From NCBI RefSeq assembly GCF_002813635.1, contig NZ_CP016382.1, positions 558,001 to 622,000 of the forward strand: 64,000 bases of DNA. The letters run 5' to 3'. Below the pieces are notes generated by a model. The model did no database searches. It worked only from the letters and a program-made list of their open reading frames with translations, and was not told where the DNA came from. The position numbers were made by a program, and so were the translations under genes. Shown piece by piece: positions 1 through 64,000 of the stretch. Source of the DNA: Spiribacter roseus (GTDB taxonomy: Bacteria > Pseudomonadota > Gammaproteobacteria > Nitrococcales > Nitrococcaceae). Every line of letters starts with the position of its first letter. The stretch's first letter is position 1.

Positions 1-2
1 GG

Positions 3-752
3 GGCGGCGAAGACATCCATGTCGGTCTCTACGACCATCCGCAGGAGGCCATTGACACCGCAAGCCGTCGCAGTAATCAGGTCATGGCCGAGCTGACCCC
101 CGGACTCAATGCCGATACGCGGGTCATCGATCTGGGGTCAGGCTATGGGGGTGCGCTGCGCTACCTTGCTCGCCACTATGGCTGCTCGGGCGTCGGCCTG
201 AATCTCAGCGCGCGGGAAAATGCGCGTGCACGGCGCCAGAATGCCGAGCAGGGCCTCGCCGAGCGCATCGAGATTGTCGGTGGCAATTTCGAAGACGTGC
301 CCTACGCCGATGGCAGTTTTGATGTCGTACGCTCGCAGGAGGCGTTCCTGCATAGTGGTGACCGGCGCCGCGTGATGGAGGAGGCGGTGCGCATCCTGCG
401 CCCCGGCGGAATCCTCATCTTCACCGATCCGATGCAGGCGGATGACCGCAGCAATGAGGGGCTGCAGCCCATTCTTGATCGCCTGCACCTTGAATCGCTC
501 GGTTCACCGGCTTTCTATCGAGACACGCTCGAAGCCCTCGGCCTTGAAGAACTCAACTTTGATCAGCGAGGCGAAATGATCGCCGCGCATTACGGGCGGG
601 TGCTTGAGGTCCTGACAGACGAGGAACCGCAGATCGCCCAGGCCGTGAGCACGGCGTACATCGAACGCATGAAGCGCGGCCTGCAGCATTGGGTGGATGG
701 GGGCCATCGCGGCGACCTGACCTGGGGCATTTTCGTTTTTCGTAAGCCCTGA
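3..752 (+). CDS. Sarcosine/dimethylglycine N-methyltransferase, 5' end missing
   Basis: SAM-dependent methyltransferase cut by the left edge. The frame is open from base 3, so the ATG at 84 is internal. The 249 visible residues begin with a GGEDIHVGLY stretch typical of the glycine betaine pathway methyltransferases. SAM motif I (DLGSGYGG) is at visible residues 43-50, followed by the acidic loop ending GNFEDVPY and by RPGG in the post-motif III region. Known family members of about 280 residues convert sarcosine to dimethylglycine and betaine in the cytoplasm, giving the compatible solute used at high salt. About 30 N-terminal residues are probably missing. The glycine/sarcosine methyltransferase partner gene would be expected just upstream, outside the window. 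A generic UbiE-type methyltransferase is the less likely alternative. Confidence 0.82.
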   Translation, partial: GGEDIHVGLYDHPQEAIDTASRRSNQVMAELTPGLNADTRVIDLGSGYGGALRYLARHYGCSGVGLNLSARENARARRQNAEQGLAERIEIVGGNFEDVPYADGSFDVVRSQEAFLHSGDRRRVMEEAVRILRPGGILIFTDPMQADDRSNEGLQPILDRLHLESLGSPAFYRDTLEALGLEELNFDQRGEMIAAHYGRVLEVLTDEEPQIAQAVSTAYIERMKRGLQHWVDGGHRGDLTWGIFVFRKP

Positions 753-767
753 TGGCGGGGATTTCGC

Positions 768-1523
768 GTGTCCACGTACGAACGCCTCAATGCCGAGGCA
801 TTGATCCTTCGCAAGCAACAGATCCTTGTGCTGACCCTTGTGACGATACCGGTCGTGGTGGTGGCTTATGGCCTGGCGGACCGTGCCGTACAGGGGCTGA
901 CCCAGGGCGCGGTCGCGATGGTGATCACTCCCGGAATGGCTCATGGCGCCCTGCTGCTGGTGTCCCGGCGGTATCGCGCGGCCTGTCAGCGCGCCTCGGC
1001 GATCCGCGCCGAGGTCAGAACGCTTGAGCAGGCCCTGGCCGCGCGCTTTGGCGCATACCGCCGCCGGCGGCAGGGAGAGTCGTTTAAAAAGGCGTACGGG
1101 TTTGCGGGGCGGGATGTCCCGAGCCTGGAGGAGGCGCTTGCCGTGGGCATGTACCGCGAGGGCCGTGAGGTCTTTGTGACGGCCTTCGTGCGCCAGGGCG
1201 TGGTGGTTCGGGCGACGGCGTCAATCGGGTCCCGGTATCGGTGCCGGCCGGCCGACGACCCGGCGAAGTGGCGCGATCACCTGGATCGACTGGGTTGCGA
1301 CGAGGTCCGTCAGTATCACAACCATCCCGTCCACGAGGGTGGAACAGCGCCCTCGGCCGGCGATACGCGAAGCAGCCGGCAGCTGAAGAAGTTGCTGGGG
1401 CCCCACTCGCACAAGCTGCGCTCGTTCATTGTCTTCTGGAATCGACCGGGCGAATGGCGGGTCATTGAATACGATGATCGGGGCGGTCATTGGGACCACT
1501 TCGAGTTCGATATCGCGCATTAA
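768..1523 (+). CDS. Membrane protein with JAMM-like metalloprotease motif
   Basis: Unnamed 251-residue protein with a GTG start, 15 bases after the methyltransferase gene and probably cotranscribed with it. Two hydrophobic segments (about residues 18-35 and 48-66) suggest an N-terminal membrane hairpin. A charged region (70-108) leads into a soluble C-terminal domain. That domain has HNHP at 184-187 and SAGD at 196-199, close to the JAB/MPN zinc pattern H-x-H-x(7)-S-x-x-D but with nine instead of seven intervening residues. Glu134 could be the upstream acidic residue. JAMM proteins are zinc isopeptidases or, in RadC, of unclear function. The activity here is inferred from the motif alone and no substrate is evident. 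Confidence 0.6.
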   Translation: MSTYERLNAEALILRKQQILVLTLVTIPVVVVAYGLADRAVQGLTQGAVAMVITPGMAHGALLLVSRRYRAACQRASAIRAEVRTLEQALAARFGAYRRRRQGESFKKAYGFAGRDVPSLEEALAVGMYREGREVFVTAFVRQGVVVRATASIGSRYRCRPADDPAKWRDHLDRLGCDEVRQYHNHPVHEGGTAPSAGDTRSSRQLKKLLGPHSHKLRSFIVFWNRPGEWRVIEYDDRGGHWDHFEFDIAH

Positions 1524-1550
1524 AAAACCGCCGGCGGGTGGCCGGCGGTT
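1522..1550 (-). terminator. Rho-independent terminator of the phasin gene
   Basis: A perfect 10-bp stem (1526-1535 with 1541-1550) and 5-base loop is followed, reading leftward, by a run of U from the A-tract at 1522-1527. It starts 34 bases after the phasin stop codon. It also overlaps the stop codon of the rightward upstream gene, so the two genes end tail to tail on it. Confidence 0.85.
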
Positions 1551-1584
1551 CGCGGTGTTCCGGATTGTGGTCCGGAGGGGCGTT

Positions 1585-1983
1585 TTAGTTACCCTTGGTC
1601 GCCTTCTGGGCGGCCGAGACGGTCTCTTTGGCGGTCTCCGAGGCGCTCTGGGCGCTGGACTCGACCAGCTTGCGGGCCTCGTTGGCAAAGTCCTGATTCA
1701 GGGCCACGACCTTCTCACCGTCCGCCTTGACGCGCTCGCCCAGGTTCTTGGCGGCTTCCTGCTGCTTCTCGGCGTACTGCTGAAGCGCGGTCGGGTCCTT
1801 GATATCCAGCGCGGCGCGGGCCTGCTGCATACCAAGATCGGTGTAGGTACGTGCCGCCTCAATCTGGGCATCCATCACCTTCTGGGTGTAGTCCATCGCC
1901 AGCTTGGCGTAGCTGCGGCTCGGGCCCATGAAAAGCTTCTCGGCCTGCTCGGTGTACTTGGTAAACATATCGGTATTCATCAT
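1585..1983 (-). CDS. Phasin family protein
   Basis: Small (about 132 residues) Ala/Gln/Glu/Lys-rich helical protein matching the phasin family, which coats polyhydroxyalkanoate granules in the cytoplasm. The N-terminal MFTKYTEQAEKLFMGP segment and long amphipathic helices with many Ala, Gln and Lys are typical. I chose the ATG at 1983 (ATG-ATG) because a GAGGA lies 5 bases upstream; a longer frame begins at 2010. It stands alone with its own promoter (2041-2069) and terminator (1522-1550). No PHA synthase gene is in the window, so the granule role rests on the family. Confidence 0.82.
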   Translation of the reverse strand: MMNTDMFTKYTEQAEKLFMGPSRSYAKLAMDYTQKVMDAQIEAARTYTDLGMQQARAALDIKDPTALQQYAEKQQEAAKNLGERVKADGEKVVALNQDFANEARKLVESSAQSASETAKETVSAAQKATKGN

Positions 1984-2040
1984 GTCGTCCTCATCGGTCG
2001 TTTGGGGCATTTAACGGCTTTCGCCGTCTTGTTGCAGCGC

Positions 2041-2069
2041 AATATATCAAGCCGCCTGATGCAGTGCAA
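2041..2069 (-). promoter_or_regulatory. Sigma-70 promoter for the phasin gene
   Basis: On the minus strand, TTGCAC (2069-2064) and TATATT (2046-2041) are separated by exactly 17 bases. The start of transcription would fall near 2034, about 50 bases before the phasin ATG. This is one of the best consensus promoters in the window and suits an abundant protein. Confidence 0.7.
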
Positions 2070-2098
2070 CATCTCAGGTGCCAGTCGCGATGATTCGA

Positions 2099-3802
2099 CT
2101 ACGGAGGGCCTGGACGACCGACCGTTCCTTCCCGGCGGGGATCGGCTGCGCCGCGGATGCCTCCATCCGGTAGGCGCTCGATGCCGTGGAGCCCGCTGGT
2201 CATGGTCTCGACTTCGACCTCATGGCCCAGTGCCTCAAGGTCGGGCGCCAGGGCCTGCGCCTCGGTGCCGGCCTCCACCTGCGTCGCGCCGTTACGGTTG
2301 ACGAGATTCCCGGCCTCGATCGCCGGTTTGATTTCTCTGCCGCGCATCAGCACATCGGCCACGCGCTGTGCCACATAGCCAATGATCCGTGTCCCGCCCG
2401 GTGAGCCGATGATCAACCGTGGTCGATCGTCCCGGTCGAGGGCGATCATCGGTGACATGGAGGACAGGGGGCGCTTGCCGGGCTGGACCCGGTTGGGATG
2501 CGGGCGTCCATCGGCCGCCGCGGGATCAAAGCGGAAGTCTGTGAGCTGATTGTTGAGCACAAAGCCGCCCACCATCAGGCGCGAGCCGAAGGGCATCTCG
2601 ACTGAGCTGGTCATCGAGACGGCATTGCCGGTGGCGTCGAGTACGCTGAAGTGACTGGTGGAGTGATTGATGGGCTTTGCGCCGCTCATGGCGGAGTCGG
2701 GATCGCTCAGGCCCGGGCGCGCCTTGCCCATGGACTGCGTCGGCGAGATCAGCCCGGCACGCTCGGTCAGATAGCGCTCACTCAGCAGGGTATCCACGGG
2801 GACTTCGACGAAGTCGGTGTCACCGAGGTATTCGTTGCGGTCCGCGAAGCCAAGGCGCGACGCCTCGAGCAGTGAATGCGCCCAGGCGAGCCGGGTACTG
2901 TCATTGTTTTCAGCGCCCGCGATCTCGAGCAGGCGGAGGATCTGTAGAACGGTCATGCCGCCGCTGCTGGGAAGCGGCATGCCGCAGACTGAGTGCCCCG
3001 CGACGGATCGGCAGACGGGTGGACGCTCAACCGCCCGATAGTCCGCCATGTCCTGACGGGTGAGCTTGCCCCCGTGGGCCTGCACGGTGGTCACGATGGC
3101 ATCCGCAATCGCGCCCTCATAAAAGACGTCCGCGCCGCGGTCCGCGATTGCCGCAAGGGTTTCGGCAAGGGCCGGGTTGGTCAGTGTCATCCCGGCGCTG
3201 ACCGGCGCGCCATCGGGGAAGAAATACCCGGCCATGGGCTCGAACGCCGCCAGTGGCAGATCGATGCGCAGCATCCCGGCCAGCCGGGGTGTCACCTCGA
3301 AGCCGGCCTCGGCAAGGCGGATGGCCGGCTGAAAGAGTGATCCCCACGGTAGTTCGCCATGTTCCGCATGGGCGAGCTCGAGCATGCGCAGGGTGCCGGG
3401 TACGCCCACCGACTGGCCACCAGGGACGGCATCGAGGAAGTCCATCGGGGCGCCGGCCTCGGTGAGAAAGTGGTCGGACTCAATCGCTGCGGGAGCGGTC
3501 TCGCGCCCGTCATAGGCCTGCACATCGGTGGTTGTGCCGTCGTAGTACAGCATGAACGCGCCGCCGCCGATCCCGCTGGACTGCGGTTCAACCAGGGTCA
3601 GGACGGCCTGTACCGCGATCGCCGCATCAATGGCGGTGCCGCCGGCCTCGAGCATCTCGACCCCCGCGTCGGTCGCCAGCGGATGGGCCGCCACAACCAT
3701 GCCTGACTGTGATCGGTCATCGGCCCCGGCCGTCGCGAAGACAAGCAGCAGGGCAGCGCCGAGCAGCAGGGGGCGTGGGCGGATCAAAGGCTTTACGGAC
3801 AT
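2099..3802 (-). CDS. ggt: Gamma-glutamyltransferase, secreted
   Basis: N-terminal nucleophile hydrolase that cleaves and transfers the gamma-glutamyl group of glutathione in the periplasm. The 567-residue precursor begins with a signal peptide (hydrophobic core about residues 12-26, cleavage near the ADD). The autoprocessing/nucleophile threonine is Thr382 in NHSTSHFSV, which aligns with TTHYSV of the E. coli enzyme and would split the protein into large and small subunits. The small subunit carries the expected FGSRL, GGFVLNNQL and GSPGG motifs. I prefer the ATG at 3802 over the GTG at 3814 because GGTGA sits 5 bases before it and the signal peptide is then of normal length. It is monocistronic by spacing. 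Confidence 0.9.
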   Translation of the reverse strand: MSVKPLIRPRPLLLGAALLLVFATAGADDRSQSGMVVAAHPLATDAGVEMLEAGGTAIDAAIAVQAVLTLVEPQSSGIGGGAFMLYYDGTTTDVQAYDGRETAPAAIESDHFLTEAGAPMDFLDAVPGGQSVGVPGTLRMLELAHAEHGELPWGSLFQPAIRLAEAGFEVTPRLAGMLRIDLPLAAFEPMAGYFFPDGAPVSAGMTLTNPALAETLAAIADRGADVFYEGAIADAIVTTVQAHGGKLTRQDMADYRAVERPPVCRSVAGHSVCGMPLPSSGGMTVLQILRLLEIAGAENNDSTRLAWAHSLLEASRLGFADRNEYLGDTDFVEVPVDTLLSERYLTERAGLISPTQSMGKARPGLSDPDSAMSGAKPINHSTSHFSVLDATGNAVSMTSSVEMPFGSRLMVGGFVLNNQLTDFRFDPAAADGRPHPNRVQPGKRPLSSMSPMIALDRDDRPRLIIGSPGGTRIIGYVAQRVADVLMRGREIKPAIEAGNLVNRNGATQVEAGTEAQALAPDLEALGHEVEVETMTSGLHGIERLPDGGIRGAADPRREGTVGRPGPP

Positions 3803-3945
3803 GGGGTTCACCACTGATTTTGGTCATCGTAACGTACAATTTGATCACCCCAGTGGTGCTGGGTTTACACGAGCAAGCCCAGAGCGATGTTGTTAGAGTC
3901 TTGAGCCTGTGGAGCCAGTACGAATGACCCGCTGGGGAGGCAGTG

Positions 3946-4377
3946 ATGTCCTTGAACAAGATCGGTCGGAATGACCCATCCCTCGGTGGGCCGGCCACAG
4001 CGGCGATCGAGGAGCTCGAGCAGGCGATTGGCGATCGGGAGTTCGGCTCCACGGAAGCGCTCCAGGCGTTCCTGGATTCGTTTCAGTTCCAGCGCAACCA
4101 TCGCCGATTCGAGGATTTTCGCGGCTTATCCCCTGACCAGATGCGGCAGCTGCTGCATTTTCCGCTGGAATCCCCCGACGTACTGCAGGTCAGTACCGTG
4201 CTTGAGAGCGAGCCCGATGCGCCCCTGGCGCAGCTGTTCGGCCTGCTCGCCGAGGCCATTGGCGGGAAGGGGCTGAAATCCACCGCCAAGGGCAACTTCC
4301 CGCGCAATCCCTGCCGCGAGATCATGCAGGCGTGGCGCAGACTCATCAACTTCCCGCCTGCCCAGTCGCCTGAGTGA
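3946..4377 (+). CDS. Conserved hypothetical protein, possibly truncated
   Basis: A 143-residue soluble protein without a function I can name. The ATG at 3946 is preceded by GGGGAGG with ideal spacing. The stretch GLSPDQMRQLLHFP, followed by LAEAIGGKGLKSTAKGN and FPRNPCRE, resembles the N-terminal part of longer uncharacterised proteins of several hundred residues that I recall only loosely. Here the frame ends soon after, so the gene may be a truncated copy. The next gene starts 10 bases downstream, suggesting an operon with the HD-domain gene. Confidence 0.6.
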   Translation: MSLNKIGRNDPSLGGPATAAIEELEQAIGDREFGSTEALQAFLDSFQFQRNHRRFEDFRGLSPDQMRQLLHFPLESPDVLQVSTVLESEPDAPLAQLFGLLAEAIGGKGLKSTAKGNFPRNPCREIMQAWRRLINFPPAQSPE

Positions 4378-4387
4378 GGACTTCGAT

Positions 4388-4897
4388 TTGAATCAATCAA
4401 CCATCGCCGAGGCGCTTTCCGCCGCAGAACGCGAGGCGGTTCTTGAATACACCAGCGGCTGTTTCGTGCTGCCCGACCACAGCCCGCATGGGCCGGATCA
4501 CTGGCATCGTGTGCGCCACAACGGGCTGCTGCTTGCCGGCGCTACCGGTGCCAATCGCCGGGTCATCGAGCTGTTCGCCTTCTTTCATGACAGCTGCCGC
4601 GAAACCGATGGCTGGGATATTGAACACGGCCCGAAGGGCGCTGAACTGGCGCTTGCCTACCACGCCGAGGGGCTGTTGCCGGCCAGTGACGCGGAGCTCG
4701 ATCTGCTTGTCATCGCCTGCCGGGGCCATACCGTCGAGCGCACGCATGCCGATGCCACGATCGCGACCTGCTGGGATGCCGACCGCCTGGACCTGCCGCG
4801 GGTGGGGATCAAGGTGGATCCGCAGTATCTATGCACCGATGCGGCGAGGGATCCCGTTGTCATCCGCGAGGCAGAGGGCAGGGCAGTGGTGCGTTGA
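4388..4897 (+). CDS. HD-domain phosphohydrolase-like protein
   Basis: A 169-residue cytoplasmic protein with the metal ligands of an HD phosphohydrolase: His38 and His40 in HGPDHWHRV, His67-Asp68 in FFHD, and Asp130/Asp132 in DADRLDL. These proteins hydrolyse nucleotides or phosphomonoesters, but the substrate cannot be told here. The start is a TTG at 4388 with GAGGA 7 bases upstream, inside the end of the preceding gene, which points to coupling. The short length means only the HD core is present. Confidence 0.75.
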   Translation: MNQSTIAEALSAAEREAVLEYTSGCFVLPDHSPHGPDHWHRVRHNGLLLAGATGANRRVIELFAFFHDSCRETDGWDIEHGPKGAELALAYHAEGLLPASDAELDLLVIACRGHTVERTHADATIATCWDADRLDLPRVGIKVDPQYLCTDAARDPVVIREAEGRAVVR

Positions 4898-4905
4898 AAC
4901 GCCCT

Positions 4906-5370
4906 TTACAGCCACCGCCGGACCCGGCGGCAGTAGTCGCGATAGGCCTCGCCGAATTTATGGGCGAGCGCCTGCTCCTCAGGTTCGATCTGCAGGCGGG
5001 TCAGGGTGCGTATGAACACCGGCACCATGAGCAGCCCGGCTGCATTGCCGAGCCATAGCGCCCAGGCAAGGAGCAGCGCGGTGTCCGCGAGGTAGATGGG
5101 GTTGCGGCTGATCGCGTAAGGCCCGGTGGTCAGCAGATGGCGGGCCCGCTCCGGGTGCATGGGGTTGAGCGTCGTCTTCTGCCGGGCAAACCACAGTGCC
5201 GCGGCCAGCATGACGCCAGCGGCGGCCGCGGCGAGCGTCACCGTCATCGGGGTCAGCCAGGGCGCCTCAAACCGCGTCGCGGGTGCCAACCAGTCGATTC
5301 CCCAGACGGCGGCGACGGCGAACAGTAGGATAACGGGCGGTGGCAGCCGGGTGTTCACAGTCATATCCAT
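4906..5370 (-). CDS. Isoprenylcysteine carboxyl methyltransferase-like membrane protein
   Basis: A 154-residue integral membrane protein of the ICMT/PEMT-like methyltransferase family. It shows about four hydrophobic segments and the family signature: TTLNP, then GPYAISRNPIYL (about residues 84-95), then a C-terminal E-x-x-x...FG-x-x-Y-x-x-Y block before RRWL. Bacterial members methylate small lipidic or thiol/oxyanion substrates with SAM; the substrate is unknown. The gene is convergent with the HD gene and divergent from yjbQ. Confidence 0.78.
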   Translation of the reverse strand: MDMTVNTRLPPPVILLFAVAAVWGIDWLAPATRFEAPWLTPMTVTLAAAAAGVMLAAALWFARQKTTLNPMHPERARHLLTTGPYAISRNPIYLADTALLLAWALWLGNAAGLLMVPVFIRTLTRLQIEPEEQALAHKFGEAYRDYCRRVRRWL

Positions 5371-5402
5371 AATTGCCCGGTTGATCCTGTATCCTAAGCG
5401 AT

Positions 5403-5819
5403 ATGTGGATTCAGCGGGAAATTGAACTCGCCCGGCCGCGGGGCTTTCATCTGGTGACTGAGGCGGTGTGCGAGGCGATGCCCGACATCGCTGAGCTCCG
5501 TGTCGGTCTATTGCACGTGTTCATGCGGCACACCTCGGCATCGCTGACGATCAACGAGAACGCCGATCCTTCGGTTCGCGCGGATTACGAGACCAGCATG
5601 AACCGACTCGTCCCCGAGGGCCCGGCCGGGTACACCCATACCATCGAGGGCCCGGATGACATGCCCGCGCACATCAAGGCGAGCCTGATGGGTGCGAGCG
5701 TGCAGATCCCGATTACCGAGGGGCGGCTTAACCTCGGCACCTGGCAGGGCATCTACTTCTGCGAGCACCGCGACCGGGGCGGGCCGCGGACGCTGGTGAT
5801 GACGTTGCAGGGTGAGTGA
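5403..5819 (+). CDS. yjbQ: YjbQ family protein (UPF0047)
   Basis: A complete 138-residue YjbQ/UPF0047 protein. The signature HTSASLTINENAD (about residues 42-54) and LNLGTWQGIYFCEHR near the end are both present. Family members form compact trimers and can show weak thiamine-phosphate synthase activity, but the physiological role is unsettled. The ATG at 5403 has only a TATCCT-like hexamer a few bases upstream and no good ribosome binding site, so the mRNA leader is probably very short. Confidence 0.9.
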   Translation: MWIQREIELARPRGFHLVTEAVCEAMPDIAELRVGLLHVFMRHTSASLTINENADPSVRADYETSMNRLVPEGPAGYTHTIEGPDDMPAHIKASLMGASVQIPITEGRLNLGTWQGIYFCEHRDRGGPRTLVMTLQGE

Positions 5820-5844
5820 AAGGTTTTGCAAGCCCGCCAGGCGA

Positions 5845-6336
5845 TCAAATCCGCTTCAGCGGCAAGAATAATCGGGTGCTGGAGTGGCCTAGGGGCATGA
5901 AACCGTATTGCTCGTAAAAGTTGTGGGCGCTTTCGTTGATCGCGTCGACTATCATTGCGTAAATGCCGATCTCTTCGCTCACGCCCAGGGTGCGTTTGAT
6001 GGCATCGGCCAAAAGCAGCCGGCCAATGCCTTGTCCTTGAACATCCCTCCGCACGGCCAATCTGCCAAGTAACGCCGCCGGGATTGGATGGCGTGGCAAT
6101 CTGCGCGCGTGGTCCTCCGGGAGGTCGTTCAGCGCTATCGAGAGGCTGGAGAGTGTGTAATACCCTAGAATGACCAACGGGTTGTCGTATGTAGTTGCCA
6201 CGAATACCCGACTGGTCTGGCGTTTGACATCCTGTCGTGCACGCTTACGGAGATATTCGTCGAGAGAGGGCTCAGCGCTGGAAAAGCCGGTTCTATCGTG
6301 TCGAGAACTCAGCGCTTCGATGACGAGGTCGTGCAT
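5845..6336 (-). CDS. GNAT acetyltransferase toxin (TacT/AtaT type)
   Basis: A 163-residue GNAT-fold protein matching the toxins of DUF1778-GNAT toxin-antitoxin pairs, which acetylate aminoacyl-tRNA and stop translation. It has the typical N-terminus (FSSAEPSLDEYLRKRA), the central LLGRLAVRRDVQGQGIGRLLL containing the acetyl-CoA loop Q-G-Q-G-I-G (about residues 99-104), and the C-terminal FYEQYGFMPL. It begins 17 bases after the antitoxin stop, so the two are cotranscribed. Base composition is visibly less GC-rich than the flanking genes, consistent with transfer. Confidence 0.88.
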   Translation of the reverse strand: MHDLVIEALSSRHDRTGFSSAEPSLDEYLRKRARQDVKRQTSRVFVATTYDNPLVILGYYTLSSLSIALNDLPEDHARRLPRHPIPAALLGRLAVRRDVQGQGIGRLLLADAIKRTLGVSEEIGIYAMIVDAINESAHNFYEQYGFMPLGHSSTRLFLPLKRI

Positions 6337-6353
6337 CCCTCTCGAGGCCTGTG

Positions 6354-6641
6354 CTAATGATTCGCGACGCGATATTGATGTTCCTCGAGCGCCGCGACGA
6401 GCCTCGGGTTGAATCGAACAGGCTTGTCCAGCGCCTGAAAGAATTCATTGGCATTCTGGGCGGCTAGCTGCATGGTCTCATGTTCATGGATCTTCTCTTC
6501 GGCGTGCGTGATCGCGCTGGCTAGGATGAAGCTGCTCACGGTCTTGCCTTCAAAGCTCGCGGCACGCTCCAGCATTGCTTTGGCCTGAGGCTGTAGCCTG
6601 AGGTTAATTCGCTCCTGCTTTTTGTCCGTGTTTGCACTCAT
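6354..6641 (-). CDS. DUF1778 antitoxin
   Basis: A 95-residue ribbon-helix-helix antitoxin placed directly upstream of its GNAT toxin. The DNA-binding segment RINLRLQPQAKAMLERAA is near residues 9-26, and the toxin-binding tail ends FFQALDKPVRFNPRLVAAL, typical of DUF1778. I chose the ATG at 6641; in-frame ATGs upstream would add up to 8 residues. A GGAG lies 9 bases before it. These antitoxins normally repress their own promoter together with the toxin. Confidence 0.88.
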   Translation of the reverse strand: MSANTDKKQERINLRLQPQAKAMLERAASFEGKTVSSFILASAITHAEEKIHEHETMQLAAQNANEFFQALDKPVRFNPRLVAALEEHQYRVANH

Positions 6642-6673
6642 GCGATCGGTCTCCATGAAGAACATGGTCTATA

Positions 6674-6681
6674 ACGTACGT
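6674..6681. promoter_or_regulatory. Candidate operator of the toxin-antitoxin promoter
   Basis: A perfect 8-base palindrome ACGTACGT lies about 33 bases before the antitoxin ATG, next to a TATA-rich hexamer (TTATAG on the minus strand). Ribbon-helix-helix antitoxins bind short palindromes of this kind. There is only one copy and no tested consensus, so the call is weak. Confidence 0.35.
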
Positions 6682-6688
6682 CAAAAAG

Positions 6689-7729
6689 GTGCCTGCGCCA
6701 AGGAGGCTGGCGCTGCTGTTGGGCATGGCGGTGATCACCGCCTGTTCGCTTGGAATGGAGGACCACATGCCGCATGCAGAGATGGGCCCGGAGGGCCGGT
6801 TCGTCACGCTGCCGCAAGGGCGGGTCCACGCCATTGTGAAGGGCGAGGGCCTGGACCTGGTGATGATCCACGGCGCGAGCAGCAACGCGCGGGATTTCAG
6901 CTTTGATCTGATCGACCGGATGGCTGATGAATTCCGGGTGATCGCCTTTGACCGGCCGGGGTTCGGCTATTCGGACAGCCTCGGCGAGCCGCTCAGCCCA
7001 ATGGAGCAGGCCGAGATCCTGCGCCGAGCGGCCGGGCAGCTCGGGGTTGATCAGCCCATTGTGCTCGGGCATTCCTACGGCGGCGCCGTGGCCCTTGCCT
7101 GGGCGTTGCGCGCCGGTGATGACGTGGCGGGTCTGACGCTGCTCGCGCCGGCTTCTCACCCATGGCCCGGAGGGCTTGGGTTCTGGCGTCAGCTCTCCGC
7201 CTCACCCCTCGGACAGCATATTGTCCTGCCGACGATCTCGCACATCGCGCCCCGGCAGCTGGTGAATGCCTCGGTTGAGCGTGTCTTCCAGCCCAATGAG
7301 GTGCCCGACGGGTATCTGGATCATCTTGGGCTCGAGCTCACGCTCAGGACCCGCCAGATGCAGATCAATGCACTTCAGATCGACCAGCTCGAGGGTTATC
7401 TTGAGGCAATGGTCCCGGAGTATCCCGACCTGAGCATTCCCATTGAGGTGGTGCATGGACGGGCCGATCGAACCGTCGGCCTCCAATACCACGCCGAGCG
7501 CCTTGCCGCGGCCGTCGATAGCGTCAACCTCACCCGTGTCGAGGGGATGGGTCATATGCCCCACCACGCCGATCCCGAACGGGTCGCCGACGCCATCCGC
7601 CGCACGGCCGAGCGATCCTCTCTAGCGGAGGACCAGGAGGACCTCGCCGCTTTTAAGGACCGGGTCGCCGAACCGACCATGTCCTATGAAGCCCTTCTGG
7701 ATGACTTGCGGGCCCATGGGAAGATATAA
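6689..7729 (+). CDS. Alpha/beta hydrolase lipoprotein with antitoxin-like tail
   Basis: Alpha/beta-fold hydrolase of 346 residues. The N-terminus is a lipoprotein signal with lipobox ITAC (Cys19). The oxyanion HGASS, the nucleophile elbow GHSYGG (Ser at about 130), the acid in HGRAD and the base in GMGHMPHH make a complete catalytic set for a small-ester or lactone hydrolase. The last 35 residues are unlike a hydrolase: EDLAAFKDRVAEPTMSYEAL and then LRAHGKI look like the C-terminal tail of a Phd/RelB-type antitoxin. The GTG start at 6689 keeps the signal peptide complete, and the frame is closed just upstream. Substrate unknown. Confidence 0.75.
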   Translation: MPAPRRLALLLGMAVITACSLGMEDHMPHAEMGPEGRFVTLPQGRVHAIVKGEGLDLVMIHGASSNARDFSFDLIDRMADEFRVIAFDRPGFGYSDSLGEPLSPMEQAEILRRAAGQLGVDQPIVLGHSYGGAVALAWALRAGDDVAGLTLLAPASHPWPGGLGFWRQLSASPLGQHIVLPTISHIAPRQLVNASVERVFQPNEVPDGYLDHLGLELTLRTRQMQINALQIDQLEGYLEAMVPEYPDLSIPIEVVHGRADRTVGLQYHAERLAAAVDSVNLTRVEGMGHMPHHADPERVADAIRRTAERSSLAEDQEDLAAFKDRVAEPTMSYEALLDDLRAHGKI

Positions 7730-7767
7730 CCTACAGTTGTGGTGGAGGTAAGCTGCCTGGGGTGTAA

Positions 7768-8106
7768 TCACGCCAGCCGGCTGCCGTTGGGGACGGCGCC
7801 ATCAGGGGCACATAACACAACGGCCCCATCCGCCCGGTGAAAACCGGTGACGAGGCATTCCGACAGGAATGGTCCAATCTGTTTGGGCGGGAAGTTGATG
7901 ACGGCCACCACCTGGCGGCCAAGCAGGCTCTGGCGATCGTAGAGGTCAGTGATCTGCGCGCTGGACTTGCGCTCGCCGATCTCCGGGCCGAAATCAATGC
8001 GCAGTCGCCAGGCGGGCTGCCGGGCTTCGGGAAATGCCTCAACCTCGATCACCGTGCCGACGCGCAGCTCAACGCGGGCGAAGTCCTCAAACTCGATGGT
8101 ATCCAT
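7768..8106 (-). CDS. csaA: CsaA-type tRNA-binding domain protein
   Basis: A 112-residue protein consisting of a single tRNA-binding (OB-fold) domain of the CsaA/MetRS C-terminal type. FARVELRVGTVIEVEAFPEARQ opens the domain, followed by DFGPEIGERKSSAQI and the conserved VAVINFPPKQIG. B. subtilis CsaA was described as a chaperone; the general role is uncertain. Full length for the family. Monocistronic, convergent with the lipoprotein hydrolase gene and divergent from the next gene. Confidence 0.88.
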   Translation of the reverse strand: MDTIEFEDFARVELRVGTVIEVEAFPEARQPAWRLRIDFGPEIGERKSSAQITDLYDRQSLLGRQVVAVINFPPKQIGPFLSECLVTGFHRADGAVVLCAPDGAVPNGSRLA

Positions 8107-8140
8107 GACGTCGGAATATACGCCTCATCATGAGTGATCC

Positions 8141-8527
8141 GTGAAACGCATTTTTGTCTACGGGCTGTTGCGACCGGGTTTTGAGGGCGCCGGGTTGCTG
8201 GGTGATGCCGAGCCGCTCGGGGCAGCGACAACGTCGGGTCTGCTCTACGACCTTGGCGGCTATCCGGGCCTGGTACCCGGCGATGGCGTTGTCCACGGCG
8301 AGGTCTGCGCGGTTGATGATACCCGTCTACCCGCGCTCGACGCCTTCGAGGATTACAACCCCGCCGATCCCGCCGGCTCGCTCTATATTCGCACGACGGT
8401 AATTGCCTGGCTTGTGGCCAGCGGCGAGGCGATCACAGCCCAGGCCTATCACTATAACCGCCCAGTGCCCGAACATGCCTGGATTGCGGACGGAGACTAT
8501 GCGCGGTATGCCGCTGGACGGGGCTAG
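8141..8527 (+). CDS. Gamma-glutamylcyclotransferase-like protein
   Basis: A 128-residue GGCT/AIG2-fold protein. The substrate loop YGLLRPG (residues 7-13) and the conserved Glu in DAFEDYNP (about residue 69), the proton donor/acceptor of the fold, are present. Family members cleave gamma-glutamyl amino acids or gamma-glutamylamines to 5-oxoproline. The GTG start at 8141 has no strong ribosome binding site. With the gamma-glutamyltransferase at 2099-3802 it could take part in glutathione turnover, but that link is inference. Confidence 0.75.
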   Translation: MKRIFVYGLLRPGFEGAGLLGDAEPLGAATTSGLLYDLGGYPGLVPGDGVVHGEVCAVDDTRLPALDAFEDYNPADPAGSLYIRTTVIAWLVASGEAITAQAYHYNRPVPEHAWIADGDYARYAAGRG

Positions 8528-8694
8528 CATCACCTGCGACACGATATGACGTCTCATGCCATTAGAGTCTTTTCCGCAGGGAACGCGATCGGGCTGTGAG
8601 GCCGGATTTGGCCAGGGAAGGCCACCTTCTTCTGTTCAATGTTACTCGACCCGGGTAGCGTCTAGATTGAACTCACCTGAATGGAGCAGTAGCC

Positions 8695-9348
8695 ATGAAG
8701 TCCTCTTTAGCTCGATACGTCAGGCGGGCGCTCATTCTCGGGGGTGCAGCGATCGTGCTCGTCGCCTGTAAAGCCGACGAGGTGGAAGTCGAGCTCGATG
8801 TCCAGCAGCTCCAGTCGGCAGCGGATGGTGCTGAAATGATGGCAGAGTTCGAGGCCGTATTCTCCAACCTCGGAGAGCTCGACAACGAGCAGCGGGCGCA
8901 GGTCGATGCTGTCCGCGACATCCTCGAGCAGTACATGGCGATTGACGATTTTGAGCTGGAGACGACAGATACCGGCTTTGAGGTCACGATCGAGGGCGAG
9001 ATCCCCGTTATTGATGCGCAACGTGCCGATCATGCCTACTTCATTGCCGTGAGCGAATCGGCCAGCCTGCCCGGATACCATCGCGTTGCGTTACAGACGG
9101 GTGATGATTTCACGGCCATGGAAGGGGAGATGTCCGCGATCAGCTTTATGCTGAGTCCAGATGCCCACCATCCGACAAAATTCCGGGTCGATGGCGAATC
9201 GAGTAGTCTGCTTGCACCGGCGGCGGAAGTGGATGGCCGTGCGTATCTGCTTTACGACGCACCGCTTGAAGACCGAGTCCGACTCATCCAGAAGGATGGC
9301 CCTTTCGATCGGGTTGGGGCTGGGTTTTTCATTCGCCTCGCAGACTGA
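8695..9348 (+). CDS. Hypothetical acidic lipoprotein
   Basis: Not recognised. The 217-residue precursor has a lipoprotein signal with the lipobox LVAC (Cys25) after a hydrophobic stretch. The mature part is strongly acidic, rich in Glu and Asp, as is common for exported proteins of halophiles, and predicted mostly alpha then beta (repeated strands from about residue 95). A weak purine-rich ribosome binding site precedes the ATG at 8695. No enzyme motif is visible. It is the last gene before the accessory island. Confidence 0.65.
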   Translation: MKSSLARYVRRALILGGAAIVLVACKADEVEVELDVQQLQSAADGAEMMAEFEAVFSNLGELDNEQRAQVDAVRDILEQYMAIDDFELETTDTGFEVTIEGEIPVIDAQRADHAYFIAVSESASLPGYHRVALQTGDDFTAMEGEMSAISFMLSPDAHHPTKFRVDGESSSLLAPAAEVDGRAYLLYDAPLEDRVRLIQKDGPFDRVGAGFFIRLAD

Positions 9349-9457
9349 TGCGAGCCACTTCCCCCGGTCTGTCACCGACGCGACGGGTATAGAACTGGGG
9401 CACCGCCGTTCAATGCATCAACCGAAAAGGTTCGGGATTTGAACAGGAGGCCTCTAG

Positions 9458-9571
9458 GACATCTGCGTGCGTGGCTACGAGAGCGCGACTGTCCTGGAGT
9501 GTGGGCTCGGCAGTTATATCGACCTCTCAAACAAGGAGCGACCACATACTGCACTTGATCCGAGCCCCCGG
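9458..9571 (+). pseudogene. IS3-family transposase (OrfB) C-terminal remnant
   Basis: About 38 codons read ICVRGYES, then SYIDLSNKERPHTALDP. This is the end of an IS3-type integrase catalytic domain, in which a strand like YLDFYN-x-RRPHSSLD follows L-R-A-Y-E/D-S. A stop codon (9455-9457) lies directly upstream in frame and nothing else of the transposase is left. It marks the left border of the lower-GC island. Confidence 0.65.
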
Positions 9572-10114
9572 CTGAGATGTCCTAGGTTCACATGCCCGAA
9601 ACTTAATACCGATGGAGACGCAACCGGCGTTTACAAATTAACCGGTACCCGCCGTCCGAAGGACAAAGCCACTTCAGCGCGCCATTTTGCACGGCGCCGA
9701 TCATTCCCGTTTCCTGGCCTGATATTGGCTGCCACGGTCGCCCTCCTTGCAGGTATCTCTGCTCAAACAGAATTTATCCGCGAGGCTAAAGTTACCGCGG
9801 TGGATCGATCATGACGGAATCGGCGGTGCGCGGGTGGCAGTCGCCGTCCCACAGAATCACGAGGCGATTAGGACTGATTTGTGATGGCCATCGCCTCCAG
9901 CGCTTTATTCGACTTAAGAGAATCTGACGAGATGTGCCTCGAGCATGGCACGCAGGCGTATTGCGAATAACGGCGGGCGCATGTGGTCACTACGCTCGAG
10001 AAGAGCGGGACTTGACCATTTGTATAGCGCTTTCTCACCACTCAACAGCGCCTCCCAGCAGAACTGGTGGGGCACATTCGACGACCAATCCCGCATGGAT
10101 CTGCCTGTCGGTTA
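9572..10114. other. Gene-poor spacer at the island edge
   Basis: About 540 bases between the transposase remnant and the end of the helicase gene. Short open frames occur on both strands but have no ribosome binding sites, no codon bias like the neighbours and no recognisable protein motif. I see no convincing hairpin terminator for the leftward helicase gene and no tRNA. It is probably decayed mobile-element or intergenic DNA. Confidence 0.5.
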
Positions 10115-13100
10115 TTACGATACTGAGAACTTTACTCCCATCGGTTCCTCTCCCTCATGCGACAAATATTCCAACTCCCCCATATAGCGGAACGGTGCAG
10201 CTCGGCCGTCAGATTTCAGCCGATTTTCACGAACAAAAAGGTGGATCCGCGTGCCGCGTTTGGCTTGCTCAATGATCTCCCGTCCACGCTTGCTAGTGGC
10301 TTTGGTCTGATTCTGACTCTGCCAATAAAACGTGTGGTCATCCATGAAGTGATCGAGATAGCGATGCTTCGTCTGCTTGCCCTGTTTGTTGAGCGTTACC
10401 AGCAGAACATGGGTCCGATCAGCCAGCACCACATGGCCTGTCTCCCAGATAGCTGCATTAAAGACCTCACCGAATAGCGGCGGGATCTCTTTTCGGTAAA
10501 AGCTTTGGCCCCTGGCCATCGCGAGGGGATCGAGGAGCTCTTTCAATCGCGCGAAGGTGCGCATAGATTCATCAGCGGCGAGATCCTCGTACTCTGGATT
10601 CTTAGCACGCAACCGATAATGCCCATCGGCGTCCTTAATAACCTCACGAAGCAGGTACTGCGTATCACCAGCCTCATCAGCACGCTCAATCGCCATCGTT
10701 GACCCGGTAATCGAGCCAGCAGATGTCGGTGTTGCCCATTCCATCAGCAGGTAATCACCGTTCTGAATTGGACGCTTACCGCCATTCATCGAGTCACCAC
10801 GCGCCCGAGCGACGAAGTGGCGCTCAGGATCAATGCGACCAACGTCCGCGGGTATGCCTATGTGCTCAGGTTCCTCAGGATTACTTGTGCGAAAGTGCCC
10901 GCAGGCTATTTTCAGATCCGAGTAGTAGGGAATCGTTGGCCGCCCCTGTCCGCCTGGGAATGGGAGGACCGTCGTACTGCCAGTGCCACCTTCCTTAGGC
11001 CGATACTGCGCTAGCCGATAGTCTACTAATTCTTGGACCATATTTGTAAAAGTTGTCTGATCGATCTGGTCACTCAATGTAAAGGTGGGTCGGAAGTGGT
11101 TCCCCTCGACAACAAACCATCGATTAACCTCCGGGCCTTTGTCTCCTTTTGTCCAAAAGTGAATTGGATTCTTTCTCCATTCCTTACTTAGGGTTTCAGA
11201 ATCAAGCGCATCGTTCGACTGTAGGGGCCGTGGCAAATCGTCAAAAAGGGCAGGGCGTCGGTGGAAGATTTGCGCGGACGCCGCAGTGAGCGCCTCCAGC
11301 GTTGGCGGTGCAGTGAACCCATCGATCTCTAGGAAAGCCTCCAGAAGCACCATCTTGTACGACTTGGTCATCGCTGTAGTCTCAACCTCCCGCAGAAAAT
11401 CACCGTGCGCGGTGACGCAATCTGCCTCTGCGTCGCTCAGCTCATCTTTAGCGCCGACGAACGCCCACCAGTGCCCGGCGTCATCGCGCAGTTTCCTCAG
11501 GCTGAGGCCGGCTCGATAAGCTTCGGTCGCGGTAGGACGACGGCCAAGGGCGGCACGCAGGTTTTCGAATTCTGCTCCGGCATTGCCCGGAATCAGGCTT
11601 TCAAGGAATTCAATGAACTGCAGGTCATAGTTGGCGAAGCACCCAGGCGGCAGTTCGAGCGTGCTGCTTCGATAGGCCTGAGTAAACTTCCGCAATCCGT
11701 CACCGGTAGCTTCGCGCTCAAACAAGGCCTGAGGCCGATTTAGGAATGCCCGATGATTACCCACAAAGTCCAGGACGACCAGGTGGTCTTTTCCATCCGC
11801 CTGGCGGAGCCCACGGCCGATTTGTTGCAGAAAAAGCACCGGCGATTCGGTGGGTCGTAGTAGCAGGATGGTATCCACCGCCGGGATATCCACGCCCTCG
11901 CTGAAAAGGTCCACTGAGAAGACTACCGAAATTCGGCCATCAGTGAGTCGCTCAATGGCCTCGTCACGGCTGGTGGTTGAACTGCCATGGACAGAAGTCG
12001 CCGATATTCCTGCATGTTGGAAATAGTCAGCCATAAAGTCCGCGTGCCGGCGTGATCCACAAAAGGCGAGAGTACGCAGAGCAGCTTTATCCCGCCATTC
12101 ACGCAGAGCATGGCGAGCACGGCTTCGTGTGGCTAACTGGTTTTCGAGGGCGTGTTCCTCGAATCGGCGATTACGCCAAGGCAACGACTGGTAGTCGATA
12201 GTCTCGTCTAAGATACCGTAGTAGTGGAATGGGCAGAGCAGTGAGGCCCGAATACCATCGAATAGGTCAGCGCTATAGACCAGGTTGTCGTCGCAAAGCG
12301 ACAGGATATTGGCCTGGTCGGCGCGATCGGGAGTTGCGGTCAGACCCAACAGGAAGTTCGGCATGAAATGCTGCAGCAAACGGCGATAGGTGCCGGCGGC
12401 GGCATGATGAAATTCGTCGATAATGATGTATTCGAAGGCGTCGGGATCGAACCGAGCTAGGTGGCGCGCCTGGTGCAGTGTCTGCACTGAGGCGAACAGC
12501 ATATCGGCATGGGTGTCGCGCTCGTCGCCCTGATAGCGACCGATCTGCGCCTTCGGGAAAACCCGCTGGAATGTAGCCTCTGCCTGTAACAGTATTTCGG
12601 CGCGGTGAGCAACGAACAGCACACGGTCGGCGCCGGCCTGCTCGGCATCGAATGCAGCCAGGTAGGTCTTGCCGAGGCCTGTCGCCATCACGACCAGGCC
12701 CCGAGAATAGCCTGCCTTACGGGAGTTCTTCAGGGCGGTTAGGGCCTCGAGTTGAGTCGTGGTTGGATCAGGGGTGGGCAGTTCATGATCGTCGCTACCG
12801 GGCGAAATTACAGGACGAGTCATCGGCCGCCGCCGCTCATAGGCCTCGATCCACGCGTAATCCAAGGCGCGGGCCTCGTCGGCGGTAAAGATCGCTTCGA
12901 ACGCATTGCGGATTTCGGCAAGCCGCTTCTCCCCAGTGGAATCGAACCCCTCCACCCGGTAGTTCCATTCGAGACCAGCGGTAAGCGCCTCGCGGCTTAT
13001 ATTGCTTGAACCAATGAATGCCTCACCGCGATTGCCACCCTCGCGGGTAAAAATATAGGCCTTGAGGTGGAAGCTCCTGCCGTGGGTCTCGAATACCCGA

Positions 13101-13393
13101 ACATCAGCGCCGCGCTCGCTCAGCAGCATTAGGCTGCGGAGGGCCTGAGGATCGGTGACGCCGAGATAATCACTCGTAATGATGCGGATTCGGACGGGGC
13201 GTTGCTGATTGCAACGCTCGCTTAGGGCGTCGAAGATTAGGGCAAGACCAGTACTTTTAATAAAGGATACTGCCAGCTCAATCTCTGAGGCTTGGCGAAT
13301 TGAAGTCAGTAGCTGCGGCAGCAGCGGATCATCGGCGCCGCCGTGGATCAGCCGGGGGAGAGGCATCGCTGCAGACGGGGCATGATCGGCCAT
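10115..13393 (-). CDS. PLD nuclease - SF2 helicase - S24-like - DUF3427 protein
   Basis: A 1092-residue multidomain protein. Residues about 10-145 are a phospholipase D-like nuclease with H109-L-K111 and GSSN (128-131). Residues about 215-560 are a superfamily 2 helicase with Walker A GLGKT (Lys242), DEFH (326-329), LTATP, SVDLFSEGVDIP and QQIGRGLRQ. Around 720-800 and at the end (LFVREN...SHEGEEPMG) it matches DUF3427. Inserted at about 825-930 is a LexA/UmuD (S24)-like module: ACGHF (Cys831-Gly832), GDSMNGG (Ser868), and Arg916 where the catalytic Lys should be. Proteins of the PLD-helicase-DUF3427 type occur in defence islands. GC is lower than the surroundings. It lies 15 bases after a methyltransferase gene and is probably cotranscribed with it. 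Confidence 0.88.
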   Translation of the reverse strand: MADHAPSAAMPLPRLIHGGADDPLLPQLLTSIRQASEIELAVSFIKSTGLALIFDALSERCNQQRPVRIRIITSDYLGVTDPQALRSLMLLSERGADVRVFETHGRSFHLKAYIFTREGGNRGEAFIGSSNISREALTAGLEWNYRVEGFDSTGEKRLAEIRNAFEAIFTADEARALDYAWIEAYERRRPMTRPVISPGSDDHELPTPDPTTTQLEALTALKNSRKAGYSRGLVVMATGLGKTYLAAFDAEQAGADRVLFVAHRAEILLQAEATFQRVFPKAQIGRYQGDERDTHADMLFASVQTLHQARHLARFDPDAFEYIIIDEFHHAAAGTYRRLLQHFMPNFLLGLTATPDRADQANILSLCDDNLVYSADLFDGIRASLLCPFHYYGILDETIDYQSLPWRNRRFEEHALENQLATRSRARHALREWRDKAALRTLAFCGSRRHADFMADYFQHAGISATSVHGSSTTSRDEAIERLTDGRISVVFSVDLFSEGVDIPAVDTILLLRPTESPVLFLQQIGRGLRQADGKDHLVVLDFVGNHRAFLNRPQALFEREATGDGLRKFTQAYRSSTLELPPGCFANYDLQFIEFLESLIPGNAGAEFENLRAALGRRPTATEAYRAGLSLRKLRDDAGHWWAFVGAKDELSDAEADCVTAHGDFLREVETTAMTKSYKMVLLEAFLEIDGFTAPPTLEALTAASAQIFHRRPALFDDLPRPLQSNDALDSETLSKEWRKNPIHFWTKGDKGPEVNRWFVVEGNHFRPTFTLSDQIDQTTFTNMVQELVDYRLAQYRPKEGGTGSTTVLPFPGGQGRPTIPYYSDLKIACGHFRTSNPEEPEHIGIPADVGRIDPERHFVARARGDSMNGGKRPIQNGDYLLMEWATPTSAGSITGSTMAIERADEAGDTQYLLREVIKDADGHYRLRAKNPEYEDLAADESMRTFARLKELLDPLAMARGQSFYRKEIPPLFGEVFNAAIWETGHVVLADRTHVLLVTLNKQGKQTKHRYLDHFMDDHTFYWQSQNQTKATSKRGREIIEQAKRGTRIHLFVRENRLKSDGRAAPFRYMGELEYLSHEGEEPMGVKFSVS

Positions 13394-13408
13394 GAGCGTT
13401 CTAGTTCC

Positions 13409-14038
13409 TTATGCCGGATCAGTATCGTAATCGGCCTCGTGGCGTCGCTGTAAGCAAACCGCCTCCCAAGTGACCGCAGCGCGGCCCTGCAAGTCAAGCG
13501 CTTGCGGTCTCTGGGGCGCGGGCGTTATGTCGACCAGGCCTTCGCGGAGGCCGAGATGGATCACTTCATTGTGACTGACTGGATAGAAAGTCCGCTCTCC
13601 ATCACCGGGGCCATGCCGCAATGTGAGGTAAAGAACGCCTCCTGGCGTTAGTAGATCGACTAGCGTCCTGAGCGACCTCTGCCGCTCGCCGGGCGGCACG
13701 TGCATCCACACCGCGGATAGCAGGATTAGGTTGAAACGCTCGGACAATGCCCGTGTCCGAATTAGGTCTGGCAGGCAGTCATCTATCCACCATACTGGCG
13801 TGCGTTGTGTGTGTTTCTGCCCGAGCTCCCGCAGGCGCTTGGCAGGTTCCACTGCCACCACTTCCCAGCCTCTTTCTGCGAGCGCTTGGGCATCACGGCC
13901 GGAACCCGCACCGATATCTAGCGCCGCCCTCGGTGTGCCCGGCAGCATTGGGATTAGCGCAGCATGCACCCCCTCGAAATCGAGCGCGTTGTAGCGCTCG
14001 AAGAGGGTCTCGGCATTATCCGAGTAATAGTCCGCCAT
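13409..14038 (-). CDS. SAM-dependent methyltransferase
   Basis: A 209-residue class I methyltransferase of the TehB/UbiE-like type. SAM motif I is DIGAGSGRDAQALAERGWEVVAVEPA (about residues 41-66, in two parts DIGAGSG and VAVEPA), followed by LLSAVWMHVP and the LTPGGVLYLTLRHGPG strand. There is no DNA-methyltransferase motif IV (DPPY/NPPY), so modification of a small molecule, tRNA or protein is more likely than restriction-type DNA methylation. The ATG at 14038 follows AGGGAAGAA; a longer frame to 14203 runs into the divergent promoter region. It leads a two-gene unit with the PLD-helicase. Confidence 0.82.
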   Translation of the reverse strand: MADYYSDNAETLFERYNALDFEGVHAALIPMLPGTPRAALDIGAGSGRDAQALAERGWEVVAVEPAKRLRELGQKHTQRTPVWWIDDCLPDLIRTRALSERFNLILLSAVWMHVPPGERQRSLRTLVDLLTPGGVLYLTLRHGPGDGERTFYPVSHNEVIHLGLREGLVDITPAPQRPQALDLQGRAAVTWEAVCLQRRHEADYDTDPA

Positions 14039-14121
14039 GGCTTCTTCCCTGATTCGCGTGTGCACAGGATGTATCGTTGAGGGCGTACAGGCCAAGTCAG
14101 GCGCCGAGCCGGAGGAGCAGG

Positions 14122-16536
14122 ATGCTCGTCTACACCAGTGATAAGCCGGGGTTTCTGAGGGACGTCGGGGATAATCGCATCGCCGACCGCGTTCTCGACG
14201 CAATGCAAAAGTCGGGGCAGGGCAGCGTCAGTGATGGCGAGCGCAGGTCCTGGGAGGAATCACTGCTGCGCATGAAAAACGTCCTCGAGGACAGGATCGT
14301 CCCCGATGACGCCGGCATCGCGGTCGAGTATCGGATCCCGCAGACCTCCAGGCGCGTCGACCTTATTGTCTCCGGCACCGATGACAGCGGTCAGGACGTC
14401 TGCGTGATCATTGAGCTCAAGCAGTGGAGTGATGTGACGGCGACATCGAAGGAGGCGATTGTCCGCACCTGGCTCGGCGGCAGCGATAGAGAGACGACAC
14501 ACCCCTCGTACCAGGCCTGGAGTTACGCCTCGCTGCTGCAGGACTTCAACGCCACGGTGCAGGACGACGCCATCCGCCTGATTCCCTGCGCCTATCTGCA
14601 TAATTGCGTGGACCGCACCGGGGTTGGTGACGAGCGGTATAGCGACGATCTCGAACGGGCCCCGGTTTTTCTCAAGCACGATCCGCAGAAGCTGCGCGCA
14701 TTCATTGCGCGGTACGTCAAAGCCGGTGATCTCAATCGCACGCTCTACCGCATCGAGCATGGCCGCATCCGCCCGTCACGGGATCTGGCTGCCTCGCTCT
14801 CCGATCTGATGCGTGGCAAGCGCGATTTCCTGATGATCGATGATCAGAAGCTCGCCTATGAGACGGCGCTTGAGGTCGTCAGCCTCGCCAATGCCGGGCA
14901 CAAGCAGGTACTGATCGTGGAGGGTGGTCCGGGTACGGGTAAGTCGGTAGTGGCCATCAACCTGTTGGTGGAGCTAATCAACCGGGGCCTGACCGGCCAT
15001 TATGTCACGCCCAATCGCGCGCCCCGCCAGGTCTATCAGGCCCGCCTGACGGGGACACTCAAGAGAAGTCGTTTCGATAACCTGTTCAAGGGCTCGGGCA
15101 CCTATGCAGGGGCGGACGACGATGAGATGGATGCCCTGGTGGTCGACGAAGGCCACCGCATCAAGGAGCGCTCGCAATACCAGAAAGCCGGCACCAATCA
15201 GACCCGCGACATCATCCGCGCGGCGAAGGCGAGCATTTTCTTTATCGACGAGGACCAGCAGGTCACCTGGCAGGACGCCGGGTCCATTGCCGAGATTCAG
15301 CGCTGGGCGGCGCAGGCCGGCGCCACGGTGCAGCGCATGGTGCTGCAGTCGCAGTTCCGCTGTAATGGCTCGGACGGGTATCTGGCCTGGCTCGATCAGC
15401 TGTTGGGGATTCGGCCGACCGCTCAGGATGATCTCGAGGGCGTGCCCTATCACTTCGAAGTGGTGGACGCCCCGGATGAGCTACAGCGGCGGGTAGTGGA
15501 ACTGGATCGCGCCGGGAGCAAGGCGCGGGTGGTGGCCGGCTATTGCTGGGACTGGGTGAGCAAAAAGACGCCGGGCGTCGCTGACATCGAATTCGCCGAT
15601 GCCGGCTTTGCCATGGCATGGAATCTTGATGAGGACGAGGGGCGATATCTCGAGCGGGCACACTCCATTGACCAGGTTGGCTGTATTCACACCGTCCAGG
15701 GGCTGGAGATGGACTATGTCGGGGTGATCATCGGCCCCGACCTGGTGGTGCGAAACGGTGAAATCGTCACACAACCGGCCGAGCGGGCAAAAACCGATCG
15801 CTCCCTGCGGGGTTATAAGACCCTGTTTAATACGGATCGGGCCGAGGCGACGGCGCGGGCGGATCGCATCATCCGCAACACCTACCGCACGCTCATGAGT
15901 CGCGGAATGAAGGGTTGCCTTGTCTATTGCACCGATGCCGAGACGCAGGCCTGGTTCCAGGCCCGCGCGGCAGAGGCCATTGCCGCGCCCGCGATATCAA
16001 GAGTCCACCCTGAAGGGACTGACGGGGACAATGCGATTTTCCTTGAGGCACCGGACGTCACTCCCGCGGATAACGCTGTGCCATTCGTGGAAATGACTGC
16101 CGCGGCCGGGGCCTTTGCCGACTCACCGGTGCGCCAGAGCAGCCCAATCGACTCACAGACCTGGGTCGAATTGCCGGAGTCGTTTAACGCCCGGGCGGAT
16201 CACTTCGTCATGCGCGTGGTGGGTGAGTCGATGAACCAGCGCATTCCCAATGGTTCTCTCTGCCTGTTCCGCGCCAGCCCCGGTGGCACTCGAGAGGGCA
16301 AAATCGTCCTCGTCCAGCATCGCGATATCCAGGACCCGGACACCGGTTCCGGACTGACCGTCAAGCGCTATCATAGTGAAAAGGCACCGGCTGATGACGG
16401 GGAAGGCTGGCGGCACCAGCGAATCGTCCTTGCGTGTGAAACCACGACCCCGGGTTATGAGGACATCGTCTTCGAGTCGGCGGATGAGGCCGGGGATCTG
16501 CGGGTGCTGGCCGAGTACGTGGCGACAGTCGGTTAG
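14122..16536 (+). CDS. PD-(D/E)XK nuclease - DUF2075 helicase - LexA-like protease
   Basis: An 804-residue protein. The N-terminal part has RRVDLIVSG and VIIELKQW, giving Asp80...Glu98-x-Lys100, a PD-(D/E)XK nuclease signature. Residues about 255-615 are a DUF2075-type superfamily 1 helicase/ATPase: Walker A GGPGTGKS (268-275), Walker B VVDEGHR (Asp342-Glu343), IDEDQQ, SQFRC, HTVQGLEMD. The C-terminus (about 655-804) is a complete S24 module: AAG (Ala662-Gly663) as cleavage site, Ser703 in GESM, Lys748 in LTVKRY. The ATG at 14122 has GGAGG 6 bases upstream; the frame could begin at a TTG at 14077. It is divergent from the methyltransferase-helicase unit, with 83 bases between the starts. Self-cleavage would be the obvious control, but is inferred. 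Confidence 0.85.
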   Translation: MLVYTSDKPGFLRDVGDNRIADRVLDAMQKSGQGSVSDGERRSWEESLLRMKNVLEDRIVPDDAGIAVEYRIPQTSRRVDLIVSGTDDSGQDVCVIIELKQWSDVTATSKEAIVRTWLGGSDRETTHPSYQAWSYASLLQDFNATVQDDAIRLIPCAYLHNCVDRTGVGDERYSDDLERAPVFLKHDPQKLRAFIARYVKAGDLNRTLYRIEHGRIRPSRDLAASLSDLMRGKRDFLMIDDQKLAYETALEVVSLANAGHKQVLIVEGGPGTGKSVVAINLLVELINRGLTGHYVTPNRAPRQVYQARLTGTLKRSRFDNLFKGSGTYAGADDDEMDALVVDEGHRIKERSQYQKAGTNQTRDIIRAAKASIFFIDEDQQVTWQDAGSIAEIQRWAAQAGATVQRMVLQSQFRCNGSDGYLAWLDQLLGIRPTAQDDLEGVPYHFEVVDAPDELQRRVVELDRAGSKARVVAGYCWDWVSKKTPGVADIEFADAGFAMAWNLDEDEGRYLERAHSIDQVGCIHTVQGLEMDYVGVIIGPDLVVRNGEIVTQPAERAKTDRSLRGYKTLFNTDRAEATARADRIIRNTYRTLMSRGMKGCLVYCTDAETQAWFQARAAEAIAAPAISRVHPEGTDGDNAIFLEAPDVTPADNAVPFVEMTAAAGAFADSPVRQSSPIDSQTWVELPESFNARADHFVMRVVGESMNQRIPNGSLCLFRASPGGTREGKIVLVQHRDIQDPDTGSGLTVKRYHSEKAPADDGEGWRHQRIVLACETTTPGYEDIVFESADEAGDLRVLAEYVATVG

Positions 16537-16561
16537 ACGTTTAAGAACACCCGGAGCCTCT

Positions 16562-16822
16562 ATGAACCTACGCCAGAAATCCCGCATCACCTCTGCGATC
16601 CTGACATTCCTGTTCGGGCCTCTGGGCGTTTTTTACTCCAGCGCGGCAGGGGCCATCGTGCTGATTCTGGTGGCGCTTTCAAGCGCGGGCACGGTCATTG
16701 GCCCGGTGCTGTGCTGGATCGCGGCGATCATCTGGGGCGATCACACCGTCCGCCGCCATAACGAGTCCGTCGACCGGTTGCTGAATCGACCGTTAGATGA
16801 CGATGGGGATGGGCCTCAGTGA
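16562..16822 (+). CDS. Small two-helix membrane protein
   Basis: An 86-residue protein with two hydrophobic segments (about residues 11-30 and 32-58), then HTVRRHNESVDRLLN and an acidic tail. The ATG at 16562 is preceded by GGAG and lies 25 bases after the nuclease-helicase stop codon, so it may be cotranscribed with that gene. The RITSAILTFLFGPLGVFYSS motif resembles small TM2-like proteins (with GPLGVHRFY-type turns). Function unknown. Defence operons often include a small membrane protein, but a role there is only a possibility. Confidence 0.6.
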   Translation: MNLRQKSRITSAILTFLFGPLGVFYSSAAGAIVLILVALSSAGTVIGPVLCWIAAIIWGDHTVRRHNESVDRLLNRPLDDDGDGPQ

Positions 16823-16959
16823 CAGCCTCGTCGCGCTCAATCGCACCCCTGATGCTTACGCCACATTTCCGGATCGTGACCCTCGGGCACGTCCTCGCAA
16901 GACGATATAAGGTACAAGAGACCCGATCATGAACCTGATATCTGACAGCATGGGGCTGT

Positions 16960-17901
16960 ATGAGTGAAATCGTCATCTTCAAGGATGAAGCCAATACGGT
17001 TGAAGTGCGTCTGGAAGGTGAAACCTTATGGTTGAGCCTGCAACAGTTGGCCGATCTGTTCGGGAGGGATAAATCGGTCATCTCCCGGCACCTTCGGAAC
17101 GTCTGTTCCTCTGGAGAACTTGAGCGGGAAGCAGTTGTTGCAAAAAGTGCAACAACTGCTGCTGATGGCAAGACCTACCAGGTGGACCACTACAACCTAG
17201 ACGCTATTATCTCAGTCGGATACCGCGTCAATTCAACTCGAGCCACCCGCTTCCGGCAGTGGGCCACCCGCGTCCTTCGCGAGCATCTCACTCAGGGCTA
17301 CAGCCTCAATGAGCATCGGTTGGCGCAACGCGGCCTGACCGAACTGGAGCAGGCCGTCCATCTGCTGGGCGAAACGCGGGTGCGCCAGGAGTTGGTGGGC
17401 GACATCGGGCGCGATGTGATCGGTCTGGTGCTCGGGTATGCCCGTACCTGGCGCTTGCTGCTCGATTACGACGAAGACCAGCTCGGTGAACTGGCCGGAG
17501 GTCAGCCGCCACGCGGCGTGCTGAATCTGGACGAAGCACGTGGGGCGCTCGATGCGCTGGCGGACGAGTTGAAAAGCCGTGGCGAGGCCAACGAACTATT
17601 TGCTCGTGACCGGGGTGAGGGACTGGCCGCGATCCTCGGTGGCATCGAGCAGACCATGTTCGGCGAGCCGCTGTACAAGACGCGCGAAGAACGCGCCGCC
17701 CATCTATTGTATTTCGTGATCAAAAATCACCCCTTCTCCGATGGCAACAAGCGCTCGGGCGCCTTCCTGTCTCTTATGTACCTGCGCCAGGAAGGCATGC
17801 CGCTGACGTTTGATGAAAACGGCCTGACGGCACTGACCCTGCTTGCTGCGGCTGGTCATGCACCTGCTTGCCCCGGCGCAACCGAGCCACACGCCGAATG
17901 A
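16960..17901 (+). CDS. RhuM/Fic family protein, C-terminus frameshifted
   Basis: The N-terminal RhuM-like domain (about residues 1-130; ETLWLSLQQLADLFGRDKSVISRHL is a DNA-binding-like segment, followed by SVGYRVNSTRATRFRQWAT) is joined to a Fic/Doc domain with HPFSDGNKRSG (about residues 257-267). Fic enzymes transfer AMP or phosphate onto proteins, and related genes occur in virulence and toxin loci. The normal ending LVMHLLAP is encoded at 17846-17905 in another frame. A short loss around 17840-17848 has shifted the reading frame, so this protein ends in an unrelated AGHAPACPG tail. The catalytic loop is intact, so activity may or may not remain. Confidence 0.75.
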   Translation: MSEIVIFKDEANTVEVRLEGETLWLSLQQLADLFGRDKSVISRHLRNVCSSGELEREAVVAKSATTAADGKTYQVDHYNLDAIISVGYRVNSTRATRFRQWATRVLREHLTQGYSLNEHRLAQRGLTELEQAVHLLGETRVRQELVGDIGRDVIGLVLGYARTWRLLLDYDEDQLGELAGGQPPRGVLNLDEARGALDALADELKSRGEANELFARDRGEGLAAILGGIEQTMFGEPLYKTREERAAHLLYFVIKNHPFSDGNKRSGAFLSLMYLRQEGMPLTFDENGLTALTLLAAAGHAPACPGATEPHAE

Positions 17902-17922
17902 CTGACTCGCCACGCAAAGTCT

Positions 17923-18759
17923 CTAGCGCGATGCCACGGTCTCCAGGTCGCCACGATAGCCGGCGAGCCGCTCCCGGGCCTGGGCGCGCTGCGCCGGGGT
18001 GAGGGTGGTCAGAAGCCGGTGGGTGCAGCGTCGCCAGAGCGCGCGGCTGGTCTGCCGGTAGTCCTGCAGCACGGGTGGTCGGGCGGCGTCTTCCAGCAGC
18101 CAGCCCTGGAGGAACGCCTCCACCTCGGCCTGCGGTGCGTCGTTGCCTAGCAGATTGATCAGATCCGCTTCGGTCTGCCGGCGCCAGGTCTGCCATTCCT
18201 CGCTGACATCTGGCATCGCCGCGACGCACTGGGTTAATTCGGTGCGTTGCCGCGTATTCAGCCGACCGACCCAGTTCTCGGTGCGCTCGATGGCGCGCTG
18301 CTCCTGATCAACCAGCAGACGCTCGATATAGGCATCCCGGCCCTCGGCCAGCGTCGTCCGTAAGGCCTCGATCTGATCGCCGTCCAGTTCTCTCAGCAGC
18401 TCTGCGGCGAGCGGTATCACGTCAGTGACGTTGGTCCGGACGAGCTGCTCGCCGTCGATGAAAAGTGCGTCCACATCGGCCTTTTGCGGTTCTGGCGTGG
18501 CGAGCACGGTATCCACCCGGTCCAGATAAGCATTGATATCGGGTAGGCGGTTCTGCCGGTGATATTGCTGATAGACGGCAAGCCCATCGCGCAGCCGGCT
18601 ACGCTGCTCGCCGGTGAGGTCGAGATAGTCACTCACCTGCCACGCACCGACCCAGTCCGCGTTTTCGTAGGCCAGCTCGACACGGCTGCAGGCCACCACG
18701 GTCAGGCTGACAATGATGACCGCGAGATAGCGGCGAATGGCGCGGTTAGGGCGACTCAT
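17923..18759 (-). CDS. DUF6279 family lipoprotein
   Basis: A 278-residue lipoprotein with lipobox VVAC after an RRYLAVIIVSLTV signal. The mature part begins SRVELAYENADW and contains W-x-x-x-D-Y-L-DLT-x-x-Q, typical of the DUF6279 family of helical envelope lipoproteins of unknown function. The ATG at 18759 overlaps the end of the upstream YceI-type pseudogene by 14 bases, so it was probably coupled to it. Leftward, it may be the last gene of the TRAP operon, though its function need not be linked. Confidence 0.75.
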   Translation of the reverse strand: MSRPNRAIRRYLAVIIVSLTVVACSRVELAYENADWVGAWQVSDYLDLTGEQRSRLRDGLAVYQQYHRQNRLPDINAYLDRVDTVLATPEPQKADVDALFIDGEQLVRTNVTDVIPLAAELLRELDGDQIEALRTTLAEGRDAYIERLLVDQEQRAIERTENWVGRLNTRQRTELTQCVAAMPDVSEEWQTWRRQTEADLINLLGNDAPQAEVEAFLQGWLLEDAARPPVLQDYRQTSRALWRRCTHRLLTTLTPAQRAQARERLAGYRGDLETVASR

Positions 18760-19338
18760 CGGTGAATGCTTTGACCTGGAAGCGGATGCGCAGTTCATCC
18801 GCGACGCGCAACCCGCCGCCCAGCGCAGAGTAGGGGACAAGGCCCAGCTCGCTGAAGCGCGTGCTCAGTGCGCCGGTGGCGGTGAGCTCGCTGTCATCCC
18901 GGTCCAGCGAAATGGGTACGGTGTGAACCGACGTCTCGCCGGCGATGGTCACGCGAAAGCGCACATCCGGCTGCCACTCGGGGCCGGTGATCTCGAGACT
19001 CGAGAGTCGGATGAGCGGATGCGAGGCGGCATCGAGCTGGGACTCGCCGAGCATGTTCTGCCGGGTGGCGCGGATGGCACTCTCCGGAACATCCGGCTCG
19101 AGCCCCTCGACGGCCCGCCAATGACGTGGGGATGGCCGAGCGCGGCGAGCGGCCCCTCGGCGCCCAGAATGATCCGCAGGTGCGAGGCGGCGGGATCAAC
19201 GATATAGCGCCGGCCATCCGGGAGTGACGGCAGGCCCTCCTCGCTCGCCGCCGGGCTCGCTGAAACGGCGGGTGGCGTCGGCGACGGGGCGGTGCTGCAG
19301 CCGGCCAGCAGCAGTACAAGAGCCGTCAGCCTCAACAT
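18746..19338 (-). pseudogene. YceI-like lipoprotein gene, disrupted
   Basis: The 5' part (19338 to about 19125) encodes a lipoprotein signal (LLLAGC) and the start of a YceI-type domain (RYIVDPAASHLRI ... ALGHPHVI). The 3' part (about 19125 to 18746) is in a different frame and continues the same domain: GLEPDVPESAIRATRQNMLGE, LDAASHPLIRL, and a final strand pair. The usual 25-40 residues between the GH-x-H motif and the DVP-x-S-x-I segment are largely missing, so a deletion with loss of frame is likely. YceI proteins are lipid-binding beta-barrel lipocalin-like proteins. It lies between dctM and the DUF6279 gene. Confidence 0.7.
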
Positions 19339-19346
19339 ACGATGAA

Positions 19347-20600
19347 TCAACCGCCCAGCAGCATGGGCAGATAGACCACGCCCAGTAAAACCGTGATGAG
19401 GCATGCCAGATAGGGTAGAACGGCGCGGGCAATGCGCTCGAGCGGCTGCTCCGTGACCGAGGACGCCACATACAGATTGATCGCCACCGGTGGGGTGATC
19501 ATGCCAATGGCAAGGCCCACCACGATGATCAACCCGAAGTGGATCGGGTCAATGCCAAGCTGTGTCACCAGCGGCAGGAGCACGGGGGTGAGGATGATCA
19601 GCGCGCTGGCCGTCTCGATGAACACGCCTGTGAGCAGAATGACCGCCACCACGAGCAGCATGATCACGTACGGGTTGGTGGACAGCGACAGGGTCGCCTC
19701 GGCAAGGGTCCCGGGGATGCTCCAGTTCGCCAGTGTCCAGCTGAGGACCGCCGATGTCGCGATCACGAACATGATTACTGCCGTGGTGATCACGGAGCGC
19801 AGCATGATCCGGTAGATGTCGCGCAGGCCGAGGTCCCGGTAGACGAAAAGCGATACCAGCAAGGCGTAATTGACCGCCACCACCGCCGCCTCGCTGGGCG
19901 TGAATACGCCTGAGAAGATGCCGCCGAGGATGATCACTGGCGTCATCAGCCCCCAGAACGCATCCCTTAGCGTGCGCAGTACATTGCCGATACTGAACGT
20001 CGAGCCGCGCGGGTAGTTACGCCGATAGGCCTCGGTGATGGCGACGGCCATCAGCCCGACGCCCATCACGACGCCCGGGAGGAGACCGTTCACGAACAGC
20101 TCCGTGACGGACTCCTGGGCGATCACTGCATAGATGATCAGCGGCACCGAGGGCGGGATGACAACCCCGATGGTACCGCTGGCGGCGATCAGGCTGGCCG
20201 CCGACGCCGGTTCGTAGCCCTTGCGGCGCAGTTCCGGTACCAGGGCGGATCCGATGGCCGCGGTGGTCGCGGCACCGGAGCCGGAGATGGCCGCGAAGAA
20301 CATGCCGGCGAGCACCGAGACAATGGAAAGCCCGCCCTTGAGAAAGCCGAACAGGGCGTCGGCGAATGCCACGAGCTTCTCGCTGACGCGCCCGCCGGCC
20401 ATGATGTCGCCCGCGAGAATGAACAGCGGAACGGCGATCAGTGCGAATGAGTCGATGCCGGCGAAAAGCCGCTGGGGCAGGACCATCAGGGACAGCCCGT
20501 CGGCCCACAGCGCGGCGGTGGTGCTTGCGCCGATGGCGATCGCCACCGGCACGCCGAGGATGAGCAGGGCGAAGAAAACCCCGAACAGCAGCAGCGTCAC
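19347..20600 (-). CDS. dctM: TRAP transporter large permease (DctM)
   Basis: A 417-residue, roughly 12-helix DctM subunit of a tripartite ATP-independent periplasmic transporter, which uses the sodium or proton gradient to import organic acids. Typical segments include LFAGIDSFALIAVPLFILAGDIM near residue 45, and SGSGAATTAAIGSALVPELRRKGY near 110. The start is a GTG sharing 4 bases (GTGA) with the dctQ stop, showing translational coupling. Together with dctQ and dctP it forms a complete system. Substrate not evident. Confidence 0.93.
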   Translation of the reverse strand: MTLLLFGVFFALLILGVPVAIAIGASTTAALWADGLSLMVLPQRLFAGIDSFALIAVPLFILAGDIMAGGRVSEKLVAFADALFGFLKGGLSIVSVLAGMFFAAISGSGAATTAAIGSALVPELRRKGYEPASAASLIAASGTIGVVIPPSVPLIIYAVIAQESVTELFVNGLLPGVVMGVGLMAVAITEAYRRNYPRGSTFSIGNVLRTLRDAFWGLMTPVIILGGIFSGVFTPSEAAVVAVNYALLVSLFVYRDLGLRDIYRIMLRSVITTAVIMFVIATSAVLSWTLANWSIPGTLAEATLSLSTNPYVIMLLVVAVILLTGVFIETASALIILTPVLLPLVTQLGIDPIHFGLIIVVGLAIGMITPPVAINLYVASSVTEQPLERIARAVLPYLACLITVLLGVVYLPMLLGG

Positions 20601-21100
20601 GGCCGGCGCCCGCCGGTCGCATCGCCGGGCTGACCGAGGATGGCTTCAAGCAGGTCGGTCAGCGCCATGTAGGCCATGATGGCAGCGCTGAGCGGCATGA
20701 CGGCGTAGACCACCGACATGGGAATGCGCAGAGCCGCCGATTGCTGGAATGACTGCAACGCCATGTACTCCAGCCCGACCTGGAGCAGTACCGCCATGAA
20801 AGCAATCGTGACCAGAGCGATCAGACCCTGGCAGAGTCGCCGCCCGCGCGGGGGCAGGGCATCGGCAAGAACCGATACGGCGATATGCCGGCCACGGTGG
20901 TAGGCCAGACAGGCGCCGAGGAAGGTCAGCCAGATGAGCAGGTAGCGGGCGGTCTCCTCGCTCCAGCTTGTCGCCGTGAAGAGGACCCGCGAGACGATCT
21001 GTAGGGACATGACGGCGATAAGCGCCACGATGCCGGCGACGGCAACGCGTTGCAGCACGGCATCAATGGCGCCTTCGATCGCCCGCAGTGACCGGAGCAA
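20597..21100 (-). CDS. dctQ: TRAP transporter small permease (DctQ)
   Basis: A 167-residue, four-helix DctQ subunit. The conserved W-S-E-E-x-x-R-Y-L-L-x-W-L-T-F-L-G segment is at about residues 40-56, followed by YHRGRHIAVSVL. It pairs with DctM to form the membrane part of the transporter. The start is a TTG at 21100, three bases after the dctP stop codon. Confidence 0.92.
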   Translation of the reverse strand: MLRSLRAIEGAIDAVLQRVAVAGIVALIAVMSLQIVSRVLFTATSWSEETARYLLIWLTFLGACLAYHRGRHIAVSVLADALPPRGRRLCQGLIALVTIAFMAVLLQVGLEYMALQSFQQSAALRIPMSVVYAVMPLSAAIMAYMALTDLLEAILGQPGDATGGRRP

Positions 21101-21103
21101 GGC

Positions 21104-22111
21104 CTAGTCCAGCTGCTCGCGGATACGGCTCAGATACTCACCGAAGCGGTCGCTGTATTCGTCGTAGACCGGATCGACCGCCCCGCGGAAGGCCTCGAGA
21201 TCAGGATCTTCGACGACTTCCATGCCAGAGGCCTTGAGTTCGGCGAGCTGTTCGGCCTCCATTTCCTCGTTGACCTGGCGCTCATACTCGGCCGCCTCCT
21301 GGGCCGCCGCCTCGATCACGCCCTGGACCGGCTCCGGGAGCTCGCTCCAGACCGGCATCCCCATGACGAAGATCGCCGGCGCGTAGGTATGACGGCTGAG
21401 CGTCATGTGCGTCTGCGTCTCGTTCAGCTCGAAGGAGTGGATGACGTTGACCGGGTTCTCCTGACCATCGATGGTGCCCTGCTGCATGGCGGTCAGCGCC
21501 TCCGTCCAGGCCATGGGCACGGCATTGGCCCCGAGCTCCCGGAACGTATCGACGTAGACCGGGTTTTCCATGACGCGCAGCTTCAGGCCATCCAGATCAG
21601 ACGGCTCGGTCACCGGGCCGCGACTGTTGGTCAGATTACGGAAACCGCGCTCCGCGTAGGCCAGGCCCTTGAGATTGACGCGCTCGAGCTCATCCAGAAG
21701 ATCCTGACCAACCGGACCGTCAAGGACCTGGTAGGCCGCCTCGCGGGAGGGGAACAGGAAAGGCAGCTCGAAAACCGCGATCTCTTCGACGAAGTTGGCA
21801 ACCGGGCCGTTCGTGATTACGCCCATATCGACCGTGCCGATCTGCATGCTCTCGAGTAGCGTTCGCTCGTCGCCGAGCTGAGCGTTGGGGAATATCTCCA
21901 CCGAGACAGCCCCATCGGTGCGTTCTTCGACGAGCGCTTTGAATTTCTCCGCGGCGATATGGAAGCCGTCCTGCTCGTTGACGACATGTGCAAGGCGCAG
22001 CTCAATCGGCTCGATTTCGCTGAAATCGGCCTCGCTCTGGGCACCCGCGACGAGTGGAACCAATCCGAGCCCGAGCACCATCGCCCGCAGCATGCTACGA
22101 AAATTCGCCAT
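21104..22111 (-). CDS. dctP: TRAP substrate-binding protein (DctP)
   Basis: Periplasmic solute receptor of the TRAP system, 335 residues with a signal peptide ending in VAGAQS. The DctP fold signatures are present: LRLAHVVNEQDGFHIAAEKF, FPNAQLGDERTLLESMQIGTVDMGV, and the carboxylate-binding arginine region GLKLRVMENPVYVDTFRELGANAVPM. It keeps the QGTIDGQENP motif. Such receptors usually bind C4-dicarboxylates, sugar acids or keto acids, and nothing in the neighbourhood says which. The ATG at 22111 has GGAGGAGAG upstream. Confidence 0.93.
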   Translation of the reverse strand: MANFRSMLRAMVLGLGLVPLVAGAQSEADFSEIEPIELRLAHVVNEQDGFHIAAEKFKALVEERTDGAVSVEIFPNAQLGDERTLLESMQIGTVDMGVITNGPVANFVEEIAVFELPFLFPSREAAYQVLDGPVGQDLLDELERVNLKGLAYAERGFRNLTNSRGPVTEPSDLDGLKLRVMENPVYVDTFRELGANAVPMAWTEALTAMQQGTIDGQENPVNVIHSFELNETQTHMTLSRHTYAPAIFVMGMPVWSELPEPVQGVIEAAAQEAAEYERQVNEEMEAEQLAELKASGMEVVEDPDLEAFRGAVDPVYDEYSDRFGEYLSRIREQLD

Positions 22112-22166
22112 CAATCTCTCCTCCAGTTGACTGCGCGCCTGAGTTTTCCTGCTCAGGCGGGGTCAG

Positions 22167-23360
22167 TCAATTCCTGATCCTCCAGGTCACCCAAAGGCCG
22201 AGCAGGCAGAAAAGCGCGAACACCCACCCCGAGACGGCGGCAGCCATGATGCCCGAGAGCAGCGTGCCGACGGTGCAGCCAAGCGCGGTCATGGCCCCCC
22301 AGCCCATGAGGACGCCGCCGGCAAGACTGCCTGCAGCCTTACCGACCGTCACCCGCTGCGGGCGAAAGTCGCCGGCCGCGAGCGCCGACGCCAGAGAGGC
22401 AAGGATCAAACCGATGATGAAGGCACCATTCTCTGACAGGAGGACGTTCTTGACCGCGGTCGCGCAGCCGGAGAAGCCATCGAGTCCCTGCAATCGATCG
22501 GGTAGCACTCCGAGGCCGTTACCGGCCGTGCGCGCCAGACTGCCAAGCTCGGCGGTGACGCCCAATGGCGCGACTCGCAGGTAGGCCATCACGGCAAGCG
22601 CGCCGATCAACAGACCGCCCACATATGTGGGCCAGCGCTGCCCTATCAGTCGCCCGCGAAAGCTGGCTGGCGCTGCCCCTTTGGCAGGACCCGCCGGTCG
22701 ATGCCAGCGCATGAGCGCGAGGGCCAGCAGGCCGAGCCCGCCGAGCTGTATCAGAATCGATCCGCCATAGCCCGCGAGGTCGGGCAGCCAGATGACCGGT
22801 GCCTGATCGATACCCGCCAGATAAAGCGTGTTCCACGTGGCAAAGCCAAGCCCGAATCCGATCAGCACACCGCCGAGCGCAGCCACCGACCCGATGGCGC
22901 CTTCGCCCAGCCGATACAGGTGGGCACTGATGCAGGAACCCGACAGGGTCATACCGCTGCCGAAGGTGAACGCTGCCAGGGCGAGTACCCAGCTTACGGG
23001 CCCGATATGCGCATCGGGCGGGAGGCGTCCACCCGCGGGGTCGGGGACAAACAGGCCAAAGATCAGGTGATAGCCGAGTGTGCCCACCGCCAAGGCGGCA
23101 AGAATACCCAGCAGTCCGCGGGCGTCGCGATGGTCCAGAAAGTCCCGGGTCACGCAGAAAAAGCAGAATCGGGCGCGTTGGAGGAGTACACCGAATGTCG
23201 CGCCGAGCAGCAGACTGAGCGCCAGCGGATCGCCATTGCTCACGCTGAGCTGCCAGGACCCGGCGATGAGCCCGGCGGCTATGAGCGTAGGCAGCACCGT
23301 AGAGAACAGGAGGCGCCGGCGTAAGGCCGGCGCTGTATCCGTGGCAGTGATGTTCTCCAT
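22167..23360 (-). CDS. YeeE/YedE sulfur-compound transporter
   Basis: A 397-residue polytopic membrane protein of the YeeE/YedE family (TsuA-like), which moves thiosulfate or other reduced sulfur species. It shows the family repeats around conserved cysteines: RARFCFFCVTRDF (about residue 63), FGSGMTLSGSCISAHLYRLGEG, GLDGFSGCATA, and ALGCTVGTLLSGIMA. It is 14 bases downstream of the secreted rhodanese gene, so the two form an operon: the rhodanese can act on thiosulfate in the periplasm and the permease can carry sulfur inward. This functional link is inference. Confidence 0.87.
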   Translation of the reverse strand: MENITATDTAPALRRRLLFSTVLPTLIAAGLIAGSWQLSVSNGDPLALSLLLGATFGVLLQRARFCFFCVTRDFLDHRDARGLLGILAALAVGTLGYHLIFGLFVPDPAGGRLPPDAHIGPVSWVLALAAFTFGSGMTLSGSCISAHLYRLGEGAIGSVAALGGVLIGFGLGFATWNTLYLAGIDQAPVIWLPDLAGYGGSILIQLGGLGLLALALMRWHRPAGPAKGAAPASFRGRLIGQRWPTYVGGLLIGALAVMAYLRVAPLGVTAELGSLARTAGNGLGVLPDRLQGLDGFSGCATAVKNVLLSENGAFIIGLILASLASALAAGDFRPQRVTVGKAAGSLAGGVLMGWGAMTALGCTVGTLLSGIMAAAVSGWVFALFCLLGLWVTWRIRN

Positions 23361-23374
23361 CTTATGGCCCGGTG

Positions 23375-24310
23375 TTACTGACCACCCCAGACCGTGCCGG
23401 CCAGGTTGGTGACCGGGACGCCCACCGAGTTGCCATACTCGGTCCAGGAGCCATCGTAGTTTTTCACGTCGTAGCCGAGGATCTTCGAGAGCGCGAACCA
23501 GGTGTGGCTCGAACGCTCACCGATGCGGCAGTAGGTGATGACCGGCTTGCTGCCATCAACGCCGGCTTGGGCATAGATCGCGCGCAGTTCGTCGGCTGAC
23601 TTGAAGGTGCCATCCTCGTTGACGGCGTTGCCCCAGCCCACATTGACCGCCCCCGGGATATGCCCGGCGCGCACCGAGAGCTCATCGACGCCGTCCGGGG
23701 CGATGATGCGGCCCTCGTATTCGGCAGCCGAGCGGATATCCACCAGTTGGGTGTTGGCGGCCTCGTTACTCGCGACCTCGACCACTTCCGGCAGGAATGC
23801 ACGGATGGACTCATCGGCCTCGCTCACCTCGATGTCACCCTGTGGGTGGCTTGCCGGGCGCAGGCTCAAGGGGCGGCCCTCGGCCTCCCACTTGTCCCGA
23901 CCGCCATCCAGCAGGCGGACACTGTCGACCCCGTAGATATCAAAGATCCACGCGCCCCAGGCGGCAAACCAGTTGTTGGTGTCGCCGTAGAGAACGATTT
24001 CGTCGTCACCGGAGACGCCGGCATCGCGCAGCAGGGTCTGGAATGATGCCCGGTCAACGATGTCGCGGCGGACCGTGTCGACCAGGTCCGTGTGCCAGCG
24101 GAAATTGACCGCACCCGGAATATGGCCGCGCTCGAACTTGCCCGGATTGACGCTGACCTCGATGACGGTGAGGTCGTCACGATCCAGGTTGTCGGCCAGC
24201 CAGTCGGTGGTCACGAGCGCGTCGGTATTGGGGTTGGCGGCCGCCAGCCCGGTGAAAAGGGCGAAGGCGATGCCCCCGGCGATATGGCGGATGGTTGGGG
24301 TGGAAATCAT
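23375..24310 (-). CDS. Secreted two-domain rhodanese (sulfurtransferase)
   Basis: A 311-residue exported thiosulfate/3-mercaptopyruvate-type sulfurtransferase. The signal peptide ends near GLAAANP. The first rhodanese domain (about residues 30-150) has Asp in place of the catalytic Cys (LYGDTNNW). The second (about 180-300) holds the active Cys in ITYCRIGERSSHTW. Both CDEF-like patterns (GHIPGAVNF and GHIPGAVNVGWGN) are present. It transfers sulfane sulfur to a thiol acceptor. It is first in an operon with the YeeE/YedE permease and is preceded by a palindrome-covered promoter (24381-24412). Confidence 0.9.
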   Translation of the reverse strand: MISTPTIRHIAGGIAFALFTGLAAANPNTDALVTTDWLADNLDRDDLTVIEVSVNPGKFERGHIPGAVNFRWHTDLVDTVRRDIVDRASFQTLLRDAGVSGDDEIVLYGDTNNWFAAWGAWIFDIYGVDSVRLLDGGRDKWEAEGRPLSLRPASHPQGDIEVSEADESIRAFLPEVVEVASNEAANTQLVDIRSAAEYEGRIIAPDGVDELSVRAGHIPGAVNVGWGNAVNEDGTFKSADELRAIYAQAGVDGSKPVITYCRIGERSSHTWFALSKILGYDVKNYDGSWTEYGNSVGVPVTNLAGTVWGGQ

Positions 24311-24380
24311 GTCAAGCCTCCGATGAATTGTCGCTGCGGATTATCGGAGTCTAGACAGCGCCTCTTAAAACTGGAAAGAA

Positions 24381-24412
24381 TTTATAGAGATACGTTAATG
24401 CTGATTAAGTAT
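24381..24412 (-). promoter_or_regulatory. Promoter and candidate operator of the sulfur operon
   Basis: On the minus strand a TATAAA hexamer (24386-24381) is preceded at 16 bases by TTAATC (24408-24403). Over the -35 and spacer lies an interrupted inverted repeat, ATACGTTAA (24390-24398) and TTAAGTAT (24405-24412), whose arms differ by one inserted base. This is where a repressor would sit, for example an ArsR-family persulfide sensor. No regulator gene is next to it. Confidence 0.45.
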
Positions 24413-24422
24413 ATAAGACGAC

Positions 24423-24689
24423 TCAGCGTAGCTGACTGTCTTTGCTGCCACGGCGGTTATAGGCCGATGGGTGGGTGCGGGCCTGATCGTGGGCTTGCTG
24501 GCACTCTACGCACAGGCGCACGCCGGGCAGCGCCTTGCGACGGCCCTCGGGGATGACGCTGTCGCAGTCCTCGCAGTGGGTCAGGCTCTCGCCGTGGGGC
24601 AGGGCGTCCTGGGCGCGCCGGACTGCGTCGTTGACGGCCCCCTCGATCTCGTCCTGTGCGGCGTCTTCGCTGCCAAATCCTTTCGCCAT
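24423..24689 (-). CDS. DksA/TraR-type zinc finger protein
   Basis: An 88-residue protein of the short DksA/TraR (YbiI-like) family. The zinc site is C-x2-C-x17-C-x2-C (HCEDCDSVIPEGRRKALPG, then LCVEC). These proteins bind the RNA polymerase secondary channel or act in unknown ways. A TATAAT hexamer ends six bases before the ATG and there is no ribosome binding site, so the mRNA may be leaderless. It is upstream of the rhodanese gene but separated from it by that gene's own promoter. Confidence 0.85.
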   Translation of the reverse strand: MAKGFGSEDAAQDEIEGAVNDAVRRAQDALPHGESLTHCEDCDSVIPEGRRKALPGVRLCVECQQAHDQARTHPSAYNRRGSKDSQLR

Positions 24690-24787
24690 GGGGCAATTAT
24701 ATCAAGCCCTCGCACGCGGTGGGTGGTGGGCGCCACGCTTTGGGAGACTGATAGACTCAGTCCCTCGTCAAAAGGAGAGGTCCAGTC

Positions 24788-25678
24788 GTGCAGCCCATCG
24801 TTCGATCGGTTTTTCATGCGCCCAGCCATACCTTTTCGTACGTGGTCTGGGACGCGGCAACCCGCCGGGCGGCGATCATCGACCCTGTGCTCGATTACGA
24901 TCCGCACTCGGGCCGCAGCGGCACGCAGACCGCCGAGCAGCTCATCGCAGTGGTCGAGGCCGAAGGGTTGCGCGTGGACTGGCTGCTCGAGACCCACGCC
25001 CATGCCGATCACATGAGTGCGCTCGCCTTTCTTAAAGCCCGCTTTGACGCCCCCACCGCCATCGGCGAGCGCATTACCGAGGTGCAGGCCCGCTTTGCCC
25101 GGCTCTTCAATCTGGGTGAGGATTTTGCAACCGACGGCCGACAGTTCGATCATTGCTTTGCCGACGAGGAGACTTTTGCGCTGGGCGATCTCCCTGCGCA
25201 GGTCTTCCATACGCCCGGGCACACCAGCGATCACATTACCTATGTGATCGGGGACGCCGTGTTTGTTGGCGATACGCTTTTCATGCCCGATGCCGGGACA
25301 GCGCGTTGCGACTTCCCGGCCGGCTCGGCGCGGGACCTGTATCGCTCGATCCACCGTCTGTTTGCCGCGCTCGATGATGACCAGCGCGTGTTTCTGCTCC
25401 ATGACTACGGCACCGACACCCGCGAGCCGGCTTGCCAGACCACTATTGGCGAGCAGCGCCAGGCGAATATCCATGTGGCGGAAGGCGTTAGCGAGGATGA
25501 CTATGTGGCGATGCGCGAGGCCCGGGACGCCACACTGCCCATGCCCGTGCTGATCCTGCCGGCGGTGCAGGTCAATATCCGCGCCGGGCATTTCCCGCCG
25601 GCGGAATCCAATGGGCTGCGCTATCTCAAGATCCCGCTGGATGAGTTCGGCGCCCACTGGCAACCGCGCGAACACTGA
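24788..25678 (+). CDS. MBL-fold persulfide dioxygenase-like enzyme
   Basis: A 296-residue metallo-beta-lactamase-fold protein of the ETHE1/Blh group. The metal motif is THAHADHMSA (about residues 70-79), with later ligands in HTPGHTSDH, GDTLFMPDAGTARCDFPAG and LLHDYG. The ARCDFPAG block fits glutathione persulfide dioxygenases, which oxidise sulfane sulfur to sulfite with a single iron. The GTG at 24788 follows AGGAGAGG. It is divergent from the rhodanese/YeeE operon, giving a compact sulfur-oxidation locus. A hydroxyacylglutathione hydrolase is unlikely because of the motif spacing. Confidence 0.85.
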   Translation: MQPIVRSVFHAPSHTFSYVVWDAATRRAAIIDPVLDYDPHSGRSGTQTAEQLIAVVEAEGLRVDWLLETHAHADHMSALAFLKARFDAPTAIGERITEVQARFARLFNLGEDFATDGRQFDHCFADEETFALGDLPAQVFHTPGHTSDHITYVIGDAVFVGDTLFMPDAGTARCDFPAGSARDLYRSIHRLFAALDDDQRVFLLHDYGTDTREPACQTTIGEQRQANIHVAEGVSEDDYVAMREARDATLPMPVLILPAVQVNIRAGHFPPAESNGLRYLKIPLDEFGAHWQPREH

Positions 25679-25704
25679 CCAGAGCGCTCTGATATCGTGA
25701 CGGT

Positions 25705-26622
25705 ATGACGACCGTTCAGGGCCTGCACCACATCACCGCCGTCGCCGCGGATCCGCAGCGCAACGCTGATTTTTACACGCGGGTCCTGGGGCTTCGCCTG
25801 GTCAAAAAGACCGTCAATCAGGACGATCCGTCCAGCTATCACCTCTACTACGGGGATGATCGCGGCCGTCCCGGCACGGCGATGACGTTCTTCCCGTTTC
25901 CGGGAGTGCCGGCGGGCCAAGCGGGCCGCGGTCAGCCCCTCGAGACGCGTTTTTCGGTGCCGGCTGATGCCATTGCCGCCTGGCAGTCACAGCTCGCCGA
26001 CGCCGGTATCACGGTCACGCCGGGTCATACCGATGTCCCGATGCTGCAGTTTCACGATCCCGATGGTCTGCCGCTGGCGCTGATCGGTGATGCTCCCTCG
26101 TCCATCGCCGCTGACACGCGCGGCGAAACCGCCATTCGAGGGTTTTCGGGCATGAGTCTTGCCAGTCACCGGCCGGTCGCCACTGCGCGAGTGCTGACCG
26201 GGCTGCTGGATTATGTCGAGTCGGGCGCCGGCGTGGGCGGCACGCGGTTTGTCAGCGTTGACGCGCCGCTCGCCCGACACATCGACCTGGTGGAGGACGT
26301 TGCACCGGGGCAGGCGGGCTACGGCACCGTCCATCATGTCGCGTTCCGGGTCGCGGATCGTCCGGCGCTGCTCGAGCGGCTCGAGCGCATCCGCGCCTGG
26401 CAGCTGCCGTGTTCCGGTGAGGTCGATCGGTATTATTTCCGCTCGGTGTACTTTCGCGAACCCGGTGGCATGCTGTTTGAGATTGCCACGGATGATCCGG
26501 GGTTTGACGTGGATGAGCCGGTGGAATCACTGGGCAGTGACCTCAAGCTACCGCCGGCGCATGAGCCGATGCGCGCCACCATCGAGGCGCAGTTGCCAGC
26601 GCTTGTAAGTCGGCCCCTGTGA
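25705..26622 (+). CDS. Ring-cleaving dioxygenase-like VOC protein
   Basis: A 305-residue protein with two vicinal-oxygen-chelate (glyoxalase/bleomycin resistance) modules, similar to the MhqO/MhqA-like ring-cleaving dioxygenase family. Metal-ligand patterns occur as GLHHITAVA near residue 6, TVHHVAFRV near 210, and the GGMLFEIATDDPGF block (about 255-268) at the second module. These enzymes act on hydroquinone-type substrates; the true substrate is unknown. It starts 26 bases after the persulfide dioxygenase gene and shares GTGA with the next gene, so the group is probably cotranscribed. Confidence 0.82.
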   Translation: MTTVQGLHHITAVAADPQRNADFYTRVLGLRLVKKTVNQDDPSSYHLYYGDDRGRPGTAMTFFPFPGVPAGQAGRGQPLETRFSVPADAIAAWQSQLADAGITVTPGHTDVPMLQFHDPDGLPLALIGDAPSSIAADTRGETAIRGFSGMSLASHRPVATARVLTGLLDYVESGAGVGGTRFVSVDAPLARHIDLVEDVAPGQAGYGTVHHVAFRVADRPALLERLERIRAWQLPCSGEVDRYYFRSVYFREPGGMLFEIATDDPGFDVDEPVESLGSDLKLPPAHEPMRATIEAQLPALVSRPL

Positions 26623-27623
26623 CAACCTTCAAGGTCGGTGAAAAGGACCGCGATGGGCGGCAGAAGCGCATTGACTACTCAGGCCGCTACCTGCGGGCGA
26701 GCCGCACCGGTGGGGTGGCGCTGCGCGCCCATGTCAAGGCCGCCGGCATCAACCTGACCGGCAACACCAGCCATGGCTTTCGTGTCTCCACCCGGTTGGC
26801 GAAGAACACCCAGGTCGCCATGCAGAACGGCCGGTTCGTGCTCCGGGGTCGCTACGGATCCGATATCGCCAAGGTGAACCTCTCGAAAAGCGGCGTGAGC
26901 GTTTCGAGCAAGGTGGGGCTCGGCACCATCAACTGGCTGCGCCCGGGCGCCTCGTCGGCAAAGTTCGCCGGCGTGCAGTTCCGTGGTCAGAAAGCGGCGG
27001 CCGCCAATGCAATCTATCTGACGCTGATGGGGTTGGCGCGCCTGACCGGGGCGCTTTTCCGGCTCGCGGGGTGGAGCGTGCGGTTGCTGGCCGGTGCCCT
27101 GCAATGGGCCGTCGGGCGCTGGCAGCAGGCCCGCCAGGCCCGGGAGCGCATTGCCGTGGATACCGACACCGCGGCAGCCGCCGGCGAGGCCGTGCTCGGG
27201 GCACATGGCATCGTCCCATCCGCCGAACCGGTCCGCGATCTGTTCGCCGCACTCGTTTACCTGACCGCCGTCATGGGGCGGGGCGATCGGGCGCTTGATG
27301 CGGCAATTGTTGACGCCCATGTCCCCGACAACCCGTTCACCGCGGTGCTGGTGACGGATGTCAATGCGGCGGGTGGGGTCCTCGAGGAGGCCCTCGCGGA
27401 TCGCCCGGCCGCCGAAGACCCCGCGGCGATCCTCGGCGTGATCCACCATCTGGCGGGTGCTTTCGCCGCGCGCGTCGATGAGGCCCTCCGCACCGAGGCG
27501 GTGTTCGCCATCGATGACGCCTGCCTGGCCCTGGGGCCGCGCACCATCCTGCAGGATGCGCTGCTCGACCGGCTGGTGGAATCCCTCGGTGTCGAACTCC
27601 AGTTGATCGGAGAGCGGGAATGA
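26619..27623 (+). CDS. Uncharacterised membrane-associated protein paired with DUF3320 gene
   Basis: I do not recognise this 334-residue protein. The first 120 residues are basic and beta-like, with many Ser, Gly and Val (VNLSKSGVSVSSKVGLGTINW at about 86-106, split around Val-Ser-Ser). A hydrophobic or amphipathic region at about 127-168 could be one or two membrane segments. The remaining 165 residues are helical and acidic. The GTG start overlaps the previous stop by 4 bases and its own stop overlaps the following ATG by 4 bases, so the product is made together with the DUF3320-like protein. Confidence 0.65.
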   Translation: MTTFKVGEKDRDGRQKRIDYSGRYLRASRTGGVALRAHVKAAGINLTGNTSHGFRVSTRLAKNTQVAMQNGRFVLRGRYGSDIAKVNLSKSGVSVSSKVGLGTINWLRPGASSAKFAGVQFRGQKAAAANAIYLTLMGLARLTGALFRLAGWSVRLLAGALQWAVGRWQQARQARERIAVDTDTAAAAGEAVLGAHGIVPSAEPVRDLFAALVYLTAVMGRGDRALDAAIVDAHVPDNPFTAVLVTDVNAAGGVLEEALADRPAAEDPAAILGVIHHLAGAFAARVDEALRTEAVFAIDDACLALGPRTILQDALLDRLVESLGVELQLIGERE

Positions 27624-28348
27624 CCGACGACCTCGGCGGCTTTGAGGCGGCGGTTCGCCTCCATGAGCAGCTCCTGAGACGACCCGACCCGGAGGCCGCT
27701 GCGGCGCAGCTGTGCCCCGGCCGGCTCGATCCGCCAACCCGGTGGACAGCCGATCTTCATCCGATACGCGCCTATCAGGCGATCGACCCGACCCGGCTGT
27801 CGCTGGCGGGGTATGACGACTTTCATGCCATTCCGGACGCGTCCCTTGACGCGGCAATCGGAGGGGTTGTCGACGCCGAGGGGCCGGTGCATTTCGATAC
27901 CCTGGCCGACCGCCTGCTGGCGGCCGCCGACGTGGGCCGGCTCGGCTCGCGCATCCGCGAGCGGATCGAGGCACGCCTCCAGGCCCTGTCGGCAACCCCC
28001 GATCTAAGCCAGCGGGGCGGGTTCGTCGCCCGTCCCGCGCAGTTTCTCAAGCCGCCCTATCGCGACTGGCGTGAGGCGCCGGAGAAAACCCGGCGGCTGG
28101 AAGCCGTCAGTGATGAGGAGCTCATGCTCGCGCTCTTCCGCGCGGTACTCGACGGCAACGCCAACGATGCTGAGACCGCGATGAATGCGGGCATCCACGC
28201 CATCGGATTCACGCGGCTGACGGACAACGCGCGCGATCGGCTACAGGGACCACTGGCGGCCCTGCTCGATGGGGGAATACTGGAGGCGGTGGGTGACGGG
28301 CTTCGGGTGGCAACGTTACCCTGTCCAGTCGATGACACACGATCATAG
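27620..28348 (+). CDS. Free-standing DUF3320-like protein
   Basis: A 242-residue protein. From residue 64 (GYDDFHAIPDASLDAAI) it follows the DUF3320 pattern: EGPVHFDTLADRLLAAADVGRLGSR (87-111), GGFVARPAQF (133-142), and the closing GIHAIGFTRL...LLDGGILE. In known proteins DUF3320 sits at the C-terminus of very large AAA+ helicase/nuclease proteins; here there is no helicase. The ATG overlaps the previous stop by 4 bases. The last 17 bases overlap the start of the CDF gene. Function unknown; a nucleic-acid-binding winged-helix-like role is a guess. Confidence 0.65.
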   Translation: MTDDLGGFEAAVRLHEQLLRRPDPEAAAAQLCPGRLDPPTRWTADLHPIRAYQAIDPTRLSLAGYDDFHAIPDASLDAAIGGVVDAEGPVHFDTLADRLLAAADVGRLGSRIRERIEARLQALSATPDLSQRGGFVARPAQFLKPPYRDWREAPEKTRRLEAVSDEELMLALFRAVLDGNANDAETAMNAGIHAIGFTRLTDNARDRLQGPLAALLDGGILEAVGDGLRVATLPCPVDDTRS

Positions 28349-29234
28349 CCACGACCATAGCGCGCATTTCGCTGCCCATAACCGCTCATTCGCCATCGCC
28401 GTGGTGCTCAATACGCTGTTCGTGGTGATTGAGGCGGTTTACGGCGTGATGGCGGGGTCGCTCGCGCTCATCGCCGATGCCGGTCATAACCTCAGTGATG
28501 TCCTGGGGCTCATCATGGCCTGGGCGGCCAGCTGGATGGCGGGCAGGGCCGCCACCGACGCCCGGACCTATGGCCTGAAAAAGACCACGATTCTGGCGGC
28601 GCTGTTCAATGCGCTGATCCTCATCGCCGCGGTCGGCGGGATCACCTGGGAGGCCGTCCGAAGGCTGGCTGATCCGGCTGATGTCGCCGGTCTCACCGTG
28701 ATCGGCGTGGCGGCGATCGGGGTAGTGATCAACGCGATCACCATGCTGCTGTTCCTCAAGGGCCAGCGGGGCGACATCAATATCCGCGGGGCGTTTCTGC
28801 ACATGGCCGCCGATACGGCGGTATCGGTTGGTGTCGTGGTCTCCGGCACGATGCTGGTGCTGACCGGGCTCGCCTGGATCGACCCCGTGGTGAGCCTTGT
28901 CATTGCGGCGGTGATCTTCATCGGCACCTGGCAGCTGCTCAAGGATTCGCTGGCGCTCGCCACCGACGCCGTGCCCCGGGGCATTGATCCAGCCGCGGTG
29001 CGGGCCCGTCTTGAGGCGCTGCCCGGTGTGAGCTCCGCCCATCATTTGCACATCTGGGCGCTGAGCACGACCGAGAACGCGCTGACCGTCCATCTCGTCA
29101 AACCCGATCCCGAGGGCGACGACAGCCTCATCAGCGAGGCTTCAGCCATGCTGGCCGAGGACTTCAATATCCAGCACACCACCATCCAGTACGAGCGGGA
29201 CCATCAACAGTGTCCGACCGGTGGCGGTTGTTGA
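28332..29234 (+). CDS. Cation diffusion facilitator (Zn/Co/Cd efflux)
   Basis: A 300-residue CDF transporter of the CzcD/ZitB type. It begins with a His-rich stretch (MTHDHSHDHSAHFAAHN), has six hydrophobic segments, and shows the transport-site motifs HNLSD in helix II (Asp, His) and HMAADT in helix V. The C-terminal ferredoxin-like domain (from about residue 205) ends with QHTTIQYERDHQQC. It exports divalent metal ions using the proton gradient. I chose the ATG at 28332; a longer frame starts inside the preceding gene. Overlap with that gene suggests cotranscription. Confidence 0.9.
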   Translation: MTHDHSHDHSAHFAAHNRSFAIAVVLNTLFVVIEAVYGVMAGSLALIADAGHNLSDVLGLIMAWAASWMAGRAATDARTYGLKKTTILAALFNALILIAAVGGITWEAVRRLADPADVAGLTVIGVAAIGVVINAITMLLFLKGQRGDINIRGAFLHMAADTAVSVGVVVSGTMLVLTGLAWIDPVVSLVIAAVIFIGTWQLLKDSLALATDAVPRGIDPAAVRARLEALPGVSSAHHLHIWALSTTENALTVHLVKPDPEGDDSLISEASAMLAEDFNIQHTTIQYERDHQQCPTGGGC

Positions 29235-29251
29235 GTGATAACGTGCTCGTC

Positions 29252-29923
29252 ATGAAGCCGATCATCGTTTTCGACGTCAATGAGACGCTACTGGATCTGA
29301 CAACGCTCGAACCGCTGTTCGCGCGCTGCCTGGGTGACCGCCGCGCCATGCGGGACTGGTTTGCCGAGCTGATTCTCTACTCCCAGACCGTCACGCTCGC
29401 CGGGCGCTATGTGCCATTCAGCGAGCTGGCCATCGCGACGCTGCGCATGCGCGCCGAGGTGATGGGCGCTCGGCTTACAGCCGCGGATGAGCAGGCACTG
29501 GGTGAGTTGATCCGCTCCATGCCGGCCCATGCAGATGTCGTCCCGGCACTCGAGCGTCTGCGGGCCAGCGGTTACCGGCTGGTGACGCTGACCAACTCGC
29601 CGCCGTCCGCATCCCCGACACCGCTCGAGCGGGCGGGGATCGCCGAGTACTTTGAAGCGCATTACAGCGTCCATCCAGTGGGCCAGTTCAAGCCCGCGCC
29701 GGCCTGCTACCGCCAGGTGGCATCGGCACTGGGGGTGCCGCTGCGGGATCTATTGCTGGTGGCCTGCCACGGCTGGGATACCATCGGCGCTCAGGCGGCG
29801 GGCTGTCAGGCCGCGTTTATCAAGCGCGCGGGCAACGCCGAAATCCGGCTCGCGGATCTCCCTCGACCCGACTTTGCCGCCGATGATCTCGAGACGCTGG
29901 TCGCAACGTTGGTCGCCGCCTGA
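29252..29923 (+). CDS. HAD-superfamily haloacid dehalogenase-like hydrolase
   Basis: A 223-residue protein of the L-2-haloacid dehalogenase type. Motif I is DVNETLLDL with the nucleophile Asp8, motif II LTNSPP, motif III lysine in FKPAPACYRQ, motif IV VACHGWDTIGAQAAG. The N-V-N-E-T-L variant and cap domain length fit type II haloacid dehalogenases, but phosphatase activity is possible. I chose the ATG at 29252; a GTG nine bases earlier is an alternative. The stop codon is directly followed by the yaiI ATG. Confidence 0.85.
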   Translation: MKPIIVFDVNETLLDLTTLEPLFARCLGDRRAMRDWFAELILYSQTVTLAGRYVPFSELAIATLRMRAEVMGARLTAADEQALGELIRSMPAHADVVPALERLRASGYRLVTLTNSPPSASPTPLERAGIAEYFEAHYSVHPVGQFKPAPACYRQVASALGVPLRDLLLVACHGWDTIGAQAAGCQAAFIKRAGNAEIRLADLPRPDFAADDLETLVATLVAA

Positions 29924-30373
29924 ATGCGTCTCTGGGTTGATGCCGATGCCTGTCCGGTCGCCGTTCGGGAAATCCTGTTTCGGGCGGCGCAGCGAACCGG
30001 CGTGCGGCTCACCCTGATCGCCAACCAACCGATCCCCGTGCCCCCGTCGCCCCTTATCGACACGGTACAGGTCGCTTCAGGCTTTGATGTGGCCGATGAC
30101 GAGATTGTCCGTCGGGTGGGGGCCGGGGATCTAGTGGTGACGAGTGATGTCCCACTGGCTGCAGAGGTCATCGATCGGGATGCGTTGGTTCTGACGCCCC
30201 GGGGCGAGGCGCAGACGCGTGAGAATATCCGCGCCCGGCTGCAGATGCGGGATTTCATGGAAACGCTGCGCGGCAGCGGTATCCATACCGGGGGCCCGTC
30301 GGGCCTGACGGCCGCCGATCGTAAGCGCTTCGCGGATGCACTGGATCGCTATCTCGCGCACAATACCCGTTAA
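29924..30373 (+). CDS. yaiI: YaiI/YqxD family (DUF188) protein
   Basis: A 149-residue DUF188 protein with the characteristic start [15 protein letters not shown], the [25 protein letters not shown] block and the closing F-M-E-x-L-R-G-S-G-x-x-T-G-G-P. Complete for the family. A PIN-like nuclease fold has been proposed, but its function is not known. It begins on the base after the HAD gene stop. Confidence 0.92.
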
Positions 30374-30394
30374 AATTTCAGAAGAGACGACGCC

Positions 30395-31924
30395 ATGGAT
30401 TTGATCGATCGTCGCCGTCGGCGACTCATGCAGGGATTGGGGGTTGCCGGTGCGGTGACCGCGACCGGGACCTGGCCGATGCTTGGTCATGCACAGAACC
30501 CGACTCGCGGGGGAACACTCCGCATGGCACTGCCGCTCGCCGAGAATCTCGAGCCGGTGACCATGAGTGGTGGCGGTGTCATCGCCATCGTCCAGCAGGT
30601 CGCGGAGTATCTGGTCTGGGCCGAGGATGACCTCAGCCTTCGCCCGGTGCTCGCGACCGACTGGTCATCGCAGGACAACGCCCGGATCTGGCACTTCAAG
30701 CTTCGGGAAGGCGTTGAGTTTCATAACGGCCAGGAGATGACGAGCGCGGATGTCGTGGCCAGCTTCCGGCGCATGGTCCAGCCCGACAGTGGCTCCTCCG
30801 GTGCGGCACAGCTCGACTTCCTCAAGCCCGAGAACGTCACCGCGGATGGACGCTATGGGGTGCGCTTTGCCCTGGATCGTCCAGTGGGCGCCTTCCCGTA
30901 CTACACACACGTGTACAACGCAGTGATCCTGCCGGCCGATTACGACGGTGACTTTGCGAATAATCCGATTGGCACCGGCCCCTTCCGGCTGACCGATTAT
31001 CGCCCGCAGGAGGGCGCCAGCCTCGAGCGCAATCCGCGTTACTGGAATGATCCGCTGCCTTACCTGGACCGCGTCGAGATGGACTTCTACGACGGCTCAC
31101 AGCCGCAGGTGCTCGCCATGCAGGGCGGCGAGGCGGATGCCATGCTCTCTGCGGGCTATATCGATATCCGGCCCCTTTTCGAGGCCGACAACGTGCGCAT
31201 GGTCACCCAGCCCACCGCGACGCACGCGCAGGTCACCATGCGCACGGATCAGAAACCCTTTGATGACGTGCGGGTCCGGCAGGCCGTCGCCCTGGCGGTT
31301 GATCGACCGAGGGCGATGGAGGTCCTGCTGGGCGGCAATGCGGCGATCGGCAATGATCATCCGCTCGCGCCGATCTATCCGGTGGGTGTCGAGCTGGATC
31401 AGCGCCGCAAGGACATTGAACGGGCGAGGGCGCTACTCGCCGAGGCGGGCTATCCCGATGGCTTCCCGATCGATCTCCACGTCGGTCGTCTTGCCGAGCT
31501 CCCGCAGTACGCCGAGATGCTCCAGCAGATGTTGAGTCAGGTCGGTATTCAGGCTGATCTGAAAATCGAGCCGTTGAATGTCTATTACGATCATTGGACC
31601 GAGGTGACGTTTGGTGTGACGGACTGGGCGAGTCGGGCGACGCCGGGGCAGATCCTCAATGCGGCATTCCGCGGCGGCGCGGATTGGAACGCACCGAAAT
31701 GGACGAATGCCCGTTTCGACGCACTGCTCGATGATTTCGAGCGCGAGCCGGATCCGGCGGCGCGTGCCGAGATTGCTGACTCACTTGCGGCAATCCTGCA
31801 GGAAGAGGTCCCGGCGGTGATCGGTTATTTCAAGGACGGCTTCCGACCGGTCAATAAACGGGTGATGAATCTGCCCGGTAATATGTCGAACTTCCTTGAT
31901 CTGACTCGTACCTGGGTGACCTGA
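30395..31924 (+). CDS. Peptide/opine ABC transporter substrate-binding protein
   Basis: A 509-residue family 5 solute-binding protein (DppA/OppA class). The N-terminus is a probable Tat signal (RRRRRLMQG, then a short hydrophobic stretch and GHAQN), so it would be folded before export. Family landmarks: KLREGVEFHNGQEMTSADVVASFRRM and NPIGTGPFRL, followed by VRQAVALAVDR. It delivers di- or oligopeptides, or a related amine, to the permeases encoded directly downstream. The ligand cannot be assigned from sequence. Confidence 0.9.
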   Translation: MDLIDRRRRRLMQGLGVAGAVTATGTWPMLGHAQNPTRGGTLRMALPLAENLEPVTMSGGGVIAIVQQVAEYLVWAEDDLSLRPVLATDWSSQDNARIWHFKLREGVEFHNGQEMTSADVVASFRRMVQPDSGSSGAAQLDFLKPENVTADGRYGVRFALDRPVGAFPYYTHVYNAVILPADYDGDFANNPIGTGPFRLTDYRPQEGASLERNPRYWNDPLPYLDRVEMDFYDGSQPQVLAMQGGEADAMLSAGYIDIRPLFEADNVRMVTQPTATHAQVTMRTDQKPFDDVRVRQAVALAVDRPRAMEVLLGGNAAIGNDHPLAPIYPVGVELDQRRKDIERARALLAEAGYPDGFPIDLHVGRLAELPQYAEMLQQMLSQVGIQADLKIEPLNVYYDHWTEVTFGVTDWASRATPGQILNAAFRGGADWNAPKWTNARFDALLDDFEREPDPAARAEIADSLAAILQEEVPAVIGYFKDGFRPVNKRVMNLPGNMSNFLDLTRTWVT

Positions 31925-31932
31925 ACGCGTCC

Positions 31933-32886
31933 ATGCTGCGCTATACCGCCCGGCGGCTGATGCTGCTTGGCCTGACGCTGCTCGTTGCATCGGTGCTCAT
32001 CTTCACGATGACGACGGTGCTGCCGGGCGACGTCGGCCGGATCATTCTGGGTCCCTTCGCCCAGGAGAGCGCCGTTGAGGCGCTGAATGTGGAGTTGGGA
32101 CTGAATCAACCCATCGTCGTGCGGTATCTCCAGTGGATAGGGGGCGTGCTGCAGGGCGATTGGGGTGAGTCGCTGTCGTTGAATACGCCGGTGCTGCCGC
32201 TCGCGTTGGAGCGGCTCGGCCGCTCGCTGGTGCTCGCCGCCCTGGCGATCGGCATCCTGATCCCGCTGGCCATTGGCGTTGGGGTCGCGGCCGGGCGCCG
32301 CCCCGGTGGGGGCCTCGATCGGGTGGCTTCCATTCTGGGTCTGGCGCTGGGGGCCATGCCGGAGTTCGTCACGGGCGTTGTGCTGATCGTGGCCTTTGGT
32401 ATCGCGCTCCCGTGGTTCCCGGTGCAGGCCGTGACCGGGCCGGATGGCGGGTTCTGGGCGATGCTCCACGGCCTGGTGCTACCGGCGATGTGCCTCGTGC
32501 TGCTGCTGTTTGCCTACCTCTTTCGAATGACCCGGGCTGGCATGATCGCCGCGCTCGAGGCGGACTACACGCGCACGGCACGGCTGAAGGGTCTGCCCGA
32601 GCGGATCGTGCTTCGACGCCACGTCCTTCGCAACGCGCTCCTGCCGACGGTGACCGTGATCGGCGCGCAGCTCGGCTGGCTGGTGGGCGGACTGGTTGTT
32701 GTCGAGAGCCTGTTCCGGTATCCGGGTATCGGGAGTCTGCTCCACAACGCGGCCTCCAACAAGGACGTGCCATTGCTTGCAGGCTGCACGCTGCTGGTGA
32801 CGCTGGTGTTTTCCCTCGCCAACCTGACCGCGGACCTTGTCTATGGCCTGCTCAACCCGCGGGTGCGCGATGCCGTCGCTGAGTAG
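31933..32886 (+). CDS. ABC permease, DppB type
   Basis: A 317-residue inner-membrane permease with six helices and the EAA-type loop (EADYTRTARLKGLPERIVLRRHVLRNALLP, around residue 213). It begins 8 bases after the binding-protein gene stop, and its end overlaps the next permease start. It is the first of two permeases of a peptide-type importer. Confidence 0.92.
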   Translation: MLRYTARRLMLLGLTLLVASVLIFTMTTVLPGDVGRIILGPFAQESAVEALNVELGLNQPIVVRYLQWIGGVLQGDWGESLSLNTPVLPLALERLGRSLVLAALAIGILIPLAIGVGVAAGRRPGGGLDRVASILGLALGAMPEFVTGVVLIVAFGIALPWFPVQAVTGPDGGFWAMLHGLVLPAMCLVLLLFAYLFRMTRAGMIAALEADYTRTARLKGLPERIVLRRHVLRNALLPTVTVIGAQLGWLVGGLVVVESLFRYPGIGSLLHNAASNKDVPLLAGCTLLVTLVFSLANLTADLVYGLLNPRVRDAVAE

Positions 32887-33688
32887 TCTCTGGCGCCGCT
32901 CGCCGGGGCTCACCGTGGGGCTCGTCATGGTGGGGCTCTGGGTCGTCACCGCGGCACTGGCGCCCTGGGTGGCCCCTCATGCGCCGACCGCGATGGGCAT
33001 CGGGCCAACCACGGCGCCGCCGTCCCTGGCGCACTGGTTGGGCACGGATGAGTATGGGCGGGATATCCTCAGCCGCGTTATCTACGGTGGCCGTTATGTG
33101 CTTGCGATCGCACCGGCATCGACCCTGCTGGGGCTTGTCATTGGGACGCTGTTGGGACTGATCTCCGCCTATAATGGCCGCTGGCTTGATGAGCTCATCA
33201 TGCGCCTTCTGGATGCGGTCATGGCGTTCCCGATCGTGGTGCTCGCGTTGCTGGCGCTGACAGCGCTGGGTAGCTCAACGCTGAATGTCATCCTGGTGAT
33301 CGGACTGGTGTTCGCACCGCTGATCGCCCGGACCGCCCGGGCCGCCGCACTGACTGAGGTCCGCAAGGAGTATGTCGAGGCCGCAAGGCTTCGCGGCGAG
33401 GGTTATTTTCGGGTGCTGATGGTCGAGGTCGCCCCCAATATCCGTGGTCCCCTGATGGTGGAGGGAACCATTCGTCTTGGCTATGCGGTCTTTACATCGG
33501 CGACGCTCGGGTTTCTGGGGCTGGGCGTCCAGCCGCCCGCGCCGGATTGGGGATTGATGGTCGCGAGTAGCCGATCCCTGCTCACGACGGCACCCTGGGC
33601 GGTTCTGGCGCCGGCGATGGCGATTGCCTTTGTCGTCATCGGGTTTTCCCTGATCTCTGATGGCCTGCGGGATCTGGAAACGCAATGA
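32870..33688 (+). CDS. ABC permease, DppC type
   Basis: A 272-residue second permease with an N-terminal helix, HWLGTDEYGRDILSRVIYG, and the EAA loop (VEAARLRGEGYFRVLMVEVAPN). The ATG at 32870 overlaps the preceding gene by 17 bases; a longer frame to 32837 is a shadow of that gene. Its stop overlaps the ATPase start by 4 bases. Confidence 0.92.
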   Translation: MPSLSSLWRRSPGLTVGLVMVGLWVVTAALAPWVAPHAPTAMGIGPTTAPPSLAHWLGTDEYGRDILSRVIYGGRYVLAIAPASTLLGLVIGTLLGLISAYNGRWLDELIMRLLDAVMAFPIVVLALLALTALGSSTLNVILVIGLVFAPLIARTARAAALTEVRKEYVEAARLRGEGYFRVLMVEVAPNIRGPLMVEGTIRLGYAVFTSATLGFLGLGVQPPAPDWGLMVASSRSLLTTAPWAVLAPAMAIAFVVIGFSLISDGLRDLETQ

Positions 33689-35661
33689 GCACTCCTCTGC
33701 TTGCCTTTGAAGATCTGTGTGTGTCGTTCCGTCGCAAGGGGCAGTGGCTTGAGGCGGTCAGCGGCGTGGATCTGGTCATCGGCGTCGGCGAAACGGTCGG
33801 CCTGGTCGGGGAGTCCGGGTGCGGTAAATCGACCCTCGCCATGGCAGCGCTCGGGTATCTACCGGAAAACGCTCGGATACCCCGGGGCCGTGTCCGCCTT
33901 GCGGGCGAGGATCTCGCCGAGCTGACCCCGGCGGCTCTGCAGGATCGACGCGGCAACCAGGTCGCGGTGGTCTACCAGAACCCGGCAACCGCACTTAATC
34001 CCGCACTGACGATCGGCCGCCAGTTGACCGAGATTTTTGAGTACCAGCAGGGACAATCCGTCAAAGAGGCACGGCGCGCAAGCGTTCGCCTGCTCGAGCA
34101 GGTGCGCATCGCCGAGCCGACACAGCTACTCGATGCCTATCCCCATCAGATCTCCGGTGGTATGCAGCAGCGGGTGGTGATTGCGATGGCTCTGGCGGGT
34201 TCGCCGGATCTGCTGGTGCTCGATGAGCCGACAACGGCGCTTGATGCCAGTATCCAGGCGGAGGTTCTCGCGCTGTTCGAGACGCTGCGCGCGGAACTGG
34301 GGCTGGCCATGCTGCTGATCAGCCATGACCTGGCCGTCGTTCGTTCGGTGTGCGATCGAGTGGCCGTGATGTATGCCGGTGAAATCGTTGAGTCGGCACC
34401 GGTCAGGCAGTTGTTCGAGCAACCGCGACATCCGTATACCGCATCGCTGATGGACTGTATCCCGAGGGGTGAGGCGCATTGGCAATCCGGGCGGTTGGCG
34501 TGGATCCCGGGTAATCCGCCGGCTCTGGATGATCGACCCATGGGTTGTGCCTTCGCGCCCCGCTGCCCGATCGCCCGCGATGCCTGTCGGCATCAGGCGA
34601 TTCCGCTGCGCAGGCTTGATCAAACGCATCGCAGCCGCTGTCTTTTCCCGGAGGAAACCGCGCCACCGGGCGGTAACCGGCCGCCCGCCGAGCCCATCAG
34701 GCGATCCATTGGCGGGCCCGTTCTGGCCTGTGAAGACCTGGTGATGGAATACGGCGGCGTTCGCATCCTCGACCGGGTCAGCCTCGATGTGCGCGAGGGG
34801 GAGACGGTGGCGTTGGTGGGTGAATCAGGGAGTGGCAAAAGCACGCTGGCAAGAGGGCTGACGGGACTGACCGAGCCGGTGGCGGGTAAAGCGCTGCTTG
34901 AAGGTCATCCGCTGTCGCCACAGCAGCGCCAACGCGGCCTTAACGCGCGTCGCTCGCTGCAGATGGTGTTCCAGTCCCCCGAGAACACCCTAAATGCGAG
35001 TCACCGCATCGGCCCTGCGCTTGCCCGGGCCATACGGGGGCTGGGTGGACTGAGTCGGGCCGAGGCACGGGCGGCGGTGCCCGACCGATTGCGTCAGGTT
35101 GCGCTGGAAGTCGATACGGCCGACCGTCGCCCCGGGCAGTTGTCCGGCGGGCAGCGCCAACGGATCGCGATTGCCCGCGCCTTCGCCGGGGACCCGCGAG
35201 CGATCATCCTCGATGAGCCCACTTCGGCGCTGGATGTTTCGGTTCAGTCGGCAGTCCTTGATCTGTTGATCGACCTGCAGCAGCGCCGTGGCACCGCCTA
35301 TCTGTTCATCTCCCATGACCTTGCGGTGGTGCGCTATCTCGCCGATCGCATTGCGGTGCTCTACCTCGGTCGCATCATGGAGTCGGGACCCGTGGAAGGG
35401 GTGTTCGAGGGCCCGCGTCATCCGTATACCGACCAGCTGCTGGCCGCGATTCCCGGGGTGGGTGATGGCCCGCCGGTCACTCAGCCGCAACGCGAGAATC
35501 CCGGTGCGGAGGCACGGCCGTCGGGCTGTCCGTTTGCCGCCCGGTGTCCCTATGTGATGCCGCACTGCGCTGAAACGCCGCCCCCGGTCCGTGAACCGTC
35601 ACCGGGTCGGGTGGTGCATTGTCATCTGCCGATCGAGTCGCTACCGGGTGCGGCCCAGTAA
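33685..35661 (+). CDS. Fused double ATPase of the peptide ABC importer (DppD-DppF)
   Basis: A single 658-residue protein with two oligopeptide-type ATPases. First half: Walker A GESGCGKS, signature ISGGMQQRV, Walker B LLVLDEPT, ending in the Zn/FeS-like cysteine cluster GCAFAPRCPIARDAC and HRSRCLF. Second half (from about residue 345): GESGSGKS, LSGGQRQRI, IILDEPT, and CPFAARCPYVMPHC. Fused ABC ATPases of this type are common in peptide or glutathione importers. Coupled by ATGA to the permease gene. It completes the SBP-two permeases-ATPase operon. Confidence 0.93.
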   Translation: MSTPLLAFEDLCVSFRRKGQWLEAVSGVDLVIGVGETVGLVGESGCGKSTLAMAALGYLPENARIPRGRVRLAGEDLAELTPAALQDRRGNQVAVVYQNPATALNPALTIGRQLTEIFEYQQGQSVKEARRASVRLLEQVRIAEPTQLLDAYPHQISGGMQQRVVIAMALAGSPDLLVLDEPTTALDASIQAEVLALFETLRAELGLAMLLISHDLAVVRSVCDRVAVMYAGEIVESAPVRQLFEQPRHPYTASLMDCIPRGEAHWQSGRLAWIPGNPPALDDRPMGCAFAPRCPIARDACRHQAIPLRRLDQTHRSRCLFPEETAPPGGNRPPAEPIRRSIGGPVLACEDLVMEYGGVRILDRVSLDVREGETVALVGESGSGKSTLARGLTGLTEPVAGKALLEGHPLSPQQRQRGLNARRSLQMVFQSPENTLNASHRIGPALARAIRGLGGLSRAEARAAVPDRLRQVALEVDTADRRPGQLSGGQRQRIAIARAFAGDPRAIILDEPTSALDVSVQSAVLDLLIDLQQRRGTAYLFISHDLAVVRYLADRIAVLYLGRIMESGPVEGVFEGPRHPYTDQLLAAIPGVGDGPPVTQPQRENPGAEARPSGCPFAARCPYVMPHCAETPPPVREPSPGRVVHCHLPIESLPGAAQ

Positions 35662-35692
35662 AAAAATCGCCTGACCCTAACGATATCAGGCG
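35660..35692 (-). terminator. Terminator overlapping the end of the DsbA-like gene
   Basis: Stem CGCCTGA (35668-35674) and TCAGGCG (35686-35692) with an 11-base loop; reading leftward it is followed by seven U (A-tract 35660-35666). The upstream arm includes the stop codon of the minus-strand gene. It also lies just at the end of the rightward ATPase gene, for which it has no U-tract. Confidence 0.65.
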
Positions 35693-36354
35693 TGCTCGGG
35701 TGCACGATCGCGGGTCTCATCGGCAATCTCTCGGATCGCATCGACGAGGCTGCTGGCCGGCTGAGCGCCCGAGATCAGATAGCGTCCGTCGATCACGAAA
35801 CCCGGCACGGCACTGACGCCCGCCTGCATGAATCGTTGCTCGGCCGCCCGGACGGTCTCCGCATAGCGATCGGATCGGGCGACCGCCTCCGCCGCTTCAC
35901 CGTCCAGGCCAACCTGCTGCGCCGCCTCGCGCAGGACCACCGGATCTGATGGACGCTTCGCCTCACCGAAGTAGGCATCGAACAGCGCCTGCTGCAGCGC
36001 GGTCTCGCGGCTCTGTTCGGCGGCCCAGGCGAGCACGCGGTGGGCATCGAACGTATTGTGCGCACGTCGCGCCCTCGCACCATCGAAATTCAGCCCCAGG
36101 TCGCTGGCGAGCTTGATCATTTCGCCCTGGGTGCGCTCAACACGCTCGGCATCCTGGCCGTATTTATTGCATAGATGCTCGAGTATCGGCTCACCCTCGG
36201 GCGGCATGTCCGGATTCAGCTCGAACGGCTGCCATGCGAGCTCGACTTCGATCTCGCCGGCGAGCGTCTCCAGCGCGTGTTCAAGGCGTCGGTAGCCAAT
36301 CGCACACCAGGGGCAGGCGATGTCTGAAACCAGATCGATTCGAAGGTTTTGCAT
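35686..36354 (-). CDS. DsbA family oxidoreductase, FrnE type
   Basis: A 222-residue thioredoxin-fold protein with a helical insertion. The active site is CPWC (DIACPWCAIGYRR, about residues 10-22) and the cis-Pro region SAVPGFVIDGRYLISGAQP. Without a signal peptide it is a cytoplasmic disulfide isomerase/oxidase like FrnE (a 2-hydroxychromene-2-carboxylate isomerase relative). I chose the ATG at 36354 with AAGGAGAT upstream; a longer frame starts at 36390. It stands alone with its own terminator. Confidence 0.9.
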   Translation of the reverse strand: MQNLRIDLVSDIACPWCAIGYRRLEHALETLAGEIEVELAWQPFELNPDMPPEGEPILEHLCNKYGQDAERVERTQGEMIKLASDLGLNFDGARARRAHNTFDAHRVLAWAAEQSRETALQQALFDAYFGEAKRPSDPVVLREAAQQVGLDGEAAEAVARSDRYAETVRAAEQRFMQAGVSAVPGFVIDGRYLISGAQPASSLVDAIREIADETRDRAPEHA

Positions 36355-36464
36355 GATCCATCTCCTTAGATGAGTCTGGAATAAGCCCATGAATACTCGG
36401 TATTACTGGCCTGACAGGCTGGCTGATACGCTCCGGCTCCGAACTATTGCAGGAGCAGATCACC

Positions 36465-36962
36465 ATGAGTCGAGCCGACGAGTTTATTGACGCCAACCGA
36501 CAGTACGCCAGCCAGTTCACGCAGGGCGACCTGCCCATGCCCCCCGCGCGTCAGGTGGCCGTGGTGGCCTGCATGGATGCCCGGCTGGATGTCTATCGCC
36601 TGTTGGGTCTTGGTCTCGGCGAGGCGCACGTCATCCGTAATGCCGGCGGCGTCGTCACCGACGATGTGGTGCGCTCGTTGCTTATTTCGCAGCGCCTGCT
36701 AGGGACCACGGAAATCGTCCTGATCCACCACACCGACTGCGGCATGCTGACCTTCAAGGATGATGCGGTCAAAGCCGATGTCGAAAAGGAGACGGGCCAT
36801 CGGCCGGCGTTCGCGCTCGATGCGTTCGACGACCCCTATGCCGATGTTCGCCAGTCGATCCGCCGGTTGAAGGCCGTCCCCTATCTGCCCAATGGCGAGG
36901 CCATCAGTGGATTTGTCTATAACGTCGCTCATGGAACGCTGGAGCCCGTGAGCGAGGCGTAA
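36465..36962 (+). CDS. Beta-class carbonic anhydrase
   Basis: A 165-residue protein of the small beta-carbonic anhydrase group. The zinc site is CMDARLDV (Cys, Asp/Arg dyad) and HTDCGM (His, Cys), with RNAGG between. It interconverts CO2 and bicarbonate in the cytoplasm. The ATG at 36465 has AGGAG 9 bases upstream. At 165 residues it is short compared with plant-type enzymes but matches the bacterial small type. Monocistronic. Confidence 0.9.
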   Translation: MSRADEFIDANRQYASQFTQGDLPMPPARQVAVVACMDARLDVYRLLGLGLGEAHVIRNAGGVVTDDVVRSLLISQRLLGTTEIVLIHHTDCGMLTFKDDAVKADVEKETGHRPAFALDAFDDPYADVRQSIRRLKAVPYLPNGEAISGFVYNVAHGTLEPVSEA

Positions 36963-36982
36963 AATCAATGAGCCACGCGTGA

Positions 36983-37870
36983 TCAGTCATCCGGGGTGCG
37001 GAATCCCCGGCGCAGGGCATCGATCCGCTGAATATGGGCCGGGCCGATCTCGCAGCATCCGCCCACCAGCGTGGCGCCCGCAGCAATCCACTGCTGGACA
37101 TGCCGGGCGTAGGCTTCGGGTGTCAGGCCCTCGCGGGCGGCCAATGACTCAACCGTGCCGCCGGGCCTGAGCTCGGCGGCCGCCTCAAAGCCATTGGCAT
37201 AACCGCCAAACGGCACATCGTGACCGGCGAGTTCGGCCATGGCCTGCGTCAGTGCCTCGGGTGCCGAGCAATTGACCAGAATGGCTTCCGCCCCCTCGGC
37301 GACCACCGCCTGCGCGGCGTCGGCCAGTCGCTCACCGGATCGAAGCCTGCCGCCGTCCGCGTCATCCACCGTAAAGGCGACCCAGACGGCATGGCCGTGC
37401 GCCCTGGCGGCTCGCGTGGCCGCTACCGCCTCGCGGGTCAGTGTCATGGTCTCGGCGATGAAAAGGTCCACGCCCTGCGCCTGGGTCGCGGCGAGGCGCT
37501 CGTAATCGCGCCGGCAGGTGGCGTCATCCGGGACGACGTCCGCGTGGTAGCTCGCCACGAGGGGCGGCAGGCAGCCGGCGATGCGCACCGCCCGACCGCT
37601 GTCACGCCGCGCCCGATGCGCCGCGTCAAGGGCGGCTTGATGCAGGGGCTCGAACCATGTCGGGTCACCGTCCCGGGCAAGACGCAGGGGCGTTGCGGCA
37701 TAGTTATTGGTGATGATGAGGTCCGCCCCGGCATCGATGTAATCGCGGTGGGCGGCGGTGACAAGCGCGGGCTCGTCCATCATGACCTGGGCCGACCACA
37801 GTGCCGAGGCCCGCTTCTGACTGCGCTTGCGCAGTTCCTGTCCCATACCGCCGTCGAGAAGAGTGATCAT
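36983..37870 (-). CDS. Homocysteine S-methyltransferase family protein
   Basis: A 295-residue (beta/alpha)8 enzyme with the zinc-binding cysteines of the betaine-homocysteine/MHT family: VNCSAPEA (about residue 202) and GGCCEIGPAHI near the end. It begins ITLLDGGMGQEL. It would use S-methylmethionine, SAM or betaine to methylate homocysteine to methionine. In a betaine-making halophile, using betaine is possible, but the sequence resembles MmuM-type enzymes more. ATG at 37870; the longer frame to 37957 is a shadow. Confidence 0.85.
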   Translation of the reverse strand: MITLLDGGMGQELRKRSQKRASALWSAQVMMDEPALVTAAHRDYIDAGADLIITNNYAATPLRLARDGDPTWFEPLHQAALDAAHRARRDSGRAVRIAGCLPPLVASYHADVVPDDATCRRDYERLAATQAQGVDLFIAETMTLTREAVAATRAARAHGHAVWVAFTVDDADGGRLRSGERLADAAQAVVAEGAEAILVNCSAPEALTQAMAELAGHDVPFGGYANGFEAAAELRPGGTVESLAAREGLTPEAYARHVQQWIAAGATLVGGCCEIGPAHIQRIDALRRGFRTPDD

Positions 37871-37976
37871 GCCGAGTCCCCGGTGTGGTCGCGCGTTTAG
37901 GTGCCTGCGGCTGAGACAGTGCGGTGGCGCAGAAGTTGAGCCGCGTTCCAGCCGCATTGTCTGCTATCGTCGGGTG

Positions 37977-39029
37977 ATGGGGTTAAACCGCCGTCGTAAT
38001 CTGCTGGCACTGCTCGTGGCGGTGCTGCTCATCCCGGCCATCGGCGCCGCCGACTGTCGCATCGAAGACAGTGGCCTGAGCGCGCTGACAGCGTCGGCTG
38101 ACCGGTTCAAAACGCTACGCACGTTGCATGTGGCGGTGGCGGGTGAGCCGGTGGTTGGCCGAGGTTTTCGTGGGGCGTCGCCGCAGGCGGCCACCAATGT
38201 CAAGTCGGCGTCCAAGACCCTGATGGCGGCGCTGGTCGGCGCGGCGATCCAGCAGGGCGTGATCCGCGGCGTGGACGAACGGGTCGCCGACGCGTTGCCG
38301 GAGGCGATGCCGGCCCAGGCGCCCGAGCCCCTCAGCCAACTCACGCTTGAACATCTGTTGTCCATGCAGGCGGGGCTGGAGCGCACTTCCGGCGAGCATT
38401 ATGGGGCCTGGGTGGCCAGTGACCACTGGGTGAAGGCCGTCCTCGACCAACCCATGAAAGGCGAGCCAGGCGGAGAGATGCGCTACTCCACCGGCAACAC
38501 TCATCTGTTGTCGGCCATTCTCCAGCGGCGTACCGGTACCTCGGCGTACGCGCTCGCCAACCGCTGGCTCGCCCCGGCGGGTGTCCAGGTGACCGACTGG
38601 ATCACCGACCCGCAGGGCGTCGCACTGGGTGGCAATCAGGTGGCCATGCGGCCGGCGGCGCTGCTGTCCCTGGGGGAGCTCTATCGGCGCGGTGGCGTCA
38701 CCGCCGACGGCGAGCGGCTGCTCCCCGAGGGCTGGGTGAGGGCAAGCTGGCAGGTGCGCGGTCGCTCACGCTGGACCAACGATGGGTACGGCTACGGCTG
38801 GTTCATCCGCTCGTTCGCCGGCCATCCCGGTTACTACGGCTGGGGCTATGGCGGGCAGATGCTCTATGTGATCCCCAAGTTGGCCATGACAGTCGTGATC
38901 ACCTCGGACCCCAACAAGCCCTCCGGCCGGACGGGCTATCGGGATGCGCTGCATGGTTTTACCAGTCGGCTGGCAGAGCGTGTGGCGACGCTTCAGAGTG
39001 AGTGCGTGGCGTTAGGGGCGCGTTCCTGA
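37977..39029 (+). CDS. Secreted serine hydrolase, beta-lactamase (class C-like) fold
   Basis: A 350-residue exported protein. The signal peptide (LLALLVAVLLIPAIGAAD) is followed by the beta-lactamase-related fold with S-x-x-K (SASK, about residue 72), Y-x-N-like YSTGN (about 174) and a YGGQ in place of KTG (about 310). It could hydrolyse esters, peptides or an amide bond; beta-lactam resistance is not implied. GTG-ATG tandem start; I use the ATG at 37977. Its last 18 bases overlap the convergent EamA gene. Confidence 0.8.
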   Translation: MGLNRRRNLLALLVAVLLIPAIGAADCRIEDSGLSALTASADRFKTLRTLHVAVAGEPVVGRGFRGASPQAATNVKSASKTLMAALVGAAIQQGVIRGVDERVADALPEAMPAQAPEPLSQLTLEHLLSMQAGLERTSGEHYGAWVASDHWVKAVLDQPMKGEPGGEMRYSTGNTHLLSAILQRRTGTSAYALANRWLAPAGVQVTDWITDPQGVALGGNQVAMRPAALLSLGELYRRGGVTADGERLLPEGWVRASWQVRGRSRWTNDGYGYGWFIRSFAGHPGYYGWGYGGQMLYVIPKLAMTVVITSDPNKPSGRTGYRDALHGFTSRLAERVATLQSECVALGARS

Positions 39030-39941
39030 CCCGCCGCGGCGGCTTCGGCTGGCCAGCAGCAGACCAGCGAGGATGAGGGCGCCGCCAAACACGTGAAACG
39101 CCGCCAGGCGCTCGCCAAGGAATATCCCACCGAGGATCGCCGCAAACACCGGGATGAGGTAGAGGAACAGCGCGGCCGGGGACGCACCGATGGTGCGCAC
39201 GCCATTGTTCCAGAAAGCGTAGGCCAGAAGTCCGGGCCCCACGGCGACGGTGAGGAACACCCAGGCGTTCTGTAGGGTGGGGAGCTGCAGGCCGACCTGA
39301 CTGATTTCGATCAGATAGAACGGCGCAACCACCGGGATCCCCAGTGCAATCTGCACGGTCAGGAAAGCGGTTGCCGTAAGTGGCACGGCCTGACGCCGCA
39401 GCACGACTGAAAAGAGGCTCCACGAGGCCACGGCCGCGAGCATCACGAGATCGCCCGGCAGAAACTCGAGGCGGAGCAGTCGCATGGGCTCGGCCTCGGT
39501 GATGATCGTCAGCAGGCCGAGAAAACCCAGGGCGATACCGAGGCTACGCACTGCATCCAGGCGCTCGCCGAGAGCGAAATGCGCGGCCAGTCCGAGGGCG
39601 ATGGGCAGACTGGCGTTCATCAGTCCGATATTCAGGGCGGTGGTGGTCTGCGCCGCCACATAGAGCAGGGTGTTGAACAACCCCACACTGAATGCCGCGA
39701 GGACAACCATCGCCCGCCAGTGCCGCCTGACAGTGGGCCATTGCCGGATGACCGCCGGCAGGCCGAGCGGGGCGAGAATGATCAGTGCCGTGACCCAGCG
39801 CCAGAAAGCCAGCGAAATGGGTGGGATCTCGCCCACCATGGCGCGGCTCAATACGGCATTGGTGGCCCAGAAAAATGCGGTGCCGGTCAGCCCGGCGCAG
39901 GCAATGAGAACTTGGCGTCGAGAGGGCTTAATCGCGTCCAT
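39012..39941 (-). CDS. EamA/DMT family exporter
   Basis: A 309-residue drug/metabolite transporter with ten hydrophobic segments and the duplicated EamA domain (AFWRWVTALIILAPLG in the first half, PALFLYLIPVFAAILGGIFLGERLAAFHVFGGALIL in the second). It exports small metabolites or amino acids. It is 21 bases downstream of the acetamidase gene, in the same direction as the AcoR-like regulator, so the three may form one operon. Confidence 0.9.
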   Translation of the reverse strand: MDAIKPSRRQVLIACAGLTGTAFFWATNAVLSRAMVGEIPPISLAFWRWVTALIILAPLGLPAVIRQWPTVRRHWRAMVVLAAFSVGLFNTLLYVAAQTTTALNIGLMNASLPIALGLAAHFALGERLDAVRSLGIALGFLGLLTIITEAEPMRLLRLEFLPGDLVMLAAVASWSLFSVVLRRQAVPLTATAFLTVQIALGIPVVAPFYLIEISQVGLQLPTLQNAWVFLTVAVGPGLLAYAFWNNGVRTIGASPAALFLYLIPVFAAILGGIFLGERLAAFHVFGGALILAGLLLASRSRRGGSGTRP

Positions 39942-39962
39942 GGCGGCGGCGATGATAGGACG

Positions 39963-40901
39963 TTATATGTCCTTCGGATAGAGCATGTGGACGCCTTTGT
40001 TGCCGTCGACCACCTGGGTGATGCGTAGGTCGCCCAGCATGCTGGTCATCATGTAAGCCTGACTGCGATCGAGCCCGGTCCGTGTGGTCAGTAGCTGCAC
40101 CATCTGCCGGACCGCCTGCTCCGCCGCCTGATCGAGGCTGGGATGCAGGCCCATGCTGATCCAATGGCTGGGGGTCTCTGCGAAGGGTGCGGATTCAGGG
40201 ATGTCGCGGCGGACCGTCAGACGGAAGCGTCCCTGCAGTGCGGTCTCCAGCGCATCGATGCAGACCTCGCCGTCGCCCTGGCGGCCATGCCCATCGCCGA
40301 CGCTGAACAGCGCGCCGTCGTTGAATACCGGCAGGTAGAGCGTGGTCCCCGGGACCAGGGCCCGGTTATCGATATTGCCGCCAAACGCCGAGGGCACGGG
40401 CGAGGCGAGCCGACCCCACTCCGGCGGTGGCGCGACTGCCATGATGCCAAAGAACGGGTCGAGCGCGATGGACTGTCCCCACGGCAGGGTGGCCTGATTC
40501 CGAACGCGGTCGATGTCGATCAGTATCTGCTGATAGTCGGTGAACTCGGCCGGCAGGATCCCCTTGAGGGGCAGGATCTCGCAGAAGCCCCAGTCCTGGC
40601 GGGGGGTGGCCGCGAGGATGTCGATCTGCAGGCAATCCCCGGGTCGCGCGCCGTCGACGTGGATCGGGCCGGTGAGGTGATGCACGCCTTCACCCCGTTC
40701 CTTGCGCTGCGCCTCGAGCACCGCGCGGTGATCGGGCAGGACGCGCGCCGGGTCGGCGGGCAGGTTTTCGGGCTCACCCGAGAGGGTGTCGATGACGACC
40801 TCGTCGCCCGATTGGACATGCAGGACCGCTGGGCGGGCGGCGTCCAGATAGCCCCAGGCAACTGTATCCGGCGTGGCGGTCAGATGATGGGGGGCGGGCA
40901 T
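39963..40901 (-). CDS. Acetamidase/formamidase family protein
   Basis: A 312-residue member of the FmdA/AmdA family, which hydrolyses formamide or acetamide to ammonia and the acid. Landmarks: HVQSGDEVVIDTLSG, GPIHVDGARPGDCLQIDI, PSAFGGNIDNRALVPGTTLYLPV, and GDGHGRQGDGEVCIDALE (metal-binding Asp, His, Glu). Complete for the family. It starts 18 bases after the stop of the AcoR-like regulator gene and is probably cotranscribed with it. Confidence 0.88.
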   Translation of the reverse strand: MPAPHHLTATPDTVAWGYLDAARPAVLHVQSGDEVVIDTLSGEPENLPADPARVLPDHRAVLEAQRKERGEGVHHLTGPIHVDGARPGDCLQIDILAATPRQDWGFCEILPLKGILPAEFTDYQQILIDIDRVRNQATLPWGQSIALDPFFGIMAVAPPPEWGRLASPVPSAFGGNIDNRALVPGTTLYLPVFNDGALFSVGDGHGRQGDGEVCIDALETALQGRFRLTVRRDIPESAPFAETPSHWISMGLHPSLDQAAEQAVRQMVQLLTTRTGLDRSQAYMMTSMLGDLRITQVVDGNKGVHMLYPKDI

Positions 40902-40919
40902 TCAGGCGCACTCCGGTGG

Positions 40920-42725
40920 CTATTGCAGGTATTTGTAGACGGTGGTGCGGGACAGGCCCAGACGCCGGGCCGCATCCGCGACGTTGCCCTCGCACTGTTC
41001 GACCATGAGGGCGATGGTCTGGCCGTGGACATCCCGCCACTTCAAGCCATTGTCGGTGAGCTGCAGCAACGCCTCACCGATCCGGCCGGCGGAGACCGGC
41101 GAACCGGCGGTGGTGGCAAGATCGGGGAAGTCCTCGACGCTCAGCTCGAATCCCGCCGTGCGCACGCTGGCATGCTGCAGCTGGGATCTGAGTTCGTGCA
41201 GATTGCCCGGCCAGTGATGCCCGTGCAGCGCTTTAAGGGCGGCGGCCGTAAGGCGCAGATCGGGCTGGATCTCCGCCAGGCAGTGTTCGATCAGTTCATC
41301 CAGGTCATCGCGCTCGCGCAGTGGCGGCACGGCGACGCGAAAGCCCGCCAGCCGATAGGCCAGATCGGTGCGCAGTCGTCCCTGGCTGGCTTCCTGGGCG
41401 GGGCCCTCCAGTCCGGTACTGATGAGCAGCACATCGTTGTCCTGCAGCCGCTCGACCAGTCGCAGCAGGGCGGCCTGGGTGGTGGGATCGAATTCGCCGG
41501 GGGCGTCGATGCACAGGGTGCCGCCTTCGAGCATCGCGGGGGTGATCGCCTCGGGCGAGTCGCCGGGGCGCAGGCAGTGCCAGGCGCCCTGACGGCCGGT
41601 GCTGGCGTGGATGAAGCCGGCGAGGGCGGTCTTGCCGGTGCCGGTCTCGCCGTCAATGCTGATGCAGAGGCCACGGTGAGCGGCCTGGGGCAATCCCGTG
41701 AGGCGCTCGGCGAGGACCGGGTCCTCGAGGATTAGTGCGGGGGTCGCCGCCTGCGCGGCGCCGTCAGCGGTGACAGGCCGGGTGGCCACGGGGACCGCCC
41801 GGGCGGACAGGGCGAAACTGGCGCGGTTTGACAGGCAGCGCATCGAGGCGGCGGAGCCGAAGCGGTCGCGCACCCGGACCGTCTCGCCGCGGCCCAGGCG
41901 GCTCGCCAGACTCTCGAGGGGTTCCTCGAAGACCGCTGAAAATGAGCGGCCGATCAGATCGCTCAGCCCAGCCAGAAAAATACCGCCGCGGCGATTGAAC
42001 GCGACGATGCGGTAGTCCCGGTCCAGCACCAGTACCCCGACGCTCAGGGTGTCCAGATATTCCGGGCGGGGGTGGAACAGCAGGATCAGTTGATCCTCGC
42101 AACGCGAGCGGATCAGGCAGTTTTCAATATTGCCGGCGGACATCTGCAGCAGCGCGGCGGTGTGCTCCTGGCGGTGGGCGGCCGTGGTGGAGGCGTCAAG
42201 CAGCCCGGCGATGGCGCCGCGCCCGTCAAAGATCGGCGTGCAGATGCACGAGACCCCGGCGTTGGCACGCAGGTAGTGTTCCTCCCCATAGACGTGCGCG
42301 GGCCGGCCGGTCTTGAGCGCGATACCGAGGGCGTTGGTGCCGCGCACCACCTCGGTCCAGTCCGATCCGGGCACCACCGTATGGGCGGCGGCATTATCGG
42401 CGAACTGATGGTCCACCAGTGTCTGCAGAATCAGACCATCTGAGCTGCCCAGCGCGATCATGAAGTTGGACCCGGCGATCTGGTCGTAGAGCAGCTCGAT
42501 CTCGGGCCGCGCAAAGCGGATGAGGTCGTCGTGGGATTCGCAGGCATCGCGCAGTGCGTCGGCATCAAGATCCGCGAGGCGGGCCGGGCCGAGGGGATCG
42601 AGTCCAAGGTCAACGCAACGCTGCCAGCTCTCGGCGATATCCGGCGGCAGCGACGCGGTGGAGACACGCCCCCGCCGCTCGAGGGATTGCCGGGCCCTCG
42701 AGATCTCCCGCGACTGGATAGCCAT
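40920..42725 (-). CDS. AcoR-like regulator with degenerate AAA+ domain
   Basis: A 601-residue regulator. Order: GAF-like sensor (about 75-205), PAS-like segment (about 220-280), AAA+ domain (about 345-535), Fis-type helix-turn-helix (570-600, ending DAARRLGLSRTTVYKYL). Walker A is intact (GETGTGKT, 359-366), but the GAFTGA loop that contacts sigma-54 is absent, the distance to Walker B is shortened, and the Walker B reads CIDAPG with Ala where the catalytic Glu belongs. It thus looks unable to open sigma-54 promoters and may act on sigma-70, as TyrR and some DhaR/AcoR relatives do. The ATG at 42725 follows GAGGAGG. Operator pairs lie in the divergent gap. Confidence 0.87.
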   Translation of the reverse strand: MAIQSREISRARQSLERRGRVSTASLPPDIAESWQRCVDLGLDPLGPARLADLDADALRDACESHDDLIRFARPEIELLYDQIAGSNFMIALGSSDGLILQTLVDHQFADNAAAHTVVPGSDWTEVVRGTNALGIALKTGRPAHVYGEEHYLRANAGVSCICTPIFDGRGAIAGLLDASTTAAHRQEHTAALLQMSAGNIENCLIRSRCEDQLILLFHPRPEYLDTLSVGVLVLDRDYRIVAFNRRGGIFLAGLSDLIGRSFSAVFEEPLESLASRLGRGETVRVRDRFGSAASMRCLSNRASFALSARAVPVATRPVTADGAAQAATPALILEDPVLAERLTGLPQAAHRGLCISIDGETGTGKTALAGFIHASTGRQGAWHCLRPGDSPEAITPAMLEGGTLCIDAPGEFDPTTQAALLRLVERLQDNDVLLISTGLEGPAQEASQGRLRTDLAYRLAGFRVAVPPLRERDDLDELIEHCLAEIQPDLRLTAAALKALHGHHWPGNLHELRSQLQHASVRTAGFELSVEDFPDLATTAGSPVSAGRIGEALLQLTDNGLKWRDVHGQTIALMVEQCEGNVADAARRLGLSRTTVYKYLQ

Positions 42726-42851
42726 ATTGTCCTCCTCGCGCCGACCCCGATTTTTAGTGAACGCAAAGGCCATGGGGTTCTGGCGTAACGACTTTGAAAT
42801 TACCCCGCTTTACGGGGGCGATCAAGTCATCGCGACCGGAACGCACAGGAG

Positions 42852-42868
42852 TGTCCAGAGATTGGACA
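42852..42868. promoter_or_regulatory. Operator 1, TGTCCA-N5-TGGACA
   Basis: A perfect inverted repeat TGTCCA-GAGAT-TGGACA in the gap between the AcoR-like regulator and the SDR/ABC operon. AcoR-type Fis helix-turn-helix proteins bind TGT...ACA palindromes of this length. The regulator gene begins 127 bases to the left. Confidence 0.7.
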
Positions 42869-42880
42869 GTCGCTTTGGAG

Positions 42881-42897
42881 TGTTCAGTTTTTGGACA
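42881..42897. promoter_or_regulatory. Operator 2, TGTTCA-N5-TGGACA
   Basis: A second copy of the operator with one mismatch, same 5-base spacer, centred 29 bases from the first. It overlaps the -35 region of the rightward promoter whose TATAAT is at 42909-42914. Confidence 0.68.
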
Positions 42898-42908
42898 CAA
42901 AAAACGTT

Positions 42909-42914
42909 TATAAT
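42909..42914 (+). promoter_or_regulatory. Consensus -10 box of the SDR/ABC operon promoter
   Basis: TATAAT 75 bases before the SDR ATG, without a good TTGACA at 16-18 bases upstream; that position is occupied by operator 2. A weak -35 with an activator or repressor at the site fits a regulated sigma-70 promoter. Confidence 0.6.
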
Positions 42915-42988
42915 CAGGTACTTGCAATTGCATCTCAGGCTCCTGTATTGATGATGGCGATCGCGACAAAAACAGGAGGAGATCGACA

Positions 42989-43744
42989 ATGAGTGCACAG
43001 AAACTAGCGGGCAAACGCGCCTTGATCACCGGTGGCTCACGGGGCATCGGCAAGGGCATCGCCACGCTTTTCGCCGAGCATGGTGCGGATGTGGCGTTCT
43101 GCCATTACAACGATGCGGAGCGCGCCAGCGAGACCGCCCGCGAGATCGAGGCGATGGGGCGTCGGGTCTACTCCGCCGAGTGTGATGTCAGCCAGCCCGC
43201 CAACGTGCAGGCATTCTATGCCGATGCCAAGAACGCGCTGGGCCAGATCGACATCCTGGTCAATAACGCCGGTCACAACATCACCGAGCCGTTTGAGGAC
43301 ATCAGCGAGGCGAGCTTCGACCGCATGTGGTCGGTGCATGTGAAGGGCACCTACTTCATGACCCAGGCGGTGTATCGCGACATGAAGCCCCGCGGCGAGG
43401 GGCGGATCATCAACGTGACCTCGCAGCTTGCCTACAAGGGCGCCCCGGCCCTGACCCATTACTGCTCGGCCAAGGGCGCGAACATGACCTTCACCCGGGC
43501 GCTGGCGCTGGAGTGCGCCGACACCGGCGTGCGGGTCAATGCGGTCGCCCCCGGGGTCACCCACACCGACCTGCTGACACCGCTCGCGCAGGAGGTCCTC
43601 GACGGCCTGAAAGCGGCGATTCCGATCGGCCGGTTCGGCGAGGTCGAGGAGATCGCGCCCTCGGCGCTGCTGCTCGCCTCGGATGACGGCAGCTTTTTCC
43701 ACGGCACCTGCATCTCGCCCAACGGTGGCGAAGTCATGCTCTGA
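42989..43744 (+). CDS. SDR family oxidoreductase
   Basis: A 251-residue classical short-chain dehydrogenase. The nucleotide-binding TGGSRGIG (about residues 11-18), NNAG, the catalytic Tyr-x3-Lys in YCSAK, and PNGGEVML at the end are all there. As the first gene of an operon with a glycerol/polyol-type ABC importer, it is probably a polyol or sugar dehydrogenase. GGAGG lies before the ATG, and the operator-controlled promoter is upstream. Confidence 0.88.
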   Translation: MSAQKLAGKRALITGGSRGIGKGIATLFAEHGADVAFCHYNDAERASETAREIEAMGRRVYSAECDVSQPANVQAFYADAKNALGQIDILVNNAGHNITEPFEDISEASFDRMWSVHVKGTYFMTQAVYRDMKPRGEGRIINVTSQLAYKGAPALTHYCSAKGANMTFTRALALECADTGVRVNAVAPGVTHTDLLTPLAQEVLDGLKAAIPIGRFGEVEEIAPSALLLASDDGSFFHGTCISPNGGEVML

Positions 43745-43786
43745 TCGCGGAGCAGTCTAAAAAAAGAGAGAAAAGAGGAGAGAATC

Positions 43787-45328
43787 ATGCACAGTGAAAA
43801 ACTGTTGCGTTCAGCCAAGGTCCTGACCGCGGCGTCGGCACTGGGGCTTGCGGCCGGCATGGCGTCGGCCGAGGACTACACCCGGTTCGGCATCGAGCAG
43901 GACGTCCCCGGGATGTGCAGCTACGAGTCCATTGATGCCAAGGACTACAGCGGTCGCGAATTGACCGTGATCACCCATGCGATTCCGGTCATCGGTGAGC
44001 CCACCAAACTCCACGCCGAGCAGTTCTCGGAGCTGACCGGCGCCGACGTCGAAGTGGTGCATGTGCCGTTCGGGGACCTGTTCCAGCGCATCATGATCCC
44101 GTTCCAGACCGGGCAGGACGCCTATGACGTGCTGTTCTACGCCTCGCTCTGGCTGGGTGACTACAACCCCTATCTGGCCAATGTGCCCGAGGAGTACCAG
44201 TCCACGGCGGGCATGCAGGGCCTCACCGACACCACTCGCGATGTGGGGATGTGGGGCGGTGAGATGAAGCAGTACATCATGGATGGTGACCGCCATTACC
44301 TGAAATATCGCGAGGATATCTTCAGTGATCCGGACATGCAGGCGCGGTTTCTCGAGGAGACCGGCCGTGAGCTGACCGTGCCCGAGACCTGGGAGGAGTA
44401 CAACGAAGTCGCGCGCGTGTTCACCGGCTGGGACTGGGATGGCGACGGCGATCCCAATTATGGCTCGGCCGAGGTGGTCAAGCGTGACGATCTGATGTTC
44501 TCGGCGTTCATCAGCCGTGCGGCGCCGTACGCCAAGCATCCCGATGTCGGCGGCGGGTTCTTCTTTGATCTCGAGACCATGGAACCGCTCATCAACAACC
44601 CGGGCTGGGTCCGCGGGCTTGAGCTGTTTGTCGAGGCGCAGGAGTCATTCCCCCCGGGCGGCACCAACTTTGGCCTGGGTGACGAGATCTTCTCGTTCGG
44701 CGGTGGCGAGACGCTGATGAGCTACAGCTGGGATGACGCACTCATCCAGGCGCAGCAGGCCGACAGCCCCATCCGTAACGATGTCCGTACCCAGATGCTG
44801 CCGGGAGCCCGCGAGGTATGGAACCGTGAGACCGGCGAGTGGGACACCTTCGAGGAACCCAACCGCGCGGCCTACATCACCTGGGGCTGGACCAGCGCCG
44901 TGGCGCAGTCGAGTGAGAACAAGGACATGGCGTTCGACTATCTGTGCTTTTTCTCCAATGAGGCCAATACCCGTCACGATCTGCAGATCGGGCGATTCGG
45001 CGTCAATCCCTACCGCGCCGATCACTTCGACGCCGACTTCTGGGCGGACGATCTGGGCTGGGATCGGGACATGGCCGAGCAGTATGTGGAAACGCTCGAG
45101 CGCATCGACAGCTACGACAATCGGGTCTTCGACCTGCGTGTCCCGGGTGTCGGCCAGTTCATGACCTCACTCGCGGCCGGTGTGGCCGAGGCGGTCGCCG
45201 GTCAGGCGACGCCGCAGGCGGCGCTGGATGGGGTTGCCGAGGAGTGGTCGCGGATTGTCGATCGGATCGGCAAGGACCGTGTCCGCGAGGCCTACGCCAA
45301 CGTGGTCGAGATCGAGGACGCGCGCTAG
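43787..45328 (+). CDS. Extracellular solute-binding protein, polyol/sugar ABC importer
   Basis: A 513-residue periplasmic family 1-like solute receptor with a signal peptide ending in GMASAED. The mature protein is acidic. ELTVITHAIPVIGEPTKLHAEQF is the first beta strand and helix. The best match by context is the GlpV-type receptor of glycerol ABC importers, since the permeases and two different ATPases follow in the same order and the second ATPase has the same degenerate signature. The ligand is unproven. GAGGAGAG precedes the ATG. Confidence 0.85.
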   Translation: MHSEKLLRSAKVLTAASALGLAAGMASAEDYTRFGIEQDVPGMCSYESIDAKDYSGRELTVITHAIPVIGEPTKLHAEQFSELTGADVEVVHVPFGDLFQRIMIPFQTGQDAYDVLFYASLWLGDYNPYLANVPEEYQSTAGMQGLTDTTRDVGMWGGEMKQYIMDGDRHYLKYREDIFSDPDMQARFLEETGRELTVPETWEEYNEVARVFTGWDWDGDGDPNYGSAEVVKRDDLMFSAFISRAAPYAKHPDVGGGFFFDLETMEPLINNPGWVRGLELFVEAQESFPPGGTNFGLGDEIFSFGGGETLMSYSWDDALIQAQQADSPIRNDVRTQMLPGAREVWNRETGEWDTFEEPNRAAYITWGWTSAVAQSSENKDMAFDYLCFFSNEANTRHDLQIGRFGVNPYRADHFDADFWADDLGWDRDMAEQYVETLERIDSYDNRVFDLRVPGVGQFMTSLAAGVAEAVAGQATPQAALDGVAEEWSRIVDRIGKDRVREAYANVVEIEDAR

Positions 45329-45339
45329 CTCGTCATTCC

Positions 45340-45370
45340 AGGGGCGGTCCGGCGCGGTCGGGCCGCCCCT
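45340..45370 (+). other. Intercistronic stem-loop after the binding-protein gene
   Basis: An 11-bp stem with a wobble pair (AGGGGCGG at 45340-45347 with CCGCCCCT at 45363-45370, extended by TCC/GGG), 12 bases after the receptor stop codon. There is no U-tract. Such loops often stabilise the upstream mRNA so that the receptor is made in excess over the permeases. Confidence 0.5.
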
Positions 45371-45414
45371 TCTGACCGAGTCGATGACGGTTTCGACGTG
45401 CGGAGCGGGGGCCC

Positions 45415-46281
45415 ATGTACCGACAGAAACATCTTTTTCTCCTGCCCGGTCTGCTGGTGCTGGTGGCGATCATCATCTTTCCGCTGCTGTTCACCATCCG
45501 GGTCAGTTTTTCCAGCTGGGACGTCTTCCAGCCCGAGCTGGACTGGATCGCCGGTGGCAACTATGGCCGGCTGCTCGAGGACGCGCGCTACTGGGGTGCG
45601 CTGGGACGCCTGATGGTCATGGCGGTGGGGACGGTGCTGATCCAGTACGTCCTCGGTTTTGGCCTGGCCCTGCTGGTCTGGGGCGATCTGAAGGCACGGC
45701 GGTTTTTCCGGGTGCTGTTTCTGGTGCCGATGATGACAACGCCAGTGGTCATGTCGGTGATCTGGCGCACCGTGTTCCATGAAAGCATCGGTCCGCTCAA
45801 TGGCCTGCTCCAGGCGCTGGGGCTGCAGGGCGTGCCCTGGCTGTCCGAGCCGGCGCTGGCATTTGCCAGCGTGATGATGGTCGAGATCTGGCAGTGGACG
45901 CCGTTCATGTTCCTGCTGTTGCTGGCGGGTTTGGTGTCGTTGCCGCGCGAGCCGTATCTGGCGGCCAGGATCGATGGTGCAGGCCCGATCCGGACATTTT
46001 TTGCCGTGACCTTCCCGGCCATGGCGGGCATTTCCATCGCAGCCATCCTGATCCGGCTGATCGAGGCCTCGAAGATCATGGAGTCGGTGTATGTCATGAC
46101 CTCGGGCGGGCCGGGCACCGCGACCGAGACCTCCACCTACTACATCTACATCCGCGGGTTGCGCGACTTCCAGCTGGGATACGCGTCGGCGCTGTCAGTG
46201 ACCTATCTGGTGATCATGATCATCAGCCTGACGATCATCGCCAAGGTGCTCGTGAGGCTCTTCGTGAAGGATCGAACATGA
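45415..46281 (+). CDS. ABC sugar/polyol permease, MalF/UgpA type
   Basis: A 288-residue inner-membrane permease with six helices and the EAA loop (ARIDGAGPIRTFFAVTFPAM around 183-202). Part of the polyol-type importer; its stop overlaps the next ATG by 4 bases. Confidence 0.9.
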   Translation: MYRQKHLFLLPGLLVLVAIIIFPLLFTIRVSFSSWDVFQPELDWIAGGNYGRLLEDARYWGALGRLMVMAVGTVLIQYVLGFGLALLVWGDLKARRFFRVLFLVPMMTTPVVMSVIWRTVFHESIGPLNGLLQALGLQGVPWLSEPALAFASVMMVEIWQWTPFMFLLLLAGLVSLPREPYLAARIDGAGPIRTFFAVTFPAMAGISIAAILIRLIEASKIMESVYVMTSGGPGTATETSTYYIYIRGLRDFQLGYASALSVTYLVIMIISLTIIAKVLVRLFVKDRT

Positions 46282-47120
46282 AAACCCTCTATCTGGCGAT
46301 CAAGTACCTCGCGATCCTGTTGTGGTCGTGTTTTGTCCTGTTCCCGTTTCTCTGGGCGGTGACGACCTCGTTCAAGACCGCCAACGGCGTGACCGGCGGC
46401 GCGACCTGGATCCCCTGGCTGCAGTACAAGCCGAGCCTGCAGGGCTGGCAGTCGCTGTTTGGCGGCTCGGGCGGCACGGATATCAGCGGACCGTATCTGA
46501 ACAGCATCATCGTCACCGGTTCGGCGTCATTGATCAGCATTGTCCTGGGCACGCTCGCCGCCTACGGCCTGTCGCGGTTCACCTTCCGGGCCGGCTTCAT
46601 CCGCAATGCCGATATCACCTTCTTTTTCATCTCGCAGCGGATCATGCCGCCGATCGTCCTGGCGATTCCGTTCTTTCTGCTGCTGCGCCAGCTGGGCCTG
46701 CTGGATACGCTGGCCGGGCTGATTCTGGTGTACATCGCGCTGCTGCTGCCCATCGCGGTCTGGGTGATGGTGGATTTTTTCAACAACGTGCCGCGCCAGC
46801 TCGATGAGATGGCATGGCTGGACGGCTGTACGCCGCTGACGACGTTCTATCGGGTGATCCTGCCCAATTCCGTACCGGGGCTGATCGTCGCCGGCATGTT
46901 CTGCCTGATCTTTGGCTGGAATGACTTCTTTTTCGCCTTCACGCTCACGTTCACCGACACCCAGCTGCTGCCGGTGGCGATCGTCGCGCTCAACTCGTCG
47001 GTCACGCCGTGGTGGTCGCTGTCGGCGTCCGCTCTCATCTCCGTCGCTCCGCTGATCCTCTTGGCCTTCGTGGTCGAGCGTTTCCTCTCGCGGGGCGGCC
47101 TGGCCGGTGCTGTGAGGTAG
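46278..47120 (+). CDS. ABC sugar/polyol permease, MalG/UgpE type
   Basis: A 280-residue second permease with the EAA loop (DEMAWLDGCTPLTTFYRVILPNS, about residue 177). The true frame begins at the ATG at 46278; a longer overlapping frame from 45894 is a shadow. Four bases separate its stop from the next gene. Confidence 0.9.
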   Translation: MKTLYLAIKYLAILLWSCFVLFPFLWAVTTSFKTANGVTGGATWIPWLQYKPSLQGWQSLFGGSGGTDISGPYLNSIIVTGSASLISIVLGTLAAYGLSRFTFRAGFIRNADITFFFISQRIMPPIVLAIPFFLLLRQLGLLDTLAGLILVYIALLLPIAVWVMVDFFNNVPRQLDEMAWLDGCTPLTTFYRVILPNSVPGLIVAGMFCLIFGWNDFFFAFTLTFTDTQLLPVAIVALNSSVTPWWSLSASALISVAPLILLAFVVERFLSRGGLAGAVR

Positions 47121-47124
47121 TCCC

Positions 47125-48246
47125 ATGTCGGCATTGACGTTGCAGAACATCAACTTAAGCGTCAGGGACGAGACCTGGCTGGATGACATCTCGCTGCATC
47201 TTGAACCGGGCGCGCTCTACACCCTGCTGGGGCGCACGGGGGCCGGCAAGACCAGCCTGATACGGGCCATTGCCGGTCTCGAGACGCTGGATGCGGGGCA
47301 CATCGAGCATGGCGGGAGGCGCTGGGACGGTCTGGCCCCCTGGCGCCGCCCGGTGGCCATGGTCTATCAGCAGTTCATCAACTACCCGCATCTATCGGTG
47401 CTCGACAACGTGGCGTTCCCGCTGCGTCGTGCCGGTGTCGCCGCCGCGCCCGCGCGTGAGCGGGCCTGGCAGACCATCGAGCGGGTGGGGCTTGCGGCCA
47501 TGGCGGACCGCCGTCCGGGTGCGCTGTCCGGCGGGCAGCAGCAGCGGGTCGCCATCGCCCGGGCGCTGACCAAGGATGCCCCGGTGCTGTTGCTCGACGA
47601 GCCGCTGGTCAACCTTGACTACAAGCTGCGCGAGCAGATGCGTGAGGATCTGGTCGAGCTGCTCGAGGGGCGACGCTCGACCATCGTGATCTATGCCAGT
47701 ACCGAGCCGTCCGAGGCGCTGCAGATGAGCGCCCGGCTGCTGGTCATGGAAGAGGGGCGGGTCGTCCAGGAGGGCCCGCCCCGCGCCGTCTTTGACGCGC
47801 CGGCAAGCGTGGGCGCCGCGCGGGTCGTCAACGACCCACCGGTCAATATCCTATCAATGACCCTGGATAGCGACGCCGCGGAGGTGGAAAGCCTGGGCTG
47901 GTTCTCCCTCGAAACCCTGTTCGGTGTCGAACGCCTCGGGCTGCTGGGGGATCAGGGGCTGTCCCCGGGACAGTACTATCTGGGCCTGCGCGCCAGCGAT
48001 CTGGCGCTGGCGCCCGAAGGCCGCCCGGCGGTGGTGACGCTCACCGAGGTCAGCGGCTCGGAGACTGTCACCCATCTGGACATGGCCGGTTGTCATCTGG
48101 TGCTGCACGAGCGGGCGGTGGTCAATCACCCGGTGGGCAGTCAGATCCACATCCGGCCGCGCCTCTCGACGGTATTCGTATTCGATCGCAATGGCCGGCG
48201 CGTGCATGTCGCGCACCCCGGTCGGCGCGCGGACTCAAGGCAGTAA
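47125..48246 (+). CDS. ABC ATPase 1 of polyol importer, canonical
   Basis: A 373-residue ATPase with Walker A GRTGAGKT, signature LSGGQQQRV, Walker B LLLDEPLVNLDY and a C-terminal regulatory OB-like domain (TOBE) from about residue 240. The GlpS-like member of a two-ATPase pair. Confidence 0.88.
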   Translation: MSALTLQNINLSVRDETWLDDISLHLEPGALYTLLGRTGAGKTSLIRAIAGLETLDAGHIEHGGRRWDGLAPWRRPVAMVYQQFINYPHLSVLDNVAFPLRRAGVAAAPARERAWQTIERVGLAAMADRRPGALSGGQQQRVAIARALTKDAPVLLLDEPLVNLDYKLREQMREDLVELLEGRRSTIVIYASTEPSEALQMSARLLVMEEGRVVQEGPPRAVFDAPASVGAARVVNDPPVNILSMTLDSDAAEVESLGWFSLETLFGVERLGLLGDQGLSPGQYYLGLRASDLALAPEGRPAVVTLTEVSGSETVTHLDMAGCHLVLHERAVVNHPVGSQIHIRPRLSTVFVFDRNGRRVHVAHPGRRADSRQ

Positions 48247-48251
48247 CACCC

Positions 48252-49325
48252 ATGGCGGATATTCACCTCGAATCCCTTGCGCATTCCTACGACCCGGCGG
48301 CGGCGTCGCCGGAGTACGCACTCAAACCGCTCGATATGACCTGGCGCAATGGCGAGACCTACGCGCTGCTTGGCCCCTCGGGCTGCGGCAAGAGCACCAT
48401 GCTCAACATCATCTCCGGCCTGATCCAGCCCAGCCACGGCCGGGTGCTGTTCGACGGTGAGGATGTCACCCGGCGCGGCACAGCGGCCCGCAACATCGCA
48501 CAGGTCTTTCAGGTGCCGGTCATCTATCGGTCCATGACGGTGCGCCAGAACCTGGCGTTTCCACTGGTCTGCCGGCGTCGTCAACGCGCGGAGATTGATC
48601 GGCGGGTGAGCGATGTGGCTGAGCTGCTGGGGCTGGAGCATGTGCTCAACCGCCCGGCGGTGGCGCTCACCGCCGATCAGAAGCAGCTCGTCTCGTTGGG
48701 GCGGGGGCTGGTGCGTGACGATGTCAGTGCATTGCTGCTCGATGAGCCGCTCACGGTCATCGATCCGCAGCTTAAGTTCGAGCTGCGCCGCAAGCTCAAG
48801 GCCGTCAATCAGGCCTTCAACATCACCATGGTCCTGGTCACCCACGACCAGAACGAGGCGCTGACCTTCGCGCGCAGCATCATTGTGATGAACCATGGCG
48901 AGATCGTGCAGCAGGGCGATCCGCAGACCCTGTTTGATAATCCGCGCACCGAGCATGTCGGCTACTTCATCGGTTCGCCGGCGATGAACTTCCTCCCCGC
49001 GGTGAGGCGAGCCGATGCGCTGGGCGTGCTGGATGGTCACCTGCAGGTACCGATGACGCCGGCCATGGCGGGCAGTGATGATCTGAAAATCGCCTTCCGC
49101 CCCGAGCATGTCAACCTCGGTGGCGAAGGGCATCGCGTGAGGGCCCGCGTGGAGCGGGTCTGGTTCGAGGGGCTGGATCAGGTCCTCGAGCTGGACAGCG
49201 GCGGCACCCGGTTTCGGGCGCGGCTCGACGACTGGCGTGGGACGGTCGGCGATGACATCGAGCTGCGCGTGATGGATCGCCACCTGCGGGTGTTCTGTGA
49301 TGGGCGTCTGGTGGAGAGCCGTTGA
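48252..49325 (+). CDS. ABC ATPase 2 of polyol importer, degenerate signature
   Basis: A 357-residue ATPase with Walker A GPSGCGKS and Walker B LLLDEPLTVIDP, but the signature is LTADQKQLVSLGRGL instead of LSGGQ. The same replacement is usual in GlpT-type partners of glycerol importers, as I recall. Start ATG at 48252; the longer frame from 48090 reads through the end of the previous gene. The operon ends here, convergent with the cyclic-di-GMP operon. Confidence 0.88.
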   Translation: MADIHLESLAHSYDPAAASPEYALKPLDMTWRNGETYALLGPSGCGKSTMLNIISGLIQPSHGRVLFDGEDVTRRGTAARNIAQVFQVPVIYRSMTVRQNLAFPLVCRRRQRAEIDRRVSDVAELLGLEHVLNRPAVALTADQKQLVSLGRGLVRDDVSALLLDEPLTVIDPQLKFELRRKLKAVNQAFNITMVLVTHDQNEALTFARSIIVMNHGEIVQQGDPQTLFDNPRTEHVGYFIGSPAMNFLPAVRRADALGVLDGHLQVPMTPAMAGSDDLKIAFRPEHVNLGGEGHRVRARVERVWFEGLDQVLELDSGGTRFRARLDDWRGTVGDDIELRVMDRHLRVFCDGRLVESR

Positions 49326-49328
49326 GAG

Positions 49329-50408
49329 TCAGCCGAACCCGTAGGCCTGACCGGCCTCCTTGGCCTTGTACATGGCCAGATCGGCGCGGCGCACGAGCGC
49401 ATCCCAGTCCCTGTCCTCGCTGGGGGTGACGACGATCCCGGCACTGGCGCCGACCCGAAAGGTCAGTTGCCGGTGGCCGCTGCTCACCGTCATGGGCTGG
49501 CTGATGCCCTCAATCAGCCGGTTGGCGATAATGCCGGCCTCCTCACGTGCCGTGTCCGCATCGCTGTCGAGGTCGCGGGTGATGACGACAAACTCGTCGC
49601 CACCGTAACGGTAGCCTGCATCATCGGGGCGCTGGAGGCTGTTGATGCGCTCGCCGAGCCGTGACAGTACGCGGTCGCCCACGGGATGCCCGTGGCTGTC
49701 ATTGATCTCCTTGAAGTGGTTCAGATCAATGAAGATGAGGGCGACATGTGGGGGCTGATAGCCGTTGTTGCCGCGTCCCGGTCCGGTGGTCCGCGCCATG
49801 GTCATGTGCAGGCTGTGGCGGTTGGGCATCTGGGTGACCGGGTCGTACAGGGCGCGGCGCGCCTGCCGGTCGAGGTCGCGTTTATCGAGGGTGAACGCGA
49901 CTACATTGGCGACATTGCGGATCAGATCAATCTCGCCGGTCAGGAAATGGCGATGGGAATGCACCGAGTCGTAGCCCATGAACCCCGCCACCTCGCCATT
50001 CATGACCATGGGCACCGCCAGCAGTGACCGGATGCCCTGGGCCTGCAGCGTGGCCTTTTCGGGACGGCGATCGGGCAGGGCGTCGACGTCAGGGATCTCC
50101 ACCACCCCGTGTTCATCAAAAGCCGACCACCAGTCCTCTGCAATGTCGACGGGCAGGTCCTGGAGCATATGAATGACCGGATCGACGCCCGCCGCGCACC
50201 ACTCGTGGGTGTTATCCAGCGCGTGACCGTCACGAATGCGGAAGATGTAGGTGCGGTCGGAGTCGGTAAACCGGCCGAGTCGCCCCAGTGCATCGTGGAT
50301 GGCGGCGTCAAGTTCGTCGGGACGCGCGCTCAGGAGATCGTTGACGATCTCCATACTGAGTCGCAATCCCTCACTGAGCCGCTCACTGGTCTGGGCTTTC
50401 GGTTCCAA
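49329..50408 (-). CDS. GAF-GGDEF diguanylate cyclase
   Basis: A 359-residue protein: GAF-like sensor at about 25-180, then GGDEF (about 190-355). The active site GGDEF is intact (YRYGGDEFVVI) and preceded by RPDD, an R-x-x-D inhibitory site five residues before it. It synthesises cyclic di-GMP, with product inhibition likely. The start is a TTG at 50408, 9 bases after the previous gene. Last gene of the leftward operon. Confidence 0.88.
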   Translation of the reverse strand: MEPKAQTSERLSEGLRLSMEIVNDLLSARPDELDAAIHDALGRLGRFTDSDRTYIFRIRDGHALDNTHEWCAAGVDPVIHMLQDLPVDIAEDWWSAFDEHGVVEIPDVDALPDRRPEKATLQAQGIRSLLAVPMVMNGEVAGFMGYDSVHSHRHFLTGEIDLIRNVANVVAFTLDKRDLDRQARRALYDPVTQMPNRHSLHMTMARTTGPGRGNNGYQPPHVALIFIDLNHFKEINDSHGHPVGDRVLSRLGERINSLQRPDDAGYRYGGDEFVVITRDLDSDADTAREEAGIIANRLIEGISQPMTVSSGHRQLTFRVGASAGIVVTPSEDRDWDALVRRADLAMYKAKEAGQAYGFG

Positions 50409-50417
50409 GGCGTGCTC

Positions 50418-52313
50418 TCAAACTGTCAGGTAGGTGTCGTTATCACGAAAGCAGATGCGGTTGCGACCGCCTTCCTTGGCGGCATACAGCGCCTTGTCGG
50501 CGCGATTGAGCAGCGCTTCCTGATCAGTGGCGTCGCTGCTGTGGGCGAGGCCCATGCTGACACTGATGCCAATGACCGAGTCCCGCCAGGGCACGGCGAT
50601 CTCCCGGGTCGCCTGTTGCAGGCGGACGGCGATGCGCTTCATGGCGGCGAGGTCGATACCGGTGGTGATCACCAGGAACTCCTCGCCCCCGGAGCGGCAG
50701 AGCGTTTCGCCCTGACGGGTGACGCCCGACCAGACGCTCGCGACTTCAGCGAGCAGGCGGTCGCCGGCGGCGTGGCCATGGTAGTCGTTGATGCGCTTGA
50801 AATGGTCAAGATCGAGGGCAATGATCCCTACCGCCGGGCCACCGCGGGACCACTGCGCCCAGGCCCGCTCCAGCTCGGCCATTCCGGCGCGGCGATTGGG
50901 CAGACCGGTCAGCGTATCGGTCATGGACAGGGTCTCGAACTTGCGGCGGCTGATCACCAGCTGGTTCGCCGTGCGCCGCAGATCACGCCGGTCTGAGAGC
51001 CAGAGCGACTTAAGCTCGGCCAGCCGGTGCGCCGGGGCCAGCCGGTCTGCCAGAGACTCAGCGGCCATTTCCTTTTCGAGGTACATATCGATGCCGGCTG
51101 CATAAAACGGCGCCTGTGCCGGCTCACCAAGATGATCGCCGATCAGCACGATATAAACGGCGCGTCCCCATTCGGTGGAGCGGATCAGGCGCAGCAGTCT
51201 CTCCGCGGATCCGGTAATCGCCGCCTGGTCGATCACCAGCAGATCGGGCTGGTGTTCAACGGCGGTACGCAGCATCTGCTCCTGATCATCGCGGTGACAG
51301 GTGCCGAACCCCGCTGCCTCCAGCGGTTCGGTCAGTGGCGGATCCGAGGGCGTCTGCAGGACCAGTGCCCGTTTGCGCCCATCCCCATGGGGGTCGTCCT
51401 GGCGATCGGCGGCCGGTGTCTCGGGGGCGGAATCAGGCCCGACCGGGTGCGATTCGGGCAGGCTGAATACCTGCGACCAGTTGAGCCATTCGTTGATGGC
51501 GTCGGCGAACCGGGCGCGGAGTCTCTGGTCATCCATATCCAGGGCGTCATGTGCCAGCGCCGTCACGCGATCAAGCGTCTCGTCATCGAGTTCGGCATCA
51601 CGGGTCTGAAACCCCTGATTGGCCAGTCGGTAGGCGATATGAAGCAGTGCGGCAATCCGAAACCGCCGGCCGTCAGCGACGTCGTCGACTCGATCCAGTG
51701 ACTCGTGGTGCACGGCGGGCCGGGCCAGCGGCTCGGGCACGCCGTAATCACGCATCAGCTCGTAGGACAGGTCGTTGTGATCAAAGCCGAAGCGGTGGCG
51801 CTCCTCGGCAACTAGGCTCGGGCTTGAGCCGGTCAGGATCTGTGTGTATTCCTGCGGATAGACCGTTGCGAGCGCCAGGCAGCCGACGCGCGCCAGCAAC
51901 GCGCAGGCGAACAGATCCTCGGGAGGTGCGGTGTTGGATTGACTGGCGAGCTGGCGGGCGAGCATCGCCACCAGCAGCGAGTGCGAGGCGAAGCCCGCAT
52001 AGTCAAAGGCTTCGCACTGTCGCTCCTGCTCGGGGTCGACCAGGGAAAAGGCCACCGCCACCTGTTTGACCGTCTCGAGCCCCAGGCGGGCGACGGCCTC
52101 GCGGATGGAGACCACCGGGCGCCCGGCCCTGGAGGCCGCATTGGCCAGGCGCAGCAGGCGCCCACTGAGAGCGGGATCGGTCTCGACCAGCCTGGCGATC
52201 TGAGTGATCGTCGGCGTGTCGGTATTCCACAGCTGCATGATCGCCAGCGCCACCCCATTGGGGCTGGGCAGCTCATCCGCCGCATCCTTGAGGATCAGTC
52301 GCGATTGGTCCAT
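50418..52313 (-). CDS. HDOD - receiver-like - GGDEF protein
   Basis: A 631-residue protein: HDOD domain (about 15-215), a receiver-like region (about 318-430; LLVIDQ with a possible phosphoacceptor Asp, and EKEM at the conserved Lys), then GGDEF (about 465-625) with GGEEF. The I-site is degenerate (RQGE). Diguanylate cyclase that could respond to a partner kinase or act as a scaffold through HDOD. It starts four bases after the hydrolase-OsmC gene. Confidence 0.88.
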   Translation of the reverse strand: MDQSRLILKDAADELPSPNGVALAIMQLWNTDTPTITQIARLVETDPALSGRLLRLANAASRAGRPVVSIREAVARLGLETVKQVAVAFSLVDPEQERQCEAFDYAGFASHSLLVAMLARQLASQSNTAPPEDLFACALLARVGCLALATVYPQEYTQILTGSSPSLVAEERHRFGFDHNDLSYELMRDYGVPEPLARPAVHHESLDRVDDVADGRRFRIAALLHIAYRLANQGFQTRDAELDDETLDRVTALAHDALDMDDQRLRARFADAINEWLNWSQVFSLPESHPVGPDSAPETPAADRQDDPHGDGRKRALVLQTPSDPPLTEPLEAAGFGTCHRDDQEQMLRTAVEHQPDLLVIDQAAITGSAERLLRLIRSTEWGRAVYIVLIGDHLGEPAQAPFYAAGIDMYLEKEMAAESLADRLAPAHRLAELKSLWLSDRRDLRRTANQLVISRRKFETLSMTDTLTGLPNRRAGMAELERAWAQWSRGGPAVGIIALDLDHFKRINDYHGHAAGDRLLAEVASVWSGVTRQGETLCRSGGEEFLVITTGIDLAAMKRIAVRLQQATREIAVPWRDSVIGISVSMGLAHSSDATDQEALLNRADKALYAAKEGGRNRICFRDNDTYLTV

Positions 52314-52317
52314 GCGC

Positions 52318-53556
52318 TCAGTCAGGCTCTCCCTGCCGGTCCATCAATGCTGTCTCCACTACGATATCTGATTCGAGCGTTTGATGAACGGGGCATTTAT
52401 CGGCGATTTCAAGTAATCGCTGACGCTGTTCGTCGCTGAGGTCGCCAGTCAGGTGGATGCGCCGATGGAACACGTCGACGCGTGAGCCGCTCTCGCTGCA
52501 GTGTTCGCAGTCGGTGCGATGGGATTTGTCGTGGGTGACATCCGTGTAGACATGCGTGAGTGGCAGGTTCTTGCGCCGGGCATACATCCGCAGGGTCATG
52601 CTGGTGCAGGCGCCAAGGCCGGCGGCCACCAGCTGATAGGGCGAGGGACCGCGATCGGTGCCACCCAGGTTGGTGGGCTCGTCGGCGGTCAGCAGATGCT
52701 TGCCGGAGACACTGATGGACTGGCGAAAGCCCTTCGTACTGACCTCCGAAACACGCGTCACTCCCTCGGGCGCTCCGGCAGGCGGGCGCTCCTCGGTCAG
52801 TGACAGATAGCGGACGGCCCAGGCCCCGATGACATCGGCGGCGTATTCCGCGTCGTTGGCGTCGGTGATCAGATGGTCGGCATGATCCAGTGTGATGAAG
52901 CTTTTCGGATGCATCGCGCCCTGGAAGATCTCCGCGGCATTGCGGATGCCCACCGTGGTGTCACGGGGGGAGTGCAGTACCAGCAGGGCCGCGTCCAGAT
53001 GCTTGAGCGCATCGTCGATCTTCGCCTCGGTGATGTCATCGAGAAACTGCCGCCGGATGGTGAACGCGCGCCCCGCCAGGTCGACTTCGGCTTCGCCGGT
53101 CTCGCGGATGGTCTCGAGCTGCTCGGCGAAAAGTCTGGAGACATGGCTGGGATCGGCCGGCGCGCCAATGGTGACCACCGCGCGTACGCCTTCGATCTGT
53201 GGAGCGGCCTTGATCACGGCGGCGCCGCCCAGTGAATGGCCGATGAGCAGCTGCGGGACACCCACCGCCTCGCGGAGGTAGTCGGCGGCATAGCGCAGGT
53301 CGTCGACATTGGAGGTGAAGTTGGTGTTCTCGAACTCCCCGTCGGAGTGGCCGAGGCCGGTGAAATCAAAGCGCAGTACCGCGATGCCCTGGGCGGCGAG
53401 GCGACCGGCGATGCGTCGCGCGGCGGGGATGTCCTTGGAGCAGGTAAAGCAGTGCGCGAACAGCGCCACCGCCCGCACCGGTCCATCCGGCCAGTCGAGC
53501 CGGGCGTTCAGGCGGGTACCGTCATGGCCGGTGAAGGTGACTTTCTGTGTGCTCAT
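52318..53556 (-). CDS. Bifunctional alpha/beta hydrolase / OsmC protein
   Basis: A 412-residue fusion: alpha/beta hydrolase (about 1-255, GHSLGG nucleophile elbow) and an OsmC-like peroxidase domain (about 270-405) with two cysteines: LGACTSMTL and DKCPVH. OsmC proteins reduce organic hydroperoxides. A widespread fusion type in proteobacteria. It starts 15 bases after the TVP38 gene. Confidence 0.9.
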   Translation of the reverse strand: MSTQKVTFTGHDGTRLNARLDWPDGPVRAVALFAHCFTCSKDIPAARRIAGRLAAQGIAVLRFDFTGLGHSDGEFENTNFTSNVDDLRYAADYLREAVGVPQLLIGHSLGGAAVIKAAPQIEGVRAVVTIGAPADPSHVSRLFAEQLETIRETGEAEVDLAGRAFTIRRQFLDDITEAKIDDALKHLDAALLVLHSPRDTTVGIRNAAEIFQGAMHPKSFITLDHADHLITDANDAEYAADVIGAWAVRYLSLTEERPPAGAPEGVTRVSEVSTKGFRQSISVSGKHLLTADEPTNLGGTDRGPSPYQLVAAGLGACTSMTLRMYARRKNLPLTHVYTDVTHDKSHRTDCEHCSESGSRVDVFHRRIHLTGDLSDEQRQRLLEIADKCPVHQTLESDIVVETALMDRQGEPD

Positions 53557-53571
53557 CAGTGATGCTCCCGG

Positions 53572-54249
53572 TCAGTGCGAATCATTCGATGGTGGATCAT
53601 CAACGTCGGGCAGGCCGCCCCGCAGGCTGCGCACCAGGCGGGGAACGAAGGCCAGTCCCGCGACCAGCGCGATGGCGATCAGCGCTGCCTGCACGACATT
53701 GCCACCCCCAATCAGTGCCTGGCGGCCGGCATGCCCGATCCATACATAGGCCAGCGCGCCGGGGGCCATCGCGACCATTGAGGTCAAAACATAGACGCGC
53801 AGCCTGATGCGGGTCAGCCCGAGCATATAGTTGAGGAGGTTGAAGGGGACCAGCGGCACCAGCCGCATGAGCGCCACAAAACGCCAGCCCTCCCGATCAA
53901 TCCCGGCCTGCAGGCGGTTGAGCCGGGCGCCGCTGCGCCGCTCGATGGCAGGCCCCAGGCCGTGACGGGCGGCCGCAAAGGCGAGGGTTGCCCCGACAGT
54001 GGCACCCATCAGGCTGTAGAGCGTGCCCCAGAGCGGCCCGAACAGCGCGCCGCCACTGATGGTAAAAACCAGGCCCGGCAGAAACGCGACGGTCCCCAGC
54101 GCATAGGCGGCGACAAAACCGAGGCCCGCCCAGGGCCCCATTCCATTGACCCAGGCCGCAATGGCCTCGCGACTGATCTGGTCGCGGACGCTCAGCCCGA
54201 TGGCGATAGCCGCGACGACCGCACCCACCAGAAGCCAGCGCCGGGTCAT
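53572..54249 (-). CDS. TVP38/TMEM64 (DedA-like) membrane protein
   Basis: A 225-residue protein with five to six helices and the family signature GALFGPLWGTLYSLMGATVGATLAF and RLVPLVPFNLLNYMLGLTRI. These proteins may act as lipid scramblases or in envelope homeostasis. The ATG at 54249 overlaps the previous stop (ATGA). Confidence 0.88.
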   Translation of the reverse strand: MTRRWLLVGAVVAAIAIGLSVRDQISREAIAAWVNGMGPWAGLGFVAAYALGTVAFLPGLVFTISGGALFGPLWGTLYSLMGATVGATLAFAAARHGLGPAIERRSGARLNRLQAGIDREGWRFVALMRLVPLVPFNLLNYMLGLTRIRLRVYVLTSMVAMAPGALAYVWIGHAGRQALIGGGNVVQAALIAIALVAGLAFVPRLVRSLRGGLPDVDDPPSNDSH

Positions 54250-55676
54250 GGCAGCACCCGGTGAATCCATCGCACCGCCCGCCGGGTGCGCGGCGAAAAC
54301 AATGACGGGGCGTAGTAAGCGCCCGCCGCGCGTTTGATGATCTGGGCCAGCGTGGGATAGGCATGCACCATCCCGGCGAGACGCCGCAGCGGCACCTTCT
54401 CGGCAATGGCGAGGCCCAGCTCGTGGATGATCTCGCCGGCGTGGGGAGCGAGCAGGCTGGCGCCGATGATCCGCCCGCGATGGATCAGCAGCTGCAGTTC
54501 ACCGGTGGATTCACCATCGGCGATGGCGCGATCGACATCGGCCAAGGCAAAACAGGCGCGCTCGTAGCGCAGGCCCGCGGCATCGGCCGCGGCCCGGGTC
54601 ATCCCGACCTGAGCGAGCGCCGGGTCGGTATAGGTCACCCACGGCACAGCGGTGTAATCGACCTTTCGTGGCAGCCGAAAGATCGCGTTGCTGATGATGA
54701 TCCCGGCCTGGTACTCGGCCATATGGGTGAACGGGTAGGGCCCGGCGCAGTCGCCGATGGCGTAGATGTGTCGCTGGCGCGTCCGCAGGCGTCGATCCAC
54801 TTCGAGGGTGCCATCGGCGTTGATCGCGAGGCCCGCCGCCTCAGGGTTGAGGGACGCGGTATTCGCGCGTCGCCCGGTGGCCACGAGCACCCGATCAAAA
54901 GCCAGTGTCTCGGGCCCGGTATCGGCCACGAGGTCGAGCAGCGCGCCGCCGTCCTGATCCCGCCGCGCCCCGGTCACGTTGGTTTCCAGACGCAGGTCGG
55001 CCCCCTCGTCGCGCAGGTGGGCGCCCAGCTTATCGGCAAGCGCCGGCTCGTCACGGGGCAGGATACGGGGACCGGCCTCGATCAGGGTCACCCGGCTGCC
55101 GAGTCGGGCGAAGGCCTGCGCGAGTTCGGTGCCGATGGGCCCGCCGCCGATCACGGCGAGACGTTGGGGCAGATCACGGACATCAAACACATTGTGATGG
55201 GTCAGGTAGTCGATTGTCTCCAGCCCGGGGATGGGAGGAATCGCGGGGCTCGAGCCGGTGGCGATCACGAATCGACGGCCGCGGACCGCCTGGCCCTTGA
55301 CGACGACGGTCTGCCGATCGCGAAAGGCCGCCTCACCGAAGCGCACATCGACCCCGTAACCGCGGAAGCGCGCCGGGTCGTCATGTTGCTGGATGCGGTC
55401 GATGACGCTGCGCACCCGATCCATGACCGCGCTCAGATCGGTGGATGACGCTGTCGCCTTGATGCCGAACGCCTCCGCGTGACGCACGGCGTGGGCGATG
55501 GAGGCGCTGCGGATCAGGGCCTTGCTGGGCACGCAGCCCGCGTGCAGGCAGTCACCGCCGAGTGCGGGTTCGCGCTCGATCAGCACCACATCCAGCCCCA
55601 GTTGGCCGGCGACGCTGGCGGTGACCAGTCCACCGACGCCGCCGCCGATGATCACCAGATCGTGGGCGTTACGCAT
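54246..55676 (-). CDS. Mercuric reductase/dihydrolipoamide dehydrogenase-like flavoprotein
   Basis: A 476-residue class I pyridine nucleotide-disulfide oxidoreductase. The redox-active motif is GGDCLHAGCVPSKAL (about 40-54) and the FAD motif IIGGGVGGLV is at the N-terminus. Second Rossmann: GGGPIGTELAQAF. There is no N-terminal HMA domain and no C-terminal Cys pair, so it is not a proven mercuric reductase. It forms an operon with the TVP38 gene, a pairing common in proteobacteria. Confidence 0.88.
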   Translation of the reverse strand: MRNAHDLVIIGGGVGGLVTASVAGQLGLDVVLIEREPALGGDCLHAGCVPSKALIRSASIAHAVRHAEAFGIKATASSTDLSAVMDRVRSVIDRIQQHDDPARFRGYGVDVRFGEAAFRDRQTVVVKGQAVRGRRFVIATGSSPAIPPIPGLETIDYLTHHNVFDVRDLPQRLAVIGGGPIGTELAQAFARLGSRVTLIEAGPRILPRDEPALADKLGAHLRDEGADLRLETNVTGARRDQDGGALLDLVADTGPETLAFDRVLVATGRRANTASLNPEAAGLAINADGTLEVDRRLRTRQRHIYAIGDCAGPYPFTHMAEYQAGIIISNAIFRLPRKVDYTAVPWVTYTDPALAQVGMTRAAADAAGLRYERACFALADVDRAIADGESTGELQLLIHRGRIIGASLLAPHAGEIIHELGLAIAEKVPLRRLAGMVHAYPTLAQIIKRAAGAYYAPSLFSPRTRRAVRWIHRVLP

Positions 55677-55679
55677 GAT

Positions 55680-56330
55680 TCATGACTCCGGTAGTAGTCG
55701 GATGGTGCCGTAAAGCGCTTCCGCGCGGTTTCCAGTGTTATCACAGTCGGTCATCAGTGCCAGTGCATTAATACGCTTGACGGAACGACCATGCAGCTGT
55801 TGGAAATCCTCGCGAAGGTTGCGGCGGTGGACGCGCCAGCCGTCCTCGCCGGTGCGCGAGCCATCGAGTGAGTCGACGACCACCATCTGCGCCTGGCCGG
55901 CGAAGGCGTTGGGCCACTGTGCGTCGGGCCGGGCGCGGGTGCTGCTGACATAGTTGATGGCGCGGGTCCGCCAGCGAAGGATGGCATGTTCGTCGACGGC
56001 GTAGAGTCGGGCGGCATAGTCGTCGCCGGACTTGCGGCGCGGATCGCCGGTTTCCACCGCATCAACCACCCGCCAGCGCCACTCAATGACCGGGGTTTCA
56101 CTCAGGTCGACGCCGTCCGTGTAGACAAGGCCCGAGGCCGTACCGTTTTCGCAGACCGCCCGCACCGCTGTGCCATGACGGGTTTCTGTCAGCGCATAGT
56201 CGGTTTCGCCGGCGAACGAATGCGCCTGCCAGTCAATGATGGCCTCGGGCGTCAGGCGCATGTCGGCATCCGTGGTCTGCGCGATGACAGCGCCCAAGGC
56301 GAGTGCGATGCAACGGATGACGCCGCTCAT
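55680..56330 (-). CDS. DUF3047 family exported protein
   Basis: A 216-residue DUF3047 protein with a signal peptide (ALGAVIAQTTDA). Conserved blocks include IEWRWRVV, SGDDYAARLYAV, INYVSS and V-N-x-x-EDF (NLREDFQQL). Function unknown. Its GTG/ATG overlaps the upstream stop by 4 bases and it is three bases before the flavoprotein start. Confidence 0.85.
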   Translation of the reverse strand: MSGVIRCIALALGAVIAQTTDADMRLTPEAIIDWQAHSFAGETDYALTETRHGTAVRAVCENGTASGLVYTDGVDLSETPVIEWRWRVVDAVETGDPRRKSGDDYAARLYAVDEHAILRWRTRAINYVSSTRARPDAQWPNAFAGQAQMVVVDSLDGSRTGEDGWRVHRRNLREDFQQLHGRSVKRINALALMTDCDNTGNRAEALYGTIRLLPES

Positions 56331-58315
56331 GTCGCCTCGAGGCGTTGTTCCAGCCAGTCGGTCTGGAAGTCGCTGGCGATCATCGGCCGGGCCAGCAGGA
56401 ATCCCTGCGCCACCTGGCAGCGGCGGTCACGCAGCCAGTCGAACTGCGACTGGGTCTCGACCCCCTCGGCCACCACCGTCAGGTCGAGCTGGCGCGCCAG
56501 CTCAAGCGTGGCGCGCAGGATGGCGCGCGCCTTCGCGGCGTCGCCGTCGATCGCGCCGATGAAACTCTTATCGATCTTCAGGGTGCTGAGCGGCAGGTTC
56601 TGCACATACCGCAGCGATGAGTGGCCGGTGCCAAAGTCGTCCAGGGCCAGCGAGATGCCCGCGGCATCCAGAATCTGCAGGTTCTCGAGGCCCGTTTCCG
56701 AGTCCTCGAGCGCCTCGGACTCGGTGATCTCCACGGTCATCATGGACGGATCGGCGTCATGGGCTGCGAGCCGGTCGAGGATCTCCCGGGCCGTGCCCTC
56801 CATCATCAGGCTGAGGACCGAGAGATTGACCGAGAGCTTCAGATCGTGGCCCTGACGCTGCCAGGCGGCGAGCTGCGCCGCCGCCTGGTCAAACACCCAG
56901 CCATCGAGCTTGCGCACCAGTCCGGCGGCCTCGGCGACGGGGACGAATTCACCGGGGCTGATGCGGCCGAACTCGGGGTGGTCCCAGCGCAACAGCACCT
57001 CGGCCCCCCACAGGCGGCCATCGCTGAGCCGGCACTGGGGCTGGTAGGCGAGCGAGAGGCCGGTGGGCGTATCAAGCTCGCGGTGCAGGGCCTGGGTCAG
57101 TCCAGCCCGGCGGCTGAAGATGTCGCGCATCTGCGTATCGAAGCTGATTGCCTGATTGCGCCCCTGATGCTTGGCCGACTCCACGGCGATCTCCGCGTTC
57201 TGGATCAGCTCCCGCGGCGTCACCCCATCGCCGGGCGCCCACACCACGCCGGCACTCACCGTGGTCAACACCACGTAGGAGTCGATGCCGTGGGGTTCCC
57301 TGGCCGCCTTGAGCAACTCATCCGCCCGGGACATGACATCGGCCCGGCCGGCCGGCGGCAGCACGATCACGAATTCGTCCCCGGCCACACGGGCCATGAC
57401 CTCGGACGGCCGGGTGGCCGATGACAGGCGCCGCGCCAGCGAGCGCAGTACGGCATCCCCCGCGGCATAGCCGAGCGTGCCGTTGATGTTTTTCAGATTG
57501 TCGATGTCCATCGAAATGAGGGCGAACGACTGGCCGCTCTGCTGCGCGTTGGCGAGGCGGGCCTCGACGGCCTCGGTCAGGCTGAGGCGGCTGCCGACGC
57601 CGGTCAGCGTGTCGGTCATGGACAGGCGCCTGAGGCGCTCCTTCTGCTGGATGGACTGGCCGACGCCCACCTCCATCCAGCGCGCCAGAGCGGCCCCGAC
57701 GAGGTTGACCCCGATCAGCGCCGGGACGGTCGCCAGCGCGTCGGCGCGGGCTTCGGCCGGGAACAGGAGGATCGTCACAAGCGCCAGTGACAGGAATGCG
57801 CCAAAGCCAAAATAATTCCACGGTGGCCGCAGGTCGATCCGCGACTCGATGACCCGCCAGATCAGTCCGACGAGTGCGGCGAGCGTGAGGGTCGCCATAC
57901 CCACGAACATGCCGGTGCCACCGAGCATGATCCGCGCGGGCAGTGTCACGACCAGCGCCGCGCCGGCACCCCGCCAGCCGCCCAGCAACCCGGCGAATCC
58001 CATTAGCAGGATGCGGGCATCGATCAGCACGCCGGGCCGGACTTCCACCGGTTGGACCATCAGCAGGACAGTGCCTGCACCCAGCATGGCGCCCAGCGCA
58101 ATCGAGCGCTTGTTATCGCTATGGAGCCGGTCGCGCAGGTGGTGATGATAGATCAGGGCGACGGCGGCAAAGGTGACCAGGCCGAGCACGGCAGCCGGTA
58201 GCGCCGGGACAATCATGGCGTGGCCGGCAGCCGGGGTTCGCGACGTGTTGGTGAGGCTTGTCGTGCCGGCATGGATTTCCCTTGTGGCTGTTACGCCAGT
58301 GTAACGCCCAAGCAT
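56327..58315 (-). CDS. Membrane GGDEF-EAL protein with LytS-like sensor
   Basis: A 662-residue protein: five to six helices of a 5TMR-LYT type sensor (about 35-215; GWRGAGAALVVTLPARI), GGDEF (about 235-395) with the variant AGDEF, and EAL (about 405-655) with EVLLRW for EAL, NLS, EITES, DDFGTGHSS and EGVET. The phosphodiesterase residues look intact, while the cyclase is doubtful. The start is uncertain: the first ATG at 58315 or Met34 at 58216. First gene of the operon. Confidence 0.87.
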   Translation of the reverse strand: MLGRYTGVTATREIHAGTTSLTNTSRTPAAGHAMIVPALPAAVLGLVTFAAVALIYHHHLRDRLHSDNKRSIALGAMLGAGTVLLMVQPVEVRPGVLIDARILLMGFAGLLGGWRGAGAALVVTLPARIMLGGTGMFVGMATLTLAALVGLIWRVIESRIDLRPPWNYFGFGAFLSLALVTILLFPAEARADALATVPALIGVNLVGAALARWMEVGVGQSIQQKERLRRLSMTDTLTGVGSRLSLTEAVEARLANAQQSGQSFALISMDIDNLKNINGTLGYAAGDAVLRSLARRLSSATRPSEVMARVAGDEFVIVLPPAGRADVMSRADELLKAAREPHGIDSYVVLTTVSAGVVWAPGDGVTPRELIQNAEIAVESAKHQGRNQAISFDTQMRDIFSRRAGLTQALHRELDTPTGLSLAYQPQCRLSDGRLWGAEVLLRWDHPEFGRISPGEFVPVAEAAGLVRKLDGWVFDQAAAQLAAWQRQGHDLKLSVNLSVLSLMMEGTAREILDRLAAHDADPSMMTVEITESEALEDSETGLENLQILDAAGISLALDDFGTGHSSLRYVQNLPLSTLKIDKSFIGAIDGDAAKARAILRATLELARQLDLTVVAEGVETQSQFDWLRDRRCQVAQGFLLARPMIASDFQTDWLEQRLEAT
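58288..58305 (+). promoter_or_regulatory. Pho-box-like repeat 1
   Basis: CTGTTAC-GCCA-GTGTAAC: two half sites 11 bases apart, as in PhoB boxes (CTGTCAT-N4-CTGTCAT). It lies within the start of the divergent GGDEF-EAL gene if that gene begins at 58315. Confidence 0.4.
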
Positions 58316-58339
58316 CGGAGAACCAGAATCGCGGGTTCG

Positions 58340-58357
58340 CTGTAAAGGCGTTGTAAT
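58340..58357 (+). promoter_or_regulatory. Pho-box-like repeat 2
   Basis: CTGTAAA-GGCG-TTGTAAT, 11-base periodicity, 45 bases before the alkaline phosphatase ATG; the place where PhoB would replace the -35 contact. Confidence 0.5.
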
Positions 58358-58401
58358 CCGGCGCGGGTAGGTTCAAGTGCTCAAGTTATTCAGGAGGCCA
58401 T

Positions 58402-59895
58402 ATGAAACGTTCAATGCTTGCCATCGCCGCCGGTTTCATCGGGACCGCTGCGATGGCCCAGGATCTACCGCAGGCCAACAGTGACTGGTTCACCGCCGGG
58501 CAGGAGCGCCTGCAGGCCGAACTGGCCAAGGCCCCCAATACCAACACCGCCAAGAACGTCGTGATTCTGATCGCTGATGGCAACGGCGTCGGCACCAACT
58601 ACGCGACGCGCATGTTCATGGGCCAGAAGGCCGGCGGTTTCGGCGACGACCATGTGATGCATCACGAAACCTTTCCGTCCCTGGGCCTGGTCAAGACCTA
58701 CAACGTCAACTCGCAGACGCCCGATTCGGCGGGCACCGGCACCGCCATGATGAGCGGCGTGAAGACTGACATCGGTGTTCTGGGCGTTAATGCCAACGTC
58801 GACCGCGGCGATTGCTCGACCCTCCCGGGTAACGAGGTGGCCAATGCTTCCGAGGTCTTCACCGAGATGGGCAAGGAAGTCGGCATCGTCTCGACCGCAC
58901 GCATCACCCACGCGACGCCGGGTGCCGCCTATGCCCACAGTGTCGACCGTAATTTCGCCGCGACCCTGCCCGAGGGTTGCGATACCCAGAAGACCATCGC
59001 CGAGCAGCTGGTCGACGCGATGTACGAGGGCCGTGTCGACGTCGCGATGGGCGGCGGTCGTCGCAACTTCATCACCGGCGACATGACCGATAACGAGGGC
59101 GATTCGGGCAACCGCGAGGATGGCCGCAATCTCATCGCGGAGGCTCAGGAAAATGGCGTTGCCTACGCCTGGAACACCGATACGGCTGGTCAGCTGCCAA
59201 CAGACGGTTCCACGCCGATCCTCGGCATCTTCGAGGACAGCCACATGTCCTACGAAGCCGATCGCGGCGACGAGCCATCGCTTTCGGAAATGACCGAGAT
59301 CGCGCTCCGCAATTTGCAGGCGAAGGCCGGTGATGACGGCTTCTTCATGCAGGTCGAGGCGGGCCGTGTCGACCACGCCCACCATGGCAACAACTTGGCC
59401 CGAACCGTGACCGACGGCGCCGAGTTCGTCCGCACCATCGAGATGGTCGACGAGATGACCAACGATGAGGATACGCTGCTCATCGTCACCGCCGACCATG
59501 AGCATTCCTTCGCGCTGAACGGCTACTGCGGGCGCGGCTCGGATATTCTTGGCCTGTGCATGGGGATCAACAACCAGGGTGTCGAGCACACGGATGAGCC
59601 GCTGCTTGGTGCGGATGGCAAGCCCTACACCGTTGGTATGTACACCAATGGCTCCAGCTCGGTCCTGCTCGAGCAGCCCGGTGGCGAGTACTTCGGTTCG
59701 CGTCCGGTGGTGACCAACGAGGAAGCGCAGGACATCGACTACGTCCAGCAGGCGTTGGTGCCGAGGTCGTCGGAAAGCCACTCGGCCGAGGACGTCGCCG
59801 TCTACGCCAAGGGGCCTTTCGCCCACCTGTTTGAGGGCACCCTCGAGCAGAACTACATCTTCCACGTGATGCACCACGCGTTCACCGCTGAGTGA
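58402..59895 (+). CDS. phoA: Alkaline phosphatase, secreted
   Basis: A 497-residue alkaline phosphatase precursor with a signal peptide ending in AAMAQ. The nucleophile is Ser in TPDSAGTGTAM (about residue 113); metal ligands are IADGNG (Asp), THATPGAAYAH, EAGRVDHAHH, TADHEHS, and the final His in ESHSAEDV. It releases phosphate in the periplasm. The mature part is acidic. AGGAGG precedes the ATG. Pho-box-like repeats lie upstream and a strong hairpin follows. Confidence 0.92.
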   Translation: MKRSMLAIAAGFIGTAAMAQDLPQANSDWFTAGQERLQAELAKAPNTNTAKNVVILIADGNGVGTNYATRMFMGQKAGGFGDDHVMHHETFPSLGLVKTYNVNSQTPDSAGTGTAMMSGVKTDIGVLGVNANVDRGDCSTLPGNEVANASEVFTEMGKEVGIVSTARITHATPGAAYAHSVDRNFAATLPEGCDTQKTIAEQLVDAMYEGRVDVAMGGGRRNFITGDMTDNEGDSGNREDGRNLIAEAQENGVAYAWNTDTAGQLPTDGSTPILGIFEDSHMSYEADRGDEPSLSEMTEIALRNLQAKAGDDGFFMQVEAGRVDHAHHGNNLARTVTDGAEFVRTIEMVDEMTNDEDTLLIVTADHEHSFALNGYCGRGSDILGLCMGINNQGVEHTDEPLLGADGKPYTVGMYTNGSSSVLLEQPGGEYFGSRPVVTNEEAQDIDYVQQALVPRSSESHSAEDVAVYAKGPFAHLFEGTLEQNYIFHVMHHAFTAE

Positions 59896-59913
59896 CGCGG
59901 CGACCAGGAGGAT

Positions 59914-59943
59914 GCGGAGGGGGACGGCTGCGTCCCCCTCCGC
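59914..59943 (+). terminator. Strong hairpin after phoA
   Basis: A perfect 13-bp GC-rich stem (59914-59926 with 59931-59943) and a GCTG loop, 18 bases after the phoA stop. There is no long U-tract, so it may need Rho or act mainly to stabilise the mRNA; still the likely end of the transcript. Confidence 0.65.
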
Positions 59944-59979
59944 CATTCTGGCCCTGGGAAAAACCGAGAGGCAATTACG

Positions 59980-60417
59980 ATGACCAGTTTCACACGCCGT
60001 CGCGTTGTCATCGGGCTCGCAGCCGGTTTTGTCGCGGGCCTGGCTCATAACGCCAACGCAAAAGACATTCTCAAGCTACGCGAGCTCTACGACGCGAACC
60101 AGGATTTCAGTGCACTCGCCAAAGAGCTGCAGGGCACAACGGTCAAGGTTGAGGGGTTCATGGCGCCGCCACTCAAGGCGGATATCGAATTCTTCGTGTT
60201 GACCAAAAAGCCCATGTCGGTCTGCCCGTTCTGTGAGACAGAGGCTGAGTGGCCGGATGACATCCTCGCCGTCTACACCCGCCGCGGCTTCGACGTCGTG
60301 CCCTTCAACCGGGGCATCGAGGTGACCGGGGAACTGGCGCTCGGCCCTAAGCGTGACCCCGAGACCGGGTTCCTGAGCATGGTGCGGATTGAAAACGCGC
60401 GGTTCAGTTACGGATGA
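59980..60417 (+). CDS. Exported CPFC protein, possible DUF3299 relative
   Basis: A 145-residue exported protein. The N-terminus (RRRVVIGLAAGFVAGLAHNANA) fits a Tat- or Sec-type signal. The mature part has VKVEGFMAPPLKADIEFFVLTK and then CPFCETEAEWPDD with two cysteines that could bind metal. The order and length recall the DUF3299 proteins found with FtsX-like ABC operons; the match is only by eye. Coupled by ATGA to the ATPase gene. Confidence 0.6.
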   Translation: MTSFTRRRVVIGLAAGFVAGLAHNANAKDILKLRELYDANQDFSALAKELQGTTVKVEGFMAPPLKADIEFFVLTKKPMSVCPFCETEAEWPDDILAVYTRRGFDVVPFNRGIEVTGELALGPKRDPETGFLSMVRIENARFSYG

Positions 60418-61106
60418 CCGGTATCTCACTGGCTATATCCGGGCTGGAAGTCATGGGCCAGGGCGGCCGCCGCATTCTGTCTGTGCCGCAGCTGGAGGTG
60501 CCAGCCGGCGCGGCCGTGGTGGTGCGCGGGCCCTCGGGGGCCGGCAAGTCGACGCTGCTATATGCCATGGCCGGGATCATCGCCCCGGCGCAGGGTCGCA
60601 TCTGGTGGGGCAATACGGACATTGCCGGACGCGATGACCGCGGCCGGGCCGCCTTCCGGCGCGCGAGCGTTGGCTTCATTTTCCAGGAACATCTGCTGTT
60701 CGAGGAACTTTCGGCGCTGGGCAACGCGGCGATCACCGCCCTCTACGCGCCCCGCCGCGACCGGCGTCGAATCCGCGAAAGCGCTAACGGCCTGCTCGCC
60801 CGTCTTGGCCTGAGTGAAAGCGCTGCGCGGCGGTCCGATACGTTTTCGGGCGGTGAGCGTCAGCGGATTGCGGTTGTCCGGGCGCTGGCGGGGGCCGCCC
60901 CCGTGATATTGGCGGACGAGCCCACTGCCAGCCTCGACCGACCCAATGCCGATGCGCTGGCGGACGACCTGATGCGGCTGGCGCGCGAAGACGGGCGGAC
61001 ACTGGTGGCCGTCAGTCACGATCCCGCGCTGCACGAGCGCGCCGATCACATCATCGACGTGGTCGACGGCCGCGTCGAAGCGCCTGAGGAATTGCACGAT
61101 GCCTGA
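60414..61106 (+). CDS. LolD/MacB-type ABC ATPase
   Basis: A 230-residue ATPase with Walker A GPSGAGKST, signature FSGGERQRIAV, Walker B ILADEPTASLD. It energises the FtsX-like permease encoded next (8-bp overlap). Such pairs do mechanical work on envelope proteins, not classical import. Confidence 0.9.
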   Translation: MTGISLAISGLEVMGQGGRRILSVPQLEVPAGAAVVVRGPSGAGKSTLLYAMAGIIAPAQGRIWWGNTDIAGRDDRGRAAFRRASVGFIFQEHLLFEELSALGNAAITALYAPRRDRRRIRESANGLLARLGLSESAARRSDTFSGGERQRIAVVRALAGAAPVILADEPTASLDRPNADALADDLMRLAREDGRTLVAVSHDPALHERADHIIDVVDGRVEAPEELHDA

Positions 61107-62418
61107 CCTCATCGCCGGCTTACTGTCCGGTCTGCCGCTGTGGATGGAGGACACGCTGCTTCTGGTGGTGGCGTTGCTGCCGGTGGTCGTGATCGGGGCG
61201 CTGGTGCTGCGCGGTTTCGCTGTGGGTCCGCTCCTGTCAGCGCTGCTACGGCGGCAGGTCTGGGTGAGCGTCGTGTTTACCGCGCTGATCGCGATCTCCA
61301 TCGGGATCGGCGTCGGGTTGATCGCGCAGGAACGCGGCCTGCGCGAGGGCAGTGCGCGTGCCGCCGATAAGTTTGAAGTCATCATCGCCGCGCCGGGGAG
61401 CGAGATCACCGCCATGTTGGCCGCTGTCTATCTGCAGCCTTCGTCGATTCCGCTGATCGATGGGCCGACCTATGCACGGGTGGCCGAACATCCCAATGCC
61501 GACCTCGTGGCACCGTTGGCCTTTGGCGATAGCTATGAGAACGCGCCTGTCGTGGGGTCGACGCCCGCCTTCGTTGAGTATCTCTCTGAAGGGCTGGCCG
61601 ATGGCCGTGTCTTCGCCACCGAGACCGAGGCCATCGCGGGCGCACGAACGCCGCTTGGCGTCGGCGATCGTTTTGCGCCCCAGCACGGGCGGGGCGATGC
61701 GGCTGAGGGAGCGCACGGGGGCTTCGAATATCAGATCGTGGGGCGGATGCCAATGACCGGTTCGCCCTGGGATCGCGCCTATATCGTGCCTGCCGAATCC
61801 GTCTGGTCGGTGCATGGCCTGGCTAATGGCCATGCCCCCGACTGGGACGGGTCCGTCGGCGCACCCTTCGATCCCGCCTACTTTCCCGGCACCCCGGCAG
61901 CGATCGTCAAGGCCGATACGCTAGGCGGGGCCTATGTGATGCAGGCCCAGTTCAACACCGATCGCACCATGGCCCTATTCCCGGGCACGGTTCTGTCGCA
62001 GTTGCATGCGTTGATGGGCGACATCCGGCAGGTCATGTCGATCCTGGCCGCGGTGACGCAGGTGCTGGTCACTGTGGGGGTGTTAGCCGGGTTGATGATG
62101 CTGACGCGGCTGCTATCGCGCCGCCTTGCGCTTCTGCGGGCACTGGGCGCGCCACGACGATTCAACTTCGCCCTGACCTGGTCCTACGCCGTCACGCTGA
62201 TTGTGGTGGGCGCCGCGTTGGGGCTTGCGCTTGGCAGCCTGCTGACGCGGGTCATCTCGAGCGTGATCACGGAACGGACGGACATCCTTGTGACCGCATC
62301 GCTGGGCTGGTCTGAACTGCACCTGGTCGGCGCCTTCGTGAGTCTGACGGCTCTGTTGGCGCTGATTCCGGCGTGGCTGACGATGACCCGACCGGTCGTG
62401 CGCGACCTACGCGGCTGA
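61099..62418 (+). CDS. FtsX/MacB-like ABC permease
   Basis: A 439-residue permease: an N-terminal pair of hydrophobic segments, a helix at about residue 55-75, a periplasmic domain (about 80-310), and three C-terminal helices with LLSRRLALLRALGAPRR as coupling segment. Pairs with the LolD-like ATPase. The periplasmic domain could handle a metal-loaded or lipidated partner. Confidence 0.88.
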   Translation: MPDLIAGLLSGLPLWMEDTLLLVVALLPVVVIGALVLRGFAVGPLLSALLRRQVWVSVVFTALIAISIGIGVGLIAQERGLREGSARAADKFEVIIAAPGSEITAMLAAVYLQPSSIPLIDGPTYARVAEHPNADLVAPLAFGDSYENAPVVGSTPAFVEYLSEGLADGRVFATETEAIAGARTPLGVGDRFAPQHGRGDAAEGAHGGFEYQIVGRMPMTGSPWDRAYIVPAESVWSVHGLANGHAPDWDGSVGAPFDPAYFPGTPAAIVKADTLGGAYVMQAQFNTDRTMALFPGTVLSQLHALMGDIRQVMSILAAVTQVLVTVGVLAGLMMLTRLLSRRLALLRALGAPRRFNFALTWSYAVTLIVVGAALGLALGSLLTRVISSVITERTDILVTASLGWSELHLVGAFVSLTALLALIPAWLTMTRPVVRDLRG

Positions 62419-62436
62419 TAACAGAAGGAGTTACCG

Positions 62437-62931
62437 ATGCCTCGGAAGTTTCTGATTTCTCTTGCTCTCGTTTTCGGACTGGTCGGGCCCTCTGCCCAGG
62501 CGGCTGAGGACGGCCATGAAGACGACCATTTGTCGACGGCGGGCGATGTGCGCCTGCTCCACGGGTGGACTCGGGCGACCACAGCCGACAATGCGCTCGT
62601 ATTCGTCGAAATCGAGAACACCGGCAGCACGCCCGTCACTCTGAGCGGTGGCGCGACGGAACTGGCCGAGAGCGCGGCCCTGGTGGGCTTCACGCTCACG
62701 GACGGTAAGCCCAGCTATCCCGAGTTGCCGGGCCTGCCGGTGGCGCCCGGTACCCAGATGGTGCTGGCCCCACAGGGTGTAGCGCTGCGGCTCGACGGGC
62801 TGTCGCGGGATTTGACTGAGGGCGATCGCTTCGACTTGACGCTTGATTTTGCCGAGACCGAGGCGGAGTTGACCGTCGAGGTTGAGGCCGCGGACGCGAC
62901 TCAGCACGGTCACGCCGGTCACGCGCATTGA
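62437..62931 (+). CDS. PCu(A)C-like periplasmic protein with His-rich ends
   Basis: A 164-residue exported protein of the PCu(A)C copper chaperone fold (HGWTRATTADNALVFVEIENTG, about 40-61). The usual copper motif H-x10-M...H-x-M is missing; the equivalent positions read LVGFTLTDG and ALRLDG. His-rich stretches at both ends (EDGHEDDH after the signal and HGHAGHAH at the C-terminus) could bind metal instead. AGAAGGAG precedes the ATG. Coupled to tlpA by a TTGA overlap. Confidence 0.75.
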   Translation: MPRKFLISLALVFGLVGPSAQAAEDGHEDDHLSTAGDVRLLHGWTRATTADNALVFVEIENTGSTPVTLSGGATELAESAALVGFTLTDGKPSYPELPGLPVAPGTQMVLAPQGVALRLDGLSRDLTEGDRFDLTLDFAETEAELTVEVEAADATQHGHAGHAH

Positions 62932-63488
62932 TCGGTTGGGCCTGGCGGATCGCGCTTCTGGCGCTGGTGCTAATCACGCTACCCGCCGGGGCGCAGCCGG
63001 TTGACGAGGGGGCGCGCCTGGATGACCTGCTCGTCGGCGAGATGGCTCAGCTCCAGGTTCAGACGCGGTCCGTGCCGGACGTTGCCTTTGATGGTGCGGA
63101 CGGTACGCCGATGACGCTCGGGGCCTTTGCGGGCAAATATGTCCTGGTCAACTTCTGGGCACACTGGTGCACACCCTGCCGCGAGGAGATGCCGCACTTG
63201 TCGGACCTGCAGGCCGAAATGGGTGGCGAGGCGTTCGAAGTCGTGACCATCGCGGTGGGGGGCAATCGCGCCGGTACCATGGAGAGCTTTCTGGAGGAGG
63301 TGGGCGCACGGAACCTGCCGCTCCATACCGATCCGGGCGGCGACCTGTCGGGCGCGATGGGCGTACTGGCCCTGCCGGTGTCCGTGCTCATCAACCCCGA
63401 TGGTCAGGAAATTGCGCGGTTTCAGGGGGCGGCCGATTGGGCAAGCCCGGAGGCGTTGGAGCTGGTGCGCTACCTCATAAAGAAATGA
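62928..63488 (+). CDS. TlpA-like thiol-disulfide oxidoreductase
   Basis: A 186-residue thioredoxin-fold protein with an N-terminal signal anchor and the active site WCTPC (WAHWCTPCREEMPHL), cis-Pro in ALPVSVLINPDG. It probably reduces cysteines in the periplasm, for example on a metal-binding partner of the operon. The start is a TTG overlapping the previous stop. Confidence 0.9.
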   Translation: MIGWAWRIALLALVLITLPAGAQPVDEGARLDDLLVGEMAQLQVQTRSVPDVAFDGADGTPMTLGAFAGKYVLVNFWAHWCTPCREEMPHLSDLQAEMGGEAFEVVTIAVGGNRAGTMESFLEEVGARNLPLHTDPGGDLSGAMGVLALPVSVLINPDGQEIARFQGAADWASPEALELVRYLIKK

Positions 63489-63681
63489 GATAGCGTGCTG
63501 GCAAGGATTTTTGCTCCGGCAAGGGCTAGCCATGAGACGAAGAGGTCGCCCAGCTTTTTGGCGACGCTAGCGAGCTGGCCTCGACAGTTAGGGTGGCACC
63601 GCGACATGGCGTATTCGTATCGTTCAGAGCTTTCCGAATTGTGGGATCACTCACGGAAATAGCGGAAAGTGCACGATGGCG

Positions 63682-63999
63682 CTACACCAATTCCTTTTCA
63701 ACACGTTTGGCGTCTGCAACGGCGCCGCCCATGAGGGCAAAACCGTTGAGGCGATCACCGCTGTAGTGGTTCCAGCGGCCTTCCTGTGCGGCAACCCACT
63801 TGCCATGACTGGACGGTGGATAGACAGCAACGGGGCATAGCGTTGTCTTGATGATGATCGTGTCAGGCGTGCCATCGTAGACCGCGGTGTTTCCAGCAAG
63901 CGTTGTTCCGATGACGCTCGCCTGGCGGCGGAGTGCACGTACATAAGGACGGATGACACCCCGGTGTTCCACGCAGTCCCCTAGGGCAAAGATACACCC
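63682..63999 (-). CDS. Rubredoxin-reductase-like flavoprotein, C-terminal part
   Basis: The last 105 residues of an FAD-dependent pyridine nucleotide oxidoreductase, running off the right edge. GCIFALGDCVE is the final FAD motif (GD), followed by RPYVRALRRQASVIGTTLAGN, VIKTTLCPVAVYPP and GFALMGGAVADA. This matches rubredoxin-NAD+ reductases (AlkT/RubB), which pass electrons to rubredoxin. The ATG at 63972 is internal. Confidence 0.75.
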   Translation of the reverse strand, partial: GCIFALGDCVEHRGVIRPYVRALRRQASVIGTTLAGNTAVYDGTPDTIIIKTTLCPVAVYPPSSHGKWVAAQEGRWNHYSGDRLNGFALMGGAVADAKRVEKELV

Positions 64000-64000
64000 G

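Follow-up and report, generated by a model that had tools for sequence, protein, structure and literature searches.

LexA and UmuD, which together with the λ CI repressor belong to Peptidase S24, cleave themselves upon contact with RecA filaments. These proteins are repressors or polymerase subunits, whereas the S24 modules considered here are carried by nuclease-helicases, a combination for which full-text literature searches gave no description. SauUSI cuts modified DNA, and the hallmark of SauUSI-type enzymes is ATP-dependent cleavage of DNA containing 5mC or 5hmC. As described, SauUSI (structure 7CLG) consists of a nuclease, an ATPase, a coupler and a TRD only (PMC7913695).

The window, i.e., the whole 64,000-nucleotide stretch of DNA analysed, includes three genes, here called A, M and B. 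We give about an even chance to the proposal that they make up two separable, modular candidate defence cassettes at one acquired site, and that the S24 module of B is an active switch. The first cassette would be M plus A, a methyltransferase with an ATP-driven, SauUSI-like PLD nuclease, as conserved adjacency and two natural fusions indicate. The second would be B, in which a PD-(D/E)xK nuclease is joined to a Schlafen-type SF1 helicase. The features are collected in Table 1.

Table 1. Features of the A, M and B genes (window coordinates; a dot marks an unstranded feature).
Feature	Coordinates	Strand	Basis or remark
Protein A, 1092 aa; PLD nuclease, SF2 helicase, S24 module, DUF3427 tail; SauUSI-like	10115..13393	-	Pfam, PADLOC, 7clg match
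A residues 987-1080, DUF3427	10154..10435	-	Pfam; SRA-like target recognition region in SauUSI
A residues 818-955, S24 (LexA/UmuD-like): Cys831-Gly832, Ser868, Arg916 at Lys position	10529..10942	-	Pfam, alignment, profile, model
Arg916 codon, at catalytic Lys position of LexA/UmuD and of B	10646..10648	-	hhalign profile alignment
A residues 210-530, ResIII/Helicase_C motor	11804..12766	-	Pfam; Walker A ATGLGKT
A residues 37-149, PLDc_2 nuclease domain	12947..13285	-	Pfam; FHLK...GSSN motif kept
M, 209 aa, class I SAM methyltransferase	13409..14038	-	Pfam
Divergent M/B intergenic region, 83 bp	14039..14121	.	ORF bounds
Protein B, 804 aa; PD-(D/E)xK-like nuclease, SLFN-g3 (DUF2075) helicase, C-terminal S24 module	14122..16536	+	Pfam, AlphaFold2
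B residues 38-130, PD-(D/E)xK-like nuclease motif	14233..14511	+	Alignment; Glu69, Asp80, Glu98-Leu-Lys100 all invariant
B residues 261-605, SLFN-g3 helicase	14902..15936	+	Pfam; Walker A GGPGTGKS
B residues 651-804, S24 module, complete: Ala662-Gly663, Ser703, Lys748	16072..16533	+	Pfam, alignments, LexA profile match
Predicted cleavage site Ala662-Gly663	16105..16110	+	In low-confidence, probably flexible loop 659-678 of AlphaFold2 model

The reading frames, strands and 83-bp divergent gap given in a preliminary description of this DNA are borne out. M starts at 14038 on the minus strand, 15 bp upstream of A and on the same strand as A; the ATG of B, at 14122 on the plus strand, is preceded by GGAGGAG and gives a protein of 804 residues. 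That description had also placed an S24 module in each of A and B, and both exceed the curated Pfam cut-off for Peptidase_S24 (PF00717, 23.3 bits), A with 34.4 bits (E = 2e-8) and B with 27.5 bits (E = 2.6e-6). All the residues it named are found, i.e., Ala662-Gly663, Ser703 and Lys748 in B, and Cys831-Gly832 and Ser868 in A. A PF00717 search of the whole genome finds three places only: LexA, A and B.

The G+C content is 0.55–0.60 over 10–14 kb, versus about 0.64 around it, as might be expected of acquired DNA. A phage origin was considered and rejected: no relatives of A or B are found in viral contigs, and phage records contain only partial, S24-less matches to the core domains. Adjoining B on the downstream side, at 16960–17901 (+), is a RhuM-N/Fic fusion (PF13310 and PF02661) strongly matching the PADLOC candidate PDC-S23. 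At 5845–6665 (-), a GNAT acetyltransferase and a TacA1-like ribbon-helix-helix protein form a probable TacAT-type toxin-antitoxin pair. A literature search on MADS gave nothing relevant.

Pfam identifies PLDc_2, ResIII/Helicase_C, Peptidase_S24 and DUF3427 domains in A, which also matches PADLOC mREase_IV (E = 3e-118). Its best solved relative is SauUSI, 7clg (E = 1.8e-88 over 559 aligned residues). The PLD nuclease, SF2 ATPase, coupler and DUF3427/SRA-like tail follow one another in the same order as in SauUSI, and A shares the architecture of the SauUSI-type modification-dependent nucleases, a PLD nuclease, an SF2 motor and a DUF3427/SRA tail. By its sequence, then, A is a SauUSI-type variant with an inserted S24 module and M as a partner. 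SauUSI has no S24 module, whereas A carries one ahead of the tail and has an adjacent or fused methyltransferase; certain relatives of A differ further from SauUSI in having no DUF3427 tail.

The conserved unit is M plus A. Of 18 loci with an S24-bearing A gene, 17 have M next to it, all orientations being represented, and the remaining one (L116) is cut by a contig end; among loci with S24-less SauUSI-like genes, M is nearby in only one of eight (Fisher P = 1.7e-5, a value that is indicative only, the loci being related by descent). Two loci, L126:3214–7053 (-) and L157:5744–9604 (+), encode single chains, of 1279 and 1286 aa, in which Pfam finds the methyltransferase, PLD, helicase, S24 and DUF3427 parts. 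The M family is also found fused to an HNH_4 nuclease (L105:9579–11465, L110:5954–7633, L112:9861–11618, L136–L148 and L151). No S24-bearing A gene accompanies these fusions, which recur among Gammaproteobacteria, and a B gene is mostly lacking as well; in L140, M-family and HNH_4 nuclease are separate neighbouring genes. In Pseudoalteromonas, a plasmid carries an M-A pair that is followed directly, at L130:11383–16175, by ABC-three-component defence genes and a second DUF3427 helicase, which is S24-less.

The partnership invites comparison with Type ISP/IIG restriction-modification enzymes, in which methyltransferase, nuclease and motor can share one chain, as in L126 and L157. M might mark self DNA while A, unlike SauUSI, cuts unmarked DNA. 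The adjacency in several orientations, the fusions in two genomes and the joining of the M family to HNH_4 nucleases all fit such a role. Against it, M is of the Methyltransf_11/25 type, and its motif IV region, SAVWMHVPP, is without (D/N)PPY, the motif of DNA adenine and cytosine-N4 methyltransferases. M is not recognisable as a DNA methyltransferase, and A differs from the Type ISP/IIG enzymes in its PLD nuclease and S24 module, its DUF3427 tail being as in modification-dependent enzymes. We regard a restriction-modification role as possible but somewhat unlikely.

The helicase core of B is a member of the SLFN-g3 group, formerly DUF2075 (Pfam E = 8e-97), and the first 130 residues are assigned to the PD-(D/E)xK nucleases by the motif Glu69...Asp80...Glu98-Leu-Lys100. 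The AlphaFold2 model of B (mean pLDDT 79.6) has RecD2, SLFN11 and Dna2 among its best predicted fold matches; Nhi and AbiO are weak PADLOC matches. B resembles the DUF2075/SLFN-g3 helicases in its core and in its nuclease-like front; most lineages of this group share a further trait, a MazG-like partner. Across phyla, and regardless of whether an S24 module is present, a MazG-like pyrophosphohydrolase gene lies directly upstream of B in 51 of the 70 loci. B differs in its S24 tail, and the main B lineage of this genus is without the MazG-like gene, having the divergent methyltransferase in its place. The literature searched gave no description of a MazG-like partner of DUF2075 nuclease-helicases. 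This partner, of about 115 aa, was seen upstream of the DUF2075 gene in L016–L039 and others, in many phyla. Because B often occurs without A or M, and because most S24-less B orthologues likewise keep the MazG partner, the S24 module is dispensable for the core function of B.

The preliminary description had credited B with a full self-cleavage apparatus, and this is upheld. Alignment of 11 diverse B tails gives 148 columns, only 12 of them invariant; Gly663, Ser703 and Lys748 are among these (P about 4e-4 for all three by chance, invariant columns being placed at random). The B tail profile matches LexA structures with E = 2.8e-8, Ser703 falling on Ser119 and Lys748 on Lys156; this match and the PF00717 score place B in the S24 fold. 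No aligned S24-bearing B protein departs from the Ser or the Lys, and each has an Ala-Gly or a Cys-Gly site except L030, in which an insertion has displaced the site. These proteins come from Gammaproteobacteria, Zetaproteobacteria, Desulfobulbaceae, Kiritimatiellae, Verrucomicrobia, Omnitrophota, Acidobacteriota, Bacteroidales and Patescibacteria. The B module is under purifying selection, with a dN/dS of 0.11–0.14 that is comparable to the remainder of the protein; the linker, residues 621–650, has a dN/dS of 1.1 (30 codons only). The B module is therefore like LexA, UmuD and λ CI in its fold, (Ala/Cys)-Gly site, Ser and Lys, and a post-translational switch operated by self-cleavage is its probable role.

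The B tree implies at least six gains or losses of the S24 module, which points to a mobile, recurrent regulatory add-on. An S24 module also tails a GIY-YIG/SLFN-g3 protein in the same genus (L112, genome G012). There, this protein has MazG-like and M-HNH neighbours and stands beside MzaC- and MzaE-like genes. The B/M-HNH genes of G012 adjoin Mza-type defence genes.

The S24-less B orthologues (n = 36) are 608–640 aa long, stopping just short of Ala662-Gly663. Therefore, a cut at 662–663 would recreate a natural, S24-less and complete nuclease-helicase. In the predicted structure, the cleavage-site loop lies between the helicase and the S24 core. Most likely, the C-terminal module of B works as a switch by cleaving itself. 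We suggest that the S24 tail would hold full-length B in check, or stabilise it, until a signal promotes the cut and frees a nuclease-helicase equal to the S24-less orthologues; the simplest such signal would be a RecA filament on single-stranded DNA arising from phage attack or restriction.

The same cut could instead switch B off. Here, host DNA damage would lead to S24 cleavage, the exposed degrons would cause the dangerous nuclease to be removed, and the chromosome would be protected. LexA-like self-cleavage has been reported to expose degrons, leading to proteolysis (PMC7101444), and the conserved catalytic residues fit this direction as well as they fit activation. The N-terminal product, however, would equal the stand-alone S24-less orthologues, which are full genes in many phyla; removal of B by this route is unlikely, and we favour the view that cutting turns B on.

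The trigger for cleavage of B need not be RecA, since RecA-independent LexA-like proteins exist (PMC7101444). RecA-LexA signalling is probable in this genome, since a perfect SOS box precedes the LexA gene, which lies elsewhere. For the divergent M/B promoter, control through an SOS box was considered and rejected: no match with up to one mismatch is found near 14039–14121. Within that 83-bp region, no sigma-70-like site was found.

The module of A is a different case. Its S24 fold is evident from the PF00717 score, and among the matches of a model of the region (mean pLDDT 71) are the cleavable λ repressor fragment 2hnf (E = 7e-6), LexA and UmuD. The alignment behind this model included B-type rows, and the model is partly dependent on B. 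The profile of the A module matches UmuD weakly (E = 0.005). Cys831-Gly832 and Ser868 are invariant in the A-S24 alignment, the flanks of the site are well conserved, and a dN/dS of 0.11, comparable to the remainder of the protein, indicates purifying selection. The Lys position is Arg in all aligned A-S24 sequences (Arg916 in A). A thus shares the fold, the site and the Ser of LexA, UmuD and CI, whereas the Ser-Lys dyad is absent. Lys920 was considered as the catalytic base and is not favoured, as the residue that profile alignment sets against the Lys is Arg916, Lys920 lying four residues on. No report of an Arg-substituted LexA dyad was found in the literature searched.

Self-cleavage had been proposed for both proteins. 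Because its Lys position is always Arg, ordinary Ser-Lys self-cleavage in A is doubtful. Judging from the alignments, the A module is probably a Ser-Arg variant, either a module that cleaves slowly or upon a different trigger, or a non-cleaving regulatory or docking domain. A further reading holds the S24 modules to be structural, serving dimerisation, docking or DNA reading, with cleavage lost. The Arg of every aligned A-S24 sequence agrees with this, as does the position of S24 as the C-terminal domain in the A relatives of L117, L125, L128 and L130, where the DUF3427 tail is absent. However, the Lys, Ser and Gly of B are invariant across phyla, and the Cys-Gly, Ser and conserved site flanks of A are hard to explain without catalytic use. 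A purely structural role falls a little short of an even chance overall; it is the leading reading for A and not for B. Cleavage of A in trans by B is rejected as a general rule, A-S24 being found mostly without B, although it may occur in this genome alone.

The preliminary description further joined A and B into one two-arm, RecA-triggered defence system. The two genes are adjacent and divergent in this genome and in one congener (G002), with 79–86% identity between the two loci, and both genes carry S24. Among the genomes examined, these are the only cases of adjacency. In 59 related genomes, intact A-S24 is present in eight and S24-bearing B in nine; they occur jointly in two, versus 1.2 expected (P = 0.35), and thus co-occurrence does not extend past close relatives. 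All other intact A-S24 loci have M and no B. In G001, another congener, the equivalent chromosomal site keeps the flank 5385–8640 (about 89–94% identity) and retains B together with the 5′ portion of M (13575–16862, 89%), while M plus A have given way to an M-HNH fusion and a SauUSI-like gene that lacks S24, the breakpoint lying inside M. Thus, the cassettes are modular and exchangeable. A single A-B system is very improbable and was rejected on co-occurrence; A and B are neighbours by chance, with no fixed pair. The earlier defence reading holds insofar as the neighbourhood and relatives are defence-like, but not for A and B as one system. Copies of A or B that have decayed or been split, lone S24 remnants included, are seen at G001:C1:1093336–1093470, G028:C1:2434537–2435539, L111, L118 and L119, which suggests frequent gain and loss.

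To summarize, A and B are built from known parts, and the switch of B is, by sequence comparison, well supported as a conserved active site. We tentatively suggest, at clearly less than even confidence, a candidate group of immune nuclease-helicases switched by S24 self-cleavage, with the RecA/SOS signal acting on the effector directly and not on a transcriptional repressor; the group would include the methyltransferase-linked, type IV-like A with its Ser-Arg site. The M-A and M-HNH swaps define a methyltransferase-nuclease unit, and in the A family, nature offers a conserved test of Arg as a stand-in for the catalytic Lys of S24. Should RecA filaments make B cleave itself, a defence nuclease would be licensed, or disarmed, directly by DNA damage or by the processing of phage DNA, without transcription, and the SOS signal would be tied to immunity at the protein level.

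Follow-up and report, generated by a model that had tools for sequence, protein, structure and literature searches.

A free-standing DUF3320 protein and its predicted membrane-associated partner form a two-gene family in gammaproteobacteria

The window analyzed here is a 64,000-nucleotide stretch of the Spiribacter roseus genome (contig NZ_CP016382.1, positions 558,001 to 622,000), and coordinates given without a locus name refer to it. It carries two adjacent genes, P1 and P2, the features of which are collected in Table 1. The initial annotation had described the two reading frames as a coupled pair sharing a 4-bp overlap. The frames and their shared ATGA were confirmed, and a second 4-nt overlap joins the GTG start of P1 to the stop of a glyoxalase-like ORF lying upstream (25705-26622). 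The next gene after the pair encodes a cation-efflux protein (28332-29234). A putative sulfur-handling cluster, named from translations, lies at 22167-25678 and comprises a YeeE-like transporter, rhodanese-like and metallo-beta-lactamase-fold proteins.

Table 1. Coordinates of the P1-P2 features in the window and of related features at other loci (res, residues).
Feature	Coordinates	Strand	Description and basis
P1 gene	26619..27623	+	334 aa, GTG start; ORF; homologues in 18/54 genomes of the order; dN/dS about 0.2
P1 N-domain (res 1-128)	26619..27002	+	Basic; sequence suggests much beta structure; carries NLSKSGVSVS, a DUF4236-related motif
P1 hydrophobic stretch (res about 126-184)	26994..27170	+	Hydropathy; basic flanks on average; one long helix in low-confidence model
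P1 acidic all-helical C-domain, weakly TerB-like	27171..27620	+	Model helices, block pLDDT 25-79; hhalign to TerB profile
P2 gene	27620..28348	+	242 aa, ATG start; free-standing DUF3320 protein
ATGA overlap, P1 stop / P2 start	27620..27623	+	Sequence; 4 nt in 17/20 pairs
DUF3320 match, predicted first winged helix (P2 res 66-114)	27815..27961	+	PF11784; model helices 73-87, 92-103, 110-124; wHTH assignment in the accessible part of a published source
Second winged helix, modeled (P2 res 163-232)	28106..28315	+	Model helices 165-178, 184-194, 202-217; strands 221-224, 227-230
SRAP / small hydrophobic / P1-HhH cassette	L093 6217-8788; L094 1361-4012; L120 7801-10559		
About-160-aa Spiribacter family	L057 3948-4262; L058 6508-6921; L059 5341-5814; L064 3396-3869		

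The assignment of P2 as a free-standing DUF3320 protein was upheld by profile search, PF11784 (DUF3320) aligning over its full 50 positions at E 2.2e-12, with a score of 47.2 bits that clears the cut-off of 25. In agreement with the view that DUF3320 is the C-terminal part of giant proteins, P2 residues 56-228 matched the extreme C-terminus of PADLOC PDC-S37 (86 bits, model positions 1378-1544 of 1550), and NCBIfam antiphage_ProA was matched at positions 1753-1903 of 1903 with 52 bits, the whole-protein cut-off being 1500. P2 does not qualify as a full-length helicase-nuclease giant, since it aligns with just the last ~150-170 residues of such proteins (PDC-S37 and antiphage_ProA). Unlike them, it has no helicase or nuclease part and possesses its own N-terminus and a partner, P1.

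The structure model of P2 (pLDDT 61) showed two three-helix units, the second of which bears a strand hairpin. When this model was compared with PDB structures, the best rows were winged-helix domains over residues about 155-236. The top row gave a Z of 7.9 (rmsd 2.6, 66 aligned), and a Z under 8 may reflect a common arrangement, though most of the listed rows share one fold type. As modeled, the second unit is clearly a winged helix. The first unit was called a wHTH on the basis of its helix pattern and of a published DUF3320 assignment: in the accessible part of the source, the region of MTES_1575 overlapping DUF3320 is assigned to two wHTH domains (PMC3710099).

Judged by profile comparisons, P1 is a member of no known family. 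No Pfam or NCBIfam family was found above its cut-off, and DpdH (E 0.031) was the sole PADLOC match. The initial annotation had called this protein unlike anything recognizable, which was nearly right, apart from two weak resemblances, one to DUF4236 in a short motif and one to TerB. DUF4236 was matched at E<=1 by 8 of 17 P1 members (best E 0.0093), the likeness being confined to a short LNLSKSG-S-S motif at P1 residues about 83-105. The profile comparison scored 23.7 over 23 aligned columns (P 0.00086), a score reached by none of 100 column shuffles. In contrast to DUF4236 proteins, P1 lies below the Pfam cut-off (PF14020, 11 bits vs 27), its N-domain is longer and its C-terminus is different.

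The basic N-terminus and hydrophobic center attributed to this protein were both observed. Over 31 P1 rows, the N-domain had a mean net charge of +20.9 (range +16 to +26) and a mean pairwise identity of 72%, vs 32% for the C-domain (residues 185-328), the net charge of which ranged from -18 to -2. The maximum 19-residue hydropathy of the hydrophobic stretch varied from 1.25 to 2.87 across copies and was modest in the window (1.31). This stretch is a probable membrane hairpin or set of in-plane helices, and hydropathy is the ground on which P1 is predicted to associate with the membrane. The residues before it were basic in all 31 rows (+4 to +6) and those after it had a mean charge of +2.3 (range -2 to +10). 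Such basic flanks on both sides favor a cytoplasmic location for both P1 ends.

The P1 C-domain aligned in register with the C-terminal half of a TerB profile built from the order's genomes. The hhalign score was 24.4 (P 0.0023, 0/100 shuffles), compared with 19.4 for the best of 17 unrelated families, but the probability was only 12.7%, and the Pfam families listed at E<=1 for 17 P1 members, also 17 in number, did not include TerB (PF05099). We regard this sequence likeness as a lead. PG1108 (2h5n), which we take to be TerB-like, was rejected as TerB evidence because adjacent unrelated rows of the VIA comparison scored equally (Z 3.8, rmsd 4.8, 98 aligned). The P1 structure model was poor (pLDDT 44), so membrane topology and domain folds remain predictions. 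The mixed helical or coiled proteins that it returned in Foldseek and VIA were also rejected. Neither the P1 nor the P2 model had a Foldseek match at E<=0.001, and PDB sequence searches with each protein separately returned nothing meaningful. The Pfam, NCBIfam and PADLOC searches revealed no nuclease or ATPase domain in P1 or P2, and hence no evident effector.

We have then analyzed how tightly the two genes are associated. Besides the pairs with the 4-nt overlap, the set examined held two with 8 nt and one frame-shifted pair. Both genes are under purifying selection: dN/dS between the window and four congeners was 0.18-0.23 for P1 and 0.15-0.23 for P2, and all 14 comparisons fell between 0.15 and 0.26. 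The P1 and P2 distances were correlated in a mirror-tree analysis (r=0.91, 0/2000 permutations). Among the 54 genomes of the order, DUF3320 was matched in 19 and P1 in 18. Sixteen DUF3320 matches passed the cut-off, three of them in long frames (1077-2040 aa), and the remaining 13 short-frame matches all adjoined P1 or a P1 remnant. Spiribacter also holds a second family of about 160 aa with sub-cut-off DUF3320 matches (about 21-23 bits; Table 1).

Beyond the order, a class sample of 369 genomes gave P1 in at least 10 and the P2 profile in at least 9, these counts being lower bounds because in most genomes scoring was limited to the top 4 or 7 candidates. The 9 P2-profile genomes included 3 with P2-size genes beside P1 and 4 with matches in 794-2042-aa frames; in the last two (G180 and G365) the matches lay in short frames that look like a collapsed giant and a giant's tail behind an 1881-aa frame. 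In a phylum sample of 398 genomes, P1 was matched in the genome containing the window, and otherwise by a single doubtful stretch of 39 residues. No match to P1 or P2 was found in plasmids, none to P1 in phages, and no relative of either profile in viral contigs. The module is patchy, with a modest spread in gammaproteobacteria. We found no description of the pair in the accessible portions of the literature searched on DUF3320 and DUF4236, and the available parts of PMC12458937 and PMC10250203 make no mention of DUF3320. P1-P2 is a real two-gene family with no earlier description in that literature. The notion that the two genes are coupled, undescribed and related to nucleic acids was sustained by the profile match, the conserved overlap, the co-inheritance and, as detailed below, the replacement of P2 by a fused domain.

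The scan of 43 loci, 42 of them with P1, gave a total of 43 P1 copies, with contigs L050 and L051, identical to L063 and L062, counted once and L100, a weak 39-residue match, lying outside the scan. P2 followed in 21 copies (one interrupted, one frame-shifted and one cut by a contig end), a C-terminal helix-hairpin-helix (HhH) was fused to P1 in 13, and no copy had both. One full-length P1 had neither partner (L095, genome G106) and one copy was a deletion remnant fusing both genes (L052). The other seven were undecidable: L070 is truncated, L071, L075 and L119 lie at contig ends, L096 is divergent and short, L098 is a 32-residue remnant and L121 a 23-residue match. The fused domain matched HHH_3 with 49.6 bits against a cut-off of 27 in L073, and HHH_3 was found in 6 of 17 aligned P1 members (best E 5.6e-14).

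In the tree of the 31 P1 rows, the pair copies (18 rows, support 100/100) and the HhH copies (12 rows, support 83/48) formed separate clades with one change each; L075, in which the contig end precedes the HhH, was labeled with the HhH group by its close kin. Repeated exchange between the two forms was rejected on this tree, and the dichotomy, as reconstructed from these sequences, is one ancient switch. The counts of 21, 13 and 0 thus represent one event kept stable and not 34 independent ones. Each clade mixed families (f1, f3 and f110 for the pair; f3, f4, f90, f110 and f162 for the HhH form) and one genome, G009, carried both forms, which points to horizontal transfer.

Several copies were decayed or rearranged. 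An internal deletion joins the P1 start to the P2 end in L052 (7877-8356), L098 keeps a decayed P1 stub (6541-6762), and the truncated P1 of L070 (8280-8879) lies next to a transposase-HTH-led 1832-aa ORF. An insertion interrupts the copy at L053. In the nearest congener (G039), P1 is without its first 25 codons (L060, 8891-9814), and a match to P1 residues 1-36 (L045) is found about 0.9 Mb away, which indicates a rearrangement breakpoint inside P1.

Gene calls in the flanks were made here and are approximate. In G009 the pair shares its strand with two preceding genes, first that of a type I R-like helicase of 1063 aa (SWI2_SNF2, HSDR_N) and then that of an Mrr nuclease of 309 aa, which is separated from P1 by 19 bp. 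The P1-HhH copy of the same genome (L078) is preceded by a 1133-aa Dna2/UPF1-like helicase (best E 1.3e-12), and its neighbor on the other side, a WYL-family regulator, belongs with the WYL/WCX protein of L073 in one family. A 70%-identical homologue of this helicase directly follows a DUF3320 giant in G052. Sites of the helicase family are L056 3299-12723 (after a DUF3320 giant), L078 9624-13025 (beside P1-HhH) and L187 13110-16523, an SRAP island without P1. In genus g208, one locus (L117) encodes HsdM (1201 bits) and HsdS (259 bits) at a distance of about 0.6 kb from P1, another (L115) has PDC-M61A (580 bits) about 5 kb from it, and a BrxHI-like helicase (157 bits) occurs at a third (L112); 5 of 10 flank proteins had no hit in the same scan. 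At E<=1e-10, 66 proteins of the g208 pair flanks matched 159 PADLOC families, and 84 proteins from SRAP islands lacking P1 matched 120. The corresponding value for 77 Spiribacter flank proteins was 42; the 25 families shown were for the most part generic helicase models, and the families listed included no dedicated defence system. In the window's genus, where P1 was matched in 9 of 14 genomes, the pair is flanked by housekeeping genes. The defence-island setting that the initial annotation had proposed to look for was present in G009 and g208 and absent around the pair in the window's genus, and its generalization to all loci was rejected. In G005, a DUF429 gene follows the pair and overlaps P2 by 4 nt (L065 9161-10635).

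Of the 42 loci, 13 have an SRAP gene no farther than 5 kb from P1 (7/7 in g208, 3/3 in g174, 2/5 in g15 and once in Spiribacter, in a rearranged copy). SRAP was matched in 28 of 47 genomes of the g208 order and is therefore itself accessory. Several g208 genomes hold more than one copy, in variable islands with restriction genes (L187-L195). A conserved cassette consists of SRAP, small hydrophobic proteins of 91 and 90 aa without Pfam match, and then P1-HhH with a 4-nt overlap (Table 1).

Kiwa (KwaA-KwaB) offers the nearest functional likeness, being made of two genes, one for a membrane-associated and one for a DNA-binding protein (both predicted here), with no evident nuclease. According to the accessible part of a review, KwaA resides in the inner membrane, KwaB binds injected DNA without cutting it, and the membrane protein brings its DNA-binding partner to the entry site (PMC12904381). 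By analogy, P1-P2 may work somewhat like Kiwa without being Kiwa. No sequence evidence for such an identity was found, and no Kiwa-named family was among the PADLOC hits of P1 or P2 at E<=1. The PADLOC library presumably holds Kiwa models, and we take P2 to have a wHTH in place of the KwaB fold.

We tentatively favor, at somewhat below even probability, P1-P2 being a membrane-associated DNA-capturing complex with an accessory role in defence or DNA stress. P1 and P2 would form one complex on the inner face of the cytoplasmic membrane, with the hydrophobic stretch anchoring P1 and its very basic N-domain and helical C-domain facing the cytoplasm. P2, as a putative tandem winged-helix protein, would bind DNA and be recruited via the C-terminal part of P1, a job that the fused HhH would take over in the sister clade. 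The basic N-domain may add a second point at which DNA or lipid is contacted. The complex would capture DNA near the membrane, and incoming DNA would be sequestered or presented to nearby restriction or helicase-nuclease enzymes. We infer complex formation, membrane location and DNA binding by P2 or HhH from the P2-paired and HhH-fused copies that never coincide, the co-inheritance of P1 and P2, the tandem winged-helix prediction and the conserved basic N-domain. The reading as a whole is weakened by the dichotomy being a single switch, by the G106 copy with neither partner, and by the lack of an evident effector and the poor P1 model. Its structural part is well supported, and the predicted defence role, plausibly antiphage, is favored by the helicase, nuclease, restriction and WYL neighbors in G009 and g208, the patchy cross-family spread and the decayed copies. 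Also against the reading are the Spiribacter flanks and the missing matches on plasmids (P1 and P2) and phages (P1), unusual for a mobile defence system. In a stronger version, the pair and the P1-HhH form would be subtypes of one new antiviral system, in which a basic membrane-associated scaffold captures entering DNA with an exchangeable DNA-binding module and passes it on to, or works jointly with, local restriction and helicase-nuclease enzymes. This version is doubtful.

The same housekeeping surroundings, together with P1 being matched in most of the 14 genomes there, would suit a membrane-tethered regulator of transcription, or a tether for the nucleoid, that serves housekeeping or halo-stress functions and in which P2 would bind host operators and P1 sense the envelope state. 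Tandem wHTH domains are compatible with a regulator, but the patchiness elsewhere (at least 10 of 369 class genomes), the horizontal spread, the helicase and nuclease neighbors and the relatedness of P2 to defence giants make this unlikely. Also against it, the DNA binding of HhH domains is usually not sequence-specific. A quite improbable reading places the complex with SRAP in a DNA-damage module, where it would tether to the membrane DNA that is damaged or single-stranded. It would account for the proximity of the accessory SRAP gene to P1 in g208, g174 and part of g15, but SRAP lies far from the pair in the window's genome, and the g208 SRAP islands with restriction genes and no P1 indicate that SRAP may just mark a defence hotspot.

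The HHH_3-type HhH fused to a probably membrane-associated protein also recalls a DNA-uptake receptor, P1 acting like ComEA, which we take the fused HhH to resemble, and P2 or HhH gripping incoming DNA. In ComEA the HhH is extracytoplasmic and follows an N-terminal signal or anchor; the hydrophobic stretch of P1 is internal, with basic flanks. This reading is very improbable: the basic residues on both sides of the stretch suggest cytoplasmic ends, and the P2 relatives are parts of cytoplasmic helicases. That P2 is a leftover fragment of a giant, incidentally paired with P1, has a parallel in the apparent collapsed giant and frame-shifted giant tail of G180 and G365. It is scarcely credible for a gene under purifying selection, paired with P1 in several families and joined to it by a conserved overlap.

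DUF3320 is familiar as the C-terminal tail of giant antiphage candidates, and here it forms a gene of its own, linked to a protein that is probably membrane-associated. With HhH replacing P2 in the sister clade, the DNA-binding tail is separated from helicase and nuclease, which provides a small system for testing the role of this tail. The module replacement and the helicase and nuclease company make P1-P2 worth testing, while the window's genus gives no defence context. If P1-P2 defends cells, it would be a second architecture in the membrane-plus-DNA-binding class now represented by Kiwa.
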